A stretch of 64,000 nt of DNA from the NCBI GenBank assembly GCA_951812755.1, contig OX638329.1, positions 3,232,522 to 3,296,521 of the forward strand, read 5' to 3'. How positions within the stretch are numbered: position 1 is the stretch's first letter; each line of letters opens with the position of its first letter. Made by a program: the position numbers and the translations under genes. The notes under the pieces were generated by a model that saw nothing but the letters and a program-made list of their open reading frames with translations, had not been told where the DNA came from and ran no database searches. Source of the stretch: an uncultured Latescibacterota bacterium (GTDB lineage: Bacteria; Latescibacterota; UBA2968). Positions 1 through 64,000 of this stretch are shown here, one piece after another.

Positions 1-739
1 GAATGCGTTCTTCGTCGAGGGGGGGATAAAGGCCGCGAAGCTGTTTGAATTTGCGAATGGCTTCGGGTTCATTGGGCGTGTGTAGGGGGATATCGACGCG
101 GTCGTAGTAATAATCAAAAAGCTCTTTGTGCGCGATAAAGGGACAGTGAGGCAAAAGGAATCCCGCCACTGCAGCAAAGGGGCGGTTGCCTGGATTTTGC
201 GATTTGTCGCGCAGATACGCGCTGGTTTTTTCCGCGACTATTTCGTCAAAAACGTGGTACGAGCCATATCCCCGTCCTGCTATTTCGACGGCTGTGCGAT
301 TTTGTCCAGTGGTTGCCGTTGAAATACTTTTGAAGAGAGGCGCGCCCTGCCTGTTTGCGCCCGGGTGTGTGGCGCCGTATTCGCCGAGGGGCCGATTTTC
401 AAAGCCGTGTCGCTGGTCGTGTCCGTTGAAGTGCATCCGTCCAATAAGCGATGTTTCATACCCGGCCAGTCCCATGGCATGTGCCCAGGTGGGAATGCCC
501 GAGTGCAGCAAATGATTGTTGTTCCACACGCGATTGGACGAAGGTGTGCGACACGTCATAAATGACATGCGACTGGGCACGCAAACGGGTGAGGCGCAAT
601 ACGCGCTGGTGAAGCGCATACCGCTTTCTGACAGGCCGTCGAGATGGGGCGTGCGCACGAGGGGATCTCCATAAGCACCAATGTGATATTTGCTGTGCTG
701 ATCGGAGATCATCAGGAGAATATTGTATTTTTCAGACAT
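1..739 (-). CDS. Sulfatase family protein, N-terminal part (cut by window edge)
   Basis: The reading frame is open from an ATG at 739 to the left edge of the window, giving 246 residues and no stop, so the C-terminal part lies outside. The start carries the alkaline-phosphatase/sulfatase fold signature: a metal-binding S-D-Q-H near residues 12-15, then the sulfatase signature C-V-P-S-R with the cysteine at about residue 53. In this family that cysteine is converted to formylglycine and attacks sulfate esters. G-R-M-H-F-N near residue 100 also fits. No clear signal peptide is visible, so a cytoplasmic enzyme is possible. The substrate cannot be told. Arylsulfatase or choline-sulfatase-like proteins are the nearest classes. 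Confidence 0.9.
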   Translation of the reverse strand, partial: MSEKYNILLMISDQHSKYHIGAYGDPLVRTPHLDGLSESGMRFTSAYCASPVCVPSRMSFMTCRTPSSNRVWNNNHLLHSGIPTWAHAMGLAGYETSLIGRMHFNGHDQRHGFENRPLGEYGATHPGANRQGAPLFKSISTATTGQNRTAVEIAGRGYGSYHVFDEIVAEKTSAYLRDKSQNPGNRPFAAVAGFLLPHCPFIAHKELFDYYYDRVDIPLHTPNEPEAIRKFKQLRGLYPPLDEERI

Positions 740-740
740 G

Positions 741-780
741 GATCAGGATTCCCAGGATTAAAGGATGTACAGGATTATCC
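741..780. repeat. Dispersed intergenic repeat (aggatt-type)
   Basis: The stretch is built of iterated short blocks of the type aggatt and tacaggatta, located just upstream of the sulfatase start. Similar 'atcctgtacatcc' sequences are common as intergenic repeats in many bacterial genomes. It is non-coding in this context. Confidence 0.5.
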
Positions 781-805
781 CCAGCCCCCAAAAGCGGTGA
801 TGGAA

Positions 806-831
806 CGTAGGAGCGGGTTTTAAACCCGCCC
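806..831. repeat. Inverted repeat GCGGGTTTTAAACCCGC
   Basis: A near-perfect palindrome at 813-829 with G/C-rich arms lies between the lptG stop and the sulfatase start. It could be a weak terminator for lptG, but no clear T tract follows. The surrounding gtaggagcgggtttt form resembles dispersed REP-like hairpins. Confidence 0.55.
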
Positions 832-842
832 AAAATTGGCGA

Positions 843-1913
843 TTATTTGCGCGTTGTGAGGAGCGTGATAATCCCAATCGTGCCAAAGATCGCATTTGCC
901 CCCCACGCGCCCCAGGCAGGGGATAGTACATCGTTCCAACCCATGGCGCGCCCGAGTTGGATACATCCGTAAAAGGCAAAACAGATGAGCAAGCACATGC
1001 CAATTTGGATGGGGCGTCCCGTTCGCCGCATACGAGAGGCCAGAGGCAGGCCAAAGAGGGCGATAACGAAGTTCGCAAATGGAAAAGCCAACCGCATGTG
1101 GCGCGCCACAGATTCTCGAAGCGTCTGGCTGCCGTTGCGCGATTTGCGCTGGATAAAATCTGTCAGTTCCGAATACGTCATCTGACCTTCGGGCACGACA
1201 TCGCGTACGAGATCTTCGGGCGTGAGGGTCACATCTTTCGCCGCCCACACGCGAAATGCGCGATAAAATTCTTTTCCTTCTGAAAATACGCGCTGATCTC
1301 CGTTCATGAAATGCCATTCTGCGGTGGCCCAAACCGCTTCTTCGGCGCGAACGCGCTCTGTGAGCGCCCCGCCTTCATACTTGTCGAGCACCACCTGCCG
1401 CCCTTTCATGGTCGTGGCGTCGTATTCCCTCATTGACAAAACGCGCCTGCCCGTATCTCGTAACGCGATCTGCACGCGGATGGACTGAGGCCCTATTGCT
1501 GATTGACGCGGTTGTTCGATTTTCGATCGCGCCCGATTTGCTCGCGGCACGACCTGGTCGGCCATCGCAGCGGCCAAAATACTGATTCCAAGGGCCAGCA
1601 TTTGCAATGGAATTACGACTTGATAAAGACTGATGCCGGCACTTTTCATTGCCAGCAATTCCCCGCGTTGTATCAGCCCGCCCATGCAGAACAACCCCGC
1701 GAGCAAGACTGCCATTGGAAGCACGAGGACGACAATATAGGGCAAATAGCAAAAATAATAAGATATAATTGTTTCCAGGCCGACTTCCCGGTCTATGAAC
1801 GCGCTGAGGCGATCCACCAGATCAATTACGACAAAAACAACGGCAAAAGCCAGCAAACTGACGCCAAAGGGCATTGCAAATTGGATGACGACATAGCGGC
1901 TCAAAATACGCAC
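843..1913 (-). CDS. lptG: LptG-type LPS export permease (YjgP/YjgQ family)
   Basis: This 356-residue membrane protein of the LptF/LptG family is part of the inner-membrane LptBFG transporter, which extracts lipopolysaccharide and passes it to LptC. Hydrophobic segments lie near the N-terminus (about residues 10-35, 50-80, 95-115) and three or more near the C-terminus, around a soluble jellyroll-like middle, as expected. I chose a GTG start at 1913 because AAGGAG lies just upstream and the upstream lptF stop is only 2 bases away; the open frame further upstream lies inside lptF. The lptF-lptG order matches E. coli. No lptA, lptB or lptC is in the window. Confidence 0.88.
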   Translation of the reverse strand: MRILSRYVVIQFAMPFGVSLLAFAVVFVVIDLVDRLSAFIDREVGLETIISYYFCYLPYIVVLVLPMAVLLAGLFCMGGLIQRGELLAMKSAGISLYQVVIPLQMLALGISILAAAMADQVVPRANRARSKIEQPRQSAIGPQSIRVQIALRDTGRRVLSMREYDATTMKGRQVVLDKYEGGALTERVRAEEAVWATAEWHFMNGDQRVFSEGKEFYRAFRVWAAKDVTLTPEDLVRDVVPEGQMTYSELTDFIQRKSRNGSQTLRESVARHMRLAFPFANFVIALFGLPLASRMRRTGRPIQIGMCLLICFAFYGCIQLGRAMGWNDVLSPAWGAWGANAIFGTIGIITLLTTRK

Positions 1914-1915
1914 AG

Positions 1916-3190
1916 CTATCTCCTTTTTTCGCCCCACTCGCAGATAATCCGCGCAGATAGAACAGCGCCGACGAGAGCGGTCAATAGATTGGGCACCCAC
2001 ATGGCCAACCAGGGCATGAGTACACCCCGGTCGGCCAATTTTTCACCGCCGATAAGAAAAATCCACCATACCAAAAAAAAGCCAATGCTAATCGCAGCGC
2101 CAATTGCCGCACTGCTGCTGCGCGCCCACACACCGATAGGCGCACCCACCAGCACAAATGCCACACAGGCCGCGGGGATTGAAAATTTTTTGTGTACTTC
2201 CACACGCAATCGGTCTGCGGCTCTCGACTTATGGTGTGCAATCCGCGTATCGGCTGCCACGCGCCCCAATACAGCGCGCAACGACTGCACGGGTTTTGTA
2301 TCTGCGGAATCTATTAATACCTCGCGCACAAAAGCATCTAAAAGGTTCGCCCTTTTGACCTTTGCCTGATGCAATTCGCTTTCGTATTGTGCAATTTTGT
2401 GCCGCATGGTGGCAATATCCATTTCCCGATCATTGCGATATGCCGATGAAGACCGCGACAACTGATGGCCCGCATCTCCGAGTCGCAATTTGGCTTTGGC
2501 AAATGTCGTGAGCGCATAGACTGTGGGATCGTCTGGATCAATGCGGTGCATTTCCCCATTAAAAAGATAGAGCAGGGCTTCGTCTCGCGCTTCGTCAAAT
2601 TCGACAATACCCGAATCGGCAACCGCTGTTTCGGGAAAGCCATCGCTATTAAAGCTATATACCAGCAAGTCATAAAGGGTATTGCCGCCTGCATCGGCGC
2701 GATCAAACAAAATCTGGTAATTTTTGAAATCGCCAATCATCACACCGGCCTTGTCGGCCAGTGCGACCGCGGGGCGTTTGCGGTGAATGTCTGTCATCAA
2801 CACGCGGGCGCGGTGATTAAATTCGGGCAAAACGCGATCATTGAAAATCACCAGCCCAATTCCCAGCAGTGCGGCGACGAGCAGTACCGGCCCTACAACC
2901 TGGTGAATTCCAATGCCCAACGCCCGCATGGCCACAATTTCGCCCGCGGCACTTAAACGACCATAAGCCAGCAGGGTACTGACCAGCACAGCCATTGGAA
3001 CAGCGAGGGCAATCATCCAGGCCGTATTTAAAAAAAACAACTCAAAAACCACACTTATAGGCACGCCTTTTCCCAGAATGCGATCGAGCATTTGCAAAAT
3101 GAGATCGATGACCAGAAGAAAGATGATCACTGAAAAACTAAATAAAAATGGCATTATCAGTTCGGATAGCACATACCGATGCAAGCGCAT
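1916..3190 (-). CDS. lptF: LptF-type LPS export permease (YjgP/YjgQ family)
   Basis: This 424-residue protein pairs with the LptG-type protein directly downstream. It has N-terminal membrane helices at about residues 12-35, 50-75 and 98-120, a large periplasmic-type domain, and C-terminal helices around 310-400, including an A-F-V-L-V-G-A-P-I-G segment typical of the family. It would form half of the LptFG channel in the inner membrane. The M-R-L-H-R-Y-V-L-S-E-L start fits the family, in which the first helix begins about 10 residues in. It is divergent from sprA, with about 200 bases between them that must hold both promoters. Confidence 0.9.
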   Translation of the reverse strand: MRLHRYVLSELIMPFLFSFSVIIFLLVIDLILQMLDRILGKGVPISVVFELFFLNTAWMIALAVPMAVLVSTLLAYGRLSAAGEIVAMRALGIGIHQVVGPVLLVAALLGIGLVIFNDRVLPEFNHRARVLMTDIHRKRPAVALADKAGVMIGDFKNYQILFDRADAGGNTLYDLLVYSFNSDGFPETAVADSGIVEFDEARDEALLYLFNGEMHRIDPDDPTVYALTTFAKAKLRLGDAGHQLSRSSSAYRNDREMDIATMRHKIAQYESELHQAKVKRANLLDAFVREVLIDSADTKPVQSLRAVLGRVAADTRIAHHKSRAADRLRVEVHKKFSIPAACVAFVLVGAPIGVWARSSSAAIGAAISIGFFLVWWIFLIGGEKLADRGVLMPWLAMWVPNLLTALVGAVLSARIICEWGEKRR

Positions 3191-3307
3191 GAGGAACCTT
3201 TTTTTAAAAAGTGGGTTTAACTTTCAACGGAATATACGGCTTTTTACCTCTGAAAAAAAGACGTGCTTATCGATGTTTATTTCCCGTCAATTTCTGCGGA
3301 TTTTGCC

Positions 3308-3335
3308 TTGACTTTCATGTAGCTTGTGCTATTAT
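3308..3335 (+). promoter_or_regulatory. Predicted sigma-70 promoter of sprA
   Basis: The -35 box TTGACT (3308-3313) and -10 box TATTAT (3330-3335) are separated by 16 bases. Each differs from consensus at one position. Transcription would start near 3342. That rules out the upstream ATG at 3324 and supports the ATG at 3393 as the sprA start. Confidence 0.6.
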
Positions 3336-3392
3336 TCAACGACCTATCACCCGCTCCTTAATACAACTTTCCTACTGTTTCCCAAACCCCTT

Positions 3393-6300
3393 ATGAAGTT
3401 TATTCACACTCATCTGTGGTCGCGCGGCCTCAGTGTTTTATTTTTTCTTGCGGTTTTCTGCTCGAGTATTGCGTTTGCCTCGCCGGGTTTGCGCCCGCAA
3501 ATAGGTGCATCAACGCTTGAAGCATTTTTGCGCGATACACCTGGATCCACTTCTTATTTTCCCCGAAGGCGCTCCTATGCGACCCCCACGGCGCAACTGA
3601 TAGAAACGGAGACTGAATATACACTTATGGTATTCCGCGATCTGGGGGGCGCGCCTTATGGCCTTCCGGTGATTATCAGTCTGAGCGACTTTATGCGCTA
3701 TAAGTTCCACCATGATACTCATCGCCTTGCACTGGAGCGATTGGGCGGGACGATGGATTACGACCGAGAAGGTGAGGGCATAATTGATGTCAAAATTCCG
3801 ATTCGCGTCCCCCGGCGGTTGAGTGCTATTACTGGGGAAGGGGATGCCAATCTCACCATACGGGGGCACCGCCGCATCGAATTATCGGGTCTCTCGCAAT
3901 ACACTTTGGGGCAGGCGCAAGCAGTTCACACGCGCACGTCGCGCTTTCCCACCATCAATTTTGAGCAAGAAGCCCAACTCACTGTTGAAGGCTCCATTGG
4001 CGATCGAATCCTGGTTTCGCTGGAGCAAAATAGCGAGCAAAGCTTTGATCTAACCGAGGGCTTGCGTCTGCAATACAAAGGCGATGAAGACGGCATTATT
4101 GAAACCATAGAAGCGGGCAATACTTCACTGGCTTTGCCCGGAACGCGACTGGTTGGATTTAGCGGCGGTAACAGAGGTGGATTATTTGGCATCAAAACGC
4201 GGGGACGGGTTGGCGCCATCAACTTTACGGTTGTCACATCCCAGGATAAATCGTCGAGTGATCGCAAAACCTTTACGGGGCAAGGAGAAGAATCGTCTAA
4301 TGAAATCCCCGATTACAGGTACGTCGAAAACACCTACTTTTTTCTCGATAACACTTATCGAGAAAATTTTCGCAACGGCTTGTTCCCCGCGCCAGGTGAT
4401 CGCGTCACTGAGCAGAGTGTGCGCGTATTCATAAACGACTACAACGCGCAAAACGACCTCGAAGACTCGGCCATTCCCGGCGTTGCATACCTCGTGTGGA
4501 ACAATGGATCGCCCGATGAAGCGGCGTCGCGCGGCTTTGATAAGGGTGTTGAAGAAGGCACGTTTCACGAACTCGATCCCTCCGAATTTACACCTTTTCC
4601 CGAAGGCTATCTCATCCATGAACGCGGTTCGATTTCGCGGGGCTACACGCTTGCGGTAGCTTATCAAACCGCGTCGGGTGAAAATTTTGGCGACATACAA
4701 TTTATTCCCGATCCGGGAAATCCAGACAAAAGAATTCAGCTCAAGCTCATCAAAGCCAGACAACAACGCCCCACAGACCCGACATGGAGGCTTGCGTGGC
4801 GCAATGTTTATCGCCTTGGCGGGCGCAATATCGATCCCGAGGGCCTGTTCGTTGGCATCTTTCGCAATGTGCCTGGTGAAAATCCACAGGATAATCAAGA
4901 AGGCAAGTCATATCTGGAAATTTTTGGCCTCGATCGGCACACCAACAGATCTTCTGAATCTTCTCCGCCAGATCGGCTCATCGATATTGGTACGGGTAAT
5001 GAGATCCCCGGCCTGAGCCTTCCCAGAGGGCATCTCGTCTTTCCCTTTCTCGAGCCTTTTGGCGAAGAGGGTTTGGGCGCGCCCGACCTCGAGGTGCGCG
5101 TGCCGGGCATTTACAATGAAACCAACACGGCGAACCGCACTGAAGCGGGGCGGTATGTTCTGCGGGTGCGTTCAACGAGCCAATCGACCGAATACAACCT
5201 CGGGTTTCTCGGACTGGTTGAAAACAGCGAAGTCGTGCGTCTGAACAACCGTACCCTGGAACGGGACGAAGATTACACGATAAATTATCAGACAGGCCGC
5301 TTGAAATTTATTGGCGATGCCGAAAACGAGGTTTCAGACCCCACGTCTGATCTCGACATATCGTATCAAACCAAAGACCAATTTGGTTTTGGACAGTCCA
5401 AAAGCCTTTTGGGCGTGCGTCTCGAGCGACCCTTTGAGGATCAGTATTCGCTTATTGGTATGACCTTGCTCTACGGCACTCAAAGTACTGCCTCGCCGCG
5501 CGTGCGGGTTGGGCAGGAACCCACGCGCACTATTTTGTGGGATGCCAATGCGCGCTTCCGGATGCAACCCAAACTATTGAGCGATCTCATCAACTCAATT
5601 CCCCTCGTGAACACGCAGGTGCCGTCGTCTATCGACATGGACTTTGAAATCGCGCAGAGTTTGCCAAATCCCAATACCAAAAATGTGGCTTATATCGATG
5701 ATTTTGAAGGTGCTCTGAACAGTACGGCGTTTTCGATTGGCAAAATCGGGTGGAATCGCGCAAGTGTTCCCATCCGCAACAACAGAACGCTCACATTGCC
5801 ACAAGGGCGGCTTACGTGGTATAACCCCATTGACCGCGATAGGGGATCTCTTTCCCGAATTCAGCCTACCCGCGATGACATAAGCGCGGAACAAGACATT
5901 ATCGATATTCTCAAACTGCGATTTGACCCCGCGCGTAGCAATGGATTTCCCATTCGTTCACAGAACAACGAAAATGGCATTCCCCAGCGATCCTGGGCGG
6001 GCATTATGCGCTATGTCAATGGTCTCGATTTGTCGCGGTCCAAATTTCTCGAACTCTGGATTCGGGGGGACGACGGGCATTTGCACATCGATTTGGGCGA
6101 TGTATCTGAACGCGTTAGCCTGCCCCTCGATCACCCCATGTATAATGACCCCAGTGATCGAGAGCGATTCCCAAGTGGTTTTCGCACAGAAGACAAACCC
6201 ATCGGCGGCTTGCCTACAGGAGACGATATCGTCATTGACGAAGAGGATATCGGTTTGGATGGATTGACCGATGCCGAAGAAACTGAGATCTTTCGAAATA

Positions 6301-9300
6301 TATTTCCGGGTGTAACCGTGCCCAACGATCCTTCGGGAGATAATTTTGAAGATGTGGATCAAAACACGACGGATATCCTGCGCCGCTATCCCTCTGGACT
6401 CAATGGCACAGAGGGCAACAGAGCAGAGCGCCAATCTCGACCCGATACCGAGGACCTCAACGGCAATGGTTTTCTCGACCAGCGCGAGAGTTTTATCCGA
6501 TACAGCGTCGATTTGTCCAGCAATCGGGGGCTGTCCTCTGCATCGGGCACTTTTACCGGTCCATCTACGCTGGTACCTGGCACTGAATCCGATCTCTTTC
6601 CCGAATTGGGCGGTATTACAGATCCTCCGTGGCGTTTGTTGCGTATTCCCCTCAAAGGACAGGACGCGCCTCGCATCTTTGAAGGCAGTCCCGACACCAC
6701 ATTTGCCAGCGCGCTTGACTTTGTGCGCGTTTGGATCGAACACAACGACACGACCTCTGTCGAAATCTATACTTTTAGCGCGACCGGTAGCGAATGGCAA
6801 GAAGACCCGGTCGCTTTCGGACAGTCGTCGGGAGATTTTCAGGTTTCGACTATCGGTACCAACAATTCTTTTTACGAGTCCCCGCCCGGCCTCGAGCGAG
6901 AAATTGATCCCACCACGGGGATCCGTTTGTCTGAAAATTCTCTGGTGCTCGAATTTGTCGATCTCTACCCGGACGAATCCATCTCTGCATCCCGCAACTT
7001 CGCCAATGGCGAGAACTATACCGAATACGGTGTTATGACGCTATTTTTGCACGGCGGCAACCCCGCCGATCCGACGTATAACACCAATTTTTCAGATGCT
7101 GCAGATTCCCTGAGCGCTGGTCCCAGTCCCATCGAATTTTTTATGCGTTTTGCCCCCATCAATGAAGATTCTCTCAACTTTTACGAATACCGATCACGGG
7201 TTTATCGCGGCTGGGCAGAAGAAACCAATACCGTCCGTTTAGACCTCGAGATCATGTCGCAAATCAAAGGCCAGTTGCTCGACCTTCAATCCACCGAGCA
7301 AGCGTCTGATACCGTCAGTGTATCGCTTCGCCGTGGCGATTTTCTCGCCCACTACGACAAAGAGGGCAACCGCATTGAGATCGACGTGGATGGCCGCACC
7401 TATATCGTGCGCGGCAATCCCGCGCTGTCTTCAATCAGAGCCTTTACAGTGGGGATTCGCAACCGCGGCGATGAGATTCTCATGGGTGAGAATGAAGTCT
7501 GGATGGATGAATTGCGCGTTGATGAAATCCGCAAAAAACCCGCCTTATCTGCCCTGGCTGACACGCGTATAACCCTCGCTGATCTGGGCAATTTAACGGT
7601 CAATCTGGAACGCAGAAGCGGCGATTTCCAGGACTTGCAAGGCCGGGCTTCAGGCACCACCACCACGCGCTTCAACTTTGACAGCCAGCTCAATATCGAC
7701 AAATTCTTTCCCAGAGAATGGAATACCTCCATGCCCGTCCGATTCAGCTATAACCGCTTTACATCAAGCCCTCGTATTCGCCCGGGATCGGATATTGTGC
7801 TCACCCCTGAACAAAAAATCAACGAAAGCGATGTGCGCTCTCAGACGCGCTTTACTATTTCGCTGAGAAAACGGCCAGCACGCGAAGACCCGAGTCTCTT
7901 GTCTCGCATTTTGTTTGACAAAGCCTCCACGTCACTCAACTACAGTTCTGACGCCTCGACAACGGGCGCGATCACACAGCGCAGGCGAAGCCAGAATCAG
8001 AACTTAAACGGCAATATGACCTATAATCAGGCGTGGTCTCAGCGCGAAGCTATCGCCATTTTTAAGTGGCTACCCTTTTACAAACCACTCAAAGAGGCGC
8101 AGTTTTTTTACCTGCCCACCAGTATTAATTACAACCTGCGTTTTAATCGCGGGGTGTCGGACCAAACGTCATTTCGCGCCATCGCGGGCGATACTTCAAA
8201 TGTGATTGATACAGTTCGAGAAACCTTCAATCTGACCGAAAGTTACGCCATCAAACTCTCGCCATTTCGCAGTCTAAATGCCGATTATTCGCTCACTCTC
8301 AACCGAGATTTGCGAAATGGATACGCCCTGACGCAACTCCAATTTGGGCGTGAAGTATCGCGCAACCAATCGCTCAACTTCAGATTTACGCCGCGTATTT
8401 CCAGCTGGATTACTGTGAATCCGTCGTATTCGGCTACTTATACGGATCGCTTTGAGATCGGTGGTGATCGCGTGCAGTACGGCAGCATTCGGCGCGGCCT
8501 TACCGTCAATAGCCAGCAAACGGCGAATGCGCGTGTCAATCTCAACCTGCCCGGCTTGTTTCAACGCTGGACACGCAAATCCGGTAAAGATGGTTTTTCC
8601 ATTTTGCAATGGATCGGAAAAGTGGGGGGGCGCCTTCAGAATGTGACGAGCAGTGTTTCACAGAACAAATCAAATAATTTATTTGGCCTCACAGCCCGCC
8701 CCTCTTTGGCCTATCAATTTGGCTTTCAAGATACGGTTCAGGTCCCCATCGTAGTTGTGAGTACGGGAACGAGAACCAATGCTGTCAATGTGCGAAGGCA
8801 GGCGCAGGTATCCAGTGGTATCCGACTACCTCTGGGTCTGAATTTCAACACCTCTGCCAATTATTCCGAAAACGAACGCACTGGCAATACGCTCGGCAAA
8901 GACGATCAGGTCATTTTTCCCAAATTTGACGCGAGTTGGCGCGGTCTCGAACGCGTGCCTTTGATTGGCTGGTTTTGGGTCAGTTCCAATGCCAGTTTCG
9001 GGTACCAGGAATCGCGCACCCGACGCGGTGATGGGAGTCTCAGTCTCTCGCCGCTTTATCTGACAAGCGATGCCACAGAAATATCCTATAATCCACTTTT
9101 TCAGTGGAGCGCGCGCTGGAAAGGGGATGTGAATACGACATTTAGCCGCCGCCAAACCCGTAATGACGAAATCCGCTACCAGCGCAATGTGACTGTCGAT
9201 ACAACTTCTGTCCAACCGACTCTTGCCGAACGCCTGATTGGGACCACTTTGACGGAAAATGGCACATTGCAAGCAGATGTGCGCTATTCATTGCGCGGAA

Positions 9301-9575
9301 AATTTCAGCGCACTCTCGACCTCACGCTTTCCTTTTCGCGCAATTTGAATACGCAGACCGAAATGCCCCGAAGTGCCGAACCCGATGTGCCTGCCGAACC
9401 CATTATCCGCCAAAATTCGACCTCATGGTCTGTCAGCTTGAGCACGCAATATGCCTTTAGCTCGCGATTTACGGGCGGCACCACGTTTCGCCATGAACGG
9501 CGCAAAGACCACCTGCGCGACCTCACCAATGTGACCTGGGATTTCCGATTCTGGGGTGAAATCGGATTTCAGTAA
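3393..9575 (+). CDS. sprA: SprA-like giant outer-membrane protein
   Basis: The product is 2060 residues. Starting at 3393 it begins with a signal peptide of about 30 residues ending in A-F-A-S-P. SprA (Sov) of Bacteroidota is the very large beta-barrel translocon of the type IX secretion system and is needed for gliding. Recognisable here are the repeated SprA module near residue 200 (V-E-G-S-I-G-D-R, then I-E-A-G-N-T-S-L and G-I-K-T-R-G), and Y-I-D-D-F-E-G near residue 767, which matches the conserved V-D-D-F-E-G of SprA. The C-terminal 700 residues are rich in alternating beta strands and end in F, typical for an outer-membrane barrel. It is slightly shorter than the usual ~2400. No other T9SS gene is in the window. 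Confidence 0.88.
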   Translation: MKFIHTHLWSRGLSVLFFLAVFCSSIAFASPGLRPQIGASTLEAFLRDTPGSTSYFPRRRSYATPTAQLIETETEYTLMVFRDLGGAPYGLPVIISLSDFMRYKFHHDTHRLALERLGGTMDYDREGEGIIDVKIPIRVPRRLSAITGEGDANLTIRGHRRIELSGLSQYTLGQAQAVHTRTSRFPTINFEQEAQLTVEGSIGDRILVSLEQNSEQSFDLTEGLRLQYKGDEDGIIETIEAGNTSLALPGTRLVGFSGGNRGGLFGIKTRGRVGAINFTVVTSQDKSSSDRKTFTGQGEESSNEIPDYRYVENTYFFLDNTYRENFRNGLFPAPGDRVTEQSVRVFINDYNAQNDLEDSAIPGVAYLVWNNGSPDEAASRGFDKGVEEGTFHELDPSEFTPFPEGYLIHERGSISRGYTLAVAYQTASGENFGDIQFIPDPGNPDKRIQLKLIKARQQRPTDPTWRLAWRNVYRLGGRNIDPEGLFVGIFRNVPGENPQDNQEGKSYLEIFGLDRHTNRSSESSPPDRLIDIGTGNEIPGLSLPRGHLVFPFLEPFGEEGLGAPDLEVRVPGIYNETNTANRTEAGRYVLRVRSTSQSTEYNLGFLGLVENSEVVRLNNRTLERDEDYTINYQTGRLKFIGDAENEVSDPTSDLDISYQTKDQFGFGQSKSLLGVRLERPFEDQYSLIGMTLLYGTQSTASPRVRVGQEPTRTILWDANARFRMQPKLLSDLINSIPLVNTQVPSSIDMDFEIAQSLPNPNTKNVAYIDDFEGALNSTAFSIGKIGWNRASVPIRNNRTLTLPQGRLTWYNPIDRDRGSLSRIQPTRDDISAEQDIIDILKLRFDPARSNGFPIRSQNNENGIPQRSWAGIMRYVNGLDLSRSKFLELWIRGDDGHLHIDLGDVSERVSLPLDHPMYNDPSDRERFPSGFRTEDKPIGGLPTGDDIVIDEEDIGLDGLTDAEETEIFRNIFPGVTVPNDPSGDNFEDVDQNTTDILRRYPSGLNGTEGNRAERQSRPDTEDLNGNGFLDQRESFIRYSVDLSSNRGLSSASGTFTGPSTLVPGTESDLFPELGGITDPPWRLLRIPLKGQDAPRIFEGSPDTTFASALDFVRVWIEHNDTTSVEIYTFSATGSEWQEDPVAFGQSSGDFQVSTIGTNNSFYESPPGLEREIDPTTGIRLSENSLVLEFVDLYPDESISASRNFANGENYTEYGVMTLFLHGGNPADPTYNTNFSDAADSLSAGPSPIEFFMRFAPINEDSLNFYEYRSRVYRGWAEETNTVRLDLEIMSQIKGQLLDLQSTEQASDTVSVSLRRGDFLAHYDKEGNRIEIDVDGRTYIVRGNPALSSIRAFTVGIRNRGDEILMGENEVWMDELRVDEIRKKPALSALADTRITLADLGNLTVNLERRSGDFQDLQGRASGTTTTRFNFDSQLNIDKFFPREWNTSMPVRFSYNRFTSSPRIRPGSDIVLTPEQKINESDVRSQTRFTISLRKRPAREDPSLLSRILFDKASTSLNYSSDASTTGAITQRRRSQNQNLNGNMTYNQAWSQREAIAIFKWLPFYKPLKEAQFFYLPTSINYNLRFNRGVSDQTSFRAIAGDTSNVIDTVRETFNLTESYAIKLSPFRSLNADYSLTLNRDLRNGYALTQLQFGREVSRNQSLNFRFTPRISSWITVNPSYSATYTDRFEIGGDRVQYGSIRRGLTVNSQQTANARVNLNLPGLFQRWTRKSGKDGFSILQWIGKVGGRLQNVTSSVSQNKSNNLFGLTARPSLAYQFGFQDTVQVPIVVVSTGTRTNAVNVRRQAQVSSGIRLPLGLNFNTSANYSENERTGNTLGKDDQVIFPKFDASWRGLERVPLIGWFWVSSNASFGYQESRTRRGDGSLSLSPLYLTSDATEISYNPLFQWSARWKGDVNTTFSRRQTRNDEIRYQRNVTVDTTSVQPTLAERLIGTTLTENGTLQADVRYSLRGKFQRTLDLTLSFSRNLNTQTEMPRSAEPDVPAEPIIRQNSTSWSVSLSTQYAFSSRFTGGTTFRHERRKDHLRDLTNVTWDFRFWGEIGFQ

Positions 9576-9587
9576 TTGGACTTTTCT

Positions 9588-10031
9588 ATGTTCACTTTTA
9601 ACCGCAACGAACAAATTATTTTATTGCTGCTGTGCTGCGTTCTCATTGTGGGGATTGTCGTCCGTTATCTCGACAGTAAAGATCCGGATCGCATTCCCGA
9701 TTTTGAGGTGCGTAAAAATGCCGTGGAAGTCCCATCGCCAGAAGAAAATATTTCCTCGACGTCATCTATAGCACACGGGCAGAGTCAGGTGGAAATCCCA
9801 TCGCCAAAAGAAAGTGTTTCCCCGGTGAGGGAATTGATCGATATTAACCGGGCAACGGCAAAAGAGTTTGAGCGCCTGCCCCGTATTGGGCCTCAAATTG
9901 CGGGGCGCATTGTGGCCTATCGAGAGGAGAATGGGGCATTTAAGCGCGTTGACGACATTACAAAGGTCAGGGGTATTGGTCCCAAAACCCTTGAGCGTTT
10001 GCGTCCGTACCTTACGATGAGTAAGCCATGA
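9588..10031 (+). CDS. ComEA-like helix-hairpin-helix protein, membrane-anchored
   Basis: This 147-residue protein has one N-terminal transmembrane segment (about residues 9-27), a low-complexity linker with two copies of an E-V/I-P-S-P-x-E-x-x-S motif, and a C-terminal double helix-hairpin-helix domain from about residue 85: I-D-I-N-R-A-T-A-K-E-F then L-P-R-I-G-P-Q-I-A and V-R-G-I-G-P-K-T. ComEA proteins bind DNA at the cell surface during uptake for transformation. I prefer the ATG at 9588 over the in-frame TTG at 9576 because it gives the usual short cytoplasmic head. Its stop overlaps the next gene's ATG by 4 bases, so the two are translationally coupled. Confidence 0.82.
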   Translation: MFTFNRNEQIILLLLCCVLIVGIVVRYLDSKDPDRIPDFEVRKNAVEVPSPEENISSTSSIAHGQSQVEIPSPKESVSPVRELIDINRATAKEFERLPRIGPQIAGRIVAYREENGAFKRVDDITKVRGIGPKTLERLRPYLTMSKP

Positions 10032-10885
10032 GTACAGCGACGGGTATTCATATTTCGGGCAACACCTTGTGCCTGGTCCACCTTGAAAAATTGGATAATG
10101 CGTATTGTCTCAGGGGTCTGATTAACCAGCGTGTATCGGAGGTCTTTGATTTCGGTCCCGAAAAAGAAGTGCCTGAATCCTTTGTTGAGGAATTGGGACA
10201 AGCACTTGAAAGCCTGCGAAAACCGCTCGGCACGCTTTCTTTTTCTCTTTCCGGTGGTCTGTATCACATCCAAAAAGTTCCTCTCGAAGTCGTGGGAGAA
10301 GAAGACTGCCGCGAGCAGATTTTATGGGAAGCATCGCAGACACTCATTTCTCCTGTTGACAATAGCGCAATCGACTTTATTCCGGTAGGGCGCGTGGCTT
10401 TTTGGACCGCAGTACGCAACGGAGTGATTGAGGCACACGAAACCCTGTGCTCGGTGCTGGGCGGAAACCGTCTGCATCTCTGTGTCGCTCCGCTGGCTCT
10501 ATTTTGTGCGGGACTACCCGCTCGCGTATGGGAGTCGGGTAGGCAAATGGCTGTTCACAGAGATCCCGCTGGGTCTTTTTATATTTCCGTTGAAAATGGT
10601 ATTTTAATCGGCGTTGAAACAGCAGGTCCTGATGCTTCAAATTTACAACGCTGGCTCTCTCTCGCAAGTTCTCCACATCGCCCCTGCAAACGGGTTTATC
10701 TATCGGGGGACATACCGCCCATTGCTCCACCAGCCGACCTCAGCCTTGTGGAGCATCCAATATTTCGCGGTATAGATACTGCGAAGTTGCCAGAACGAGA
10801 TCGCGCAAAACTCGGACACGCGAGCAGATTTGCCCTTGCCCTTGGCGCAGGGTTACACAAACTAATGATATCGGAGACCTCATAA
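10028..10885 (+). CDS. PilM-like actin-fold protein (probable)
   Basis: The product is 285 residues. The N-terminus (G-I-H-I-S-G-N-T-L-C-L-V) resembles the first strand pair of actin/hexokinase-fold proteins. The region P-L-E-V-V-G-E-E-D-C-R-E-Q-I-L-W-E-A resembles the P-x-x-E-x-x-x-x-I-x-W-E-A segment of PilM, and the end (A-S-R-F-A-L-A-L-G-A-G-L) resembles the C-terminus of PilM. PilM is the cytoplasmic partner that links type IV pilus PilN/PilO to the ATPases. Here it is coupled to a ComEA-like DNA-binding protein and no pilN or pilO follows. The link to DNA uptake is therefore inference and the identification is moderate. Confidence 0.6.
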   Translation: MSTATGIHISGNTLCLVHLEKLDNAYCLRGLINQRVSEVFDFGPEKEVPESFVEELGQALESLRKPLGTLSFSLSGGLYHIQKVPLEVVGEEDCREQILWEASQTLISPVDNSAIDFIPVGRVAFWTAVRNGVIEAHETLCSVLGGNRLHLCVAPLALFCAGLPARVWESGRQMAVHRDPAGSFYISVENGILIGVETAGPDASNLQRWLSLASSPHRPCKRVYLSGDIPPIAPPADLSLVEHPIFRGIDTAKLPERDRAKLGHASRFALALGAGLHKLMISETS

Positions 10886-10888
10886 CAA

Positions 10889-11647
10889 ATGGCAGACTTT
10901 AAAGATCAGATTAAACAAATACAAGATGCGATAGCGCGTATCGAACAAAAATTAGATCAGGTTGCCAGGGTGCAGGTTCCAATCCGAGATCTCCGAGAGA
11001 TCAAGACCAGAGTCTATAAAGAAGCTATTAGCGGCGCTCGAGAACGCCGGGAAATTTTTTCTACTCTCGATGCCATACAAAAAAATATCGCCGGTCTGCA
11101 AGCCAATGCCAGTGCCCGATTAGATCGAAGCACACCCATTCCCCCGACTGAATTGCGGGTTGGGATATTTGTCGATGTGCAGAATATCTTTTATGCTGCA
11201 AAACCGTTTAATGCTCGTCTCGACTTTGAAAAATTGCTGGAACTCAGCGCGGGCAAACGCCGATTGATCCGCGCTATTGCTTATGTCGTGCAATCGCCAG
11301 ATGTTGACCAGAGCAACTTTATCTCGATGCTCCAACAAAAGAGCTACGAAGTAAAAAGAAAAGATTTGCGGCAGCGCAGCGATGGATCGGCCAAAGGCGA
11401 TTGGGACATGGGGATGGCCATTGATATCATGAGATTTGTCGGTAAACTCGATGTCGTGGTTCTCGTGAGTGGTGATGGTGATTTTGTACCTCTGGTCGAT
11501 CTCGTTAAGACTCTGGGGCCACGCGTTGAGGTCATTTCCTTTACCTACAATACGGCGAGGGATCTCATCAACAGTGCAGATGAGCACATTCCCATTGAAG
11601 AGACTCTACTCTTGAGGAATAGCGCACAGTCGCAGCCTGCAAAATAG
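10889..11647 (+). CDS. NYN domain protein (LabA/DUF88 family)
   Basis: The product is 252 residues. The first ~70 residues are predicted coiled coil (Q-I-K-Q-I-Q-D-A-I-A-R-I-E-Q-K-L). The NYN/PIN-like nuclease domain starts near residue 90: G-I-F-V-D-V-Q-N supplies the first acidic residue, D-W-D-M-G-M-A-I-D the second pair and L-V-S-G-D-G-D-F the third, so the acidic set for metal binding is intact. NYN proteins are RNases of the PIN-like superfamily; LabA-type members have varied regulatory roles. It begins 3 bases after the PilM-like gene, so the same operon is likely. The RNA target is unknown. Confidence 0.85.
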   Translation: MADFKDQIKQIQDAIARIEQKLDQVARVQVPIRDLREIKTRVYKEAISGARERREIFSTLDAIQKNIAGLQANASARLDRSTPIPPTELRVGIFVDVQNIFYAAKPFNARLDFEKLLELSAGKRRLIRAIAYVVQSPDVDQSNFISMLQQKSYEVKRKDLRQRSDGSAKGDWDMGMAIDIMRFVGKLDVVVLVSGDGDFVPLVDLVKTLGPRVEVISFTYNTARDLINSADEHIPIEETLLLRNSAQSQPAK

Positions 11648-11669
11648 CGTCAGATCGCTTAATTTTCCC

Positions 11670-12650
11670 ATGTTCGTTGATCTTACCAGAATTTATGCCC
11701 GTTCGGGCAGCGGCGGCAATGGTTGCAAAAGCTTTCGCCGAGAAAAGCATGTGCCGCGAGGTGGGCCAGATGGCGGCGATGGTGGCAGTGGAGGAGATGT
11801 CGTTTTTATAGCAGACGCCCGCTTATCCACACTGCTTGATTACCGGTATCGACAACACCTGAGTGCAGGACCCGGAGAACATGGGTCGGGTCAAAAGAAA
11901 GCGGGACGACGGGGTGACGATGCTGAAATTCCCGTTCCGGTTGGCACGCTCATCAAGGATGCAGAAACGGGTGAAATTCTCGCGGATTTGACCGAATCCG
12001 GTCAACGCATTGTTTTGATCAAGGGCGGTCGCGGCGGCCGTGGCAATGCGCGTTTTGCCACATCGACAAATAGAGCGCCAGAGTATGTCCAGCCCGGAGA
12101 ATCGGGACGGGAATGCCATCTGGAACTCGAGCTTAAACTCATCGCTGATGTCGGTCTGGTTGGGCATCCAAATGCGGGTAAATCGACCCTGCTCGCCAGA
12201 GTTTCTGCAGCGCAACCCAAAATCGCCGATTATCCCTTTACGACCTTGCAACCCAATCTGGGCATTGTCAAATGCGGTGATTACGATAGCTTTGTTATGG
12301 CAGATATTCCGGGCTTGATTGAAGGGGCGCATCGAGGCAAAGGGCTTGGGTTTCAATTTTTGCGTCATATTGAACGCACGCGCGTTCTCCTTTTTATGGT
12401 CGATGTCGCCAGTCCCAATCCAGAATACGACCTGTCGGTTTTAAAAGAAGAACTCGATCGTTTCAGTCCCAAATTGCGCGAGAAACCCGCGATGCTCATT
12501 GCTACCAAACTGGACTTGTTGCCACCTGAATATCGCAAGGGGCCATTTTTTTCGGGCCAAACAGATTTGGGAATTTCTTCTGTCACAGGTCGTGGTCTGG
12601 ACGCGCTCATTTTGAAGTTGCGGGATCTGATAAGACAGAGCGATGTATAA
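11670..12650 (+). CDS. obg: Obg-family GTPase
   Basis: The product is 326 residues. Residues 1-158 form the glycine-rich Obg fold (G-S-G-G-N-G-C-K-S-F-R-R-E-K and G-G-P-D-G-G-D-G-G). The G domain follows: G1 at G-H-P-N-A-G-K-S-T, G3 at D-I-P-G-L-I-E-G-A, G4 at T-K-L-D, G5 near S-S-V-T-G. Obg (CgtA) binds the 50S subunit and acts in ribosome maturation and stress control. The C-terminal OCT extension found in some Gram-positive homologues is absent, as in many Gram-negative ones. The ATG at 11670 follows the NYN stop by 22 bases. Confidence 0.95.
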   Translation: MFVDLTRIYARSGSGGNGCKSFRREKHVPRGGPDGGDGGSGGDVVFIADARLSTLLDYRYRQHLSAGPGEHGSGQKKAGRRGDDAEIPVPVGTLIKDAETGEILADLTESGQRIVLIKGGRGGRGNARFATSTNRAPEYVQPGESGRECHLELELKLIADVGLVGHPNAGKSTLLARVSAAQPKIADYPFTTLQPNLGIVKCGDYDSFVMADIPGLIEGAHRGKGLGFQFLRHIERTRVLLFMVDVASPNPEYDLSVLKEELDRFSPKLREKPAMLIATKLDLLPPEYRKGPFFSGQTDLGISSVTGRGLDALILKLRDLIRQSDV

Positions 12651-12686
12651 CGGGTTGTCTCCCAGGCTCGTTCATAGACGCATAGG

Positions 12687-12723
12687 CAAAAAAATAGGGC
12701 GAGAGTAACTCTCTCGCCCTATT
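12687..12723 (-). terminator. Strong hairpin terminator between obg and tRNA-Arg
   Basis: Perfect 13-base arms AATAGGGCGAGAG (12693-12705) and CTCTCGCCCTATT (12711-12723) enclose a 5-base loop. On the minus strand the stem is followed by a run of seven T residues (12688-12694), so it should end the tRNA-Arg transcript. It may also stop the obg operon from the other side. Confidence 0.85.
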
Positions 12724-12728
12724 GATTG

Positions 12729-12805
12729 TGGTGCGACATACAGGATTCGAACCTGTGACCTCTGGTTCCGGAGACCAGTGCTCTATCCAGCTGAGCTAAT
12801 GCCGC
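12729..12805 (-). tRNA. tRNA-Arg (CCG)
   Basis: It folds into a full cloverleaf: acceptor GCGGCAT/ATGTCGC with one G-T pair, D stem GCTC/GAGC, anticodon stem CTGGT/ACCAG with loop CTCCGGA (anticodon CCG), and T stem ACAGG/CCTGT with loop TTCGAAT. CCA is encoded (12729-12731 on the plus strand as tgg). A strong terminator lies 6 bases beyond. Confidence 0.96.
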
Positions 12806-12953
12806 AGATGACCTCTCTGACGGGCAGACTGAGGACAGGCCCCCTGCCTTCATGGTCTATACCGAGCGTATCGTTTTGAAGCTAACAATAATGGCATATA
12901 CAAGATCGGGGGATAGACCCATAACGCCAGTGTGAATGGCAAGTGTCTTGCCT

Positions 12954-13046
12954 TTAGACCCTCTTTTTATGTCGGTCTCTTCGGCGCCTTTTTTTTCGCT
13001 TATGCGTTGCGATTTTTGCGCGTTTGCGCTTTTTTCCGCTGGGCAA
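12954..13046 (-). CDS. AURKAIP1/COX24-domain (bS22/mS38-like) tiny ribosomal protein
   Basis: The product is 30 residues starting at a TTG, with a strong GGAGG 6 bases upstream and an in-frame TAA. It begins M-P-S-G-K-K-R-K-R and continues A-T-H-K-R-K-K-R-R-R, ending in H-K-K-R-V; about two thirds of the residues are K or R. This matches the small bacterial COX24-domain proteins common in Bacteroidota. They are related to mitochondrial mS38 and mycobacterial bS22, which sit on the small ribosomal subunit. The gene begins 21 bases after the HU gene's stop and is surely cotranscribed with it. It is easy to miss because of its size and TTG start. Confidence 0.85.
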   Translation of the reverse strand: MPSGKKRKRAKIATHKRKKRRRRDRHKKRV

Positions 13047-13067
13047 GAGCTACCTCCTGTGGGTACA

Positions 13068-13364
13068 TTAGCTAGATGGAAGAACAGAAACCTCAGCAAT
13101 AGAATTGCGAAGTTCGCGTGAGGGCTTGAACACAGGCATTGCGCGCGAGGGAATTTTGACAACCTCGCCCGTTTTGGGATTGCGACCTGTGCGCGGTGCG
13201 CGGTGAACGATTTTAAACGTGCCAAAACCGCGAATTTCAATGTGTTCGCCCTGCTCCATTGCTGCAATGAGCGAGGTGAGAAAGCCCTCTACAACGACAG
13301 AGGTATCTGTTTTGGTCAATCCCGTAGCTTCGGCAATCTGATTGACAATATCAGCTTTGGTCAC
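13068..13364 (-). CDS. HU/IHF-family DNA-binding protein
   Basis: The product is 98 residues, the normal size. It has the M-T-K-A-D-I-V-N-Q-I-A start, the G-F-G-T-F-K-I-V-x-R-A-P-R-T-G-R-N-P-K-T-G region forming the beta arms, with the conserved proline at the arm tip, and F-K-P-S-R-E-L-R at the end. HU/IHF proteins bend DNA and organise the nucleoid. The start is a GTG at 13364 with AAGGGG about 6 bases before it; the nearby ATG is out of frame. A near-consensus promoter lies upstream and the bS22-like gene follows in the same operon. Confidence 0.95.
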   Translation of the reverse strand: MTKADIVNQIAEATGLTKTDTSVVVEGFLTSLIAAMEQGEHIEIRGFGTFKIVHRAPRTGRNPKTGEVVKIPSRAMPVFKPSRELRNSIAEVSVLPSS

Positions 13365-13423
13365 CGCATCCCCTTTCTCGGTATTTACAGACGTATTTCT
13401 TCTCTATTTCATCAAGCGCGTGA

Positions 13424-13452
13424 ATGATAAAAAAACCGAGTAACCTTGTCAA
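13424..13452 (-). promoter_or_regulatory. Predicted sigma-70 promoter of the HU/bS22-like operon
   Basis: On the minus strand there is a perfect TTGACA (13452-13447), a 17-base spacer and TATCAT (13429-13424). It lies about 60 bases upstream of the HU GTG start. This is the best sigma-70-type match I saw in the window. Confidence 0.8.
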
Positions 13453-13497
13453 TAAACAAATTTGTGCGCTCTTGCCAGAGATATTCCATTTCATGTC

Positions 13498-13803
13498 TCA
13501 AAAACCTGCTTCCCACCTGTAAATTTCGAGATCGACGCGGCCGTTGACAAATACAATGCCCTCTCGTTCAAGGCGGGCTTCCTGATTGTGATGGGCCATG
13601 TGATTTCCACTGCGAATGGACACCATTCCCCGCGCATTGATGACCCGGTGCCAGGGACAAGATGTATGAGGTGGCAATTCCGACAGTGCCCTGCCCACTT
13701 CGCGCGGTCCACACCCAACCCGCTCGGCAATCTGCCCATAAGTTGCTACAGTACCTTCGGGAATTTTGGCAACCTCTATATATATCCGTTCGTATTTTCT
13801 CAT
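13498..13803 (-). CDS. Alkyltransferase-like protein (ATL, inactive MGMT homologue)
   Basis: The product is 101 residues and corresponds to the DNA-binding domain of O6-alkylguanine DNA alkyltransferase: Y-G-Q-I-A-E-R-V-G, then R-E-V-G-R-A-L, then P-W-H-R-V-I. The active-site cysteine of P-C-H-R-V is tryptophan (residue 51), which defines the ATL group. ATL proteins bind O6-alkylguanine, flip the base and hand the lesion to nucleotide excision repair; they do not transfer alkyl groups. The ATG overlaps the stop of the cytochrome c gene by 4 bases, so the genes are coupled. Confidence 0.92.
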   Translation of the reverse strand: MRKYERIYIEVAKIPEGTVATYGQIAERVGCGPREVGRALSELPPHTSCPWHRVINARGMVSIRSGNHMAHHNQEARLEREGIVFVNGRVDLEIYRWEAGF

Positions 13804-14150
13804 GGATACCTTCTAAGGAGATATTGGACGAGTATTTTTCGCCGTGCAGGCGTGATTTCAAGTTTGGGCATTGGCGTTGGGTATTTTTTTTCGTACGTCT
13901 GCAATCGGGCATTGTCTTTTGCGTACGCAGGGGGATCAATCAGAAATTTTTCCAGTGATTCGGGTGTCCACTTGCTTTGCAAGCCCTGTAGTCGCGGTGC
14001 CTGAGAACCGCCAGAGCCATTGATTTCATGGCATCTCGCACAACCCGATTCGATAAATACGGTTTTGCCATCGGGGGGGGCAGAACAGGACATCAGAAGG
14101 ATTACTGCACACAGAATGCCACACATGGCAATGGCGATTAGATGTTTCAC
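13800..14150 (-). CDS. c-type cytochrome lipoprotein
   Basis: From the GTG at 14150 the product is 116 residues. It has a hydrophobic signal segment and a lipobox L-M-S-C at about residue 21, then one haem site C-A-R-C-H and a possible axial methionine in P-T-P-M-P-K-L. It would be a single-haem cytochrome anchored to a membrane on the periplasmic side. The open frame extends further upstream to 14234, but that part consists of dispersed repeat sequence, so I reject the longer start. The shine-dalgarno before the GTG is weak. The electron partner is not evident. Confidence 0.8.
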   Translation of the reverse strand: MKHLIAIAMCGILCAVILLMSCSAPPDGKTVFIESGCARCHEINGSGGSQAPRLQGLQSKWTPESLEKFLIDPPAYAKDNARLQTYEKKYPTPMPKLEITPARRKILVQYLLRRYP

Positions 14151-14168
14151 CTTGTATCTTAAGAAAAA

Positions 14169-14227
14169 GGGCGACCACAAGGGATCGCCCCTACGATCTC
14201 TTCGTGTATTTTCGTGTACCTTAGTGG
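14169..14227. repeat. Dispersed hairpin repeat (gggcga..tcgccc) plus 'cgtgta' block
   Basis: gggcga (14169-14174) and tcgccc (14185-14190) form a hairpin of the type often seen as 'gtaggggcgatccc' repeats. It is followed by a 'ttcgtgtattttcgtgtacc' block with two cgtgta units. The repeat separates the divergent cytochrome c and thiolase genes. Confidence 0.55.
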
Positions 14228-14304
14228 ATTTCACATCTTATCTCTTATTTTTTGCATTATTTTCAGGTCTGGACGTATCTTGATAGTAAAATGGAGGAAT
14301 GAAT

Positions 14305-15486
14305 ATGAAACACATTTATATCACCGGGAGCAAGCGCACAGCTATTGGCGGATTTATGGGGGGCTTTGCCGAGGTATCTGCGCCTGAACTGGGCAGTGCT
14401 GTTGCGGCGGCTTCGATAGCGCAGGCAGGCATAATCGGCGATGAAGTTGATGAAGTGATTTTTGGCAATGTGCTCAGCGCGGGGCTGGGTCAAAATGTCG
14501 CGCGTCAGGTTGCTATTGGCGCGGGTCTCAATACTTCGGTGGGGGCGACAACGATCAACAAAGTTTGTGGTTCAGGCCTCAAATCCGTTATGCTCGCCGC
14601 TCAGGCCATCCAATGTGGCGATGCCGATTTAATTCTCTCAGGAGGCACGGAAAACATGAGCCGCGCGCCCTATCTTCTCGAAAGTGCGCGAACGGGTTAT
14701 AGACTCGGAACAGGCGAACTCGTCGATTCAATGATCCGCGATGGCTTATGGGATGTTTATAATGATCTGCACATGGGCACATGTGGCGACCGATGTGCTG
14801 AACGCTACGATTTTTCGCGCGAAGACCAGGATGATTTTGCCATCAGCAGTTATAAAAGAGCACTTTGCGCCGATAAAGAAGGCCGATTCCGCAGCGAGAT
14901 TGTACCCGTAAAAGCATCCTCTGGCAAGACAATTACAACGATAGACCGAGATGAGGAACCCCTGAGATTTGACGAGTACAAACTCCGCCAACTGCGCCCT
15001 GCATTTTCAAAAGACGGTTCTGTGACGCCTGGCAATGCGTCGAGTCTCAACGATGGTGCAGCATCTGTTGTTGTCCTTTCAGGCGAAAAAGCAGAATATT
15101 GCGGCATCGCACCCGAAGTTGAGATTTTGGGGTATGCCACACATGCCCAGGAGCCAGAGTGGTTCACGCTCGCGCCTATCGGTGCCATCTCCAAACTTCT
15201 GTCCAGGCTTTCCCTCACTGTTTCGGATATCGACCTGTTTGAAATCAATGAAGCCTTTTCCGGAGTTCCAATGGCGGCGGCGCAGGATCTCGGCATTCCG
15301 GGAGAAAAGCTCAATGTCAATGGCGGTGCTGTCGCGCTGGGGCATCCTATTGGTGCGAGCGGCACGCGCATTCTCGTAACTCTTATTCACGCTCTAAAAC
15401 GCGCCGATAAACACATTGGCATTGCCGCACTCTGCATTGGTGGAGGCGAGGCTGTCGCGCTGGCTGTTAGACGAATAGACGAATAA
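14305..15486 (+). CDS. Acetyl-CoA acetyltransferase (thiolase)
   Basis: The product is 393 residues, normal for a thiolase. Catalytic features are the acylated cysteine in N-K-V-C-G-S-G (about residue 86), the histidine in G-H-P-I-G-A-S-G, and the second cysteine in L-C-I-G-G-G-E-A. It interconverts two acetyl-CoA and acetoacetyl-CoA or acts in beta-oxidation. I take the second ATG (14305) because GGAGG sits 7 bases before it and directly abuts the first ATG (14299). The last residues (R-I-D-E) and the stop codon come from a dispersed repeat shared with the aminotransferase gene at 20.5 kb. Confidence 0.94.
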   Translation: MKHIYITGSKRTAIGGFMGGFAEVSAPELGSAVAAASIAQAGIIGDEVDEVIFGNVLSAGLGQNVARQVAIGAGLNTSVGATTINKVCGSGLKSVMLAAQAIQCGDADLILSGGTENMSRAPYLLESARTGYRLGTGELVDSMIRDGLWDVYNDLHMGTCGDRCAERYDFSREDQDDFAISSYKRALCADKEGRFRSEIVPVKASSGKTITTIDRDEEPLRFDEYKLRQLRPAFSKDGSVTPGNASSLNDGAASVVVLSGEKAEYCGIAPEVEILGYATHAQEPEWFTLAPIGAISKLLSRLSLTVSDIDLFEINEAFSGVPMAAAQDLGIPGEKLNVNGGAVALGHPIGASGTRILVTLIHALKRADKHIGIAALCIGGGEAVALAVRRIDE

Positions 15487-15556
15487 TCCGCAGAAAAAAA
15501 CGCGAGTAATTTGAGCGTTTTTCGCAGATGAACACAGATTAAGGGCGAATAGACGG
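15470..15556. repeat. Dispersed repeat overlapping the thiolase 3' end
   Basis: A 25-base block (15470-15494, starting gacgaatagacgaataatcc) is identical to 20536-20560. A second block with cgcagatgaacacagat and agggcgaatagacgg matches 20561-20600. It supplies the thiolase stop codon. Confidence 0.8.
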
Positions 15557-15568
15557 GGTTCGTAGATG

Positions 15569-15592
15569 AACTGGCCTGAGAGACGGCCAGTT
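15569..15592. repeat. Hairpin between convergent thiolase and DUF5916 genes
   Basis: Perfect 8-base arms AACTGGCC and GGCCAGTT flank an 8-base loop. There is no T tract on either side, so it may end transcription weakly or be part of the neighbouring repeat. Confidence 0.5.
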
Positions 15593-15613
15593 GTACACCA
15601 CTCCGTAGATTCG

Positions 15614-18103
15614 TCACAGACTCAAGAGATAGGAGAGTTTGAGGAGTACCGAGCGGTTTCGCCGGGTTAAGGTCGGGTCGGTGCCATAAGCGCTGTCGAA
15701 GACGAGAAAGATGTCGCTGCCGGGTCGATACCGGTAGTTGAGGAGAAAATTCGCGCTTGCGAACTCTTTGTCGTTGTTCCACTGTACGAAGAGTTTGACA
15801 AAAAAGTCTGTGGAAAAGGAGTACTGCAGGCGATTGCTGAGCGTGTGGATGTTAAAGTTACCCTGAGGAAGTCGAACCCAGTCGCCCTGATATTCCATTT
15901 CATAAGATAGCTGGCCAGAGGGGCGAAAAGAGCTTTCCGAGCGAATGGTATAGCGTCTTCCAGTGTAGTATGTGCCGGCCTCAAAGGTGATGCCAGGGCG
16001 CAATTTTCGGGTCCGACTGGGACGCGGTCCTGTGGTAAATGACGTGAAGGTATAGGTTCCCGGGGGGATGATCACATCTTTGCGACGCGCAGATGGCTCG
16101 AATTCCTCATCGACCACGTCGCGCGTGCGTTTTAATTCGACTCGCCAGTAGTCTCCGGTATTAAAGATCGCAAATACGGAGAGTTCGGCGGTCCAGTATT
16201 TCACATTGTTGTCGCGGTCTGTAAAGATTTGCGCTTCGGGGCCGATTGACATGTAGCGAATATTGCCGAATTTCGGTCTGGGTCTGTAGCGCGCATAGAG
16301 GTCATAGCGCCTGAAACCTTCCAATCCACTTCTGCGATTGATGAACCCCACGGCGGGGTCAAATTGTTCTCCGACATGGAGAATTTTGAGGCGCGTCCAA
16401 TACTTGGTGCCGCGGTAATTCATAGATACAAATCGCGCATCGTCTGCGTTTTCAACCTGCGAATCCCATGTTCGCGCTGCAAAAGCCTGGAAATTCAAGG
16501 TTGATGTTGGAGAATAGTTAAAATCAATACCGCCCGCGCGGTTGTACTGGTTCCATCCCTCGTTAGGATCATCAATTTGTTTGTTGACCATGATGAAACC
16601 GAAGTTTGCCCGCGCGAATACGTCGCGTCTTATGCTGAGGACCGAGTAGTTGGTGCGGTGTACCTGGATTGTGTCGCCTTCTTCGGCAAACAATGCCGAG
16701 TCGGTCAGTACATTGAGCCCTCCAATACTCGTTCGTCCTTCTTTTCCCGCGATTTTTGAACCCACGATAATCGGAATTTTTTTTCCTTTTTCAAGGCCGA
16801 TGCGTCTGGTGTAAAAAAGGAGGGTGGGGGGTCTGGTACCGCTGCCGGTTACTCGCGCTTGTTCGCCAAATTGGAAGAGGTTGGCACCTTCGAGGAAAAA
16901 CTCGCGTTTTTCGGGGAAGAAGAGCCGAAACTGCGTCAGGTTGGTTTGTTCCTGGTCGCCTTCTACCTGTGCGAAATCCGTGTTGTAGGATAAGTCGAGC
17001 GAGATGTTTGACGTGATGCCATAGCGCAGATCGAGGCCCGTTTCAATGGTGCGGCTTTCAGAGGGGGTGGTTGCCTGATCGTCGATGGTCGTGCCCGGCA
17101 AGGCGTAGGGTTTGAGATAAATCGGGCGTCTGGCGCGAATGTGTTGGAGGCCGTGAAGTTCGCCGATGTCCGACATTCGGTACCGCTCTGTGGATGAGGA
17201 ACTCTGCAGGCCGACGACGAGTTGGGTCGCCAGATTTTTGCGGGCAATATAGCGCGCGAGATTGATGCCCCATGTGGCGTCGGCTGCTTGCTTAAACCGC
17301 AGTTGGCTAAACGGAATTTCGATTTCGACTGTCCATCGGTCTGGGTAGTGTTTGGTGCGAGCGACCCAATTGCAATCCCAATCGCGGTTATAGGTTCGCC
17401 CCTCGTTGGAGAGCATTAAGTCGCTTTGCGCCCCAAGGGGATTGACAGAGAAAAAAAAGCCATTTTGCCGATCATTGTACGTGTCGAGCAGGATTTGAAT
17501 ATTGTCATCGCCGCGGATTTCAGAATCCCGCCGCATGTTGTTTGCGATAAATTGAGAGGAGTCCGGGACGAGGCATTCAAAGCCAAAGTAGATGCTTTTG
17601 TCCGTGTAGATAATCCGCACGACTGTTTGTTCGGGACTCGGCATCCAGTAGTTTGGATCGCGCTGTACAAAACCCTTGATCGGTGTTGCCCGCGACCATA
17701 CGGGGTCGTCCAGGACGCCATCTACATTGGGATTTATGTCAACGCGAGTAGCGTGGACGAGCCGCCTGGATTTTCGATCCGATACGTCTGATTGTGCGTT
17801 GCTCAATGCCACCATATCGCCGGTATTCACGGCTGTTCCGTTGGCCGCTACGACTCTTGCTATGACCAGTTCTGGCAATTCTTTGATGACTTCGAGTTTC
17901 GCGCCTGTCTCCTGTCCGTTTTGCACTGTGAGATTTGACCACAGCGGGGCCAGACCATTTAAGCCCGTGACATAAACGAGGTCTCCCGAGACTTGTTGAA
18001 CTGTGCCCTCGCTCGCCAGCAGGTCCGTGGTGGTCAACAGGATGGATAGGCATATCGCTATGGTTTGAATTCTTGGCATGAGTAAGGTGGTGAGATCACC
18101 CAT
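15614..18103 (-). CDS. DUF5916 protein: CBM9-like domain plus outer-membrane barrel
   Basis: The product is 829 residues. An N-terminal signal segment (hydrophobic run around residues 12-30) leads to a short beta domain, then a carbohydrate-binding family-9-like domain at about 115-310 (V-D-G-V-L-D-D-P-V-W opening, Y-T-D-K-S-I-Y-F-G-F, D-D-N-I-Q-I-L-L-D-T-Y). The remainder is DUF5916, with many alternating strands, E-F-F-L-E-G-A-N-L-F-Q-F-G, and a final strand ending L-L-S-L like an outer-membrane beta barrel. Function is unknown; these are thought to be surface proteins. The ATG at 18103 overlaps the dehydrogenase stop (TAATG); M-P-R-I-Q-T at 18079 is an alternative start. Confidence 0.82.
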   Translation of the reverse strand: MGDLTTLLMPRIQTIAICLSILLTTTDLLASEGTVQQVSGDLVYVTGLNGLAPLWSNLTVQNGQETGAKLEVIKELPELVIARVVAANGTAVNTGDMVALSNAQSDVSDRKSRRLVHATRVDINPNVDGVLDDPVWSRATPIKGFVQRDPNYWMPSPEQTVVRIIYTDKSIYFGFECLVPDSSQFIANNMRRDSEIRGDDNIQILLDTYNDRQNGFFFSVNPLGAQSDLMLSNEGRTYNRDWDCNWVARTKHYPDRWTVEIEIPFSQLRFKQAADATWGINLARYIARKNLATQLVVGLQSSSSTERYRMSDIGELHGLQHIRARRPIYLKPYALPGTTIDDQATTPSESRTIETGLDLRYGITSNISLDLSYNTDFAQVEGDQEQTNLTQFRLFFPEKREFFLEGANLFQFGEQARVTGSGTRPPTLLFYTRRIGLEKGKKIPIIVGSKIAGKEGRTSIGGLNVLTDSALFAEEGDTIQVHRTNYSVLSIRRDVFARANFGFIMVNKQIDDPNEGWNQYNRAGGIDFNYSPTSTLNFQAFAARTWDSQVENADDARFVSMNYRGTKYWTRLKILHVGEQFDPAVGFINRRSGLEGFRRYDLYARYRPRPKFGNIRYMSIGPEAQIFTDRDNNVKYWTAELSVFAIFNTGDYWRVELKRTRDVVDEEFEPSARRKDVIIPPGTYTFTSFTTGPRPSRTRKLRPGITFEAGTYYTGRRYTIRSESSFRPSGQLSYEMEYQGDWVRLPQGNFNIHTLSNRLQYSFSTDFFVKLFVQWNNDKEFASANFLLNYRYRPGSDIFLVFDSAYGTDPTLTRRNRSVLLKLSYLLSL

Positions 18104-19137
18104 TAGAGAGAGTGATCAACACCGAGTTTAATCCCTGTTTCAGGGTGTTCATTCATTTGCATATAGGCTTCGGCAACGCGATCGAGTGAAACGATGGGAT
18201 CGATTAAGCCCTCGGCAGTTAAACGGCCTTCAACGAGCAGGTCATAGGCCTCTTTATTTCCGCGCTTTTTGTCCCATCCATAATCCAGCCAGGGTTCGCT
18301 GTCGGATCTCACGGATATAATGCGAATCCGATTGCGATGCCATTCGCCGGTCAGATGCAGATTTTGCATGGGGGTGTTGTAATAGGCTGTGGATACAACG
18401 GTGCCCTGATAGCGCGTTGAACGCAGGGCGTCGGTCATTGCGGCGGACGAGCCGCTGGTTTCCATCGCGACATCGACGCCGAGTTTTGCAGTGGCTTGCT
18501 TAATGACCATGCCCACATCGGATTCGCGCGGGTCCAGGACGAGGTCCGCACCATAGGCTTCGGAAATCAGGCATCGTTTTTCAATGGGGTCAATTGCCGC
18601 AACCCAGCGCGCGCCTGCGATGCGAGCGAGTTGTACGGTCATCAATCCAATCGCCCCCAAACCAAAGACTGCGACGCGATCCCCAATGCGAATATTGGCG
18701 TCTCTGACGCCACCGAGGGCAACGCCCGCGGGATCTGTAGCCATTAGAGCCTGCCACGGGACGCCATCCGGTGCTTTTTCAACGCGATCCGCCGAAAGTG
18801 TATGCGTCTCTCGAACAGGTCCATGGCCAAAAACCCGATCTCCTGCCCGAATATTTGACACATTTTGTCCCACGTCCGTCACTTTGGCGAGATACATATT
18901 GCCCAACCGTTTTGGAAACACATCTTTCTGTTTTTGCCCGCGCATGTGCATGCGCCATTCCCAGCTAAAAACATCGGACGAATCGAGTGTATTGGCTTGA
19001 AAACCCCGAAATTCAGTACCGTGTTTTACTGCTGAAAATAAGGTTTTTGCACGCACTTGATCGGGTTTTAAGGGTTCTTCATCGTATTCTCGCAATGTCG
19101 TGTGCCCCGGTTGGTCTGCAATGAGTTCGCGCGGCAT
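18103..19137 (-). CDS. MDR-superfamily dehydrogenase (non-canonical zinc box)
   Basis: The product is 344 residues with a GroES-like N-terminal half and a Rossmann half (V-F-G-L-G-A-I-G-L-M at about 158-167). It resembles the zinc-binding alcohol/polyol dehydrogenases. The usual G-x-C-G-T-D catalytic zinc box is replaced by K-H-G-T-E, so the catalytic zinc cysteine is missing; several MDR subfamilies with an x-x-G-T-E box share this. Substrate unknown. It is probably cotranscribed with the DUF5916 gene (1-base overlap). Confidence 0.82.
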   Translation of the reverse strand: MPRELIADQPGHTTLREYDEEPLKPDQVRAKTLFSAVKHGTEFRGFQANTLDSSDVFSWEWRMHMRGQKQKDVFPKRLGNMYLAKVTDVGQNVSNIRAGDRVFGHGPVRETHTLSADRVEKAPDGVPWQALMATDPAGVALGGVRDANIRIGDRVAVFGLGAIGLMTVQLARIAGARWVAAIDPIEKRCLISEAYGADLVLDPRESDVGMVIKQATAKLGVDVAMETSGSSAAMTDALRSTRYQGTVVSTAYYNTPMQNLHLTGEWHRNRIRIISVRSDSEPWLDYGWDKKRGNKEAYDLLVEGRLTAEGLIDPIVSLDRVAEAYMQMNEHPETGIKLGVDHSL

Positions 19138-19340
19138 AAATGATCCGGTGAGAAGTGTGAAGTTAGAAGTGTGAAATCTATCTACAGTTGTAGGGCAATC
19201 CTGCCGAAAATAGGATAAGACAAGAAAAGACGGGGGGCAAGTACAATAGGAGTGTGGAAGCAGTCTATTTTGTGCTTGTGTCGGGGTTATAAGTTTATTT
19301 GTTAGAAAAGAGGTTCAATTTACGCGCGGAGGAGGTCGAA
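19138..19340. promoter_or_regulatory. Divergent intergenic region with iterated agaagtgtgaa
   Basis: This roughly 200-base gap separates the divergent dehydrogenase and aminotransferase genes and must hold both promoters. I saw no convincing -35/-10 pair. Two copies of agaagtgtgaa (about 19152 and 19166) are a short dispersed-type repeat. Confidence 0.4.
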
Positions 19341-20552
19341 ATGAAAAAAAAGAATTATACCATTGCAAAGTCAAAGGCTTTGCTAAATCGCTATGGCGAT
19401 GTTCTGGTTCGCGGGTACATTCCGCATAAGAATATTTTTGGTCAGGTCGATATGGACTATCCCGCATTTGTCCAGCGCGCATCGGGGGCGCGATTTTGGG
19501 ATGTGGATGGCAATGAGTATTTGGATTATGTAATGGGTTTCGGGCCGATTGTTCTGGGATATAATGATCCTGCCGTTTGTAGTGCTATACAGGAGCAGGT
19601 GGCGAATGGTACGGTGTACAGTCTGGCACATCCCAGAGAGTTGACGGTTGCAGAATTGCTCATCGAAGTGATTCCAGGTGCAGAGATGGTGGGATTTTTT
19701 ATTGGGGGCAGTGCGGCGACTTCCAGTGCGGTGCGCCTGTCGCGGGTATATACGGGACGCGATAGAGTGATTAAGTGCGGGTATCACGGCTGGCACGATT
19801 GGACGCGTCCCGGCGATCTGGGTGTTCCACAAACGGTCAGCGAGTTGACCTGTGAGGTTCCCTACGGTGATTTAGACGCTCTGGAATCGCGTTTGAAGAA
19901 ATATGACAATCAGGTGGCGTGTGTGGTTATAGAGACGATTCAAGCGGAGGGACCACCGGATGGGTTTTTGCAAGGGTGTGTGGATTTGGCACATGCACAC
20001 GGCGCAGTCTGCGTGTTTGACGAGACAAAGGTGGGTTTTCGCGTGGCAATGGGCGGCGGGGGAGAATATTATGGGGTTATACCCGATATTGCGACGTTTG
20101 GCAAAGCGTGTTGCAATGGGTATGCCGGGAGTTTTATTGCCGGAAAGCGCGAGATTCTGGGGTCGAAAGCGTGCCAGTCTGTGTGGATGACAGGTACCGC
20201 GCATGGGGATCCGCTCAGTTTGACGGCAATGGAGGTCGTGATAGGGGAACTTCAGAGGCGCAATGGCATTGCTTATCAATGGAAAATTGGGAATCGATTG
20301 ATCGAAGGCATCAACGCGGTTTGCAAAGCCGGAGGGCTGAGTTATCATCTGATTGGCGTTGGGCCAATGCCGCGTCCCGTGATAGACGATTCTGACCGCG
20401 ATCGCTGCATGGCGGTGTTGCGGGGATGTCTTGCACTGGGGTATTACTTACACCCCTCGCATCCGATGTTTCTCTCTCTTGCACACACAGAGGCGGATAT
20501 TGAAGATACAATAGAAGCGGTGCGCGAGGCGATTGGACGAATAGACGAATAA
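19341..20552 (+). CDS. Class III aminotransferase, glutamate-1-semialdehyde aminomutase type
   Basis: The product is 403 residues with the class III PLP fold: a phosphate-binding G-S-A-A-T-S-S-A, Y-H-G-W-H-D, F-D-E-T-K-V-G-F-R and the Schiff-base lysine in F-G-K-A-C-C-N-G. Family members are GSA 2,1-aminomutases (HemL) or aminotransferases on other substrates. In true HemL the motif is D-E-V-M-T-G-F-R, and no heme genes are nearby, so I do not call it hemL. GGAGG precedes the ATG at 19341, ahead of the longer frame from 19299. The last residues R-I-D-E come from a repeat. Confidence 0.88.
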   Translation: MKKKNYTIAKSKALLNRYGDVLVRGYIPHKNIFGQVDMDYPAFVQRASGARFWDVDGNEYLDYVMGFGPIVLGYNDPAVCSAIQEQVANGTVYSLAHPRELTVAELLIEVIPGAEMVGFFIGGSAATSSAVRLSRVYTGRDRVIKCGYHGWHDWTRPGDLGVPQTVSELTCEVPYGDLDALESRLKKYDNQVACVVIETIQAEGPPDGFLQGCVDLAHAHGAVCVFDETKVGFRVAMGGGGEYYGVIPDIATFGKACCNGYAGSFIAGKREILGSKACQSVWMTGTAHGDPLSLTAMEVVIGELQRRNGIAYQWKIGNRLIEGINAVCKAGGLSYHLIGVGPMPRPVIDDSDRDRCMAVLRGCLALGYYLHPSHPMFLSLAHTEADIEDTIEAVREAIGRIDE

Positions 20553-20670
20553 TCCGCAGATGACGCAGATGAACACAGATGAAGGGCGAATAGACGGAAA
20601 TTCGCCTGTCTGGACAGGGGGCCTTGATAGGTATGCTTTTTATCTGCGTTTATCTGCGTTCATCTGTGGA
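20536..20670. repeat. Convergent copies of the 'cgcagat' repeat family
   Basis: The left part (20536-20600) repeats the block at the thiolase end. The right part (20632-20670) carries the complementary form (tatctgcgtttatctgcg, catctgtgga). Together they make an inverted arrangement between two convergent genes. Both gene stop codons (20550-20552 and 20650-20652) lie inside the repeats. Confidence 0.8.
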
Positions 20671-21912
20671 TGCTTTTTTCCCCGCAATAGATTTTACAAT
20701 TTCGAGGTCTTCTTGCTGTTCTTCAGGTGATTTTAAGAGTGGATAGGCTTCGAAGGGTGTTGATTTGGGTTTGTCAATCGGTGAAATTTTAGAGCGTGCT
20801 TTTTCGATGGCAGGACCGAGCCGTTCTGCTTTTTCTGCGGCGTATATTTCGTGTCGCGTTTTGAAGTCGGGCAATACATTTTGTGCGAAACACTCGAGCG
20901 ATTTGCATATATGATCGTGTTCATTATTGCCCGCTTGCTGCAAGAAGACGACCTGATCGACGCCGATCTCTTCCATTGTTTCAAGGTGGGCGCGTATTTC
21001 ATCCGGGGTGCCAATGCAGCCCGATCCCGAACCTTTTTTCCGTTCGGGTTTGTTTTGCTGGAAGTCTGCCCAGATGTCAAATTCGCCGGGGATATGAGTG
21101 CCGTGGCGATAATAATGGGAAAGGGCATAGCCGAAAAATTGGAATCCTTCGAGACCTTGTGCCCTTGCCGTTTCCCCGTTTTCATGACACATGAACCCGG
21201 CGACCATAGCGATCGTGGGATTGACGGCTTGACCGAGGGGTTCGCATTCGTTCTCAAATGCGGTGTAGTATTCGTCAACCCAGTATTTGGCTTCTTCGGG
21301 TTCGATAAAGGCAAAGGTGAGTGCGCCAATGCCGTGTTTTCCTGCCCAGCGAATGCTCTCGCGGTTGGAACAGGCAACCCACAGCGGTGGGTGGGGTTTT
21401 TGCAGGGGCTTGGGCACGATATTGCGTTCGGGCATTGAGAAAAATTCGCCGTCATATCCGGGATACGGGTCAGACGCGAGCATTTTGGCGGTTTCTCGGA
21501 CGGTTTCTGCCCACATTGCTTTTTTATCACCGGGCGGCACGTTGAATCCCTCGAGTTCTGCACGCGAGGCCGATTCACCCGTGCCCCATTCGACGCGCCC
21601 ATCGCTGATCAGATCGAGGGTTGCGATGCGCTCGGCAACGCGAGCTGGATGGTTGTAATTGGGGGGCATGAGCACAATGCCGTGTCCCAGGCGGATATTT
21701 TTGGACCGTTGGCTACAGGCCGCGAGAAAGACTTCCGGTGCTGAGGAGTGGGAGTATTCTTCCAAAAAGTGGTGTTCAACTTCCCAAACATATTCAATGC
21801 CGATCCGGTCGGCGACTTCGACTTGCTCGAGTGCGTCTTTGAAAAGCTGGTGTTCTTCACCTTCTGCCCAGGGGCGGGGGATCTGGTGTTCGTAAAAGAT
21901 GCCAAATTGCAT
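20650..21912 (-). CDS. LLM-class flavin-dependent oxidoreductase (luciferase-like)
   Basis: The product is 420 residues. It has the bacterial-luciferase alpha/beta barrel pattern: M-Q-F-G-I-F start, V-E-H-H-F near residue 47, G-T-G-E-S-A-S-R-A-E at the FMN site, and R-N-I-V-P-K-P-L-Q-K-P-H-P-P-L-W, a family hallmark. These FMN-dependent monooxygenases act on aldehydes, sulfonates or aromatic compounds with a partner reductase; the substrate is not clear. The C-terminal residues S-T-D-E-R-R and the stop are encoded by the 'cgcagat' dispersed repeat. Confidence 0.9.
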   Translation of the reverse strand: MQFGIFYEHQIPRPWAEGEEHQLFKDALEQVEVADRIGIEYVWEVEHHFLEEYSHSSAPEVFLAACSQRSKNIRLGHGIVLMPPNYNHPARVAERIATLDLISDGRVEWGTGESASRAELEGFNVPPGDKKAMWAETVRETAKMLASDPYPGYDGEFFSMPERNIVPKPLQKPHPPLWVACSNRESIRWAGKHGIGALTFAFIEPEEAKYWVDEYYTAFENECEPLGQAVNPTIAMVAGFMCHENGETARAQGLEGFQFFGYALSHYYRHGTHIPGEFDIWADFQQNKPERKKGSGSGCIGTPDEIRAHLETMEEIGVDQVVFLQQAGNNEHDHICKSLECFAQNVLPDFKTRHEIYAAEKAERLGPAIEKARSKISPIDKPKSTPFEAYPLLKSPEEQQEDLEIVKSIAGKKASTDERR

Positions 21913-22023
21913 AATATATCTCCGGTGATCAAAATGACGGTGTTTTGTTGTTCCCCCTAATTATACAAACAAAATAAGTATGTCAAAAGTGATTAAATCC
22001 AAATTGTTGACGGAGGAGGACCT

Positions 22024-22869
22024 ATGAGTACAGTACTGATTACTGGAGCGAGTGGATATATTGGTCGGGCACTGTCGGTCTCGATGGCGGAAGAACACAA
22101 GGTGATTTGCATGAGCCGAAAAAATCCAGAATTGGATTTGCCATGGGTGAACGGCGAGTTTGGCTCTTTTGAAGATTTGCAACAGCTCAATGATGAGGCG
22201 ATTGATGTTGTGATTCACCTCGCGGCTGTGACCGGCGGTTGTTCGGAGCGCGACGCGTTGATCGTCAATGTGGAGGGCACGCGGTGTTTGATGCGCTATT
22301 TGATGGATCGCGGATGCCGCAAATTTGTGATGGCGAGTTCGATCGCGGCGGTTGGGATGCAGAATGAGGCTTTTCGTCCGCAGACATTGCCGATTGCCGA
22401 TGAACATCCCTGTCTGGATCGCAATGGGTATGGGTTGTCGAAATATTTGATGGAGGAGATCACAAAGTTCTATGCGCGACAAAATGGCGATATCGATGTG
22501 ATTAATTTGAGACTGTCTTCGGTGCCGCACGCTGGATTGCCGCCTTTGCGAAATATTTCTCCGACGCGACAGTGGGGTTTGGGCTCCATGACCATTATGG
22601 ATTTGCCAGATGCGGTACGAGTATTCGCGCTATCTGCACAATCACCGTACAAACCCGGGGTTCGCATTATGAATGCCGCTGGTCCAAAGGCGTGGGTTGC
22701 CGTACCCGTGGCGGAGATTTTTCGCGCCTGGTGGGGTGACGAGGTAGATCTGTCGCATTTTGAACAGCGCGGACATGAATACGATAGTGTTTACGATGTG
22801 AGTCGGATTAAAGAAGAATTGGGTTTTGTAGCAGAGCGGTTGCCGGAACGCGGAGGTTCTAATGATTGA
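22024..22869 (+). CDS. Extended SDR: NAD-dependent epimerase/dehydratase
   Basis: The product is 281 residues. It has the T-G-A-S-G-Y-I-G dinucleotide motif at residues 7-14, M-A-S-S-I-A-A in the catalytic-serine strand and Y-G-L-S-K as the Tyr-Lys pair. GGAGGAGG precedes the ATG. Enzymes of this type act on nucleotide sugars or uronic acids. The convergent neighbour is a sugar-phosphate isomerase-like gene, which fits sugar metabolism but does not define the substrate. Confidence 0.87.
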   Translation: MSTVLITGASGYIGRALSVSMAEEHKVICMSRKNPELDLPWVNGEFGSFEDLQQLNDEAIDVVIHLAAVTGGCSERDALIVNVEGTRCLMRYLMDRGCRKFVMASSIAAVGMQNEAFRPQTLPIADEHPCLDRNGYGLSKYLMEEITKFYARQNGDIDVINLRLSSVPHAGLPPLRNISPTRQWGLGSMTIMDLPDAVRVFALSAQSPYKPGVRIMNAAGPKAWVAVPVAEIFRAWWGDEVDLSHFEQRGHEYDSVYDVSRIKEELGFVAERLPERGGSND

Positions 22870-22890
22870 TTCTGCGTCATCTGCGGATCA
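22870..22890. repeat. Short copy of the 'cgcagat' repeat
   Basis: The sequence ctgcgtcatctgcgga is the complement of tccgcagatgacgcag at 20553-20568. It fills the 18-base gap between two convergent stop codons. Confidence 0.65.
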
Positions 22891-23712
22891 CACTTCCAAC
22901 CCTTCCAAAATACCCTTGAGATAGCCGATGCTGCGCGCGGCAATGGTTTTTGGGTCGGGTTTGAAGTCAAAGACTTCTACGGATATATAACCATCGTAGT
23001 GGCGGTCTTTGAGGGCGCGGAGAATAGATGCAAATTGTAAATCACCGAATCCCGGACCGCGCAAATTGGGATCGTTGACATGGACATGGCGCATGGCTTT
23101 GCCGGCTTCGGCGATCACATCTACATGGGGTTTGTTTTCGGCGGCTGCGGCTTTGGTATCGACCATGGTCTGGAAATTTGGGTGGTCGACATCGGCGACC
23201 ATTTTGAGGGCTTCAGAGATGGCGTTCAGGATATTGGTTTCTTTGCCCGTGAGTGCTTCGATGCAATATGTGACGTTGTTTTGTTCCATTTTTGAGGTGC
23301 AGTTCGAGAAGATATCGACAGCGTATTTCCAGCATTCTTCTCGGTCCCAGCCTTTTTGGATGTTGCGCTGTGCCGGTGAGCCGTGGATCATAATCTGCCC
23401 GCCAAGGTCGCCACAGAAGCTGATCAGTGCTTTAATATAGTCTTCAGTTTTGTCGCGGATGGCTTTATCGGGATGTGTGAGATAAAGCCCCGGTGGACTG
23501 GCGAGTAGCCAGTGCAGGCCAACGATTTCGACACCGGCTTTTTCCGCGGCTTTGCGAATGTCGATGCGCTGTTTTGCAGAGATTTGCGTGACGCTTTCCG
23601 CGAGTGTAAAAGGTGCAAGTTCAACGCCGTCACAGCCGATTTCTGCTGCGTAGTTAAAGACATCCTCGATTTTCCAATCTTCAAAGAATTCATTGCATAC
23701 TGCGAGTTTCAT
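22888..23712 (-). CDS. Sugar phosphate isomerase/epimerase (xylose isomerase-like TIM barrel)
   Basis: The product is 274 residues. The pattern is that of the AP-endonuclease-2/xylose-isomerase-like barrel: G-C-D-G-V-E-L-A-P near residue 30, E-A-L in Y-C-I-E-A-L supplying a metal glutamate, M-V-D-T-K, H-V-H-V-N-D and Y-I-S-V-E-V. The metal ligands E, D, H and E are in place. Members act as ketose epimerases or isomerases (IolE/IolI/hydroxypyruvate isomerase relatives). The substrate is open. Confidence 0.88.
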   Translation of the reverse strand: MKLAVCNEFFEDWKIEDVFNYAAEIGCDGVELAPFTLAESVTQISAKQRIDIRKAAEKAGVEIVGLHWLLASPPGLYLTHPDKAIRDKTEDYIKALISFCGDLGGQIMIHGSPAQRNIQKGWDREECWKYAVDIFSNCTSKMEQNNVTYCIEALTGKETNILNAISEALKMVADVDHPNFQTMVDTKAAAAENKPHVDVIAEAGKAMRHVHVNDPNLRGPGFGDLQFASILRALKDRHYDGYISVEVFDFKPDPKTIAARSIGYLKGILEGLEV

Positions 23713-23829
23713 GATGCGGTCCTTTCTGTCATGGTTTTGGAGACGCTACAGGTCTGTAGCACAACGCGGCTTAGAATATAGTGGAAGATGTTTGTGGAAT
23801 CACGCAGAATTTATTGGGATTAAAATGGC

Positions 23830-23858
23830 TTGACATGCTCATGGGTTTTCGCTACCAT
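23830..23858 (+). promoter_or_regulatory. Predicted sigma-70 promoter of the ABC ATPase gene
   Basis: A perfect TTGACA (23830-23835), 17-base spacer and TACCAT (23853-23858) lie 44 bases upstream of the ATG, which itself has an AAGAGGAG site. This suggests a single-gene transcript ending at the terminator at 24730. Confidence 0.72.
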
Positions 23859-23901
23859 ACGGGAGTTCAATGGTAGAATTACTGTTTAAGAGGAGAACAC
23901 A

Positions 23902-24681
23902 ATGGCTCAGGAATCGGCTGCTGAACAACAGGTTGATACTGAAGATTATATTATTAAAGTTCAGGGGGTCTGGAAGACCTATCGGATGGGCGACCAGGAA
24001 GTGCATGCCCTGCGCGGGGTGTATCTCGATGTGATTCGCGGTGAGTATTTGTCAATTATGGGACCTTCTGGTTCGGGCAAAACCACGATGTTTAACATGG
24101 TTGGGGCATTGGATACGCCCACTAAGGGAACCGTATTGGTCAACGGCGCCAATATGGGCGATATGAGTCAGGGGCAAATTGCCTATTTGCGCTGCCACAG
24201 TGTGGGGTATATTTTTCAGTCGTTTAATCTGATTCCCGTTATGTCGGCACTTGAAAATGTGTCTTTGCCCATGGTGTTTTCGGGCATGTCGCGCAGTGAT
24301 TACGAAGAAAAAGCCGCACACAAATTGTCGCTGGTGGGTCTTTCCGACCGCCTGCATCACAAACCGTATGAGCTATCGGGCGGGCAGCAGCAGCGCGTGG
24401 CAATTGCCAGAGCCATGGCCAATGACCCCGATTTGATTTTGGCTGATGAGCCGACCGGAAATCTCGATTTGAAGACCGGGCAGGAAATTATTGAATTGTT
24501 GCTCAAGATGCAGGGCGAAAGCGGTGTGACCATTGTGACCAATACCCACGATCACAAGATGCTCGGGGTGTCTGATCGCGTGGTTGATTTGCGCGACGGA
24601 CAGGTTGAGCGGGTGAGACGTCGCGATGAGATCGAGATTCAGGAAGGGCGTATTGAGGGCTTTGATCCAACGGCTGAGTAA
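23902..24681 (+). CDS. ABC transporter ATP-binding protein, LolD/MacB type
   Basis: The product is 259 residues with a complete ABC set: Walker A G-P-S-G-S-G-K-T (about residue 53), Q-loop F-Q-S-F-N-L-I-P, signature L-S-G-G-Q-Q-Q-R, Walker B L-I-L-A-D-E-P-T-G-N-L-D and the H-loop histidine in N-T-H-D-H. This subfamily energises FtsX-fold permeases (LolCE, MacB). No permease is adjacent; its own promoter and terminator suggest monocistronic expression. The window's only FtsX-type permease is the 1508-residue fusion at 34.9 kb, a possible partner by inference only. Confidence 0.93.
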   Translation: MAQESAAEQQVDTEDYIIKVQGVWKTYRMGDQEVHALRGVYLDVIRGEYLSIMGPSGSGKTTMFNMVGALDTPTKGTVLVNGANMGDMSQGQIAYLRCHSVGYIFQSFNLIPVMSALENVSLPMVFSGMSRSDYEEKAAHKLSLVGLSDRLHHKPYELSGGQQQRVAIARAMANDPDLILADEPTGNLDLKTGQEIIELLLKMQGESGVTIVTNTHDHKMLGVSDRVVDLRDGQVERVRRRDEIEIQEGRIEGFDPTAE

Positions 24682-24729
24682 ACAGCTTTAAGGCGTTCCT
24701 ATATTCACCTGAAGCAAAATAATCCCAAT

Positions 24730-24769
24730 AATAGGGCAGGCCACACAAGGTCTGCCCTATTTACTTTTT
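24730..24769 (+). terminator. Rho-independent terminator after the ABC ATPase
   Basis: Arms AATAGGGCAGGCC (24730-24742) and GGTCTGCCCTATT (24749-24761) pair at 12 of 13 positions around a 6-base loop, followed by a T-rich stretch. The outer part of the stem is the same as in the terminator at 12.7 kb. Confidence 0.85.
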
Positions 24770-24963
24770 CAATTCTCCGTATTTGGCTTGTTTTGTTATC
24801 CCTTTTTATCTTTGTTTAGATAATGCTATTGCAAAACAACGGTCGCCCCCAGGCATTGCAGACGCTGATCGGTACCGACTTTCTACAGCTTACAAACGCA
24901 TCTGCTGCCCTATATCCACCAGGTAACCATAGAAAGATTTGATTTTTTACAAAGGACAGCGCG

Positions 24964-25278
24964 ATGCTAGATCAAACGATTTTGGACAACATCATCAGTC
25001 GAATTGTGGAAGTGGCTGATCCCGAGCGGATTATCCTTTTTGGGTCTGCCGCCCGAGGCAACATGAACCGCCATAGCGATGTTGATCTGCTCATCGTCAA
25101 GGAGGGTGCGGATCCACTTGATCTCATGGGGCAGATTTACCAGAATCTGCATGGAGTAGGTGCGGCCGTCGATGCCTTCGTAGTCACGCCCCAAGCCGTC
25201 GAGCGCTACAAGAACAGCCACGCGCTGATCATCAAGCCCGCGCTGCAGGAAGGAAAGGTGGTCTATGAATCTCCCTGA
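24964..25278 (+). CDS. MNT-type nucleotidyltransferase (MntA-like)
   Basis: The product is 104 residues: a minimal nucleotidyltransferase with L-F-G-S-A-A-R-G (residues 26-33) and S-D-V-D-L-L (38-43), the G-S and D-x-D catalytic signature. In MntA-HepT type pairs such proteins AMPylate and silence the HEPN RNase toxin. The next gene is a HEPN protein overlapping by 14 bases, so this was such a pair. The HEPN partner is C-terminally damaged. Confidence 0.9.
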   Translation: MLDQTILDNIISRIVEVADPERIILFGSAARGNMNRHSDVDLLIVKEGADPLDLMGQIYQNLHGVGAAVDAFVVTPQAVERYKNSHALIIKPALQEGKVVYESP

Positions 25279-25567
25279 ACGCTTTCCGCCTGATGACCCG
25301 CGGGAATGGATGAACCGCGCCCGAAGCGACCTGACTCAAGCAAAGAGCCAGGTGCCCGGCGTCTATCTCGAAAATTTGTGCTTCAACGCACAGCAGGCAG
25401 CCGAAAAGGCTATCAAGGGCGTGATGATCGCGTGCAACATCGAGTTTCCTTACGTGCATGACTTGGCCCGCCTGTTATCACTGCTCAAAGAAGGGGGAGA
25501 GTCTATACCAGCGACGATCTTCATAGATAATCCCTGCGGTGAGGATGTTGATGTTGAATTTTCCTAA
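25265..25567 (+). CDS. HEPN-domain protein, C-terminally truncated
   Basis: The product is 100 residues. The first ~85 match the HEPN family: P-R-E-W-M-N-R-A-R-S-D-L, C-F-N-A-Q-Q-A-A-E-K-A-I-K and Y-V-H-D-L-A-R-L-L. Full proteins run to about 130 residues with a final helix carrying Y-A-V-x-x-R-Y-P. Here the frame changes to unrelated residues after S-I-P-A-T (about 25520), exactly where the minus strand begins to resemble an IS4-family transposase. Probably inactive or altered; the partner of the MNT gene. Confidence 0.78.
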   Translation: MNLPERFPPDDPREWMNRARSDLTQAKSQVPGVYLENLCFNAQQAAEKAIKGVMIACNIEFPYVHDLARLLSLLKEGGESIPATIFIDNPCGEDVDVEFS

Positions 25568-25805
25568 TTTCCAGTTGGTGCGATATGTGGAGATCGTGAA
25601 ATCGGACTTTATGGGTAACAAGTGCAAGATCAGTCGCGTCACGCAATGATAGGACAGATCAAAGTGGGCAAAGAAGCGTTGGATTCTACGATAGTTGGAC
25701 TTCTGCTTGACTTTTCCATTGAGTGCGTTCGCCAGTTTAGTAAAATTGACGCTGGTCAGTTTTATGACAGACAAGGGGATCAACTCAATCAGGTTCTTAC
25801 ATCAC
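25520..25805 (-). pseudogene. IS4-family transposase remnant
   Basis: The minus-strand frame reads L-T-S-V-N-F-T-K-L-A-N-A-L, then N-Y-R-R-I-Q-R-F-F-A-H-F, then Y-R-T-N-W-K-L-G-K-F-N-I-N-I-L and G-I-I-Y. This is the N-terminal third of IS4-type transposases, where the conserved text is D-R-T-N-W-K-x-G. The catalytic aspartate of that motif is tyrosine here. No start codon in context, no downstream catalytic part and no terminal repeats are visible. One end coincides with the loss of HEPN homology. Confidence 0.72.
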
Positions 25806-26027
25806 ATCCAATATCGCTTGAGGATTTTTGTCTGCGACCATCAGGAGTGTTTGGGCAGCACCCGATGGACGACGACGGCCCTGCTCCCAGTCTTGCAATG
25901 TGCGAACAGATACACCCATCAATTGGGCAAACTGCGTTTGAGAAAGACCGACTTTCGCTCTCGTTTTGGCAATATCAGGTACTCTGCCACTAATTTTGGC
26001 AATAATCTTTATACGCCAAATTGCCAT
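25797..26027 (-). CDS. XRE-family helix-turn-helix regulator
   Basis: The product is 76 residues from the ATG at 26027 (AGGGG upstream); the frame is open to 26123 but without a better site. The HTH reads L-S-Q-T-Q-F-A-Q-L-M-G-V-S-V-R-T-L-Q-D-W-E with Q-G-R-R-R-P-S-G-A following, as in HigA-like antitoxins and related repressors. Such genes usually sit next to a HigB-type toxin, but none is seen. It could be an orphan antitoxin or a solitary regulator. Confidence 0.85.
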   Translation of the reverse strand: MAIWRIKIIAKISGRVPDIAKTRAKVGLSQTQFAQLMGVSVRTLQDWEQGRRRPSGAAQTLLMVADKNPQAILDVM

Positions 26028-26100
26028 TGCAAACCCCTGTTTTTTCGAGTAAATTGCAGATAATTGTAGATATATAAACAAGCGGTCAGGAAAAATTGCA

Positions 26101-28608
26101 ATGCGATCAATTATCACCTGCATAATTCTATTTTTGTGGGCCTGTCCTTGCTCTGCCAGCGATCCGGTGCAAACGCTGACCTATTGCGATAATCTCTCCG
26201 GTTGGTCCAACAATGTCCAGTTATCCAACGATGCCCAGGAGGGTCGCTTTGCCGTCGCTGCTTCCCCGCCAGCAGGTCAAACGGGATTCTTTACATATAA
26301 TTTTTTTAGCACAGGTCAGGACATCTCCCAAAGACACAGCTTGAGCTTCTGGTGGAAAGTAGAGGGCAATGGCCTGAGGGACCTCAAAATCAAGGTTCGC
26401 AACCATCCTCTGGGCGGTGGTAGGGAAGCCATATATACAATCTGGGCGGGACAAACACCGCCTCAGGGCTGGCAACTTGCCGTTGTAGAACTGGCAAAAC
26501 CCCACGCTATCTGGGGCAGTGAACCCGATTACAACAGGCGATACATCACATATAGAACAGAAACCAGTTCAAATTCAAACGCGCGCCTGCTCATCGATCA
26601 TATTGCAACCGTCGATCAGACCTTTTCATGGCAAGTTGACGCGCCAGTACAGGAAAAAGGCTCCATTGACCATCTCGATTTTGATGGCAACGGAGCCGTC
26701 GGTTTTAGTGATTTTATCCTCTTTGTTCAGAAATTCGGTGCAACGCAGGCCGATTCGGGATATGATCCCCTCTGCGATCTGGATTCTGACGGACAAATCG
26801 GATTTGGTGATTTTCTCACTTTTGCTGCTGGATTCGGATCTGGCGGCACGCAGTGGTACATACCCATCACATTGGAAAACGCCACCACACAACCATTAAA
26901 CATTGTGGTGGGAACCGAAACGCAGATTTTATTGACACAGACGATTGAGGCGGGAACAACCCGGATTCGCGTGCCAATTCCCCGGGATATTATCGCCTCA
27001 CGCGACCCCTCCATATATCCCATCCCAATTTGGGCGCAAGTTGCAGATTTTATCCAAACGCGGAGCAGTTCGATATCTTACGTACCTCAGAACAGTAAAC
27101 TCGTATATCCGGGACCTGAAGGGCGACTGGTCTATGTAGCAGACGAAAAGGGCAATATCATTCCAGACTTTTCACACTGTGGCTATATGGGTGGTGGTGT
27201 GGCTCTGCCAGATGTGCCGGTGGCAATGACGGTACAGCCACAGGTCGGAGGAGACGACACAGCGCGATTGCAAGCGGCAATCAACGACGTATCTGCACGC
27301 GCACTGGACGCCAATGGATTTCGGGGGACCTTGTTACTCAAGCGCGGAAAATATCGCATTGGTGGGACCCTGCAGATTCGGGCAAGTGGCGTTGTACTGC
27401 GCGGTGAAGGCGAAGGTGAAAACGGTACGGTATTGATTGCAACGGGAACAGAACAGCGCACATTGATCGAGTTTGAAGGCAGATCATTCTGGCAAGAGGT
27501 AGGGGGAACGCGACAGGCCATTGTAGATGATTATGTCCCCGTAGGCACAAGAACATTCGCTATCGCAGATGCTTCGGGTTTTGCAGTTGGCGATGACATC
27601 CTCGTGCATCGACCCAGTACGGCACAGTGGATTGCGGCTATAGGGATGGATCGCATTGAGATGTCACATCCCGACGTTCGGCAGTGGGGACCGGGCACTT
27701 ACGACTTTCGCTTTGACCGCACCATAACTGCCATAGAAGGCAACCGGATAACAATCGACGCGCCCATGGGCAATGCATTTGAACGCGAATACGGCGGTGG
27801 GTGGATCTACAAATACGAATATCTCGGGCGCATTGAACAGGTCGGCATTGAGAACTTGCGCGGCGTATCGGAGTTTGATGACAGCGAAAGAGATGAAAGT
27901 AGGGAGGGTGAGTTTATCGATGAAGATCACGCCTGGAACTTTGTCGTATTTTCACGCGTGCAGAATGCGTGGGCGCGCGATATCACCTCGGTTCACTTTG
28001 GCTATGCATGTGTAACCATTGGCAACCTGGCAAAATGGATGACCGTGCAGGATAGCCAGTGTCTGGATCCCGTATCACAGATCACCGGATCGCGGCGCTA
28101 CTCTTTTCCCGTTCATGGACAATTATCCCTCGTACAGCGGTGTTATACCCGGCGGGGACGTCACGATTATGTTCTACACGACCGTGTGCCGGGGCCAAAT
28201 GTGTTTTTGGATTGCACAGCGGACATCGCGCATTCCGATTCAGGACCCCATCACCGATGGTCTGTTTGCACCCTGTTTGACAATGTGACCGTGAACGGCA
28301 ATGCCATCAATGTTCAGGATCGGCAAGGTTCGGGCACTGGGCACGGTTGGGCGGGCGCGCAAAAAGTATTGTGGAACTGCGAAGCAGAGAGCTTTATCGT
28401 GCAAAAACCCCCAACATCGCAAAATTACGCCATCGGCTGCATCGGCGAGAAACGAGAAGGCTGGTACAGGCGCGAAGATGGATATTGGGAATCACACGGG
28501 CTGAAGGTCTCTCCGCGCAGTTTGTACTTGAAACAACTCGAAGACCGCCTGGGCATAGAAGCTGTAAAAGCCGTGACGACCAGAGCACAGATCGGGAGGG
28601 GAAATTGA
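26101..28608 (+). CDS. Secreted beta-helix (pectate-lyase-fold) protein with internal dockerin
   Basis: The product is 835 residues. It has a signal peptide at 1-19 ending C-S-A-S and a beta-sandwich domain at about 25-180. A dockerin type I pair follows at about 190-250: D-F-D-G-N-G-A-V-G-F-S-D-F and D-L-D-S-D-G-Q-I-G-F-G-D-F, each a calcium-binding loop. From about 375 there is a right-handed beta-helix region (D-D-T-A-R-L-Q-A-A-I-N-D-V, then L-L-L-K-R-G-K-Y-R-I-G-G-T-L), as in pectate-lyase or polygalacturonase folds. Likely exported polysaccharide binding or degradation. No cohesin gene is in view. Confidence 0.85.
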   Translation: MRSIITCIILFLWACPCSASDPVQTLTYCDNLSGWSNNVQLSNDAQEGRFAVAASPPAGQTGFFTYNFFSTGQDISQRHSLSFWWKVEGNGLRDLKIKVRNHPLGGGREAIYTIWAGQTPPQGWQLAVVELAKPHAIWGSEPDYNRRYITYRTETSSNSNARLLIDHIATVDQTFSWQVDAPVQEKGSIDHLDFDGNGAVGFSDFILFVQKFGATQADSGYDPLCDLDSDGQIGFGDFLTFAAGFGSGGTQWYIPITLENATTQPLNIVVGTETQILLTQTIEAGTTRIRVPIPRDIIASRDPSIYPIPIWAQVADFIQTRSSSISYVPQNSKLVYPGPEGRLVYVADEKGNIIPDFSHCGYMGGGVALPDVPVAMTVQPQVGGDDTARLQAAINDVSARALDANGFRGTLLLKRGKYRIGGTLQIRASGVVLRGEGEGENGTVLIATGTEQRTLIEFEGRSFWQEVGGTRQAIVDDYVPVGTRTFAIADASGFAVGDDILVHRPSTAQWIAAIGMDRIEMSHPDVRQWGPGTYDFRFDRTITAIEGNRITIDAPMGNAFEREYGGGWIYKYEYLGRIEQVGIENLRGVSEFDDSERDESREGEFIDEDHAWNFVVFSRVQNAWARDITSVHFGYACVTIGNLAKWMTVQDSQCLDPVSQITGSRRYSFPVHGQLSLVQRCYTRRGRHDYVLHDRVPGPNVFLDCTADIAHSDSGPHHRWSVCTLFDNVTVNGNAINVQDRQGSGTGHGWAGAQKVLWNCEAESFIVQKPPTSQNYAIGCIGEKREGWYRREDGYWESHGLKVSPRSLYLKQLEDRLGIEAVKAVTTRAQIGRGN

Positions 28609-28774
28609 ATGGCAAAACGCAAACAATGTCCGCAGGACCGATTTTGAATCGTCTTCAAGTTAGTTTGATGTCCAGTCTTTTCATTCCGAGATTGGTTGGT
28701 GGGAGGTTCAGGTCGCATAAAGAAATCCTCCTGACCTTGTGTCTATTCCTCGATATGTTTCTGTGGTATTTCCC
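28609..28774. other. Gene-free gap between the beta-helix gene and mazF
   Basis: This 166-base convergent gap has no coding pattern. A weak stem (ggttcagg at about 28709 with cctgacc at about 28734) could stop transcription, but it lacks a T tract. Confidence 0.3.
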
Positions 28775-29134
28775 TCACGTTTCAGATTCCCTTGCCAAGA
28801 GCGTTTCGACTCTTTGTAAAACCGCATCCACTATCTCCGCGGGCAAAGGACATATCAGCGTTGTATTTCTTGCCTGCCAATCCATATTCTTGACCTGATC
28901 TGACAGAATAACACCCGTCACGTTTAACCCAGTAGGAATGGCGACTTCAAAGGGATACCCCTTCACCTGATTGGTGATTGGGCAGAGTATTGCCAAATGG
29001 GTCTTGCCATTATAAGCACCCGGTGAGAGCACAACGGCGGGGCGGCGTCCGGCTTGCTCGTGTCCTGCTTGTGGATTGAAGTTAATCCAGACCGCATCGC
29101 CACGCTGCGGGACATACTCATCTGGTGTCACCAT
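28775..29134 (-). CDS. mazF: MazF/PemK-type endoribonuclease toxin
   Basis: The product is 119 residues. Features are the P-Q-R-G-D-A-V-W-I-N-F entry strand, the G-R-R-P-A-V-V-L-S loop, C-P-I-T-N-Q-V-K-G-Y-P-F and D-Q-V-K-N-M-D-W, typical of ChpB/MazF toxins that cut mRNA at short motifs. The ATG at 29134 overlaps the mazE stop by 7 bases, the usual antitoxin-toxin coupling. Confidence 0.94.
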   Translation of the reverse strand: MVTPDEYVPQRGDAVWINFNPQAGHEQAGRRPAVVLSPGAYNGKTHLAILCPITNQVKGYPFEVAIPTGLNVTGVILSDQVKNMDWQARNTTLICPLPAEIVDAVLQRVETLLARESET

Positions 29135-29370
29135 ATTTCGCCGCCTGTCGCAGGTCCAGTATCTACTTCACCGTGTAAGTTGTGTTCCGTCACCTGGGAT
29201 AGAAGATCGTCCAATTTCAATTTAGACGGCTTCACAGGTTCAATGATCAACTCTTTACCACGCAGCGATAATTCGACGGGTGAATTGGGTTCAAGCCCGA
29301 TCTGGACAGCGAGTGGTTTGGGAATGCGCAAGGCTAAACTATTACCCCATTTCTGCACACGGGTTTCCAT
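29128..29370 (-). CDS. mazE: MazE-type antitoxin (AbrB-like swapped-hairpin)
   Basis: From the ATG at 29370 the product is 80 residues, with AAAGGAG before it; the longer frame to 29409 lacks such a site. V-Q-K-W-G-N-S-L-A-L-R-I-P-K is the AbrB/MazE DNA-binding hairpin and the acidic C-terminal tail would wrap around MazF. The pair probably represses its own promoter upstream of 29370. Confidence 0.94.
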   Translation of the reverse strand: METRVQKWGNSLALRIPKPLAVQIGLEPNSPVELSLRGKELIIEPVKPSKLKLDDLLSQVTEHNLHGEVDTGPATGGEIW

Positions 29371-29594
29371 ATTTTTCTCCTTTGATGAGTAGATACAATG
29401 AAGATACATTGAAAACCGAATTTATCAAGCCCGATTTTGCATATCGCTCGCGCAGCAGCAATGCATAAGAACATCAAAATGCACAAAAACATAATTTGCC
29501 CGTATTCTATCTGAGTGACCTTGCTTTTTGCAAATTCCGTCTTATTTTCTCAAAATCTCAAACAAACGCTTGCGAATGATAGGGGGAAATAAGA

Positions 29595-29711
29595 ATGAAT
29601 GATCAGGTCAGCATGACGGTTCTGGTGATCGATGACGATGCACATATTCGGTCTTCGATAGGGAAGTTCCTCCCAAAATGCCCTGTGTTCTTCAGGGCAT
29701 TTTTTGTGTGA
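29595..29711 (+). pseudogene. Response-regulator remnant (receiver N-terminus only)
   Basis: The 38-codon frame begins with a receiver-domain start: M-T-V-L-V-I-D-D-D-A-H-I-R-S-S-I-G-K-F-L, with the acidic D-D-D cluster. It then runs through a terminator hairpin (29675-29705) to a TGA. A G-rich site (agggggaaat) precedes the ATG. The rest of the receiver, including the phosphorylation aspartate, is gone. It is probably the stump of an NtrC-like or other two-component regulator gene left by a deletion, since sigma-54 control elements lie just downstream. Confidence 0.68.
29675..29705 (+). terminator. Rho-independent terminator
   Basis: AAAATGCCCTG (29675-29685) pairs perfectly with CAGGGCATTTTT (29693-29704) around a 7-base loop and continues into a T run. 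It sits inside the 3' part of the response-regulator stump, so that stump is transcribed, if at all, as a short RNA. Confidence 0.85.
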
Positions 29712-29750
29712 TTTCTCTCTGTAATCCCCCTGTTTTATTCCTATCCCAAC

Positions 29751-29787
29751 TGTTTCAAATGAAACACCAACTGTTTCATTTGAAACA
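29751..29787. promoter_or_regulatory. Two palindromic enhancer-like boxes (TGTTTCAnnTGAAACA)
   Basis: TGTTTCAAATGAAACA (29751-29766) and TGTTTCATTTGAAACA (29772-29787) are each palindromic apart from the centre. Their centres are 21 bases apart, two helical turns, so dimers would bind one face of the DNA. They lie about 100 bases upstream of a sigma-54 promoter, the usual place for sites of NtrC-type activators. Confidence 0.72.
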
Positions 29788-29864
29788 CTTTTCCGCATGT
29801 CCTTTTTTGGGCATTTTTTAAAAACATGCTCTCCTGCAAGCAGTTACGGATTTTTTGGAAATTT

Positions 29865-29880
29865 TGGCACGCTTTTTGCA
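29865..29880 (+). promoter_or_regulatory. Sigma-54 (RpoN) promoter
   Basis: TGGCACGCTTTTTGCA matches the -24/-12 consensus TGGCACRN4TTGCW at every fixed position, with GG (29866) and GC (29878) exactly 12 bases apart. Transcription would start near 29890, 50 bases upstream of the recombinase-like ATG. Confidence 0.88.
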
Positions 29881-29939
29881 CCATATAAAGGGCACGAGAT
29901 CAAAATTTTCAGTTCTAACCCATACAGGAGGGCATTCCC

Positions 29940-30536
29940 ATGGTTCACCAGTCACTCGTAACTCGTCCAGCAGTACCATCCCATAAAGTCCCATCGCAGA
30001 AGCTCCCCAAAGCGCTCGCGCAAGACGAGCTTGAAGCACTCAAATCCGTACGCATGAACCCACGCGATCGCGCGCTGATCGCCGTTCTCTCGATGTGTGG
30101 TTTGTGCGTTTCCGAAGCGTGTTCGCTCACAATTGACAATATCCACTGGTCAACGGATACGCCGAGCTTTCGCTTTACCTGCAAGCGCGGCAAAGAGCGC
30201 GTTGTCCCGATGAACCCCGAGGTGCAAGACGTACTCCGCGAGTGGCTGGAGTCCCGTCAGTTTTCAGATTCTAAATATGTCTTTTGCAATCTCCGCAACG
30301 GACAGCGTCTCAGCCGCAAGACCGTTGTCAGGGACGTGTCCCACACCGGTGCGAGAGATCAGATCGATCTTACGTTCGCCGTGGTGCTGCTTTTGAGCAG
30401 TGCCGTCAGTTTCACTACCCGGGAGATTGAATTCAAATTTGCCCAAAAAAAGGAGATTTTGTGGTTTCAGCCCGTTTTAAGAGGTCTCTCGCAACGCATA
30501 AAAGATTTGTTAAGGCAAGAAGCAAGAGGTTTTTGA
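29940..30536 (+). pseudogene. Decayed tyrosine recombinase (XerC/D-like)
   Basis: The open frame of 198 codons starts with an AGGAGG site upstream. Residues about 24-140 match the catalytic domain of phage-integrase family recombinases: D-R-A-L-I-A-V-L-S-M-C-G-L-x-V-S-E-A, then G-K-E-R-V-V-P-M-N-P and Y-V-F-C-N-L-R. The box-I catalytic arginine of G-L-R-V-S-E is cysteine here. The homology stops near residue 140, before the H-x-L-R-H and tyrosine boxes. The remaining residues are unrelated. It cannot recombine DNA as is. It is the first frame behind the sigma-54 promoter. Confidence 0.75.
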
Positions 30537-30553
30537 GAAATTGGAGGACTTGA
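30461..30553 (+). CDS. Possible 30-residue basic ORF
   Basis: The GTG at 30461 follows AAGGAG by 5 bases and opens a 30-residue, very basic frame (M-V-S-A-R-F-K-R-S-L-A start) that ends 2 bases before the next gene's ATG. It overlaps the tail of the recombinase frame. No family is recognised. Support rests on the ribosome-binding site and the tight packing only. Confidence 0.3.
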   Translation: MVSARFKRSLATHKRFVKARSKRFLRNWRT

Positions 30554-30555
30554 AA

Positions 30556-30702
30556 ATGGCTTATCCGCCTGTTCACTACCTGAAACTGGGGCAAGTAGAG
30601 AGGGAACTGGCGGAAAAGCAGAAAGAGATCGAGGCTCTGAAACGCAAAAACGTGCGATTCAGGGGTGTGTTACGTATCCGTCTAATAGGAGACCAACTAT
30701 GA
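30556..30702 (+). CDS. Small coiled-coil protein of unknown function
   Basis: The product is 48 residues with GGAGG before the ATG. The sequence M-A-Y-P-P-V-H-Y-L-K-L-G-Q-V-E leads into a heptad-rich helix (R-E-L-A-E-K-Q-K-E-I-E-A-L-K-R-K). Its TGA overlaps the ATG of the membrane-fusion protein gene by 4 bases (ATGA), which argues that it is translated and coupled to that gene. No family recognised. Confidence 0.6.
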   Translation: MAYPPVHYLKLGQVERELAEKQKEIEALKRKNVRFRGVLRIRLIGDQL

Positions 30703-31427
30703 TATACAATGCGATGTTTCTGTGCGGTCTGTGCCTCATGCTCATTGCCGCAAGGGGCAATGCAGAAGAACTGATGTTGCGGGCACCTTTAGTACCTGCG
30801 CGATCGGCGACTGTCTATGCCGGGATGAACGCACGGATGCAGCAGGTCAATTTCGAGGTGGGAGACCGGGTGGTCAAAGGGGATACCCTCATGGTATTAA
30901 CCCGCCGGGATTTGCGCGTGAAGGAAGCTGCGGCTCGAATTGCACTGAAGAAAGCGCAGACTCTGCAAGTGCGGTTGGAAATGTTGCACGATAAGAAGCT
31001 GATCAGTGACCAGCAGCTCGAAAATGTCCGCTTTGATGCCGAGGTCGCACACTATAACTGGATCACCGCGCGTATGGAACTGGACAGAACCGCAATCATT
31101 GCGCCCCAGGACGGAATGGTGGTCGAGGTCAATGTGAAGGCAGGTGACTGGATACTGGCTTACTCCGCGGTCGCGCGGGTCATCGACCCCATGGATCTTC
31201 AGGCGTTTATGTTTGTGCCCGAGGGCAAACTGAACGCGATCCATAAGAATATGCCGCTGTCTGCCGTGCCGACCGCTGGCGGAAAGCGCGCGTTGCCCGG
31301 GCGCATTGTCGGGATCAGTCCTGTTATTGATCCGGAAAATGGGACGTGCAAAGTAACAGGTCTCTTTTTGAATGCGGGAAAATATGTCCGCCCCGGTGCC
31401 CTGGTCAACGTGACCATCGGGAGGTAA
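30699..31427 (+). CDS. Periplasmic adaptor (membrane fusion protein, HlyD/RND type)
   Basis: The product is 242 residues. After a signal segment (to about residue 23) comes a split lipoyl-like domain (V-G-D-R-V-V-K-G-D-T-L and later I-I-A-P-Q-D-G-M-V-V-E-V-N-V-K-A-G-D), a helical hairpin of about 50 residues with L-I-S-D-Q-Q-L, then a beta-barrel domain with V-R-P-G-A-L-V-N-V at the end. These proteins bridge inner-membrane pumps to TolC-type exit ducts. It is shorter than the usual 350-400 and no pump or duct gene is adjacent, so it may be an orphan. Confidence 0.82.
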   Translation: MIYNAMFLCGLCLMLIAARGNAEELMLRAPLVPARSATVYAGMNARMQQVNFEVGDRVVKGDTLMVLTRRDLRVKEAAARIALKKAQTLQVRLEMLHDKKLISDQQLENVRFDAEVAHYNWITARMELDRTAIIAPQDGMVVEVNVKAGDWILAYSAVARVIDPMDLQAFMFVPEGKLNAIHKNMPLSAVPTAGGKRALPGRIVGISPVIDPENGTCKVTGLFLNAGKYVRPGALVNVTIGR

Positions 31428-31510
31428 AAAATATGTTTCTCATCAATAAGAAGTTGTCTTATTTTTTATCTCATGAGCATTTATCAAGTAATAATGACAG
31501 GAGATATATC

Positions 31511-32302
31511 ATGCAGAGAGTAATCAAAAGTATTTTTGTAGTCGTCTTATTGGGATTTTTCACGGGTACATCCGCTCAAGTTTCACAGGAGAAAATGGCT
31601 TCTTTTAAGTCACCGGAGATGGTGGTGATTCCTGCGGGAAGTTTTAAGATGGGTTGCGTCTCTAGGAAAAGTTGCACCAACGCCGAGAGGCCAGTACACG
31701 AGGTGACGCTTGAGTCGTTCGCGCTGTCGAAGTACGAGGTGACATTTGAGGAGTACGATCTCTTCACAGATGCGACGGGTCGCGAGCGGGCAGACGACAG
31801 AGGTTTTGGTCGGGGGCGGCGTCCCGTGATCAATATCACATGGGATGATGCGGTGGCGTACACGGAATGGCTATCGGAACAGACAGGGAAGAGCTATCGT
31901 TTGCCGAGCGAGGCAGAGTGGGAGTATGCGGCGCGCGCGGGAACGGTGACGAGGTATAGCTGGGGGGATAATCTTGGTCACAACCGCGCCAATTGCAATG
32001 GGTGTGGCAGTCAGTGGGATAATGAGATGTCAGCACCTGTGGGATCGTTCGAGGCCAATGGTTGGGGGCTTTACGACATGCACGGCAACGTGTGGGAATG
32101 GACTCAGGATTGTTATAATAATAGATATGTGGGCGCACCCAATGACGGGTCTGCATGGGAGGTCGGTGACTCTACAGCGCGCGTGGTGCGTGGCGGTGCA
32201 TGGTACCTGGAAGGATTTTTCCAGCGCTCAGCTGCTCGCGACCAACACAGGACCTTTGCCGGGAGCCTTTATGTCGGGTTTCGGGTTGCGCAGAGTTTAT
32301 AA
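31511..32302 (+). CDS. Exported formylglycine-generating-enzyme-like (SUMF1 domain) protein
   Basis: From the ATG at 31511 the product is 263 residues, with AGGAGA 7 bases before it and a signal peptide (V-V-V-L-L-G-F-F-T-G-T-S-A). Typical SUMF1-fold text follows: M-V-V-I-P-A-G-S-F-K-M-G, then S-K-Y-E-V-T, Y-R-L-P-S-E-A-E-W-E-Y-A-A-R, Y-D-M-H-G-N-V-W-E-W and V-V-R-G-G-A-W. Most bacterial proteins of this fold are not sulfatase activators. The upstream open frame from 31346 overlaps the adaptor gene and is rejected. Confidence 0.88.
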   Translation: MQRVIKSIFVVVLLGFFTGTSAQVSQEKMASFKSPEMVVIPAGSFKMGCVSRKSCTNAERPVHEVTLESFALSKYEVTFEEYDLFTDATGRERADDRGFGRGRRPVINITWDDAVAYTEWLSEQTGKSYRLPSEAEWEYAARAGTVTRYSWGDNLGHNRANCNGCGSQWDNEMSAPVGSFEANGWGLYDMHGNVWEWTQDCYNNRYVGAPNDGSAWEVGDSTARVVRGGAWYLEGFFQRSAARDQHRTFAGSLYVGFRVAQSL

Positions 32303-32326
32303 CTTCAATTTTTTCACCAAAAAACA

Positions 32327-32361
32327 AAAAGGGTGTGAACACTAACAGTTCACACCCTTTT
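32327..32361 (+). terminator. Rho-independent terminator after the SUMF1-domain gene
   Basis: AAAAGGGTGTGAAC (32327-32340) and GTTCACACCCTTTT (32348-32361) pair perfectly over 14 bases around a 7-base loop. The A and T runs on both sides let it work in both directions, so it may also end the tRNA-Phe transcript from the right. Confidence 0.9.
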
Positions 32362-32415
32362 CTTATTGGAACTTTACAAGGAAATCTACGTCTGTGTATA
32401 GTCAAAACAAAGAAA

Positions 32416-32491
<76 letters not shown>

Positions 32492-32669
32492 ATCATCTTT
32501 CCCGATAAGATCAGAAAATTTAACAAAACGGATGATTGGTGTCAAGGTTCTTGCGTACGTTTTTTCTCAAACAGAAATGATGTTGCGCTATATGCAGGAT
32601 TACAATTATAAACAGATAAACCATTTGACAAATGCAAGGGGTAAGAGTTAATTATCCCCGCACATTTTC

Positions 32670-32859
32670 TAAGAGACTGTTTTAAAACTCATTTTGCCCC
32701 TTCTCAGCTATGCGCTATTGCCCTGTCATTCTGAGCGGAGCGCAGCGGAGTCGAAGAATCTCATACCAACTCAGGTGGAAAAGATGCTTCGGCTACGCTC
32801 AGCATGACAAAACGCCGGACACGCGTAACATCAGGTATTAATTTTAAAACAGCTTCTAA
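32670..32859. mobile_element. MITE-like element, copy A (184 bp plus TAA duplications)
   Basis: The element spans 32673-32856 between TAA triplets. Its ends are 15-base terminal inverted repeats of the form GARRCTGTTTTAAAA. Inside lie longer imperfect inverted repeats (tcattctgagcggagcg on the left, the complement of gctacgctcagcatgac on the right), so the element could fold into one long hairpin. It codes for nothing. Copy B at 58462-58645 has the same length, about nine in ten identical bases and the opposite orientation. This copy ends 36 bases before the DUF6785 start codon. Confidence 0.88.
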
Positions 32860-32892
32860 AGAATTTTATCTTGTATCACGAAAATCACGCCA

Positions 32893-34884
32893 ATGGCTCT
32901 TGATGCACAAAATATTCAGACGGAAGCAGACGATGCGAGTTTCCAACCCGCGGTAACATTGCGCGCTGTGGGATTGGGGCTATTTCTGGTCGTAGCCCTC
33001 GATCTGCTGGCTATTCTTGTGCGCTACATCTTGCACGCTCCGCTGATGACGTATAGCCATATCCCAATGGCCATGCTGATCATTTTGATGATTCTGATGA
33101 TCGGACTGGCCATTGTTGCCAAAATGACCGGCTGGGTGCTCTCAAAAGGCGAATGGCATGCGATTCTGGCGATGGGCCTCGTGGGCGCGGCCCTGCCGTG
33201 TTTTGGCCTGACGGGTTATTTGATCGGCTATATCACGGCACCTTATTATTTTGCTACGGAAGAAAATCAGTGGGCTGAGCATTTGCATCCGCTTTTGCCC
33301 AACTGGCTCTTGCCGAGTCACGAGGGCAATGCCGTTGCGTGGTTTTACGAAGGCTTGCCGAGCGGTGCAGAGATTCCATGGGACGTGTGGATATTGCCCT
33401 TGTTCTGGTGGACGACGGTTGTGGCGGCGGCTTTTTTAATGCTGGCCTGTGTAGCTACGGTTTTGAGAAAACAGTGGGTGCAAAACGAACGCCTGGTTTT
33501 TCCCGCGATGGCGCCGTTGATCGATATGGTTTCTGAACCGGGCGATGGCGAGGGATGGTTGCCCGAGTTTACGCGCAATCGCTTATTCTGGATCGGATTT
33601 GCCATTGCGTTTGGCGTGCTGGCCTGGAATTGCATCAATTACTTTGTGCCGGGCTTTCCGCGTTTTCCCATTTACCGGTCGCGCTGGTACTGGATTGATT
33701 GGCAAATGCCGCCTATCAGGGGATACTTTGGCATTTTTACCATACTTTTTTCTTATTTTGCCAGCCTGGATGTTCTGTTTTCAATCTGGTTTTTTGATTT
33801 GTTATTCATCTTTGAAGGCGGGCAGCTTACTAAGTGGGGCTATAAAGCCACCACGCCTTATTATCGCACGGGGGTGTATTACTGGCAGACTGTTGGGGCT
33901 TTTGTCGTTTTTGTGGGTTCGACATTCTGGGTAGCGAGAAAACATTTGCGCGATGTGTTGATGAAAGCACTCGGGAGAGATCCCACCGTGGATGATTCCG
34001 AGGAATTGATGTCTTATCGCGCCGCTTGTATCGGTTTGCTGGCCAGCATAGCGTATTTGTTTATCTGGCTGACGCAGATGAATTTCGATCCGATGAAAGG
34101 ATTTTTATACATTCTGGCAGTGATTTTTGTCTATACGGGTATGGCGAAGATCCTCGCCGATACCGGCATGCCATTTGCGAGCAAACCCATTGGTGCATGG
34201 AGTCTGGTCGCATCGTTTTATGGAAGGCGCAATATCTCGCTTTCCACCCTCGCCGCTTTTCGCTTTTCCGTGCTGATTACCGAGAATTTTAAGGGCTTGT
34301 TTTTGCCTGCGCTCGCCCATGCAGGGCGCGTGTCCGAGGGCGTTCCCGGCAATCAGCGGCGGCGGTTGATGGGGGCGCTTGGGCTGGTGTTTATGGTAAG
34401 TTTGCTATTCAATATGTTTTTCACTGTGTGGTTGGGGTACGACCAGGGGGCTTATAATTTCAACAGTTGGGAGATTACGCGGGCAGCCGAACGCCATTTT
34501 CAGAGCACGGTTGATGCGATCAAAAAACCCGATGAGCCGCCATTTTATGAGGAACATCCCGAACAAGCGGTGTTTTTGGGCATTGGCGGTCTGCTGATGG
34601 CCGGGTTGATCTATATGCGCTATCGCTTTGTGTGGTGGCCATTACATCCCGTGGGGTTGGCGATTTCGGGTTCTTATCTGGCCCGGCGCACCAGTTTTAC
34701 AACTTTTCTGGCGTGGTTGATTAAGTTTGTAATCATAAAAGTAGGTGGGCCAACGGTTTATCGCAAATCGAGACCCCTGTTCATCGGTTTGCTCGTCGGA
34801 TATATTCTCGGCGTGGCTTTGTCAGTGGGTATTGACATAATCTGGTTCCCAGAACGCGGTCATTGGGTACATCGCTATGGATAA
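32893..34884 (+). CDS. DUF6785-type polytopic membrane protein (663 aa)
   Basis: The protein has about 14 hydrophobic segments, beginning near residues 27-50, 58-82 and 92-115 and ending near 640. I recognise the overall pattern of the large membrane proteins named DUF6785 in Poribacteria/Latescibacteria-type genomes, with a distant likeness to oligopeptide (OPT) transporters: N-E-R-L-V-F-P-x-A and I-L-A-D-T-G-M-P-F. Function unknown. It overlaps the next gene by 8 bases, and the paralogous protein at 39.4 kb is two genes on. No good ribosome-binding site precedes the ATG, perhaps because the MITE replaced the upstream sequence. Confidence 0.7.
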   Translation: MALDAQNIQTEADDASFQPAVTLRAVGLGLFLVVALDLLAILVRYILHAPLMTYSHIPMAMLIILMILMIGLAIVAKMTGWVLSKGEWHAILAMGLVGAALPCFGLTGYLIGYITAPYYFATEENQWAEHLHPLLPNWLLPSHEGNAVAWFYEGLPSGAEIPWDVWILPLFWWTTVVAAAFLMLACVATVLRKQWVQNERLVFPAMAPLIDMVSEPGDGEGWLPEFTRNRLFWIGFAIAFGVLAWNCINYFVPGFPRFPIYRSRWYWIDWQMPPIRGYFGIFTILFSYFASLDVLFSIWFFDLLFIFEGGQLTKWGYKATTPYYRTGVYYWQTVGAFVVFVGSTFWVARKHLRDVLMKALGRDPTVDDSEELMSYRAACIGLLASIAYLFIWLTQMNFDPMKGFLYILAVIFVYTGMAKILADTGMPFASKPIGAWSLVASFYGRRNISLSTLAAFRFSVLITENFKGLFLPALAHAGRVSEGVPGNQRRRLMGALGLVFMVSLLFNMFFTVWLGYDQGAYNFNSWEITRAAERHFQSTVDAIKKPDEPPFYEEHPEQAVFLGIGGLLMAGLIYMRYRFVWWPLHPVGLAISGSYLARRTSFTTFLAWLIKFVIIKVGGPTVYRKSRPLFIGLLVGYILGVALSVGIDIIWFPERGHWVHRYG

Positions 34885-37800
34885 ATATTACAAGCACATC
34901 ACATGGAGTCTTATCGGTCTGGGGATTTTTGTTACGGCACTCCTGATTGCCGGCCCCTATCGCGTCAATCCCCATATAGCTGCTCTATTGGGATTGGAAA
35001 TGCCCAGCGAGGTTCCGCCCGTACCCGTTCCGCGTGCGGAAGAAGTGGGCACACGGGTTTTGGATGCTGTGCGCGAAGATGGGATTCGCACGTTGATGGA
35101 CCAGTTTACGCAACACGAATCGCGTGTGGTGGGTTATGAGGGTCACGAAAAAGTCGCGGATTTTATCATTTCTGAGTTTCGGCGTTTTGGTATGGAAGAC
35201 GTAGAAGCCGAGACCTATGGCGTGGCCGTGCCCATAGATCAGGGCGGCAGCTTAGAAGTAGAAGATACCGGCGAGGTTTTTACTATTCACGGATTGTGGC
35301 CCAATCTGGTCAAGACAACTACTTTGCCCCCGGGGGGCGTGCAGGGGCATCTCTTGTGGGGAGGCACTGGCGATGTATCGGAATTTAATGGGCGCGATTT
35401 GGATGGTGCGGTGGTGTTGATGGAATTTAATTCGTGGAACAATTGGCTCAATGCCGCCATGCTCGGCGCGCAGCAGATTGTGTTTATCGAACCCGATTCC
35501 ACGTTTACCGCGCAGGCAGAGACCAAATTTTTGCAGGTGCCCAATGGTATAGAGCGTTTTTGGATCGATAAGGCAAGTGGCGAAAAGCTCAAGGCTTTGC
35601 TCGCCGAAAAGGGCACGGTCGATGTCACTTTGAAGGCGCGAATGGATTGGAAAAAGAAAGAGACCCGGAATATTTTGGGCTGGATTCGCGGAACCGATCC
35701 CGTATTGAGCGAAAAGTTCGTGGTGATCAATACGTATTACGATGCGATGTCTGTGGTGCCTGCGCGTGCACCGGGCGCAGAGATGGCGTGTGGGATTGTG
35801 GGCATGATGAAGTTGGCCGAATATTTTAGCAAGTACCCACCCAAACACACGCTTTTATTTCTCGCATCTTCCGGGCACCATCTCGGCTTCAGGGGCATTT
35901 GCGATTTTTTGAGCAGGCATTCGCGCAAGGAAAAGCATTTTGCCGCATTGATGACCGAACCTCTTGATTTGCCGCTGATGATTTCTCTGGATTTGACGAG
36001 CCAGACAGATGAAATCGGGGTTTGGAACAGCACGCGCAATTATTATTACAAGCGTTTCTTTACGCCATTTGGCAAATTGTTTGTGCATTATTCAGAGGCG
36101 ATAGCCGAGCGCTTTGAACTGGATCCCGCCGATGCCCTCATCGATGGGATCAATCCCAAAGGTGGCATGAACTGGGATATGTATATTCCGGGGAAAATTC
36201 TGAAAACAGATGGCGAGGTCGTTTTGGAAGCGGGCACGCCTGCACTGTCACTCATTACGGTCAACGACGCGCGGTTTAGAGTGGATACCCCACTGGATAA
36301 ACCCGAACATGTGAATTTCAAAAATCTCACCGGGCAGGTACGCATGCTTGCTGGCGTGCTCGATCTCGGGTTAAATTCAGAGGATTTTTTGCCCGATTAC
36401 AAGCTGGATCCCGATGATCGCATGCGTGGGTTACAGGGTTTTGTGCGCACATTTCCCCGGCGAAGCATTATCCCTGATCGCCCCCGTCCCGGTGCCGTGG
36501 CTTCGCTGCGAATGGGCAATGACAAATCGATCAAAGGCGTGCGCCGTATCTACTACGATATTGCCGACGAAGATGGCGAATTTTACATGCCGGGCATTGC
36601 CGAACGCCGTGTTGATGTGAAGGCTTTTTATATGGATCCGGAAAGCGGCGAAATCACGTACGCGCCCAATCACGGTCGCCAGGCGCGCATCTATCGGGGT
36701 GAGTTTAATATGGACTGGTGGATATCCAAGCGCACGCGGATTTTGTTTCCGTGTATTGCAACGGATTTTTACGATACAGTCGATCCCCGTTATCTCACCA
36801 AATTGTCGAGCATCAGCGTGCTCGGTCCCGGCAATACTGCGCCGCAGGAATACGGCTATGCCATTGGGTTTGGTCCAGAGGAGCCAGTGGGAACCATTTT
36901 TACAACACCGGGTGAACGGGTCAAAATTGTGATGCGGTTGGGGGGCAGGTCACTGGATATAGGCGTACGCTATATGTTGTTGAACTCAAAAAGCGCGGAA
37001 AGCGTGGAAGTCGCGCGCGGCGATGGGTTTCAGACTTTGCAACACGGGTCGTTTATTCATTCTTCATTTCAGGCTGCAAAAGATATGTGGACTCTGAATG
37101 AGGCGCGAATGCGCGAATTGGCGAAGTATTCGATTGAAAACCAGCGGATGACCAATTTGCACGAGCAGGCCAAATACCATCTGGATCTGGCCGAAGAGGC
37201 GATGCAAGACAAGAAATGGGATTTGTTTGTCAAACACACGCGCGCGGGTATGGGCCTCGAATCAAAAGCCTATCCAGACGTGAAAGCAACGCAAAACGAC
37301 GTAATCCGCGGCGTGATTTTCTTTATGATACTGGTCATTCCGTGTGCGTTTTTTGTCGAGCGATTGCTTTTTACCTTTTCCGATATTCGTCTGCAAATCG
37401 GCGGTTTTGGTGCGGCTTTTTTGGTGATCTGGATCGTTCTCTCACAGGTGCATCCCGCATTTGATCTTTCCAATCCTTTTGTGATTTTGCTGGCTTTTGT
37501 GATTCTGGCACTGGCGATTTTTGTGATTGCCATTGTGTCGGGGCGGTTTCACGACAATATCCGGCAGTTGCGCACAGAAGAGGTGTTGTTGCACGATACC
37601 GATGTGGGGCGGATCAGTGCTTCGGTGGCGGCATTTCAGTTGGGCATTGCGAACATGAAAAAGCGCAAAATGCGCACCAGCCTGACATTTGCCACGCTGG
37701 TTTTGTTGACATTTACCGTATTGTCCTTTACGTCGATCAAGACGACGCTCGATTTTCATCAACTTCCTCTCGATGATATCGAAGGCAAGTATCCAGGGCT

Positions 37801-39403
37801 GTTGATCCGCAGCCAGTTCTGGGGACCGCTGGAGGATACGGCTTATGATTATGCCCGCATCAATTTTTTTGATCAGGGTGAGATTGCACCGCGCAGTTGG
37901 TATGTTACGCGGGACTTGAAAAAGACGCCTATTGAAACGCCTGAAAAAAGGACCAAAGTGCTGGGGATATTGGGACTATCAGTCAATGAGCCTGCAGTCA
38001 CGAGAATCGATACTTTGTTGAGCCATGGACGGTGGTTTGAAGAGGGTGAAATCGCGTGTGTTTTGCCGGGCAAAATAGCCGGATTGCTCGAGGTAGAGCC
38101 TGAGGATGTCGGCAAAAAGAACGTGCGCTTATTTGGCAAACAGTTAAAGGTGGTGGGATTGATCGACGCGGAAAAAATGCGCGAGCATCCGGACCTGGAC
38201 GGTGAAATTTTGAGTCCGGCGGATTTTAAGCTGACGGATGATGAGATCGTTTCCCAGATGACTCAGCAGGAGACTCGCGAAAAACAGGGCCTGGAACAGC
38301 CCCAGCTCGAGAACATGCCATTCGAGCATCTCGATCCCGACGATATTGCCATTATTCCCTATAATATATTGCGGGAAGTAGGCAGTCCGCTGCAATCTGT
38401 GGCGGTTCGTTTGCGCGAAGATGTAGATGTCGAAGAACAGGTCAAAGAATACGTGTCGCGGTTGTCGGTGGTGGTGTATGCGGGTATTCCTGGGGAAGAT
38501 GGCAAAATCCAGGTGTCAATTTACAGTTCGCTGGGGTGGGGTCCATTGCCCGGCCTGGCGAATTTGTTTGTTCCCATTCTGGTGGCTGCGTTGATTGTGC
38601 TGAATACGATGATGGGATCGGTGTACGAGCGCTTCCGCGAGATTGGCATTTATTCTGCTGTGGGATTGGCACCTGTACACATTTCCTTTTTGTTTATTGC
38701 CGAGGCGTGCGTTTATGCCGTATTGGGTACTGTATCGGGGTATTTGCTCGGTCAAGGGGTGATCAAAATTTTGTTGTGGCAGGGGCTGTTGCAAGGGCTT
38801 AATGTGAATTATTCGGCATTGTCAACGGTGATTTCTTCGGTGCTGGTGATGGTGGTGGTTTTGGTGTCGTCGCTCTATCCCGCGCGTCAGGCGTCACTTA
38901 TGGCCGTGCCCGATGTGACGCGTCGCTGGAAGTTGCCGGATCCAGACGGCGATCATTGGCATTTTGAGTTTCCTTTTACCGTGGGCGGCAAAGACGTGTT
39001 TGGATTGTCGGTGTTTCTGGTCGATTATTTTGAGTCGCACACGGGCGAGTCCATGGGCGCGTTTTATACAGATGGTGCGCGGTTTGGTTCGGTTGAGGCA
39101 GAAACGGGCGCGGGCTATACGATTGATACGAAGATCTGGTTGGCGCCTTATGATTTGGGCGTGAGTCAGCAGGTGCATTTTGAAGCCGTGCCCATGGGGG
39201 AACACAATATTTTTTCGATGACACTGACAATAGATCGGATTTCGGGCGATGCTGCATCGTGGCGCCGGGTCAATCAGGGCTTTATGAACGCGTTGCGGAA
39301 ACAGTTTTTGATCTGGCGCACGGTTGATCCAACCAATCGCGCCCAGTACACGGAAAAAGGGCGGGAATTGCTCTCTGCGCCCCAAGCAGCAGTTAACGCA
39401 TAG
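34877..39403 (+). CDS. Degenerate M28 peptidase-like domain fused to an FtsX-type permease (1508 aa)
   Basis: Residues 8-28 form a membrane anchor. Residues ~60-490 follow the M28 aminopeptidase plan with a PA-like insert: H-E-S-R-V-V-G-Y-E-G-H start, then I-N-T-Y-Y-D-A at ~282 where active enzymes have H-Y-D, G-A-E-M-A-C-G in place of G-A-D-D-N-A-S-G, and S-G-H-H-L-G-F-R-G where E-E is expected. Most zinc ligands are therefore lost. Three membrane helices follow at ~810-900. An FtsX/MacB-type permease then begins with K-K-R-K-M-R-T-S at ~925, with three C-terminal helices at ~1230-1345 and Y-P-A-R-Q-A-S. Probably a transporter with an extracellular peptidase-fold domain. Confidence 0.8.
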   Translation: MDKYYKHITWSLIGLGIFVTALLIAGPYRVNPHIAALLGLEMPSEVPPVPVPRAEEVGTRVLDAVREDGIRTLMDQFTQHESRVVGYEGHEKVADFIISEFRRFGMEDVEAETYGVAVPIDQGGSLEVEDTGEVFTIHGLWPNLVKTTTLPPGGVQGHLLWGGTGDVSEFNGRDLDGAVVLMEFNSWNNWLNAAMLGAQQIVFIEPDSTFTAQAETKFLQVPNGIERFWIDKASGEKLKALLAEKGTVDVTLKARMDWKKKETRNILGWIRGTDPVLSEKFVVINTYYDAMSVVPARAPGAEMACGIVGMMKLAEYFSKYPPKHTLLFLASSGHHLGFRGICDFLSRHSRKEKHFAALMTEPLDLPLMISLDLTSQTDEIGVWNSTRNYYYKRFFTPFGKLFVHYSEAIAERFELDPADALIDGINPKGGMNWDMYIPGKILKTDGEVVLEAGTPALSLITVNDARFRVDTPLDKPEHVNFKNLTGQVRMLAGVLDLGLNSEDFLPDYKLDPDDRMRGLQGFVRTFPRRSIIPDRPRPGAVASLRMGNDKSIKGVRRIYYDIADEDGEFYMPGIAERRVDVKAFYMDPESGEITYAPNHGRQARIYRGEFNMDWWISKRTRILFPCIATDFYDTVDPRYLTKLSSISVLGPGNTAPQEYGYAIGFGPEEPVGTIFTTPGERVKIVMRLGGRSLDIGVRYMLLNSKSAESVEVARGDGFQTLQHGSFIHSSFQAAKDMWTLNEARMRELAKYSIENQRMTNLHEQAKYHLDLAEEAMQDKKWDLFVKHTRAGMGLESKAYPDVKATQNDVIRGVIFFMILVIPCAFFVERLLFTFSDIRLQIGGFGAAFLVIWIVLSQVHPAFDLSNPFVILLAFVILALAIFVIAIVSGRFHDNIRQLRTEEVLLHDTDVGRISASVAAFQLGIANMKKRKMRTSLTFATLVLLTFTVLSFTSIKTTLDFHQLPLDDIEGKYPGLLIRSQFWGPLEDTAYDYARINFFDQGEIAPRSWYVTRDLKKTPIETPEKRTKVLGILGLSVNEPAVTRIDTLLSHGRWFEEGEIACVLPGKIAGLLEVEPEDVGKKNVRLFGKQLKVVGLIDAEKMREHPDLDGEILSPADFKLTDDEIVSQMTQQETREKQGLEQPQLENMPFEHLDPDDIAIIPYNILREVGSPLQSVAVRLREDVDVEEQVKEYVSRLSVVVYAGIPGEDGKIQVSIYSSLGWGPLPGLANLFVPILVAALIVLNTMMGSVYERFREIGIYSAVGLAPVHISFLFIAEACVYAVLGTVSGYLLGQGVIKILLWQGLLQGLNVNYSALSTVISSVLVMVVVLVSSLYPARQASLMAVPDVTRRWKLPDPDGDHWHFEFPFTVGGKDVFGLSVFLVDYFESHTGESMGAFYTDGARFGSVEAETGAGYTIDTKIWLAPYDLGVSQQVHFEAVPMGEHNIFSMTLTIDRISGDAASWRRVNQGFMNALRKQFLIWRTVDPTNRAQYTEKGRELLSAPQAAVNA

Positions 39404-39427
39404 CGGTATTATGACACGGGACAATCT

Positions 39428-41872
39428 ATGGCTTTTGGCAATCTTTTAAGACGCAACAAAGATAAACCAGAAAAGAAAAATACGCAGTTTGAAGAGATTG
39501 AAGAGTATCGCGATCTGCTCGACGAGCCAGACGAGTTTGTCGATGGTTTTAATACAAAGACCATTGTGGGTGCGTTATTTGTGTCGATTGTGATGGTGCC
39601 CGGCAATATTTATCTGGATCTGATGATCGGTGGCTCCATTGGCGCAGCGGCGCAGTGGGTCACGATTATTTTGTTTATCGAATTGGCAAAGCGCTCGTTC
39701 ACCATACTCAAGCGGCAGGAAGTCTATCTGCTGTATTATGTGACGAGTTCACTGGTCAATCGAGAGTCCAATGCGTTTGAAGGTCTGTTGTGGCATCAGT
39801 ATTTTGTGCAGTCACCCGCAGCCGTGCAATTTGGCATACAAAACTCATTGAGCGAACTGTGGTGGTGGGCGCCGCCGGCAAATTCCGAAGCCTTGATTGA
39901 GCGAACGTTTTTACACGCCGATTGGTTCTGGCCCATTGCATTTCTGGTGCTGGGCACGATTATGGGGCGCATTGCCTGGTTTACCGCCAGTTATGTGTTG
40001 TTCCGAATCACGTCCGATTACGAGAATCTGCCATTTCCGTTTGCACCCATCAACGCGCATGGGGCCATGGCATTGGCCGAAGAAAGCAGTGGGGATATTA
40101 CCTGGCGCTGGCGCATGTTTTCTATTGGCGCGGTGATCGGCGTGGTGTGGGGAATGGTTTATGTAGCTGTGCCAGCTATTACGGGTGCGTTTATGGAACA
40201 ACCCGTGCAGCTTATTCCAATTCCTTGGGTCGATTTTACGCAATATACGGGATATTTTTTACCCGCGACACCTCTGGGCTTCACGCTGCATCTGGGACCC
40301 ATTTTTACAGGTTTTCTCGCTCCCTTCTGGGCGGTGATAGGGTCCTTTGTAGGGGTGGTTATCCATACTATTGCAAGCCCACTTTTACATAAATATGGAT
40401 ATATGCCCCACTGGTTTATGGGGATGGATACCATTCAGACGCACTTTGTGACAGGTATTGATTTCTGGATGAGCTTTGGTATCGGTATTACATTTGCCAT
40501 TACCGTCATCGGGTTTTATCAGGTGTGGCGCGGGGTGCGAACCGCGCGGATTGAAAAGACCGAGAAGGGATCGTGGGAAACGCCGCCCGGGCGAGGCGAT
40601 TTTAAAATTTGGTTCTGCATAGTGTTGTTTTGTCTGGCGAGTTTGTACACCATTGTTCTATCAAAAATTTTATTCCCGCAGTTGGTGACGACCACTTTGT
40701 TGGTGTTTTTCTTTATTTTTGCATTTGTTTATACGCCTCTCATTTCATTTGTGAATGCTCGCTTAGATGGTATGGTGGGGCAAAATGTGAGCATTCCGTA
40801 TATTAAAGAAGCGACCATTTTTCTGAGTGGTTTCAGGGGCATTCATATCTGGTTTGTAGATTTTGGCCTGGATAACTATGGGGCGGCGGCGCAGCGCTTC
40901 CGGGAGATTGAGTTGACAGGCACCAGTTTCAGGAGCATTCTGAGAGCTGAAGTTTTTATGGTCCCACTGGTTTTTATAACCAGTTTTATGTATTGGTCCT
41001 ATATTTGGAAACTCGCGCCCATTCCGTCCGATGCGTATCCTTACGTGCAATTGTTCTGGCCGTTGCGTGCCCTTCAGCGGTGTGTGTGGATTACCAGCAC
41101 TATGCGCGGTGAAGTTGACTATTCACAAGAGGGCACTGTGACGTGGACGCCGGCCAATTTGTCGAATAATGCGTGGTGGTACTGGCGGGTGCGGGCAACG
41201 CCTGATGATCCAGATGGTGTACCCGCTGGAGAGCGCAGGTATGGGCCGTGGTCGAGTACTGCTTATTTTTATACCAATTTTGATGAAGCACAGATCCCGC
41301 CATACCCGCCTGCAACACTGAGTCGCGCACCGCCCGATATTTCCAATGCTTTAGCACTAGGGCTGCCTTCTGCGCCAGAAATACGCAGCGCAGACAGTGG
41401 CGCGCACATGAATACGCCAAATCCGGAAATGCTCATTTCCAGGGCGATGGATCCTCAGGACCGTGAGTTGTTCTATCAATACGAGATAGATCAGGTGCCT
41501 TCTTTTGACGGGGCATTTTTGCAGTCGTCAGATGATCAGCCCATTTTGTTTGAGGCTCTGAAACCCTGGGTTATTACCACCGGATTTGCCGTTGGACTTG
41601 TATTCTTTTTTGTTTTGTCCGTGTTTGGGTTGCCCATTTTGCTCATCTTTGGTTATGTGCAAAGTTTGACCAATATTCCACATGTGATGATCACGCAGAT
41701 CATTGGTGCATTGATTGCGCGCTACTATTTCTGGAGTCGTTTTGGCAAGAAACAATGGCGCCTTTACGCAACAGTACTGGCGGTGGGCTTTTCCGTGGGC
41801 ATGGCCCTCGTGGGGATGGCGTCTGTGTCCATTGCTATGATCCAGAAGTCGGTATCGGTCTTGTTGTTCTAA
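39428..41872 (+). CDS. DUF6785-type polytopic membrane protein (814 aa)
   Basis: This is a large protein with a charged, soluble N-terminal ~50 residues and many membrane helices from residue 55 on. N-L-P-F-P-F-A-P-I-N-A-H and G-F-L-A-P-F-W-A-V-I-G resemble OPT-like transporters and the DUF6785 protein two genes upstream. At about 565-615 a soluble insert W-W-Y-W-R-V-R-A and Y-G-P-W-S-S-T-A-Y-F reads like a fibronectin type III edge. The last third returns to the membrane. It starts 24 bases after the peptidase/FtsX fusion and ends at a strong terminator, so the three genes form one operon. Confidence 0.7.
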   Translation: MAFGNLLRRNKDKPEKKNTQFEEIEEYRDLLDEPDEFVDGFNTKTIVGALFVSIVMVPGNIYLDLMIGGSIGAAAQWVTIILFIELAKRSFTILKRQEVYLLYYVTSSLVNRESNAFEGLLWHQYFVQSPAAVQFGIQNSLSELWWWAPPANSEALIERTFLHADWFWPIAFLVLGTIMGRIAWFTASYVLFRITSDYENLPFPFAPINAHGAMALAEESSGDITWRWRMFSIGAVIGVVWGMVYVAVPAITGAFMEQPVQLIPIPWVDFTQYTGYFLPATPLGFTLHLGPIFTGFLAPFWAVIGSFVGVVIHTIASPLLHKYGYMPHWFMGMDTIQTHFVTGIDFWMSFGIGITFAITVIGFYQVWRGVRTARIEKTEKGSWETPPGRGDFKIWFCIVLFCLASLYTIVLSKILFPQLVTTTLLVFFFIFAFVYTPLISFVNARLDGMVGQNVSIPYIKEATIFLSGFRGIHIWFVDFGLDNYGAAAQRFREIELTGTSFRSILRAEVFMVPLVFITSFMYWSYIWKLAPIPSDAYPYVQLFWPLRALQRCVWITSTMRGEVDYSQEGTVTWTPANLSNNAWWYWRVRATPDDPDGVPAGERRYGPWSSTAYFYTNFDEAQIPPYPPATLSRAPPDISNALALGLPSAPEIRSADSGAHMNTPNPEMLISRAMDPQDRELFYQYEIDQVPSFDGAFLQSSDDQPILFEALKPWVITTGFAVGLVFFFVLSVFGLPILLIFGYVQSLTNIPHVMITQIIGALIARYYFWSRFGKKQWRLYATVLAVGFSVGMALVGMASVSIAMIQKSVSVLLF

Positions 41873-41897
41873 TCGCAAAGGGTTTATTTTGATAACG

Positions 41898-41937
41898 AAA
41901 ATCCGTTGGTGATTGCGTATGCCAACGGATTTTTTTT
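41898..41937 (+). terminator. Rho-independent terminator of the membrane-protein operon
   Basis: AAAATCCGTTGG (41898-41909) pairs with CCAACGGATTTT (41922-41933) and runs into a T tract. It sits between the DUF6785 gene and the next SDR gene. Confidence 0.88.
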
Positions 41938-41947
41938 AGAGGGAAAT

Positions 41948-42946
41948 ATGGCTGACGAGCGTTTTTTAATTACGGGTGCATTGGGGTGTATTGGTGCCTG
42001 GACTGTGCATAATCTGGTGCGCGAAGGGGTTCCGGTCACGGTATTCGATTTGGCGACGAAGCCCCGGCGGTTGCAATTGTTGTTGTCGGATGACGAATTG
42101 GCGAAGGTAAATTTTGTGGCTGGTGATATTGCGGATTTGCCCGCTTTTGAAGGGGCGCTGGACGAGAATGAGATTACGCATGTCATTCATCTTGCTGGGC
42201 TTCAAGTGCCGTTTTGCAAGGCCGATCCACCGCTTGGCGCGCGCGTCAATGTGGTGGGTACCGCAAATGTTTTTGAAGCTGTGAAACGCCGGCAGGAGCG
42301 CATTGGCAAAGTGGTCTATGCAAGCTCTGTCGCTGTATTTGGCGCGCCCGAAGATTACGAGCCGGGTGCTGTGATGCACGATGATTCCACGCTAATGCCC
42401 CATACGCATTACGGCGTGTACAAACAGGCGAATGAGGGAACCGCGCATGTGTATTGGCTCGACGAGGGGGTGTCTTCTATCGGTTTTCGGCCCTATGTTG
42501 TCTATGGGGTAGGGCGCGATCAGGGTATTACTTCAACGCCAACGACGGCCATGCTCGCAGCGGCGGCGAACTTGCCCTATCACATTTCTTATGGCGGGCG
42601 CACGGTTTTTCAATATGCCGATGATACGGCGCGTGCGTTTATTCAGGCTGCACGGGCCAATTACGCAGGTGCCGGGGCGTTTAATTTGGGTGGATTTGCA
42701 CCCGATATGCAGGATGTGAAGGATGCGATTGATCGGGCCGCGCCCGAGGCCGCGGATAAGATCACGTTTGAAGATATCCAGTTGCCATTTCCCCAAGAGG
42801 TCGATGGTAGCGGATTAGAGGCTGCGATTGGCACGGTGGCGCACAAGCCGCTGGCAGAAGGTGTGGCTGAAACTGTGACACTGTTTCGAGACCTGATTGC
42901 CACGGGTAAAATCGATGCAGAAGCCTATATTGCAGAGCGATCATGA
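41948..42946 (+). CDS. NAD(P)-dependent epimerase/dehydratase (extended SDR)
   Basis: The product is 332 residues from the ATG at 41948; the frame upstream overlaps the terminator. T-G-A-L-G-C-I-G is the nucleotide-binding motif, A-S-S-V-A-V the serine strand and Y-G-V-Y-K the catalytic pair. Substrate unknown, probably a sugar derivative. Its stop overlaps an ATG at 42943, and the amidohydrolase follows closely, so they are one operon. Confidence 0.88.
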   Translation: MADERFLITGALGCIGAWTVHNLVREGVPVTVFDLATKPRRLQLLLSDDELAKVNFVAGDIADLPAFEGALDENEITHVIHLAGLQVPFCKADPPLGARVNVVGTANVFEAVKRRQERIGKVVYASSVAVFGAPEDYEPGAVMHDDSTLMPHTHYGVYKQANEGTAHVYWLDEGVSSIGFRPYVVYGVGRDQGITSTPTTAMLAAAANLPYHISYGGRTVFQYADDTARAFIQAARANYAGAGAFNLGGFAPDMQDVKDAIDRAAPEAADKITFEDIQLPFPQEVDGSGLEAAIGTVAHKPLAEGVAETVTLFRDLIATGKIDAEAYIAERS

Positions 42947-42954
42947 GGATAGAT

Positions 42955-44088
42955 ATGGCTGATCAATACGATGTGTTGGTAACAGGTGGCACGGTGATAG
43001 ATCCGCCCAATGGCGTGCATGGCACACTGGATGTGGCGTTGAAAGATGGCGTGGTCGCAGCTATTGGGCGCGATTTGGGTGAGGCCGATTGCGTGATTGA
43101 TGCAGGCGGGTGTCTCGTGACGCCTGGACTGATTGATTTACATACCCATGTGTACAAAGATGTGTCGAGTTTTGGCATAGAGGCAGATGACTTGTGCCCG
43201 CGCACGGGTGTGACAACGAGTGTGGATACGGGGACGGCAGGATGGATCAATTATCGCGGATTGGAACGCTATGTGATTGAGCCGTCTTCAACGCGCATTT
43301 TGGCCTATGTCAATCTGTCGGGTGTCGGGTTGCCCTGGCGGCGCGGCGAGATGGTGTATGAAGGCTATGTGTCGGCCAGCGAGTGCGCGCAGGTGGTTTT
43401 GAATCACCCAAAAACAGCATTGGGCGTTAAGGTGCGTTTGTACAAAGGGGTGGGCGGTGATGCGGATATACGCGATTTGCTGCAAATTGCCCTGGAGGCC
43501 GCCAATCGGTGCGAAAAACCCCTGATGGTTCATATCAGCAATGCCGATGTGCCTTTGCGCGACCTGATTCAGCCTTTGCGCCCCGGTGATATTGTGACCC
43601 ATTGTTTTCACGGTACACAGCCAGCGTCGATTATCGACAACCGGGGAAAGGTGATTTCTGAGGCTTGGGATGCGCGCGATCGCGGGGTGATTTTTGACAT
43701 TGGTCACGGGTTGGGCAGTTTTAGTTACGACGTGGGGCGCGCAGCTATGGAAGATGGTTTCCCGCCGGATACTATCAGTAGCGATATCCATTCGTACAAT
43801 ATCGATGGTCCCGTTTACGATTTGCCGACGACGATGTCCAAATTTCTGAATTTGGGCATGCCGCTCGCAGAAGTGATTCAACGCGCAACCATTGAACCAG
43901 CACAGGTAATTGATCGAGAGGATGATCTTGGACATCTCGGTGTTGGTGCTGCGGGCGATGTTGCCGTATTTGAATTGGAAAAGGGGACATTTGAGTTGAC
44001 CGATTCGATGCAGCAGGTGTTGATGGGCGAGCAGCGATTTGTTTGCCGCGCGTCCGTTCGAGATGGGAAGATCTGGTGGCAGGGGTAA
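42955..44088 (+). CDS. Amidohydrolase/deacetylase metallo-hydrolase
   Basis: The product is 377 residues. It has the amidohydrolase pattern: P-G-L-I-D-L-H-T-H-V-Y metal site near residue 60, a probable carbamylated lysine in G-V-K-V-R-L-Y-K-G, H-I-S-N, T-H-C-F-H-G, and S-S-D-I-H with the catalytic aspartate. Close relatives are the 'amidohydrolase/deacetylase family' and dihydroorotase-like enzymes. I use the ATG at 42955 with AGGA before it; 42943 is also in frame. Confidence 0.88.
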   Translation: MADQYDVLVTGGTVIDPPNGVHGTLDVALKDGVVAAIGRDLGEADCVIDAGGCLVTPGLIDLHTHVYKDVSSFGIEADDLCPRTGVTTSVDTGTAGWINYRGLERYVIEPSSTRILAYVNLSGVGLPWRRGEMVYEGYVSASECAQVVLNHPKTALGVKVRLYKGVGGDADIRDLLQIALEAANRCEKPLMVHISNADVPLRDLIQPLRPGDIVTHCFHGTQPASIIDNRGKVISEAWDARDRGVIFDIGHGLGSFSYDVGRAAMEDGFPPDTISSDIHSYNIDGPVYDLPTTMSKFLNLGMPLAEVIQRATIEPAQVIDREDDLGHLGVGAAGDVAVFELEKGTFELTDSMQQVLMGEQRFVCRASVRDGKIWWQG

Positions 44089-44112
44089 AGTATTAACTCA
44101 AAGGAGTTGGTT

Positions 44113-45048
44113 ATGCCTGAGAAAAATGGGTTGGTAAATCCGTTTGTTCTGTCTGATGATGATGGTTATATGTGGCTGAAGGGCAATTTGCACAGCCATT
44201 CGACAAATTCAGATGGGCGGGTTTCACCGCAAGAACGCGTGGATGGGTATGTCAATCAGGGCTATGATTATTTGTGTGTATCAGATCACAACAATATCAC
44301 ATTTGTCGAGACACTGACCTGTCCTGAAAATTTTACGCTTATTCAGGGTGCTGAATTGCATCCCGACAATCCCTTTGGCGGCGACCGCCACCATTTTGTG
44401 GCACTCAATATTTCAGCGGATATGGATGCCCGGGCGATGCCGCCGCAACATGTGATTGACGAAGTAAAAAAACAGGGCGGCTCGATCTGGCTCGCACATC
44501 CGCACTGGAGTGGGATCAATATTTTGCGGGACACTATACCGCTGACGGGGTTGGCGGGAATAGAAGTTTTTAATACGACCTGTCGGTGCGCCGGGCGCGG
44601 TGAGTCTTCTGTGCATTGGGACGATTGGATGGATTTGTCTGGACAGTTGCTCCCGGCACTGGGCAATGACGATTCCCACGCGGCTGAATCAGAAGCGCGT
44701 GATACGTATCAGGGCTGGACTATGGTGCGCGTGAAGGAACGGTCGCCCGAAGCCATTGTTGAAGCGCTGGAATCTGGTGCGGGTTATTCATCAACGGGTC
44801 CACAAATTTTTGATATTCAGTTGCATAGTGGGGAAGGTCGCACGGTTGAGGTCACGGTAAAATGCTCACCTGCACAGCGCATTGCTGCGGTATTAGATTT
44901 GAGGGGGACCGAATACCACGAGGGTGGTGAGCTGTTTGAGACCGCCACTTTCAAGCTGAGGCCCGGCTCAAAACACGTGCGTTTTGAGATTATTGCACCA
45001 AATGGCGACAAGGCGTGGTCCAATCCCTTTGATCTCACTGCGCTTTAG
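44113..45048 (+). CDS. PHP-domain metal-dependent phosphoesterase-like protein
   Basis: The product is 311 residues. G-N-L-H-S-H-S-T-N-S-D-G and V-S-D-H-N-N carry the first metal ligands, H-P-H-W and N-D-D-S-H-A the later ones, so the PHP active site is complete. AAGGAG precedes the ATG at 44113 at 6 bases, better than the TTG at 44107. PHP enzymes hydrolyse phosphate esters (for example of nucleotides or histidinol phosphate). A beta-rich tail of about 90 residues follows the catalytic part. Confidence 0.88.
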   Translation: MPEKNGLVNPFVLSDDDGYMWLKGNLHSHSTNSDGRVSPQERVDGYVNQGYDYLCVSDHNNITFVETLTCPENFTLIQGAELHPDNPFGGDRHHFVALNISADMDARAMPPQHVIDEVKKQGGSIWLAHPHWSGINILRDTIPLTGLAGIEVFNTTCRCAGRGESSVHWDDWMDLSGQLLPALGNDDSHAAESEARDTYQGWTMVRVKERSPEAIVEALESGAGYSSTGPQIFDIQLHSGEGRTVEVTVKCSPAQRIAAVLDLRGTEYHEGGELFETATFKLRPGSKHVRFEIIAPNGDKAWSNPFDLTAL

Positions 45049-45187
45049 GGACATGATGATGAAACTGACAACTCGGGGGCTGGGGACTGGTTGGGTTGAG
45101 TGGCCTGACCGCTGACCGCTGAAGGCTGAATGCTTGGGGGCTGGGTGGACTGACAACTGACAACTGACAACTGAAAGCTTTTGAATT
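45049..45187. repeat. Low-complexity gap with heptanucleotide repeat CTGACAA
   Basis: Three exact CTGACAA units (45150-45170) and a degenerate fourth follow a region of related gctgaccgctga and ggctgggg words. The heptamer pattern recalls the short tandem repeats of some cyanobacteria. No gene is present. Confidence 0.7.
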
Positions 45188-47113
45188 ATGCTCACGCAAT
45201 TGGAAATTACTTCTCGGAAAGCTGTACTGGATGGCAAGTTATACGGCGCAGTGGGAGCTTATGAAGCTCTTTGCGGTAGTGCGTGGTTCGCGCTTGATCC
45301 CAATCACAAACAAAACGAGGCGATTGTCGATTTAAATCTCGCGCCCGTTGACGAAAGAAGCGGACAGGTGGTTTTTCGAGCCGATGTGCATTTGCTCAAG
45401 CCAGTTGAGGCCGCTCGGGGCAATGGCACGGTGTTTTACAATGTGGTCAATCGCGGGCGCAAAAATATCTTGCCTATGTTTAATCTGGCGCAGGGATCAA
45501 ATATGCCAGAGATTGCCACACATTTTGGCGATGGCTTTTTGATGCGGCAGGGTTATACGATTGCCGCGTGTGGTTGGCAGGCCGATGTGCCGCCTGAAGC
45601 AGAGGGCGCTACCAATTTGATGACTCTGGACGCGCCAGTGGTCGATGTTACTGGTCCTGTGGCGTGTGAGATTCTCGTGAATGCAGAGACGGATTTGCAT
45701 TCTCTGGGGAGTCGCTATCACGATCCCTACGAACCCGTGGAAGATGGCGATGCAGTGCTCACTGTGCGGGCGTATCCGTATGATGAAGCCGAGGAAATTG
45801 GACGCGATCAATGGGCGTTTGATCGGCTGGAAGATGGGCGCGCCGCGATCCGATTTCCGCAGAGATTTGAACCGGGACGCATTTACAATCTGGTTTATAC
45901 GGGCAAAAATCCAACTGTGATGGGAACGGGTTTTGCCGCAACCCGGGATTTTGTGTCGTTTTTGAAATACGGAACAGATGGCAATCCACTCGGCAATGCG
46001 ATTGAGCGGGCTTATGCTTTTGGATCGTCGCAAAGTGGGCGTTTTTTGCGGCATATGTTGTATGAGGGTTTTAATGGGGATGAGGCTGGCCGAAAGGTTT
46101 TTGATGGGGTATTTGCCAATGTTGCAGGCGGCGCACGGGGGTCGTTTAACCATCGGTTTGCACAGCCTTCGCGGCATGCCAGCGCGCATTTTGATGCGTT
46201 GTATCCCACGGAGTGGTTTCCGTTTACAGATTTGCCGCAAACAGATCTCGAGACCCAGGAAAAGGGTGGGTTGTTGGATCGCTGTGACGCCGCGGGGGTG
46301 ACACCTCGCATTTTTTATACCAATACTTCAACCGAATACTGGAACCGCAGTGCGTCTTTGGTTCACACGGATATACGCGGGCACGAGGATGTGGAGGTTC
46401 ATCCATTGGTTCGCGTTTATCACTTTGCAAGTACAAAACACGGTCCGGGTGATGTGCCCAAAAATCCACGTCAAATAATACCCCCAAATCCCGTGAATTT
46501 TCGCTATGCAGAGCGCGCGCTTCTCGTTGCGTTAGATCGTTGGGTGCGCGAGGGCGTTGCCCCTCCTGATAGCCGGTATGGTCGCATTGCGGATGGTTCT
46601 CTGGTCGATGCTGACGATTTGAAATTTCCCACTATTCCCAACTTGCGAAGTCCTGTTCGCATGCGGCGGCCTTTGCGATTGAACTGGGGGAACAGATGGA
46701 ATACGGGTATTATCGATTGCGAGCCGCCTGAAAAAGGACGTCCTTTTGGGGTGCGCGTGCCCCAGGTCGATCGAGATGGCAATGAGGTCGCGGGTATTCG
46801 CATGCCAGAGGTGGTCGTGCCTTTGGGGACGTTTACGGGATGGCGGTATCGACAACACGGCGCGACCGATGCGCTCGTTGGCCTGGATGGGATGTGGGTG
46901 CCGTTTGCGCGCGATGAGGATGAGCGCGAAGGGGATTCTCGACTATCGATTGCCCAGCGCTATGGTAGCCGCGAAGCGTTTCTGGACTGTGTGGCACAAG
47001 CTGCTCGAAAATTAGTGGAGGAGCGATTGATGTTGCGCGAAGATGTGGATCGCGCTGTGGAGCGTGCCGGGGCGATGTATGATTGGGTGATTGAATTAGG
47101 AATTAGGAATTAA
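45188..47113 (+). CDS. Alpha/beta-hydrolase domain protein (Abhydrolase_10 type)
   Basis: The product is 641 residues without a clear signal peptide. The nucleophile elbow is G-S-S-Q-S-G-R-F near residue 280. The text G-Y-T-I-A-A-C-G-W-Q and L-G-T-F-T-G-W-R fits the long 'alpha/beta hydrolase domain-containing protein' family of unknown function. The last residues E-L-G-I-R-N and the stop are encoded by three AATTAGG heptamers, that is, by a repeat. An ester or amide substrate is likely but unknown. Confidence 0.8.
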   Translation: MLTQLEITSRKAVLDGKLYGAVGAYEALCGSAWFALDPNHKQNEAIVDLNLAPVDERSGQVVFRADVHLLKPVEAARGNGTVFYNVVNRGRKNILPMFNLAQGSNMPEIATHFGDGFLMRQGYTIAACGWQADVPPEAEGATNLMTLDAPVVDVTGPVACEILVNAETDLHSLGSRYHDPYEPVEDGDAVLTVRAYPYDEAEEIGRDQWAFDRLEDGRAAIRFPQRFEPGRIYNLVYTGKNPTVMGTGFAATRDFVSFLKYGTDGNPLGNAIERAYAFGSSQSGRFLRHMLYEGFNGDEAGRKVFDGVFANVAGGARGSFNHRFAQPSRHASAHFDALYPTEWFPFTDLPQTDLETQEKGGLLDRCDAAGVTPRIFYTNTSTEYWNRSASLVHTDIRGHEDVEVHPLVRVYHFASTKHGPGDVPKNPRQIIPPNPVNFRYAERALLVALDRWVREGVAPPDSRYGRIADGSLVDADDLKFPTIPNLRSPVRMRRPLRLNWGNRWNTGIIDCEPPEKGRPFGVRVPQVDRDGNEVAGIRMPEVVVPLGTFTGWRYRQHGATDALVGLDGMWVPFARDEDEREGDSRLSIAQRYGSREAFLDCVAQAARKLVEERLMLREDVDRAVERAGAMYDWVIELGIRN

Positions 47114-47215
47114 GGAGCGATGTACAACTGCGTAGCAGTTTATTGGAGGCATGGCGAGCTGATTGCTGACCGTTTGGGCGGGGAGGGGATAATTCGTAAT
47201 TTTTAATTCCCAACT
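47094..47215. repeat. Heptanucleotide repeat AATTAGG and its complement-like partner
   Basis: Units at 47094-47100 and 47101-47107 and a degenerate third overlap the hydrolase stop codon. About 85 bases later (47186-47206) aattcgtaatttttaattcc gives a roughly complementary partner. The rest of the 117-base gap shows no gene. Confidence 0.65.
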
Positions 47216-47230
47216 ACCGGGAGGTGTTCC

Positions 47231-48196
47231 ATGAAGCGCGTGATCAAACCCGAAGGCGCGTACCATGTCGAGATTGAAGATGTGCCGTTGCCAGAGATTC
47301 GGCAAACAGAGGTGCTCATCAAAACAGAACGCACGCTGATCAGCAGGGGGTCTGAGATCTGGCGGCGGTATGTGCGAGAAGAAGCGATTGATCACCAAAG
47401 GATGGGATATTCGCTCGCTGGAACGATTGTGCAGGTGGGGGCGCAGGTCGATGATTTGTCGATGGGGGAACGGGTGGCGGCTCTGGCGCCGCATGCCGAG
47501 TACGTGGCTGTTGAGGTTGTCAATGCGGGCAACAAACCATCTGTGGTTTCGCTACCCGATGCGGTTACATCCGAAGCCGCGACTTTTTGGCCCCTGACTA
47601 CGAGTTCGGTGCTGTGGATGCGAGAAACGGGAGCTGGGCCAAATGATACCATGGTGATTTTGGGACAGGGGTTGGTGGGGAGTTGCTGTATGCAGGTCGC
47701 GCGACATTTGCAAAATTGTCGCGTGATCGCAGTCGATGCGTTGGACTTGCGTTGCGATTTGGCTGATCAGTTGGGTGCTGATGCTGTGGTGAATGCGAGT
47801 AAGACAGATCCAATTGCAGCGGTGAAGAAGTTAACCGGTGGTCTGCGCGCAGATGTTGTGGTTGAAGCGGTGGGCGGGCGTGCGGGCGCACAGGCGTTTG
47901 CGCAGGCGCAAGATATGGTAAGGCGAGGTGGGTTGTTACAGGTCGTGGGCTTGTATGAGGGCGAGCCTTTGCCTCTGGATTCGTCAAAAATTCAAGGTAA
48001 ACGCCTGATTGGGGGATATCTGGATAGCGCGTACCGGCCACAGGGGTCGGATACGGCGATTCAATTGTTGATGGAAGATAAAATTCAAACTGAAGCAATG
48101 GTGACACATCGTTTTGATTTTGAGGATGCCGCAGAGGCATTTGATTTGTTGTACACGCGTCTTAATGAAGCAATGGCCGTGGTGATGGTCTGGTAG
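47231..48196 (+). CDS. MDR-superfamily dehydrogenase (S-R-G-S-E box)
   Basis: The product is 321 residues with GGGAGG before the ATG. It has a GroES-like half and a Rossmann half (I-L-G-Q-G-L-V-G-S-C-C near residue 140). The place of the catalytic zinc cysteine is S-R-G-S-E, as in the dehydrogenase at 18.1 kb with K-H-G-T-E, so the two may belong to the same non-zinc subgroup. Substrate unknown; it lies in the catabolic block. Confidence 0.83.
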   Translation: MKRVIKPEGAYHVEIEDVPLPEIRQTEVLIKTERTLISRGSEIWRRYVREEAIDHQRMGYSLAGTIVQVGAQVDDLSMGERVAALAPHAEYVAVEVVNAGNKPSVVSLPDAVTSEAATFWPLTTSSVLWMRETGAGPNDTMVILGQGLVGSCCMQVARHLQNCRVIAVDALDLRCDLADQLGADAVVNASKTDPIAAVKKLTGGLRADVVVEAVGGRAGAQAFAQAQDMVRRGGLLQVVGLYEGEPLPLDSSKIQGKRLIGGYLDSAYRPQGSDTAIQLLMEDKIQTEAMVTHRFDFEDAAEAFDLLYTRLNEAMAVVMVW

Positions 48197-48203
48197 GTGG
48201 AAT

Positions 48204-49103
48204 ATGTCTTCACTTCAATCTGGAATATCCGCACAAAAACACAGGACGAGCAAGACAGCAGCGCTCGCAGCAAGTGTACGCGCGTATCATCAACAGCAGA
48301 GCAAATCCCCGGTTTTTGCCGATGATTATGCGGTTGATATGGTGCCGTTTATCTGGCGTGTGATCGCTAAAAACAGACTGCTTAGCTGGTTCGTTGTTCA
48401 CAAGGTGTTTCATTTGTTCCGTCCCATACACACCGAAGTTATCCTGCGAGCCAGATATGCCGAAGACCGCCTCATGGAGGCGATATCGGAGGGCGTCGGA
48501 CAGTATGTGATCCTCGGTGCTGGTCTCGATACGTTTTCCATGCGCCACAAGGAACTCGCAGATAGCGTGCGGATATTTGAGTTGGATCACCCCGCGACCC
48601 AGGCGACAAAAGAGAAACAGGTGCGCGTGGTCAACGGCGATGTTCCGTCCAATCTGGTATTTGTTCCCATTGATTTTGAGACTGACCAGCTGAATGAGGC
48701 ACTTATCCGGGCTGGTTTCGATCCACAGAAGCCCGCTTTTTTTTCTTGGTTGGGAACGACTTATTACCTCACGAAGGATGCGATACGGGAGACACTTGGT
48801 CGCGTTGCGGATGTCGCCGCGCCGGGCAGTCGCATTGTTTTCGATTATAAGCTCGCCAGGCATCTTATCCCCGAAGAGAGCTTGGCCTTCGCCGATAAGT
48901 TAGACCGATTTGTGGCTCGTCGCGGAGAGCCGATGTTGTCCGTGTTTACGCCCGAGGAATTAAATGAGGAACTGTCGAGCATTGGCTTTGCGGAGATAGA
49001 GACCATTCCGTCCGAGGAGCAAAAGCGGCGTTATCTGGAGAATCGAAGCGACCTGGTTGATCCAGCACCGAATTTCTCCTTCGCGCTGTTTGGGGTGCAG
49101 TAG
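48204..49103 (+). CDS. Class I SAM-dependent methyltransferase (LCM/PPM1 type)
   Basis: The product is 299 residues. R-A-R-Y-A-E-D-R-L precedes the SAM motif V-I-L-G-A-G-L-D-T-F, and F-E-L-D-H-P-A-T-Q is the acidic loop. This is the leucine-carboxyl-methyltransferase-like group common in bacteria, usually acting on carboxylates of small molecules. It begins 7 bases after the dehydrogenase stop. Confidence 0.88.
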   Translation: MSSLQSGISAQKHRTSKTAALAASVRAYHQQQSKSPVFADDYAVDMVPFIWRVIAKNRLLSWFVVHKVFHLFRPIHTEVILRARYAEDRLMEAISEGVGQYVILGAGLDTFSMRHKELADSVRIFELDHPATQATKEKQVRVVNGDVPSNLVFVPIDFETDQLNEALIRAGFDPQKPAFFSWLGTTYYLTKDAIRETLGRVADVAAPGSRIVFDYKLARHLIPEESLAFADKLDRFVARRGEPMLSVFTPEELNEELSSIGFAEIETIPSEEQKRRYLENRSDLVDPAPNFSFALFGVQ

Positions 49104-49135
49104 TAAGGCAAGAGTCGAAGATATGGAGGTTCTGG

Positions 49136-49990
49136 ATGTTCAATGAACTCGTCCCCGGGATCTTTAGCGTTGATAGCCGTTTTGTGGATGGTAAGAACGG
49201 CATTGTGATCGGGAGACGAGCTGCACTGGCGATTGACGGGAGCAATTATGAAGATGAGGGGGCCGCTATGGCCTCCTTTATTCGTGGAAGCGGGTTCGAG
49301 CCAGATCTGCTGGCACTTACCCACGGTCACGGAGACCATATTCTTGGGGCGGGTCCTCTGGCGAAAGGGGAGGTTTTTGCACATGCTCTCACGCCTGCGG
49401 AGATCGAGAAACAGATACCGGGGTGGGCGGCGCGCTGGGAAGTGGATGAGGCCGAGGCGCGGGCCCGGGTGATCCAGCCGACCATCACCTATCGGGATGA
49501 GCTTCGAATAGATTTGGGTGGATTGCAGGCGTGGATGTTTCCGACGCCGGGACATAGCCCGGATGGCGTGAGTATTTACATAGAGGAACACCGGCTTTTG
49601 TTTGCAGGTGATTCGGTGGTGACCGGTATCGTGGCCGCGATCGGAGCGGGTAATAGCGAGGTGTTGGAACGTTCTCTTTACAAACTTCTGACGCTCGATA
49701 TCGATATTCTGGTTCCGGGTCACGGTGATGTCCTCTTTGGCGCGGGTCGGGTAAAGGACTGGATTCAGTGGGAGGCCAGCTATCTGGCGAGTGTTCGGGA
49801 GGCGGTTCGCGAGGCGTTGAACGGGGGAATTCCAGCAGAGGATATAGCGGGACAGATTGGATACGACGAGTTTATCGGGGACCGGTTGCCCAGAGACCGG
49901 AATGGAATGCCGCAACGACATCTGAATACGGTTGCCAAGATTGTGGAGGAAGAAAGTGATCGGGGAGATAATAGGAGTTCGATTGAATGA
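49136..49990 (+). CDS. MBL-fold metallo-hydrolase
   Basis: The product is 284 residues with GGAGG before the ATG. The zinc motif is T-H-G-H-G-D-H (about residue 60), with P-G-H-S-P-D-G near 143, L-F-A-G-D-S-V near 160 and V-P-G-H-G-D near 195: a full set of ligands for a two-metal hydrolase. It overlaps the Gfo/Idh gene by 4 bases (ATGA). Substrate unknown. Confidence 0.88.
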   Translation: MFNELVPGIFSVDSRFVDGKNGIVIGRRAALAIDGSNYEDEGAAMASFIRGSGFEPDLLALTHGHGDHILGAGPLAKGEVFAHALTPAEIEKQIPGWAARWEVDEAEARARVIQPTITYRDELRIDLGGLQAWMFPTPGHSPDGVSIYIEEHRLLFAGDSVVTGIVAAIGAGNSEVLERSLYKLLTLDIDILVPGHGDVLFGAGRVKDWIQWEASYLASVREAVREALNGGIPAEDIAGQIGYDEFIGDRLPRDRNGMPQRHLNTVAKIVEEESDRGDNRSSIE

Positions 49991-51027
49991 GCGATATTGT
50001 TCGAATGGCTGTCTTCGGCGTCGGATGGGCGGGGAGCCATCATGTGGAGGGCACACAAGAGCTTGGGCGGAAGGTGGAGGTGACGTGTCTGGTGGATCGA
50101 GATCCGGATCATTTGAGAGATAGGGCAGAGGCGTTTGGGATAGAGAAGACGTACACGGATTTCGACGATGCGCTGGTGGATCCCGATATTGATGCGGTTT
50201 CGCTCTGTACGCCTCATCCCAACCATTGTCCTGAGGCGATCGCGGCTGCCGATGCTGGAAAGCATGTGCTGGTGGAAAAGCCGATGGCGCTGACGGTGGA
50301 AGATGCGACCCGAATGATTGATGCGGCTGATCGCGCGGGTGTGCGTCTCTATGTCGCGGAGAGCATGTCCTACCATCCCATGGCGCGTTTTTTGAAAAAT
50401 GTGGTGGATACGGGACTTTATATCGGGGAAGTGGTGTCGGCGTCGGTGTCGTCGGGATTTCGGGCGCGGCCTACCTACGCCTATCCGGGGCGACGCGAGT
50501 GGCTTTCCGATCCACAGCAGGGGGGAACGGGTACCTGGATGCTTCACGGCATTCACACGATGGCGATGCTCCGATACGTTTTTGGAGAGGTTACATCGGT
50601 CTATATGAAAGAGCATCACGCTCGCAGTTTCCGGCGAGATGATGTGGAGGGGACTATGACGGGGCTTTTGACGATGGACGCGGGATTTCAGACGACGGTG
50701 TTGCAAAGCTGCGAGGTGAAGTTTCCAAATCCGCCGGGTGGGTATGTAATTTGCGGAGATAAAGGGCTGTTGCAGGCGACTCAGGAGTTGTGTAAAGTAT
50801 GGTGTGAGGCAAATGACGATCAGCGAGAGGAAATTACCTATCCCGGAAGCGTTCGCTCGGCATTTGCGGAGGAAATCGAGGACTTCGCGGACTATGTGCT
50901 GGAAGGAATCGAAGGTCCGACATCGGGGAGAAGCGAGCGGAAGAGCCTTGCCATCGTGCAGGCGGGATACGAGTCAGCCAAAAGCGGCGAGGTTATCAAT
51001 CTGCGAGAGAGATTTGGTGAGTTGTAA
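49987..51027 (+). CDS. Gfo/Idh/MocA-family oxidoreductase
   Basis: The product is 346 residues. G-V-G-W-A-G-S-H-H is the dinucleotide motif, V-L-V-E-K-P-M-A-L carries the conserved E-K-P with the catalytic lysine, and G-T-G-T-W-M-L-H-G-I-H the C-terminal active-site histidines. These enzymes oxidise or reduce sugars and inositols with NAD(P). It ends the catabolic block. Confidence 0.92.
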   Translation: MSDIVRMAVFGVGWAGSHHVEGTQELGRKVEVTCLVDRDPDHLRDRAEAFGIEKTYTDFDDALVDPDIDAVSLCTPHPNHCPEAIAAADAGKHVLVEKPMALTVEDATRMIDAADRAGVRLYVAESMSYHPMARFLKNVVDTGLYIGEVVSASVSSGFRARPTYAYPGRREWLSDPQQGGTGTWMLHGIHTMAMLRYVFGEVTSVYMKEHHARSFRRDDVEGTMTGLLTMDAGFQTTVLQSCEVKFPNPPGGYVICGDKGLLQATQELCKVWCEANDDQREEITYPGSVRSAFAEEIEDFADYVLEGIEGPTSGRSERKSLAIVQAGYESAKSGEVINLRERFGEL

Positions 51028-51071
51028 CTTGACTTGTAGAATTTCATGTTTTTTTGTTATGAGGCGAAGCA

Positions 51072-51392
51072 ATGAAGAAGGAACGTATAGTGAGCACCAG
51101 ACTCCCTTTGGAGTTGGTACGTGAATTGGAACTCATCGAGAATGTCGAGCAGGCTGATCGCTCGACCACTGTGAGGCGCCTGCTGTCAAAAGCGATCCGG
51201 CAATGGAAGCTGGAGCACTACGCCCGTCTATACGGGGATGGCAAGCTCACACTGGCACGCGCTGCTCGCGATGCTGGTGTTTCCTTGTGGGAGATGATGG
51301 ACTATGCCCGCGCCAGAAAAGTGCCGGCCCAATACGATCTCGAAGATCTCAACCGAGACCTGGGAACCATCCAGAAAAACTTGGATCAATAG
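51072..51392 (+). CDS. UPF0175-like antitoxin/regulator (RHH + HTH), orphan
   Basis: The product is 106 residues. The N-terminus (S-T-R-L-P-L-E-L-V-R-E-L, R-S-T-T-V-R-R-L-L) is a ribbon-helix-helix domain. The second half (Y-G-D-G-K-L-T-L-A-R-A-A-R-D-A-G-V-S-L-W-E) is the UPF0175 helix-turn-helix. Such proteins act as antitoxins for DUF3368/PIN toxins. No toxin follows; the next genes are the AAA ATPase and DUF4276 pair, for which it could be a regulator (inference). Confidence 0.82.
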   Translation: MKKERIVSTRLPLELVRELELIENVEQADRSTTVRRLLSKAIRQWKLEHYARLYGDGKLTLARAARDAGVSLWEMMDYARARKVPAQYDLEDLNRDLGTIQKNLDQ

Positions 51393-51532
51393 TGAATATC
51401 CATTGAAGGGCGATCAGAGATATCGATGGCTATGAAGAATTCACCACATCCCGGCCTCTTAAAAGTAATGCGCAATGATATTTCTCTTTGATCGATGTGC
51501 TACTGGAAGCTTCAGTGTAGGGAGAATATGCG

Positions 51533-52684
51533 ATGAATAAAACAACCTTCATAGAACAGGTCCGTATTAAGGGTTTCCGATCATTAGCAGATGTCGAGCT
51601 TTTGGGTATTCCCAAAGCGGCGGTCTTAATTGGTGCCAATGGGTCGGGCAAGTCCAATTTTATTCGCTTTTTCGAAATGCTGAGTTGGATGCTCGGGCCT
51701 CGTAGGCTGGGTGAGTTCGTCGCAATGCAAGGCGGAGCCGATGATCAGTTGTTTGATGGCAGTAAGCGCAGCCCGCAACTGAGTGTCACAGTAACTATGC
51801 AAACCACATTTATTATTGATCCGAAAACTATACGAACATCACTGTGTCGGTACGATTATCGGATTTCACTCGCTCATGCTCAGCTTGACCGTCTTATATT
51901 TACGGAAGAGGCATTTCGTGGACCCACGAACGAAGACTGGCAACATCTCGGAATTGGTCACACAGAAGCAAAGATAGTGGAGGAGATACCGCCCCACGCA
52001 CCTCTGGCGAACTATCGCGTGACCACCCAGACCATTGTCGATCTGCTGCGGAGTTGTTCGGTATATCAGTTTCACGATACTTCCGATGGCTCGAACTTCA
52101 AAAAGAGATGGGATGTGGAGGACAACAATCAGCTTCTTAGTCATGGTGGTAACCTGGCTGCCGTGCTGCACCGGTTGGAGCGGGAAGACATTAAGCGATT
52201 TGAGCTGATCTGTAAGCATATTGGTCGGATCCTGCCTGGCTTTGATCGTTTTGTGATTGAGGAGAGCTATGGAAAAGTGTTGTTGCGTTGGAAGGCCAGA
52301 GGAATGGACAAGACCTTTGGCGCCCATCTCACATCTGATGGCTCACTGCGGTTCTTCGCTCTGGTGACACTCCTCAATCTTCCACTGGAGATGTTGCCCG
52401 ATGTTCTTCTGTTAGATGAGCCAGAACTGGGTCTGCATCCGGCAGCCATCGCCTTGATTGGGGGTATGATAAAGGCCCTGTCTAGGAAAAGGCAGGTCAT
52501 TGTAGCAACACAATCGCCCTTACTTGTTGATGCGTTCGATCTGGATGAGATCTTTGTGTTGGATATGGAGGATGGACGCACTAAGTTTCGCAAATTGGCA
52601 CCGGAGGACTATCGCGTATGGCTCGACGAAAACTTCACCTCGGGTGAGCTTTGGCAGAAGAACCTGCTCGGAGGACGTCCGTGA
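51533..52684 (+). CDS. AAA family ATPase (OLD/AAA_21-like), pair with DUF4276
   Basis: The product is 383 residues. Residues 8-16 read I-K-G-F-R-S-L-A-D, as in SMC/OLD-type ATPases. Walker A is G-A-N-G-S-G-K-S-N near residue 34, Walker B L-L-L-D-E-P-E-L-G-L-H-P near 293, followed by V-A-T-Q-S-P. The middle forms the long insertion of such proteins. The GTG of the DUF4276 gene overlaps its stop by 4 bases, so the two are made together. In known antiphage pairs (PARIS, Gabija, Septu) similar ATPases sense infection and control a nuclease partner. That role here is inference. Confidence 0.88.
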   Translation: MNKTTFIEQVRIKGFRSLADVELLGIPKAAVLIGANGSGKSNFIRFFEMLSWMLGPRRLGEFVAMQGGADDQLFDGSKRSPQLSVTVTMQTTFIIDPKTIRTSLCRYDYRISLAHAQLDRLIFTEEAFRGPTNEDWQHLGIGHTEAKIVEEIPPHAPLANYRVTTQTIVDLLRSCSVYQFHDTSDGSNFKKRWDVEDNNQLLSHGGNLAAVLHRLEREDIKRFELICKHIGRILPGFDRFVIEESYGKVLLRWKARGMDKTFGAHLTSDGSLRFFALVTLLNLPLEMLPDVLLLDEPELGLHPAAIALIGGMIKALSRKRQVIVATQSPLLVDAFDLDEIFVLDMEDGRTKFRKLAPEDYRVWLDENFTSGELWQKNLLGGRP

Positions 52685-53301
52685 TACGACTCGCCATATC
52701 AGTGGAGGGGCCAACCGAAGAGGAGTTCGTAAAGAATGTGCTTGCAGACCATCTGCGGTCAAAAGGCGTGGAACCACAGCCTATATTACTCAATGGCAAC
52801 GTAACGGTAGAGCGGTTGGCCTCGGATATAGCAAGGCTGATTTGGAGCTTCAACCGCGTAACTTCGTTGGTTGATTTTTACGGGTTTCGTGACAAAAATA
52901 CTGCAACTCCTGAACAGTTAGAACAGCGCATACTCGAAAGAGTTGCGAGAAAGATAAATCGATCTTGGGACCAGTCGCGTGTTATTCCCTATGTCCAACA
53001 ATATGAGTTCGAGGGGCTGCTATTCTCAAATGTGGATGCCTTTGCGGATGCGATTGATGCGTCGGAAGAGTCCGTTGAAGAATTGCGGAGTATCCGAGAG
53101 AAGTTTCCGACGCCTGAGGATATTAATGACAATAGTGAAACGGCACTGAGCAAACGGATTGAGAAGATTATAAGTCAGTATGAGAAGGTCGTTGATGGTC
53201 CCCTTATAGCAATAGAGATAGGTTTGGACGCGATTCGTGTTGAATGCCCTCGGTTTAGCGACTGGCTGACGCGCTTGGAGTCTCTGGGGCGTAAAGATTG
53301 A
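52681..53301 (+). CDS. DUF4276 protein, partner of the AAA ATPase
   Basis: The product is 206 residues from a GTG at 52681; the longer frame upstream lies inside the ATPase gene. The N-terminus I-S-V-E-G-P-T-E-E-E-F with its conserved glutamates and the Q-Q-Y-E-F-E-G-L-L-F motif near residue 105 are the DUF4276 hallmarks. The E-G-x-T-E start and later D-F-Y-G-F are reminiscent of TOPRIM-type nuclease folds. I infer a metal-dependent nuclease or effector regulated by the ATPase. Confidence 0.82.
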   Translation: MIRLAISVEGPTEEEFVKNVLADHLRSKGVEPQPILLNGNVTVERLASDIARLIWSFNRVTSLVDFYGFRDKNTATPEQLEQRILERVARKINRSWDQSRVIPYVQQYEFEGLLFSNVDAFADAIDASEESVEELRSIREKFPTPEDINDNSETALSKRIEKIISQYEKVVDGPLIAIEIGLDAIRVECPRFSDWLTRLESLGRKD

Positions 53302-53366
53302 ACCTCGGTAGTGAATATTGAACTGAGTTGATGCGAATGATAGTGGATACTGGAGAAGAATGAGTT

Positions 53367-53591
53367 ATGTACAAATATGAGATCATTCTCTATTGGAGCA
53401 ATGAGGATGATGCTTTTGTGGCTGAAGTACCTGAGCTTCCCGGATGCATGGTTCATGATGACACACAAGAAGCCGCTCTCAAGAACGTCAATCAAGCGAT
53501 AGCTCTCTGGATTGATACCGCAAAAGAGTTTGGCGATCCAATACCGGAACCCAAGGGCGAGCGGCTGATGTTGGCAGCGGAAAAGAGGTAG
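53367..53591 (+). CDS. HicB-like antitoxin, orphan
   Basis: The product is 74 residues. W-S-N-E-D-D-A-F-V-A-E-V-P-E-L-P-G-C-M-V-H-D-D-T is the HicB partial RNase-H-like fold. The usual C-terminal DNA-binding part is minimal, and no hicA lies on either side (75 bases upstream is DUF4276; 5 bases downstream is the sulfite oxidase-type gene). It could be a solitary antitoxin remnant. Confidence 0.88.
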   Translation: MYKYEIILYWSNEDDAFVAEVPELPGCMVHDDTQEAALKNVNQAIALWIDTAKEFGDPIPEPKGERLMLAAEKR

Positions 53592-53596
53592 CGATT

Positions 53597-54892
53597 ATGC
53601 ACAAAAACACTAAAGAACAAGGTTTATTCGATCTCTATCAGAACAATCCCCATGAGGCTGACTACTTATTGTTTGGTCGCGAGACGCATCCCGACAGGCG
53701 TGGATTTTTGAAGAAGGCTGGGTTGGCGATGATGGGGGCAATGGTTGGGGCGGCTATCCCGTTTCATCGCAATATTCCGGCTCATTTTATTCCTGTCGCG
53801 CTCGCTTCGGAGGATATGATTCAGGGTAAGGATGGCTTGACCGTGCTCAATGATCGGCCATTGAATGCCGAAACGCCTCCGCACTTGCTCGATGATGCTA
53901 TTACTCCGACAGAGAGACATTTTATCCGCAACAATGGCATTCCGCCAGAGAATACGGATGCAGTGGGCTGGGAACTGACCATTGATGGTCTGGTGGATAC
54001 TCCCATGACGCTCAGTATTGCCGATCTCAAACAGCGATTTGAAGTTGTTAAGAGAGCACTGACACTGGAGTGCGGTGGCAATGGTCGCGCCTTTTTTAAT
54101 CCTCCTGCGGACGGTAGTCAATGGACCTATGGTGCTGTGGCGTGCTCGGAGTGGACCGGCGTTCGCCTATCTGATGTTCTCAAGGCTTCCGGGGTAAAAG
54201 ATAATGTGGTTTATACCGCGCATGTAGGTGCCGATACCCATGTTTCTGGCGAGGAAGGACAGCTTCCCCTCTCGCGCGGGGTGCCGATTGAGAAAGCCAT
54301 GGACGAACATAACCTTATCGCTTTTGCCCAGAACGGCAAAGCGATCCATCCTATGAATGGTGCGCCGTTGCGGCTGATCATTCCCGGATGGTCGGGGTCA
54401 TGCTCGCAGAAATGGCTGACCCGCATCTGGTTGCGAGATCGGGTTCACGATGGTCCGAAGATGACGGGAATGGATTATCGGGTACCCAATCGGATGATAG
54501 CGCCCGGAGAAAAGGTAGATGAGAAGGACTTCGAGATTATCCACGCTATGAAGGTCAAGTCGTTAATTACAAATCCCGCTACCGGTCACAAGATGGCAGG
54601 GAGGACTCTGGAAGTGCGCGGGCATGCGTGGGCGGGAGATCGGAAGGTTGATTCTGTTCGTGTGTCAATCGACTTTGGTGCTACATGGCTTGATACGAAG
54701 CTCGATGCGCCAGTCAATGCGTATGCATGGCAGAACTGGCGAGCGAAGGTTGCATTTCCCAAAGCTGGATATTACGAGATCTGGGCAAGGGCGACCGATT
54801 CGCAAGGTGTCAGTCAGCCACACGCCATTGTATGGAACCCGAAGGGGTATCTCAATAATTCGATGCATCGGGTCGCGGTAATTGTTAGTTAG
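53597..54892 (+). CDS. Sulfite oxidase-type molybdenum enzyme, Tat-exported
   Basis: The product is 431 residues. R-R-G-F-L-K-K-A-G-L near residue 35 is a twin-arginine signal followed by a hydrophobic stretch. The molybdopterin domain has L-T-L-E-C-G-G-N-G-R with the Mo-ligating cysteine. A C-terminal dimerisation domain with V-S-I-D-F-G-A-T-W follows. It would oxidise sulfite or a related compound in the periplasm. No haem subunit gene is beside it. Five bases separate it from hicB. Confidence 0.9.
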   Translation: MHKNTKEQGLFDLYQNNPHEADYLLFGRETHPDRRGFLKKAGLAMMGAMVGAAIPFHRNIPAHFIPVALASEDMIQGKDGLTVLNDRPLNAETPPHLLDDAITPTERHFIRNNGIPPENTDAVGWELTIDGLVDTPMTLSIADLKQRFEVVKRALTLECGGNGRAFFNPPADGSQWTYGAVACSEWTGVRLSDVLKASGVKDNVVYTAHVGADTHVSGEEGQLPLSRGVPIEKAMDEHNLIAFAQNGKAIHPMNGAPLRLIIPGWSGSCSQKWLTRIWLRDRVHDGPKMTGMDYRVPNRMIAPGEKVDEKDFEIIHAMKVKSLITNPATGHKMAGRTLEVRGHAWAGDRKVDSVRVSIDFGATWLDTKLDAPVNAYAWQNWRAKVAFPKAGYYEIWARATDSQGVSQPHAIVWNPKGYLNNSMHRVAVIVS

Positions 54893-54919
54893 GAGTTCAG
54901 ATAAAAAACAGGAGCAATT

Positions 54920-55792
54920 ATGAAGAACGGATTTTTTAAGGGTCATGGATTGGGCAATGATTATCTGGTGATGGATCCAAAAGAACTGACGTTTGAATTG
55001 ACGCCAGAGCGCATTGAGAAAATTTGTGATCGCAATTGGGGGGTGGGGAGTGATGGCATTTTGACATTGGAAGCATCTGGCCGCGCGGATTTTGGGTTGC
55101 GGATATGGAATCCTGATGGCAGTGAGGCGGAGAAATCGGGCAATGGGCTGAGGATTTTTGCGCGGTATTTGCATGCCACTGGTAAGGTAGATAAGACGGC
55201 ATTCTCAGTCGATACGCCGGGGGGACTGGTTCATATTGATTTGCATATTGACGAATGGGGCGATGCGAGTGCGGCGACTGTGGAGATGGGGGAGGCGACG
55301 TTTGAACCAGGGGCATTGCCATGTTCGCTCGGGGTGGAAGAACTGATCGAACAACCGATTACCGCTGCTGGTGAAGATATGGTATTTACAGGTGTGAGCG
55401 TGGGCAATCCCCATTGTGTGGTGTTTAAGCCCAAAGGACAAGCGTGGTCGCGCGATGATTTGTTGCGCCTGGGACCTGAGTTGGAGAACCACGAGATTTT
55501 TCCGAGGCGAACCAATGTGCAGTTGGTCGTGCCCACGGGGGATCAAAAAATTTTCATTTTGATCTGGGAACGCGGCGCAGGTGAAACGCAGGCATCGGGA
55601 TCTTCGTCGTGCGCTGCGGCGAGTGCTGCGGTGCGTTTGGGACTGGTCTCATCACCTGTGACAGTGGAGGCTCCCGGAGGCACGTTGATGATTGATGTGG
55701 ATGAAGAATTTAATCTGACAATGGCAGGACCTGTGGCAGAGGTGGCGCGCGGTACGCTGAGTCCATCTTTTTTGCGCGAGATTGGTGCCTGA
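54920..55792 (+). CDS. DapF-like epimerase lacking both catalytic cysteines
   Basis: The product is 290 residues with the full DapF fold: F-K-G-H-G-L-G-N-D-Y at the start, N-P-D-G-S-E-A-E near 64-71, G-N-P-H-C-V near 162 and E-R-G-A-G-E-T near 217. Diaminopimelate epimerase uses two cysteines, Cys73 in x-C-G-N-G and Cys217 in A-C-G-T-G. Here these are Ser73 (K-S-G-N-G) and Ser226 (A-S-G-S-S). A cysteine at 231 is not in the catalytic place. Either it works by a different base pair or on another substrate. No other lysine genes adjoin. Confidence 0.88.
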   Translation: MKNGFFKGHGLGNDYLVMDPKELTFELTPERIEKICDRNWGVGSDGILTLEASGRADFGLRIWNPDGSEAEKSGNGLRIFARYLHATGKVDKTAFSVDTPGGLVHIDLHIDEWGDASAATVEMGEATFEPGALPCSLGVEELIEQPITAAGEDMVFTGVSVGNPHCVVFKPKGQAWSRDDLLRLGPELENHEIFPRRTNVQLVVPTGDQKIFILIWERGAGETQASGSSSCAAASAAVRLGLVSSPVTVEAPGGTLMIDVDEEFNLTMAGPVAEVARGTLSPSFLREIGA

Positions 55793-55970
55793 TACAGATG
55801 ATATAAACGGTTAAAAGCCGGTTTGATATGCGAAACTGCGTTGGGTAAGCTCTGCGTGGTATCGCTTTTGAACCGGTTCGTTTTTAAGCAATTTGGAAAA
55901 CGGGTTGCGCAAAAAAGGCAGCCGATATAGTTTATATGCAACTCACCATTGCTTGCGAAAGGAATGCACC
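55793..55970. promoter_or_regulatory. Intergenic region upstream of phyH-like gene
   Basis: This 178-base gap between the DapF-like gene and the PhyH-type gene contains AT-rich segments (gatatagtttatatg at about 55923) that could hold a promoter, but I saw no convincing -35 box. An aaaggaatgcacc ribosome-binding context precedes the ATG at 55971. Confidence 0.35.
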
Positions 55971-56729
55971 ATGCCTTTGGATTCTATGGTCAAAACTTAT
56001 GAGACGCAGGGTTTTTTGACAAAAGTCGATGTGTTTTCAGAACGAGAGATCGGGCATTTTCGCGCGTTATTTAACGATTTGGAAGCGCGTGAAGGCAAGG
56101 AGGAGTGCCAGATCGGTCTGCAGGGGCGGCATTTTGACGAGGCATTTGTCTGGCAGTTGGCAACGGATAAGCGCATCTTAGACATAATGCAGACAGTGAT
56201 GGGCGATAATGTGATGCTATTATCCACCCACTTTTTTTGCAAATATCCCGATCCAGAGGCAAAGATATTTGTGGCGTGGCATCAGGATATTACGTACTGG
56301 GGGCTGAAACCGCCCATTGCACACACGGCCTGGATCGCCATTGACGATGCGGATGTGGAGAATGGGTGTATGCGTTTTATTCCGGAATCGCACAAAAATG
56401 GGATTGCCATGCACGGCAAGTCAGAGCGCGAGGGCAATTTGCTGAGTATTAACCAGGAGATCCCGGATGAATATGTCGATGATAGCGCGGCGGTCGATAT
56501 TGTATTGAAGGCCGGGCAGATGTCGGTTCACGATGGGCAATTGTTTCACGCGAGCAATCCCAATCGGTCAAACCGGCGGCGATGTGGGTTGACCGTAAGA
56601 TTTATTCCACCACATGTCAAACAGACCACGCTCAATTCACATAAGCAAGCGTGGCAGCCGATTGTGTTGCGCGGTGAAGATCAATTTAGACACTTCTCAC
56701 AGGTCGGGATGCCGTTTCCATTGTCGTGA
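55971..56729 (+). CDS. Phytanoyl-CoA dioxygenase (PhyH) family protein
   Basis: The product is 252 residues from the ATG at 55971 (AAAGGA upstream). W-H-Q-D-I-T-Y-W gives the H-x-D iron ligands, and V-H-D-G-Q-L-F-H-A-S the distal histidine, with R-R-R-C-G-L-T-V-R-F for 2-oxoglutarate binding. It is a Fe(II)/2-oxoglutarate oxygenase; the substrate is not deducible. This family is often greatly expanded in Latescibacterota-like genomes. Confidence 0.93.
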   Translation: MPLDSMVKTYETQGFLTKVDVFSEREIGHFRALFNDLEAREGKEECQIGLQGRHFDEAFVWQLATDKRILDIMQTVMGDNVMLLSTHFFCKYPDPEAKIFVAWHQDITYWGLKPPIAHTAWIAIDDADVENGCMRFIPESHKNGIAMHGKSEREGNLLSINQEIPDEYVDDSAAVDIVLKAGQMSVHDGQLFHASNPNRSNRRRCGLTVRFIPPHVKQTTLNSHKQAWQPIVLRGEDQFRHFSQVGMPFPLS

Positions 56730-56744
56730 TAAAGGAACTTGATA

Positions 56745-58091
56745 ATGGCAAAGCAGCAAATATTAAAAAATGATCCCCAAAATGATCAGGACAAGGGTAT
56801 TACTGCAATTTCTGTACAGGGGTTCAAATCGCTTGCCAATGAGAGTCGGATTGAAATTCGTCCGCTGACAATATTGGCGGGTGCGAACAGTTCTGGCAAA
56901 TCGAGTATCATGCAACCCCTGTTGCTGATGAAGCAGACGCTTGAAGCGAGTTATGACCCCGGACCACTTTTGTTGAATGGTCCAAATGTAAATTTTACTT
57001 CTTTTGACCAATTCATTTCGCGTTTGCAGAAAAATTCTGATTGCCAAGGATTCAGTGTCGAAATAAACCACGCAGCATATCCGACGCTTAAAGTTGTGTT
57101 TTCTCTTAATGAAGATCAAACGCTAGAAATCCGAGAAATGATTATTGGAGTAGGTAATTATTCTTTTTCTTTAAGTCCAAACCAAAGTTCTGGTGAACTA
57201 GAAAAGGTTATATCAATAGTTAGGCAAAAAAAATTACCTGAAGGCATGAAGTGGTCGGTTTTCAGAAATCGGTGTTTTCTCAATGTCGCGTTTGAGGCTC
57301 TTAACGATGAGGCAAAAGTTAAGTTCTCACCGGTGCTTCAAATTTACGAGTCCGGGATATTTTCTTTTTTTGTTTTTCAAGAAGAACTACACAATATGAT
57401 TCACGTCCCTGGATTACGCGACAATCCCCAGCGTGATTATCCCAGGACTGCTACGAGCACTGATTTCCCTGGTACATTTGAAAATTATGTCGCCACGATT
57501 ATCGCAGAATGGCAGGAAAACGGAGATGACCGGCTAAAGCGTCTGGAAGCTATGCTGTCAGACCTTGGTCTAACATGGAAAATTTTTGCCAAAGTCGTTA
57601 ATGATGCGCAAATTGAGTTGCTGGTTGGACGATTACCAAAAGCGAGGCGAGGTGGTAAAGATCTCGTAAGTATCTCAGATGTTGGTCTTGGCGTTTCGCA
57701 AGTACTGCCCGTGCTTGTCGCGCTTTTGGTTGCAAAGCCGGGGCAACTGGTGTATCTCGAACAGCCGGAGTTGCACCTGCACCCGCGAGCGCAATATGCA
57801 CTGGCAAAAATTTTGGCAGAGACAGCGAAGCGCGGTGTGAAGTTGGTAGTGGAGACACACAGTGCTTTGTTATTACTGAATGTACAGACGTTGGTGGCAC
57901 AGCGTGATCTTGATCCAGATCTGGTAAAGCTACACTGGTTTTTGCGTAGTGATGAAGATGGAACGACGTCAATCGAAAGTGCTGATCTGGACGAAAATGG
58001 GGCTTTTGGGGATTGGCCAGAGGACTTTGGCGATATTGAATGGAAGGCAGAGGGTGCATATTTGGATGCGGTGGAAGAGCGGGGAGAATAA
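56745..58091 (+). CDS. AAA family ATPase (DUF3696/AAA_15 type), partner of a PIN-like gene
   Basis: The product is 448 residues. I-S-V-Q-G-F-K-S-L-A is followed by Walker A G-A-N-S-S-G-K-S-S at about residue 46, Walker B V-Y-L-E-Q-P-E-L-H-L-H-P near 336 and V-V-E-T-H-S near 368, the DUF3696 layout. It differs from the ATPase at 51.5 kb and is not its recent duplicate. AAAGGA precedes the ATG at 56745. Its TAA overlaps the ATG of the PIN-like gene (TAATG), which shows they act together. Likely a nuclease-controlling ATPase; a defence role is inferred. Confidence 0.88.
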   Translation: MAKQQILKNDPQNDQDKGITAISVQGFKSLANESRIEIRPLTILAGANSSGKSSIMQPLLLMKQTLEASYDPGPLLLNGPNVNFTSFDQFISRLQKNSDCQGFSVEINHAAYPTLKVVFSLNEDQTLEIREMIIGVGNYSFSLSPNQSSGELEKVISIVRQKKLPEGMKWSVFRNRCFLNVAFEALNDEAKVKFSPVLQIYESGIFSFFVFQEELHNMIHVPGLRDNPQRDYPRTATSTDFPGTFENYVATIIAEWQENGDDRLKRLEAMLSDLGLTWKIFAKVVNDAQIELLVGRLPKARRGGKDLVSISDVGLGVSQVLPVLVALLVAKPGQLVYLEQPELHLHPRAQYALAKILAETAKRGVKLVVETHSALLLLNVQTLVAQRDLDPDLVKLHWFLRSDEDGTTSIESADLDENGAFGDWPEDFGDIEWKAEGAYLDAVEERGE

Positions 58092-58805
58092 TGGCAAATC
58101 AGGGTTCTCGGCGATTGGTGATTGATGCCGATGTGGTGCATTCTGCGGGTGAAACGGAGCATCCGGTTTCAAGCGCGTGTCGGAGATTTTTGGAGACGGT
58201 ATTAGATGCTGGGCACCGGGTTGTGATGACAGATGCTATAATGATAGAATGGCGTAATCACCTGTCCAGATATTCGAGAAGATGGCGCAGGCAAATGTAC
58301 GGTCGTAGGCGGGTTTATCGCATTGAGAAGGAAAAGGAACGCGATAACAATTTGCGAAATAGAATTGATCAGGCCGTGCATAGGGATCAGAAGGCGATTG
58401 TTGACAAAGATGTTCATCTCATTGAAGCGGCGATTGCAACGGATCGGCTGGTTACTTCTAAGAAGCTGTTTTAAAATTAATACCTGATGCTACGGATGTC
58501 CGGCGTTTTGTCATGCTGAGCGTAGCCGAAGCATCTTTTCCACCTACTTTAGTAGCAGATTCTTCGACTACGCTACGCTCCGCTCAGAATGACAGGACAA
58601 TAGATCATAGCCGGGGAGGGGCAAAATGAGTTTTAAAACAGTCTCTAAGGATGAAAGCGCACGCGGCGCATTTAAGGATGCATCGGATAGGGTAGTGGAT
58701 TTGCAGCAAATCGTGTGGGTAAATCCGACTCAGGATGAAGAAACGCCTATTGACTGGTTGCAGAATGGTGCGAGGGCTGAAGCGCATCGTATGTTGGGCG
58801 CGTGA
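58091..58805 (+). pseudogene. PIN-like nuclease gene interrupted by a MITE
   Basis: The first part (58091-58461) encodes L-V-I-D-A-D-V, M-I-E-W and H-L-I-E-A-A-I-A-T-D-R-L-V-T-S, a PIN-domain pattern with acidic residues at about 12, 53, 107 and 118. The element at 58462-58645 then ends the frame at 58474. After it the coding sequence resumes (K-D-E-S-A-R-G-A-F-K-D, W-V-N-P-T-Q-D-E-E, ending M-L-G-A) to a TGA at 58803-58805. Removing 187 bases (element plus one TAA copy) joins the two parts in frame to 175 residues. The current gene makes only a truncated protein. Confidence 0.85.
58459..58648. mobile_element. MITE-like element, copy B (184 bp plus TAA duplications)
   Basis: It lies at 58462-58645 between TAA triplets (58459-58461 and 58646-58648). 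Ends are GAAGCTGTTTTAAAA on the left and, read inward from the right, GAGACTGTTTTAAAA. It is inverted relative to copy A at 32.7 kb; I count 17 mismatches and no gaps. The 3-base duplication and lack of coding capacity suggest mobilisation by a foreign transposase, perhaps of an IS5-like family (inference). Confidence 0.9.
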
Positions 58806-58831
58806 TCTAACTATTAGTTTAAGGGGTAGAT

Positions 58832-59680
58832 ATGTCAAAAAGAAAAGTGCTCATTACCGGGGGGACGGGTTATGTGGCCGGGCGGATGTTGCCTGTATTG
58901 CGCGAGCGATATGATCTGACAATTTTAGATGTGAAGACGACCAATCGCGAAGGCGAGGAAGTACGCGATGTGGTGATTGCGGATTTGACGAATCGGGACC
59001 GAGATGCGTATCGGGAGTATTTTAGGGGGCAGGATGCGATTATCCACTGCGGATTTGTGCGGACAAGAGACGATGCGGATCGCTTCTGGGCAGAGATGAC
59101 GAATATCGATATGGCGCACAATGTGTATCAGACTTGTGTGGAGGAAAATGTTCGACGTGCTGTGATCATCAGTTCAAATCACGCGGCAGATTATTACGAA
59201 AATCTGATCTGGGCGGGCAAGCAGGAATTTGTAACGCCAGAGATGTATCCGCTTTCCGACAATTATTACGGCTGGGCAAAGGCGCAATATGAGTTGTTGG
59301 GCTTCACCTTTGCAACGGGATTGATGAACGGCGGCAAAAAATTGGAGAATGTGCAGATTCGAATAGGAGGCCCGCGCGAGACCGATATGGATCGCGCGAA
59401 ATCCACGAATCTGAAAAGCATGCATCGGGGATTGGGCGCGTATTTGAGCATTCGGGATCAGGTGCAGTTGATTGTGAAAAGCATTGAGGCTGAAAATATT
59501 GAAAATGAACATGGTATCCCATTTCAAATTTTTTACGGCATTAGCGGCAATTCACACAATTTCTGGACGATTTCCAATGCGCGAAAGAAAATCGGCTATG
59601 AACCCGAGGACAATAGTCAGGTGAAATTTGCCGAGCAATTGTCAAAAGTGTTGTTAGAGGCGCGAGAAACATCAGAATGA
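58832..59680 (+). CDS. NAD(P)-dependent oxidoreductase (extended SDR)
   Basis: The product is 282 residues. T-G-G-T-G-Y-V-A-G is the dinucleotide motif, I-I-S-S-N-H the serine strand and Y-G-W-A-K the Tyr-Lys pair; a resemblance to uronate dehydrogenases is possible. It overlaps dusB by 4 bases. The upstream neighbour is the PIN-like pseudogene. Confidence 0.86.
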   Translation: MSKRKVLITGGTGYVAGRMLPVLRERYDLTILDVKTTNREGEEVRDVVIADLTNRDRDAYREYFRGQDAIIHCGFVRTRDDADRFWAEMTNIDMAHNVYQTCVEENVRRAVIISSNHAADYYENLIWAGKQEFVTPEMYPLSDNYYGWAKAQYELLGFTFATGLMNGGKKLENVQIRIGGPRETDMDRAKSTNLKSMHRGLGAYLSIRDQVQLIVKSIEAENIENEHGIPFQIFYGISGNSHNFWTISNARKKIGYEPEDNSQVKFAEQLSKVLLEARETSE

Positions 59681-60657
59681 ATGATATGGGCGTAAAAATC
59701 GGTGGGGTAAATATCCCCGGTCGGACAGCGCTGGCACCACTGGCTGGTATTACAGACCGGTCGTTTCGCATGCTGTGCCGGCAACAGGGTGCGAGCTTTG
59801 CGGTTACAGAGATGGTCAGTGCCAGGGGGCTGGCTGACGGCAGTGAGCGGTCGAATCAATATCTCGATTTTGAAGCCGATGAGTTTCCGATTTCCGCGCA
59901 GTTGTTCGGATCAGAACCCGAGGTCATGGCCGAAGGTGCACGGGTTGTGGCAGAGCGAAAACCGGATATTATCGATATCAATTGTGGGTGTCCGGTAAAA
60001 AAAATCGTGACGCGAAATGCGGGTGCAGCCCTGCTCAATACACCTGAAAGATTGGGACAGATCATTGCCGCAATGGTGCGAGCCGTGGATATTCCTGTGA
60101 CGCTGAAAATTAGAAGTGGATGGTCGCAAGCCAATCAGGCAGTTGCAGTTGCGCGGATTGCTGAAGATTCTGGTGCAGCGGCAATTGCCGTGCATGGGCG
60201 CACGCGCGAGGCAAAATTTGGGGGCCGCGCAGACTGGGATATTATCGCGGAAGTCAAAAACGCGGTTTCTATTCCCGTAATCGGTAATGGCGATGTGCGT
60301 GGTCCAGAGGCCGCAAAGGAGATAATGCAGAAAACGGGTTGTGATCTGGTGATGGTGGGGCGATGGGCTATTGGCAATCCATGGCTTTTTAAGCGCATGG
60401 AAGTCTTTCTGAATACGGGAGAATTATTGCCCGGACCAACGGAAGATGACCGTCTGGAAATGGCCGTTCACCATCTCAAGGCGTCTATCGCGTTTAAGGG
60501 CTTGCGCTATGGCGTCCTGGAAATGCGCCGGCACCTCGCGGCATATATCAAGGGGGTGCCCGGCGCGGCGCGTTATCGCCGCACGTTGATGACAGAAGAC
60601 GATCCGAATCATCTCATGGATTTGCTGGGACAGATCAAAGCGGAGGGGGCGGCGTGA
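59677..60657 (+). CDS. dusB: tRNA-dihydrouridine synthase
   Basis: The product is 326 residues. [13 protein letters not shown] opens the FMN barrel, [12 protein letters not shown] carries the catalytic cysteine, and K-I-R-S-G-W, H-G-R-T-R-E and G-N-G-D-V follow in order. It reduces uridines in the tRNA D loop. DusB is the most likely subtype, but the site was not tested. The GTG of larB overlaps its stop by 4 bases. Confidence 0.93.
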
Positions 60658-61412
60658 CACCAGAACGCATACGCGCGTTGTTAGAGGCTGTTGCACAGGG
60701 ACAAACAGATGTGGATGAGGCATTTGCAAACCTCGCACACTTGCCGTTTGAAGAGCTTGGTTTTGCGCGCATTGACCATCATCGCACGATGAGACAGGGA
60801 TTCCCCGAGGTTATTTTTTGTGAGGGAAAGACCGTTGAGCAAGTGGTCGCCATAGCAGACCGCATTGTGTCATCGGGCGCGGCACTGCTGGCGACGCGCA
60901 CAAATGCAGAGATGCGCGATGCTCTGGTCGCAAAATATCCCGAGGCAAATGTCAACGCGCTCGCTCGCACGGTGGTCGTCGCAGGAGAGATTCCCGCTGC
61001 GGAAACAATCGGTAAAATTCTGGTTGTGTCCGCGGGCACATCCGATTTGCCAGTGGCAGAAGAAGCCGTGGAAACTGCGCGGGTGATGGGCAATGAAGTC
61101 GAAACACTTTACGATGTGGGAGTTGCCGGGATTCACCGTTTGCTGGCGTGTCGAGAACGTCTATCGGATGCGAGTGTGATTATCGTGGTGGCCGGTATGG
61201 AAGGTGCACTGCCCAGTGTGGTCGGTGGTCTGGTCAATGTACCGCTTATTGCCGTACCGACTAGCGTGGGATATGGGGCGAGTTTTAAGGGGTTAGCAGC
61301 ACTGCTGGGTATGTTGAACAGTTGCGCGTCGGGCGTGACCGTGGTCAATATCGACAATGGATTTGGGGCGGGGGTCGCGGCGAGCAAGATTAATCGGCTT
61401 CGGGCGGGGTGA
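60654..61412 (+). CDS. larB: LarB-type nickel-pincer cofactor synthase
   Basis: The product is 252 residues, GTG start. The N-terminal LarB domain ([19 protein letters not shown]) is followed by a PurE-like C-terminal domain with [16 protein letters not shown] and G-Y-G-A-S-F-K-G. LarB carboxylates and hydrolyses nicotinic acid adenine dinucleotide in making the nickel-pincer cofactor. No larC or larE is nearby; the pairing with dusB is probably just cotranscription. Confidence 0.93.
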
Positions 61413-61461
61413 TTACGAAGGAACGAATCTGTGTACGCCCGTTTTTAATGAGGATTTTGTT

Positions 61462-61686
61462 ATGACAACATTAGATCATATTTCTCAACATTTGCAAACT
61501 CTTCCAGAGCCTGTACTGCGGGAAGTTCTCGATTTTGTCGAATTTCTTAAATCGCGGCACAAAATACCGAAGGACCGTGAAGAAGATACGATGTGGACTG
61601 ACTTATCTCTTACATCGGCGATGCGTGGTCTGGAAGATGAAGAAGCGCCTTATACACTGACAGATATCAAGGAATCTTTTAGATGA
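61462..61686 (+). CDS. DUF2281-type antitoxin
   Basis: The product is 74 residues from the ATG at 61462; the longer frame overlaps larB. I-S-Q-H-L-Q-T-L-P-E-P-V-L-R-E-V-L-D-F-V-E-F-L is the DUF2281 signature, with a disordered tail. Its stop overlaps the toxin ATG by 4 bases. Such proteins are antitoxins for PIN or PemK toxins. Confidence 0.85.
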   Translation: MTTLDHISQHLQTLPEPVLREVLDFVEFLKSRHKIPKDREEDTMWTDLSLTSAMRGLEDEEAPYTLTDIKESFR

Positions 61687-62078
61687 TTCAGGAAGGTCAG
61701 ATCACGCTCTTTGCTTTTCCTCAAACGGATCAGACCGCTGGCAATCTCCGACCTGCACTTGTTTTGCGGTCTTTACCCGGTCCATACAAGGATTGGCTGA
61801 TTTGTATGATTTCTTCTCGGCTTCATCACGAAGTGCTTGAACTTGACGAGATAATTCGCGATACAGATTCAGATTTTGCACAGACCGGACTCAAAACTAC
61901 CAGCCTCATTCGCGTAACTCGTCTGGCCGTGGTTTCTGCAGATATTCTCCACGGCGCGATTGGCAATTTATCCGAAGAACGCCTCAAACGAATCCAGTCG
62001 CGCCTGGCTAACTGGATTCTTGGGACTCAAGTTTCCTCTAAATCCGACGAGGAGGAAATATCTCAAGAAGACGAGTAG
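61683..62078 (+). CDS. PemK/MazF-type toxin
   Basis: The product is 131 residues. G-Q-I-T-L-F-A-F-P-Q-T-D, then L-R-P-A-L-V-L-R-S-L-P-G and L-K-T-T-S-L-I-R-V give the PemK/MazF fold, and it follows a DUF2281 antitoxin as in many such pairs. It is expected to cleave RNA. An acidic tail (D-E-E-E-I-S-Q-E-D-E) is unusual for the family. Confidence 0.85.
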   Translation: MIQEGQITLFAFPQTDQTAGNLRPALVLRSLPGPYKDWLICMISSRLHHEVLELDEIIRDTDSDFAQTGLKTTSLIRVTRLAVVSADILHGAIGNLSEERLKRIQSRLANWILGTQVSSKSDEEEISQEDE

Positions 62079-62117
62079 CATAATATCGTATTTCATCAGC
62101 CGAAACCATTCCGCGAA

Positions 62118-62369
62118 TCACCGACGAACTCCTTTGCGGAAATAGGTTTCAGAGCCAACTCGTTCAAAGAAAATAGGAGAATTCAATCCTTCAGTATTTC
62201 TTTGGAGGACAATGTCTCTAATTGAAGAGCCAAACCAAATGCGCCTACTTTTTGGATCAATCCCCGCTGTTTGTCCAATTCGATCCGAGAGATTATGCTG
62301 CTTTTGGTATTCTTCCCAGACCTGTTTGGCTTCGCGTGAATCAGCTTGTGTCCAGTCTGAGTGTTTCAT
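62118..62369 (-). CDS. Conserved small protein of unknown function (83 aa)
   Basis: From the ATG at 62369 with GGAGG 8 bases upstream. The sequence has W-E-E-Y-Q-K-Q-H-N-L-S-D, then G-I-D-P-K-S-R-R-I-W-F-G and Y-F-R-K-G. The ribosome-binding site, the coding-like composition and the convergent position support a real gene. I do not recognise a named family. Confidence 0.7.
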   Translation of the reverse strand: MKHSDWTQADSREAKQVWEEYQKQHNLSDRIGQTAGIDPKSRRIWFGSSIRDIVLQRNTEGLNSPIFFERVGSETYFRKGVRR

Positions 62370-62399
62370 TGTCAAAACCTCCTTTGACTTCGCGCAAAT

Positions 62400-63875
62400 T
62401 TACTGATTAGATGAACCTCGAAACGGATTTAGATTCCCCAGGCGATTATTATAAGCAAGTGGGGTTCCTTCCGTATCGCTCAAAGGCAAGGGTGGATCTG
62501 TTTTTGTAGTCGCTTTGGTTATGATGACAAGCGCGAGAAGGCCGATTGGTACTGCGAGGAGATCGGCGGGTTGATCGGGTGCGACTTGAAGCAGAATGAG
62601 ATAGGCGACAGCACCTGAAATCATCGACCAGAGGGCGCCAGAGCGATTGGCTTTAGGCCACCAGATACCCGCTGTGAGGGGTACAAAAAGGGTTGCCAAT
62701 AATATGGACCAGGAATCGACCATCAGCGTATAAACCGTGTCGTGTGAAAGAGCGAGATAGAGCGCGATGACGCCGAGGATAGGGACACTCAGGCGGCACA
62801 GGCGCAGTTGGGTTTGCGCGTCAATATCGGGGCGCAGGTAGCGGATCAGATCGTTGCCGATCACGCTGGCAGGGGCGAGCAAGGCACTGTCCGCACTGCT
62901 CATCAGTGCAGAGATCAAAGCACCGATAAAAACGGCCATGCCGAGTGGGGGTAGATAGGTTTCAGCGAGTTTCATCATCACTTGCTCGGGATCTGCCAGA
63001 TTGGGAAATGTGAGAGTGGCTGCAATGCCCAGAAAAACGGGCAAAAGGCCAACGGTCAGATAAATAATGCCAGAGATATATGCGCTGTGTTGGGCGACGG
63101 ATTCGTTCCGGCTGGATAGGCTGCGTTGTAAAAGGTCCTGCCCGGCGAGATTGCCCAGGCCAATTACCAACCAGGCACGCGCATAATTAAACCATGTGGT
63201 CATATCAGCATCGCGGGGATAGAGATAAAATTGGTCATCGGGCAGTTGTGCTCGAATGGCGGCCCATCCCCCCATGTCGCTTAAGAGAAAGGGCGTCATA
63301 AAGATCAGCCCCAGGGTTAAGACAGCCACCTGGATAAAGTCTGTCAGCGTCACAGCCCACATGCCGCCTATTGTTGTATAGATCAGCACAATAACAGCGC
63401 CCAGGCAAGTACCTAACACCGCATCGAGTCCTGTGAGCGCGTGGATAATTTTTCCAAATCCCACCATCAGCGATGCAACCCAGCCGATATAAGCCGGAAT
63501 CGTACACGCAGCAGCGACCACACCGGCTGTTTTGCCAAATCTCCGTTCAAAAAATTCGGCAATGGTTGAAACGCCCATGCGCCGCATCATCCGCACGTAA
63601 AACAGGCCCGCGAGAAACAGACACAGGGCTGCGCCAAAAGGATCGGCAATAACGGCTAAAAAGCCCCCTTTGTAAGCTGCGCCTGCCGCGCCGAGTACTG
63701 TACCTGTACCAAACCATGTGGCGGAAAGCGTGCCCGTAGCCAGCAAGATGCCCAGACGCCGACCCGCAACGACAAAGTCGGCGGAATCTTTGACGCGCCT
63801 GCCAGCATAGACGCCAACCAATAGGGTGAGAAAAACATAGGCACAAAGGCCAATGATAATGGGCATTTGAGACAT
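62400..63875 (-). CDS. Sodium:solute symporter (SSS family)
   Basis: The product is 491 residues from the ATG at 63875 (GGAGG 7 bases upstream), with about 13 membrane helices. G-R-R-V-K-D-S-A-D-F-V-V-A-G-R-R-L-G, S-A-T-W-F-G-T-G-T-V-L-G-A and L-L-A-P-A-S-V-I-G-N-D-L-I fit the proline/pantothenate/glucose transporter family. The substrate cannot be told. The stretch 63876-64000 upstream shows no further gene. Confidence 0.93.
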   Translation of the reverse strand: MSQMPIIIGLCAYVFLTLLVGVYAGRRVKDSADFVVAGRRLGILLATGTLSATWFGTGTVLGAAGAAYKGGFLAVIADPFGAALCLFLAGLFYVRMMRRMGVSTIAEFFERRFGKTAGVVAAACTIPAYIGWVASLMVGFGKIIHALTGLDAVLGTCLGAVIVLIYTTIGGMWAVTLTDFIQVAVLTLGLIFMTPFLLSDMGGWAAIRAQLPDDQFYLYPRDADMTTWFNYARAWLVIGLGNLAGQDLLQRSLSSRNESVAQHSAYISGIIYLTVGLLPVFLGIAATLTFPNLADPEQVMMKLAETYLPPLGMAVFIGALISALMSSADSALLAPASVIGNDLIRYLRPDIDAQTQLRLCRLSVPILGVIALYLALSHDTVYTLMVDSWSILLATLFVPLTAGIWWPKANRSGALWSMISGAVAYLILLQVAPDQPADLLAVPIGLLALVIITKATTKTDPPLPLSDTEGTPLAYNNRLGNLNPFRGSSNQ

Positions 63876-64000
63876 ATTTGGTCCTCCGGGATGTGCATAT
63901 TCGAACTTTTCGATATGCGAGAAGTATCGCACCCTGCCTGGCGCCTGTCAACACCTATCGCTCAAAAGCTCAATCCATATAGCGAGGAGGTCCTGGGCGA

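Follow-up and report, generated by a model that had tools for sequence, protein, structure and literature searches.

In the PEP-CTERM PrsK/PrsR system, an NtrC-like response regulator with a Fis helix-turn-helix (HTH) is associated with dispersed promoters that share an activator motif upstream of a −24/−12 element; this motif 1 comprises 17 nt ending in TTTACA, has a spacer of 63 ± 11 nt, and is sometimes repeated (PMC1569441). The locus described here has the same general design, but its activator motif is a 16-nt palindrome in a 21-bp array at a fixed gap of 77 bp, and we noticed no kinase gene beside the activator. A PEP-CTERM system was considered for this locus because the activator matched the PrsR model (TIGR02915); however, the score of 418 bits was below the cut-off of 502.6, and the EpsH exosortase (TIGR02602) had no match in the genome. 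Like the enhancer-binding proteins of the AtoC/NtrC/NifA type, the activator contains a receiver domain, a sigma-54 interaction domain, and an HTH_8 domain, whereas it scored below the curated cut-offs of the AtoC, NtrC, NtrX, ZraR, GlrR, and NifA models, and its targets are neither nitrogen nor acetoacetate genes. The genes at the locus resemble pairs annotated as site-specific integrase and metal-dependent hydrolase on the plasmids pA5BP1 of Flavobacterium, pHALHY02 of Haliscomenobacter, and pTS of Spirosoma, in which a tyrosine recombinase is fused to the same membrane-tailed ATPase with YdjM adjoining. In contrast to our locus, these pairs have no convincing upstream sigma-54 site and no annotated adjoining adaptor, and their ATPase part is 24 to 32% identical to ours.

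The locus lies in a stretch of 64,000 nt (here referred to as the window; C1:3232522-3296521) of the single-contig 6.53-Mb genome G000. Two operators, TGTTTCAAATGAAACA at 29751-29766 and TGTTTCATTTGAAACA at 29772-29787, match TGTTTCAnnTGAAACA perfectly and start 21 bp from each other; their format, TGT-N10-ACA, is that of the NifA site. Separated from operator 2 by 77 bp, a perfect TGGCAC-N5-TTGC sigma-54 element (TGGCACGCTTTTTGCA) is located at 29865-29880 on the plus strand, with a predicted transcription start near 29890. By chance, 0.25 sites of the TGTTTCAnnTGAAACA type with up to two mismatches are expected in 64 kb and about 0.05 perfect −24/−12 elements per 64 kb and strand, and no perfect palindromes were observed in 60 Markov shuffles. 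Thus, the palindromes at 29751-29787 and the −24/−12 element exceed chance, and the coordinates, the spacing, and these tests agree with the initial annotation of a perfect −24/−12 promoter behind two palindromes that are two helical turns apart. The region has what characterizes a sigma-54 enhancer-controlled promoter, i.e., a −24(GG)/−12(GC) element whose spacing is conserved, activator sites that lie upstream of it at a constant distance, and an RpoN gene together with a matching enhancer-binding protein in the genome. Its upstream border is formed by a terminator-like hairpin with a T-run (AAATGCCCTGTGTTCTTCAGGGCATTTTTT; 29675-29706, plus strand), which was read from the sequence, is kept in most copies of the control region, and was not listed in a consensus scan.

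Using DNA searches, we found the control region at four places in G000 and at several loci in 10 of the 11 genomes of the genus (Candidatus Latescibacterota), while searches outside the genus returned no convincing match. We aligned 26 copies, i.e., that in the window and 25 further copies. One to three operators are present in each of 25 copies (58 operators in total), and neighboring operators are 21 bp apart without exception. The last operator is located 76 to 78 bp from the −24 element in every case, whatever the number of operators, and the −24/−12 element is kept wherever a copy still holds the promoter part; palindromes and promoter element are, therefore, both present at homologous loci, which favors the initial interpretation. 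The same change in both operator arms (TGTGTCATATGACACA) occurred more often than predicted for independent changes (Fisher P 0.014, for copies that are not independent of one another), as expected for a site bound by a dimer. The block TCTCCTGCAAGCAGTTACGG between operators and promoter (29830-29849) is near-invariant, with its first ten bases invariant in 23 copies of the alignment. We note that it is conserved more strongly than the operators and matches no recognized site.

The paired operator pattern, searched for in 21 genomes with up to three mismatches, did not occur outside the ten genomes that carry the control region and, judging by contig coordinates, was restricted to the loci of that region; the reversed control of this pattern was absent from all 21 genomes. 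Because the pattern occurs only at these loci, the regulon seems limited to this gene family. We consider it likely that it is a small regulon with two to five promoters per genome and specific to one Candidatus Latescibacterota genus. The complete genome G008 lacks the operators, the control region, the activator, the ATPase, YdjM, and the close adaptor together. The tree of control-region copies follows the loci in some parts and the genomes in others, a hint of exchange among the copies.

At the loci L055 (G009) and L062 (G004), an intact gene for an NtrC-type response regulator lies directly upstream of the control region. Aligned to the 470-aa regulator of L055, the window retains a stump of this gene at 29595-29711 on the plus strand, in which 26 native codons (MNDQVSMTVLVIDDDAHIRSSIGKFL) are followed by 12 codons into the terminator region and a stop at 29711, confirming the response-regulator stump initially annotated just upstream of the promoter. 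Orthologs of the activator with at least 79% identity are encoded by nine of the ten genomes with operators (G000 to G007 and G009; the copy in G001 is partial), while a close activator was not found in G010, a fragmented assembly of about 470 contigs. The paralog in G000 is intact, maps to C1:946224-947627 at a distance of 2.3 Mb from the window, and retains the recognition helix SRMVLRxRMKRxGL. With a receiver containing the phospho-Asp, an AAA+ domain containing the sigma-54 loop, and a Fis HTH, the activator belongs to the NtrC family. It scored below every listed curated equivalog cut-off, with AtoC and PrsR being nearest. Close relatives are encoded by Candidatus Latescibacterota metagenome-assembled genomes, and a broader scan of genome contigs returned only Latescibacterota orthologs at >80% identity followed by ordinary NtrC-type proteins at about 40%. 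In a comparison of copies from L055, L062, L063, L073, L074, L159, L211, and L212, the sigma-54 contact loop reads GAFTDA instead of GAFTGA in most copies, while that of the G000 paralog is GAFTGA. At a second locus (P), the neighbor of the activator is not a kinase but an ATPase-TPR protein; this protein of about 815 aa adjoins the activator, in a position where one might expect a sensor kinase, at L009, L063, L073, L074, L211, and L212.

A search of related genomes for an intact locus with the same palindromes identified L055, in which the activator and the control region are followed by genes for a 506-aa fusion protein (tyrosine recombinase-ATPase-membrane tail), YdjM, an HlyD-type adaptor, and a SUMF1 protein. 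Aligned to L055, the window differs by four clean deletions. The first (about 1.36 kb) removed the activator gene after codon 26 and has the 5-bp repeat TCCTC (29668-29672) at its junction; the second (about 0.94 kb) lies within the fusion gene, the third (about 1.0 kb) extends from the ATPase tail into YdjM, and the fourth (about 0.09 kb) is located ahead of the adaptor gene. Loss of the activator gene and most of the first two structural genes through deletion, as previously suggested, is supported by this alignment. Mobile-element traffic, which had also been suggested, is not, because the window departs from the intact locus by deletions only and contains no insertion relative to L055; the protein family does have plasmid-borne relatives. 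The broken first gene (29940-30536, plus strand) is a single open frame of 198 codons, since the reading frame stays open across two deletions. It comprises the shared leader, the N-terminal half of the tyrosine recombinase, and about 22 residues from the tail of the ATPase, joined in-frame to a C-terminal piece of YdjM. Hence, the frame described as a dead recombinase is indeed broken but combines remnants from two genes instead of being a recombinase alone. The small ORFs that follow it are YdjM remnants; one of them, of 48 aa (30556-30702, plus strand), is a C-terminal remnant with a stop codon that overlaps the adaptor start (ATGA).

The next two genes are not decayed. The adaptor gene (30699-31427, plus strand) encodes an intact 242-aa HlyD/RND-type periplasmic adaptor, of which the genome has no other close copy, and the following gene of the unit (31511-32302, plus strand) encodes a SUMF1/FGE-domain protein (PF03781) with a signal-peptide-like start. 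Pairwise dN/dS ratios, which average over the time before and after the deletions, were 0.15 to 0.29 for the adaptor and 0.06 to 0.22 for the SUMF1 protein, indicating purifying selection on both. The description of the genes behind the promoter as decayed, therefore, holds for the broken first frame and the YdjM remnants but not for these two genes. The broken 198-codon frame ahead of the adaptor gene could reduce translation of the adaptor. Because the adaptor scored 119 bits with the RND_mfp model (TIGR01730; cut-off, 94.9), we considered that the locus is a sigma-54-regulated drug or metal efflux locus from which the pump was deleted. However, an inner membrane pump and an outer membrane channel, as found in RND/HlyD (RND/MFP/OMF) tripartite efflux systems, are absent from the locus and from its intact relatives; no pump adjoins the adaptor at any intact or distant locus, and the constant neighbors are the ATPase and YdjM. 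We regard this explanation as very improbable. From the initial proposal of a sigma-54 regulator-efflux locus, we retain the sigma-54 control region and the NtrC-type activator but not efflux, as no intact locus contains a transporter gene.

The loss of the activator in cis and the destruction of two genes would fit a control region that was stranded in front of dead genes and is decaying neutrally. Other copies in G000 also point in this direction. Copy L010 is followed by a gene fragment of about 36 codons, and copy L072, which likewise leads into a truncated gene, has no operators, apparently due to a deletion between two GGCATTTTTT tracts; the regulon is shrinking, with decay in progress. 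By contrast, the operators and the −24/−12 element in the window are perfect, the paralogous activator is intact with the same recognition helix, and the adaptor is conserved as the only close copy. Moreover, G000 has an intact ATPase gene and an intact YdjM gene, which span C1:947704-949718 and lie together with the activator gene at C1:946-950 kb behind three operators, while its adaptor gene is in the window. G007 arrived at the same division, with the adaptor at the locus corresponding to the window and ATPase, YdjM, and activator at the other locus, through different deletions. In G010, the arrangement is reversed, as the adaptor gene follows the leader directly at the P locus while the fusion gene is found at the other. 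Each genome with operators has retained a close adaptor (one each and two in G004), one or more ATPase genes, and a match to YdjM, although in G003 the YdjM copies run into contig ends or contain a stop. Neutral decay of a stranded region is, therefore, unlikely in our view. The term stranded is probably wrong, because an activator and the partner genes persist at another place in the genome, behind the same operators, and the only close adaptor is under purifying selection, and the control region is probably not dead.

The simplest reading of these arrangements is that one activator acts in trans on parts that are dispersed over several loci. The control region in the window would be a working-type enhancer and sigma-54 promoter that still drives the adaptor gene and is activated in trans by the paralog, which we consider likely. 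The NtrC-family regulator would bind the phased array of 21-bp operators, loop, and hydrolyze ATP to open the sigma-54 polymerase held at −24/−12. The controlled genes would give rise to a membrane module of three parts, namely a P-loop ATPase whose C-terminus bears a membrane tail (often fused behind a tyrosine-recombinase domain), an inner membrane protein of the YdjM type, and a periplasmic adaptor of the HlyD type. The deletions in the window removed the activator encoded in cis and most of the recombinase-ATPase and YdjM genes, leaving a promoter that may still drive the only close adaptor copy of the genome, and the activator encoded at C1:946224-947627 would most likely switch this promoter along with the adjacent ATPase and YdjM genes. 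Operator binding, activation in trans, and assembly into one complex we infer from sequence comparisons. The operators of G010, in whose fragmented assembly no close activator was found, are a point against activation in trans.

Several features flank the unit. A MazE/PemK-type toxin-antitoxin pair (PF04014 and PF02452; 28775-29409, minus strand) adjoins the activator stump, and the same pair flanks the intact activator in L055. A tRNA-Phe gene (32416-32491, minus strand) forms the right end of the unit, with its 3′ end facing the unit, and G008 contains the tRNA-Phe region and the downstream genes without any part of the unit. For a 663-aa membrane protein encoded further downstream (32893-34884), G008 alone contains 34 relatives with E <1e-50. 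A tRNA-targeted island with flanking repeats was rejected, as a second copy of the tRNA-Phe 3′ end is absent from the window. Phage genomes gave no match that would point to a phage origin, and PADLOC gave no match to a defense system for five proteins.

The module extends beyond the genus. G031 and G039 share the gene order recombinase, ATPase, YdjM, adaptor, and G019 has ATPase, YdjM, and adaptor; all three genomes belong to other families of the class. At L204 (G031) and L207 (G039), a regulator gene and a −24/−12 site precede the module; the control region is not conserved at the DNA level in G031 and G039. At L204, L205, and L208 in these two genomes, genes for DnaC-like helicase loaders are found behind the operon; the contigs are short, and each genome has several copies of the operon. 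An ATPase with a membrane tail is also paired with YdjM on plasmids of Flavobacterium, Haliscomenobacter, Spirosoma, Methylobacter, Nitrosococcus, and Allochromatium. For the plasmid modules, the upstream DNA contained only two-mismatch matches to sigma-54 sites, which we took as chance. On the gammaproteobacterial plasmids, the ATPase is preceded by a secreted coiled-coil protein without a Pfam match (L219, 5277-5930; L220, 4451-5290; L221, 4910-5629), which by eye resembles outer-membrane channel hairpins. Intact copies of the recombinase domain retain the catalytic residues; many ATPase copies lack this domain, which is thus dispensable for the module.

These distributions bear on an alternative explanation, in which the repeated region would spread, together with its leader peptide, as a mobile regulatory or insertion element and the genes behind it would be chance passengers. 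The region and the leader MVHQSLVTRPAVPS precede different genes, including one for a CPBP/Rce1-type protease; relatives of the module occur on plasmids and beside the DnaC-like genes; and the unit ends beside the tRNA-Phe gene, where it is absent from G008. However, we identified no terminal repeats or target duplications, the window lacks a second copy of the tRNA 3′ end, and G031 and G039 have the same genes in the same order together with a sigma-54 site even though their control-region DNA is not conserved. We judge such an element to be quite unlikely.

We found no description of the ATPase-YdjM module, which is sometimes fused to a recombinase, in the literature searched. Given that plasmids of Bacteroidota and Gammaproteobacteria carry related ATPase-YdjM pairs, the module may have a role in DNA handling or in plasmid maintenance or exclusion. 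Tentatively, we suggest that the membrane-tailed ATPase, often fused to a recombinase, together with YdjM and the adaptor could form an undescribed envelope machine, possibly with such a role at the membrane, that was domesticated under a two-component sigma-54 regulon with its parts at separate loci.

From sequence alone, the analysis brings to attention an ATPase-YdjM module that recurs on plasmids of other phyla. It also presents a complete regulon of an uncultured phylum, with activator, operator array, promoter, and targets, that is ready for testing and in which an operon would have been split across the chromosome while the operator keeps its parts under one control.
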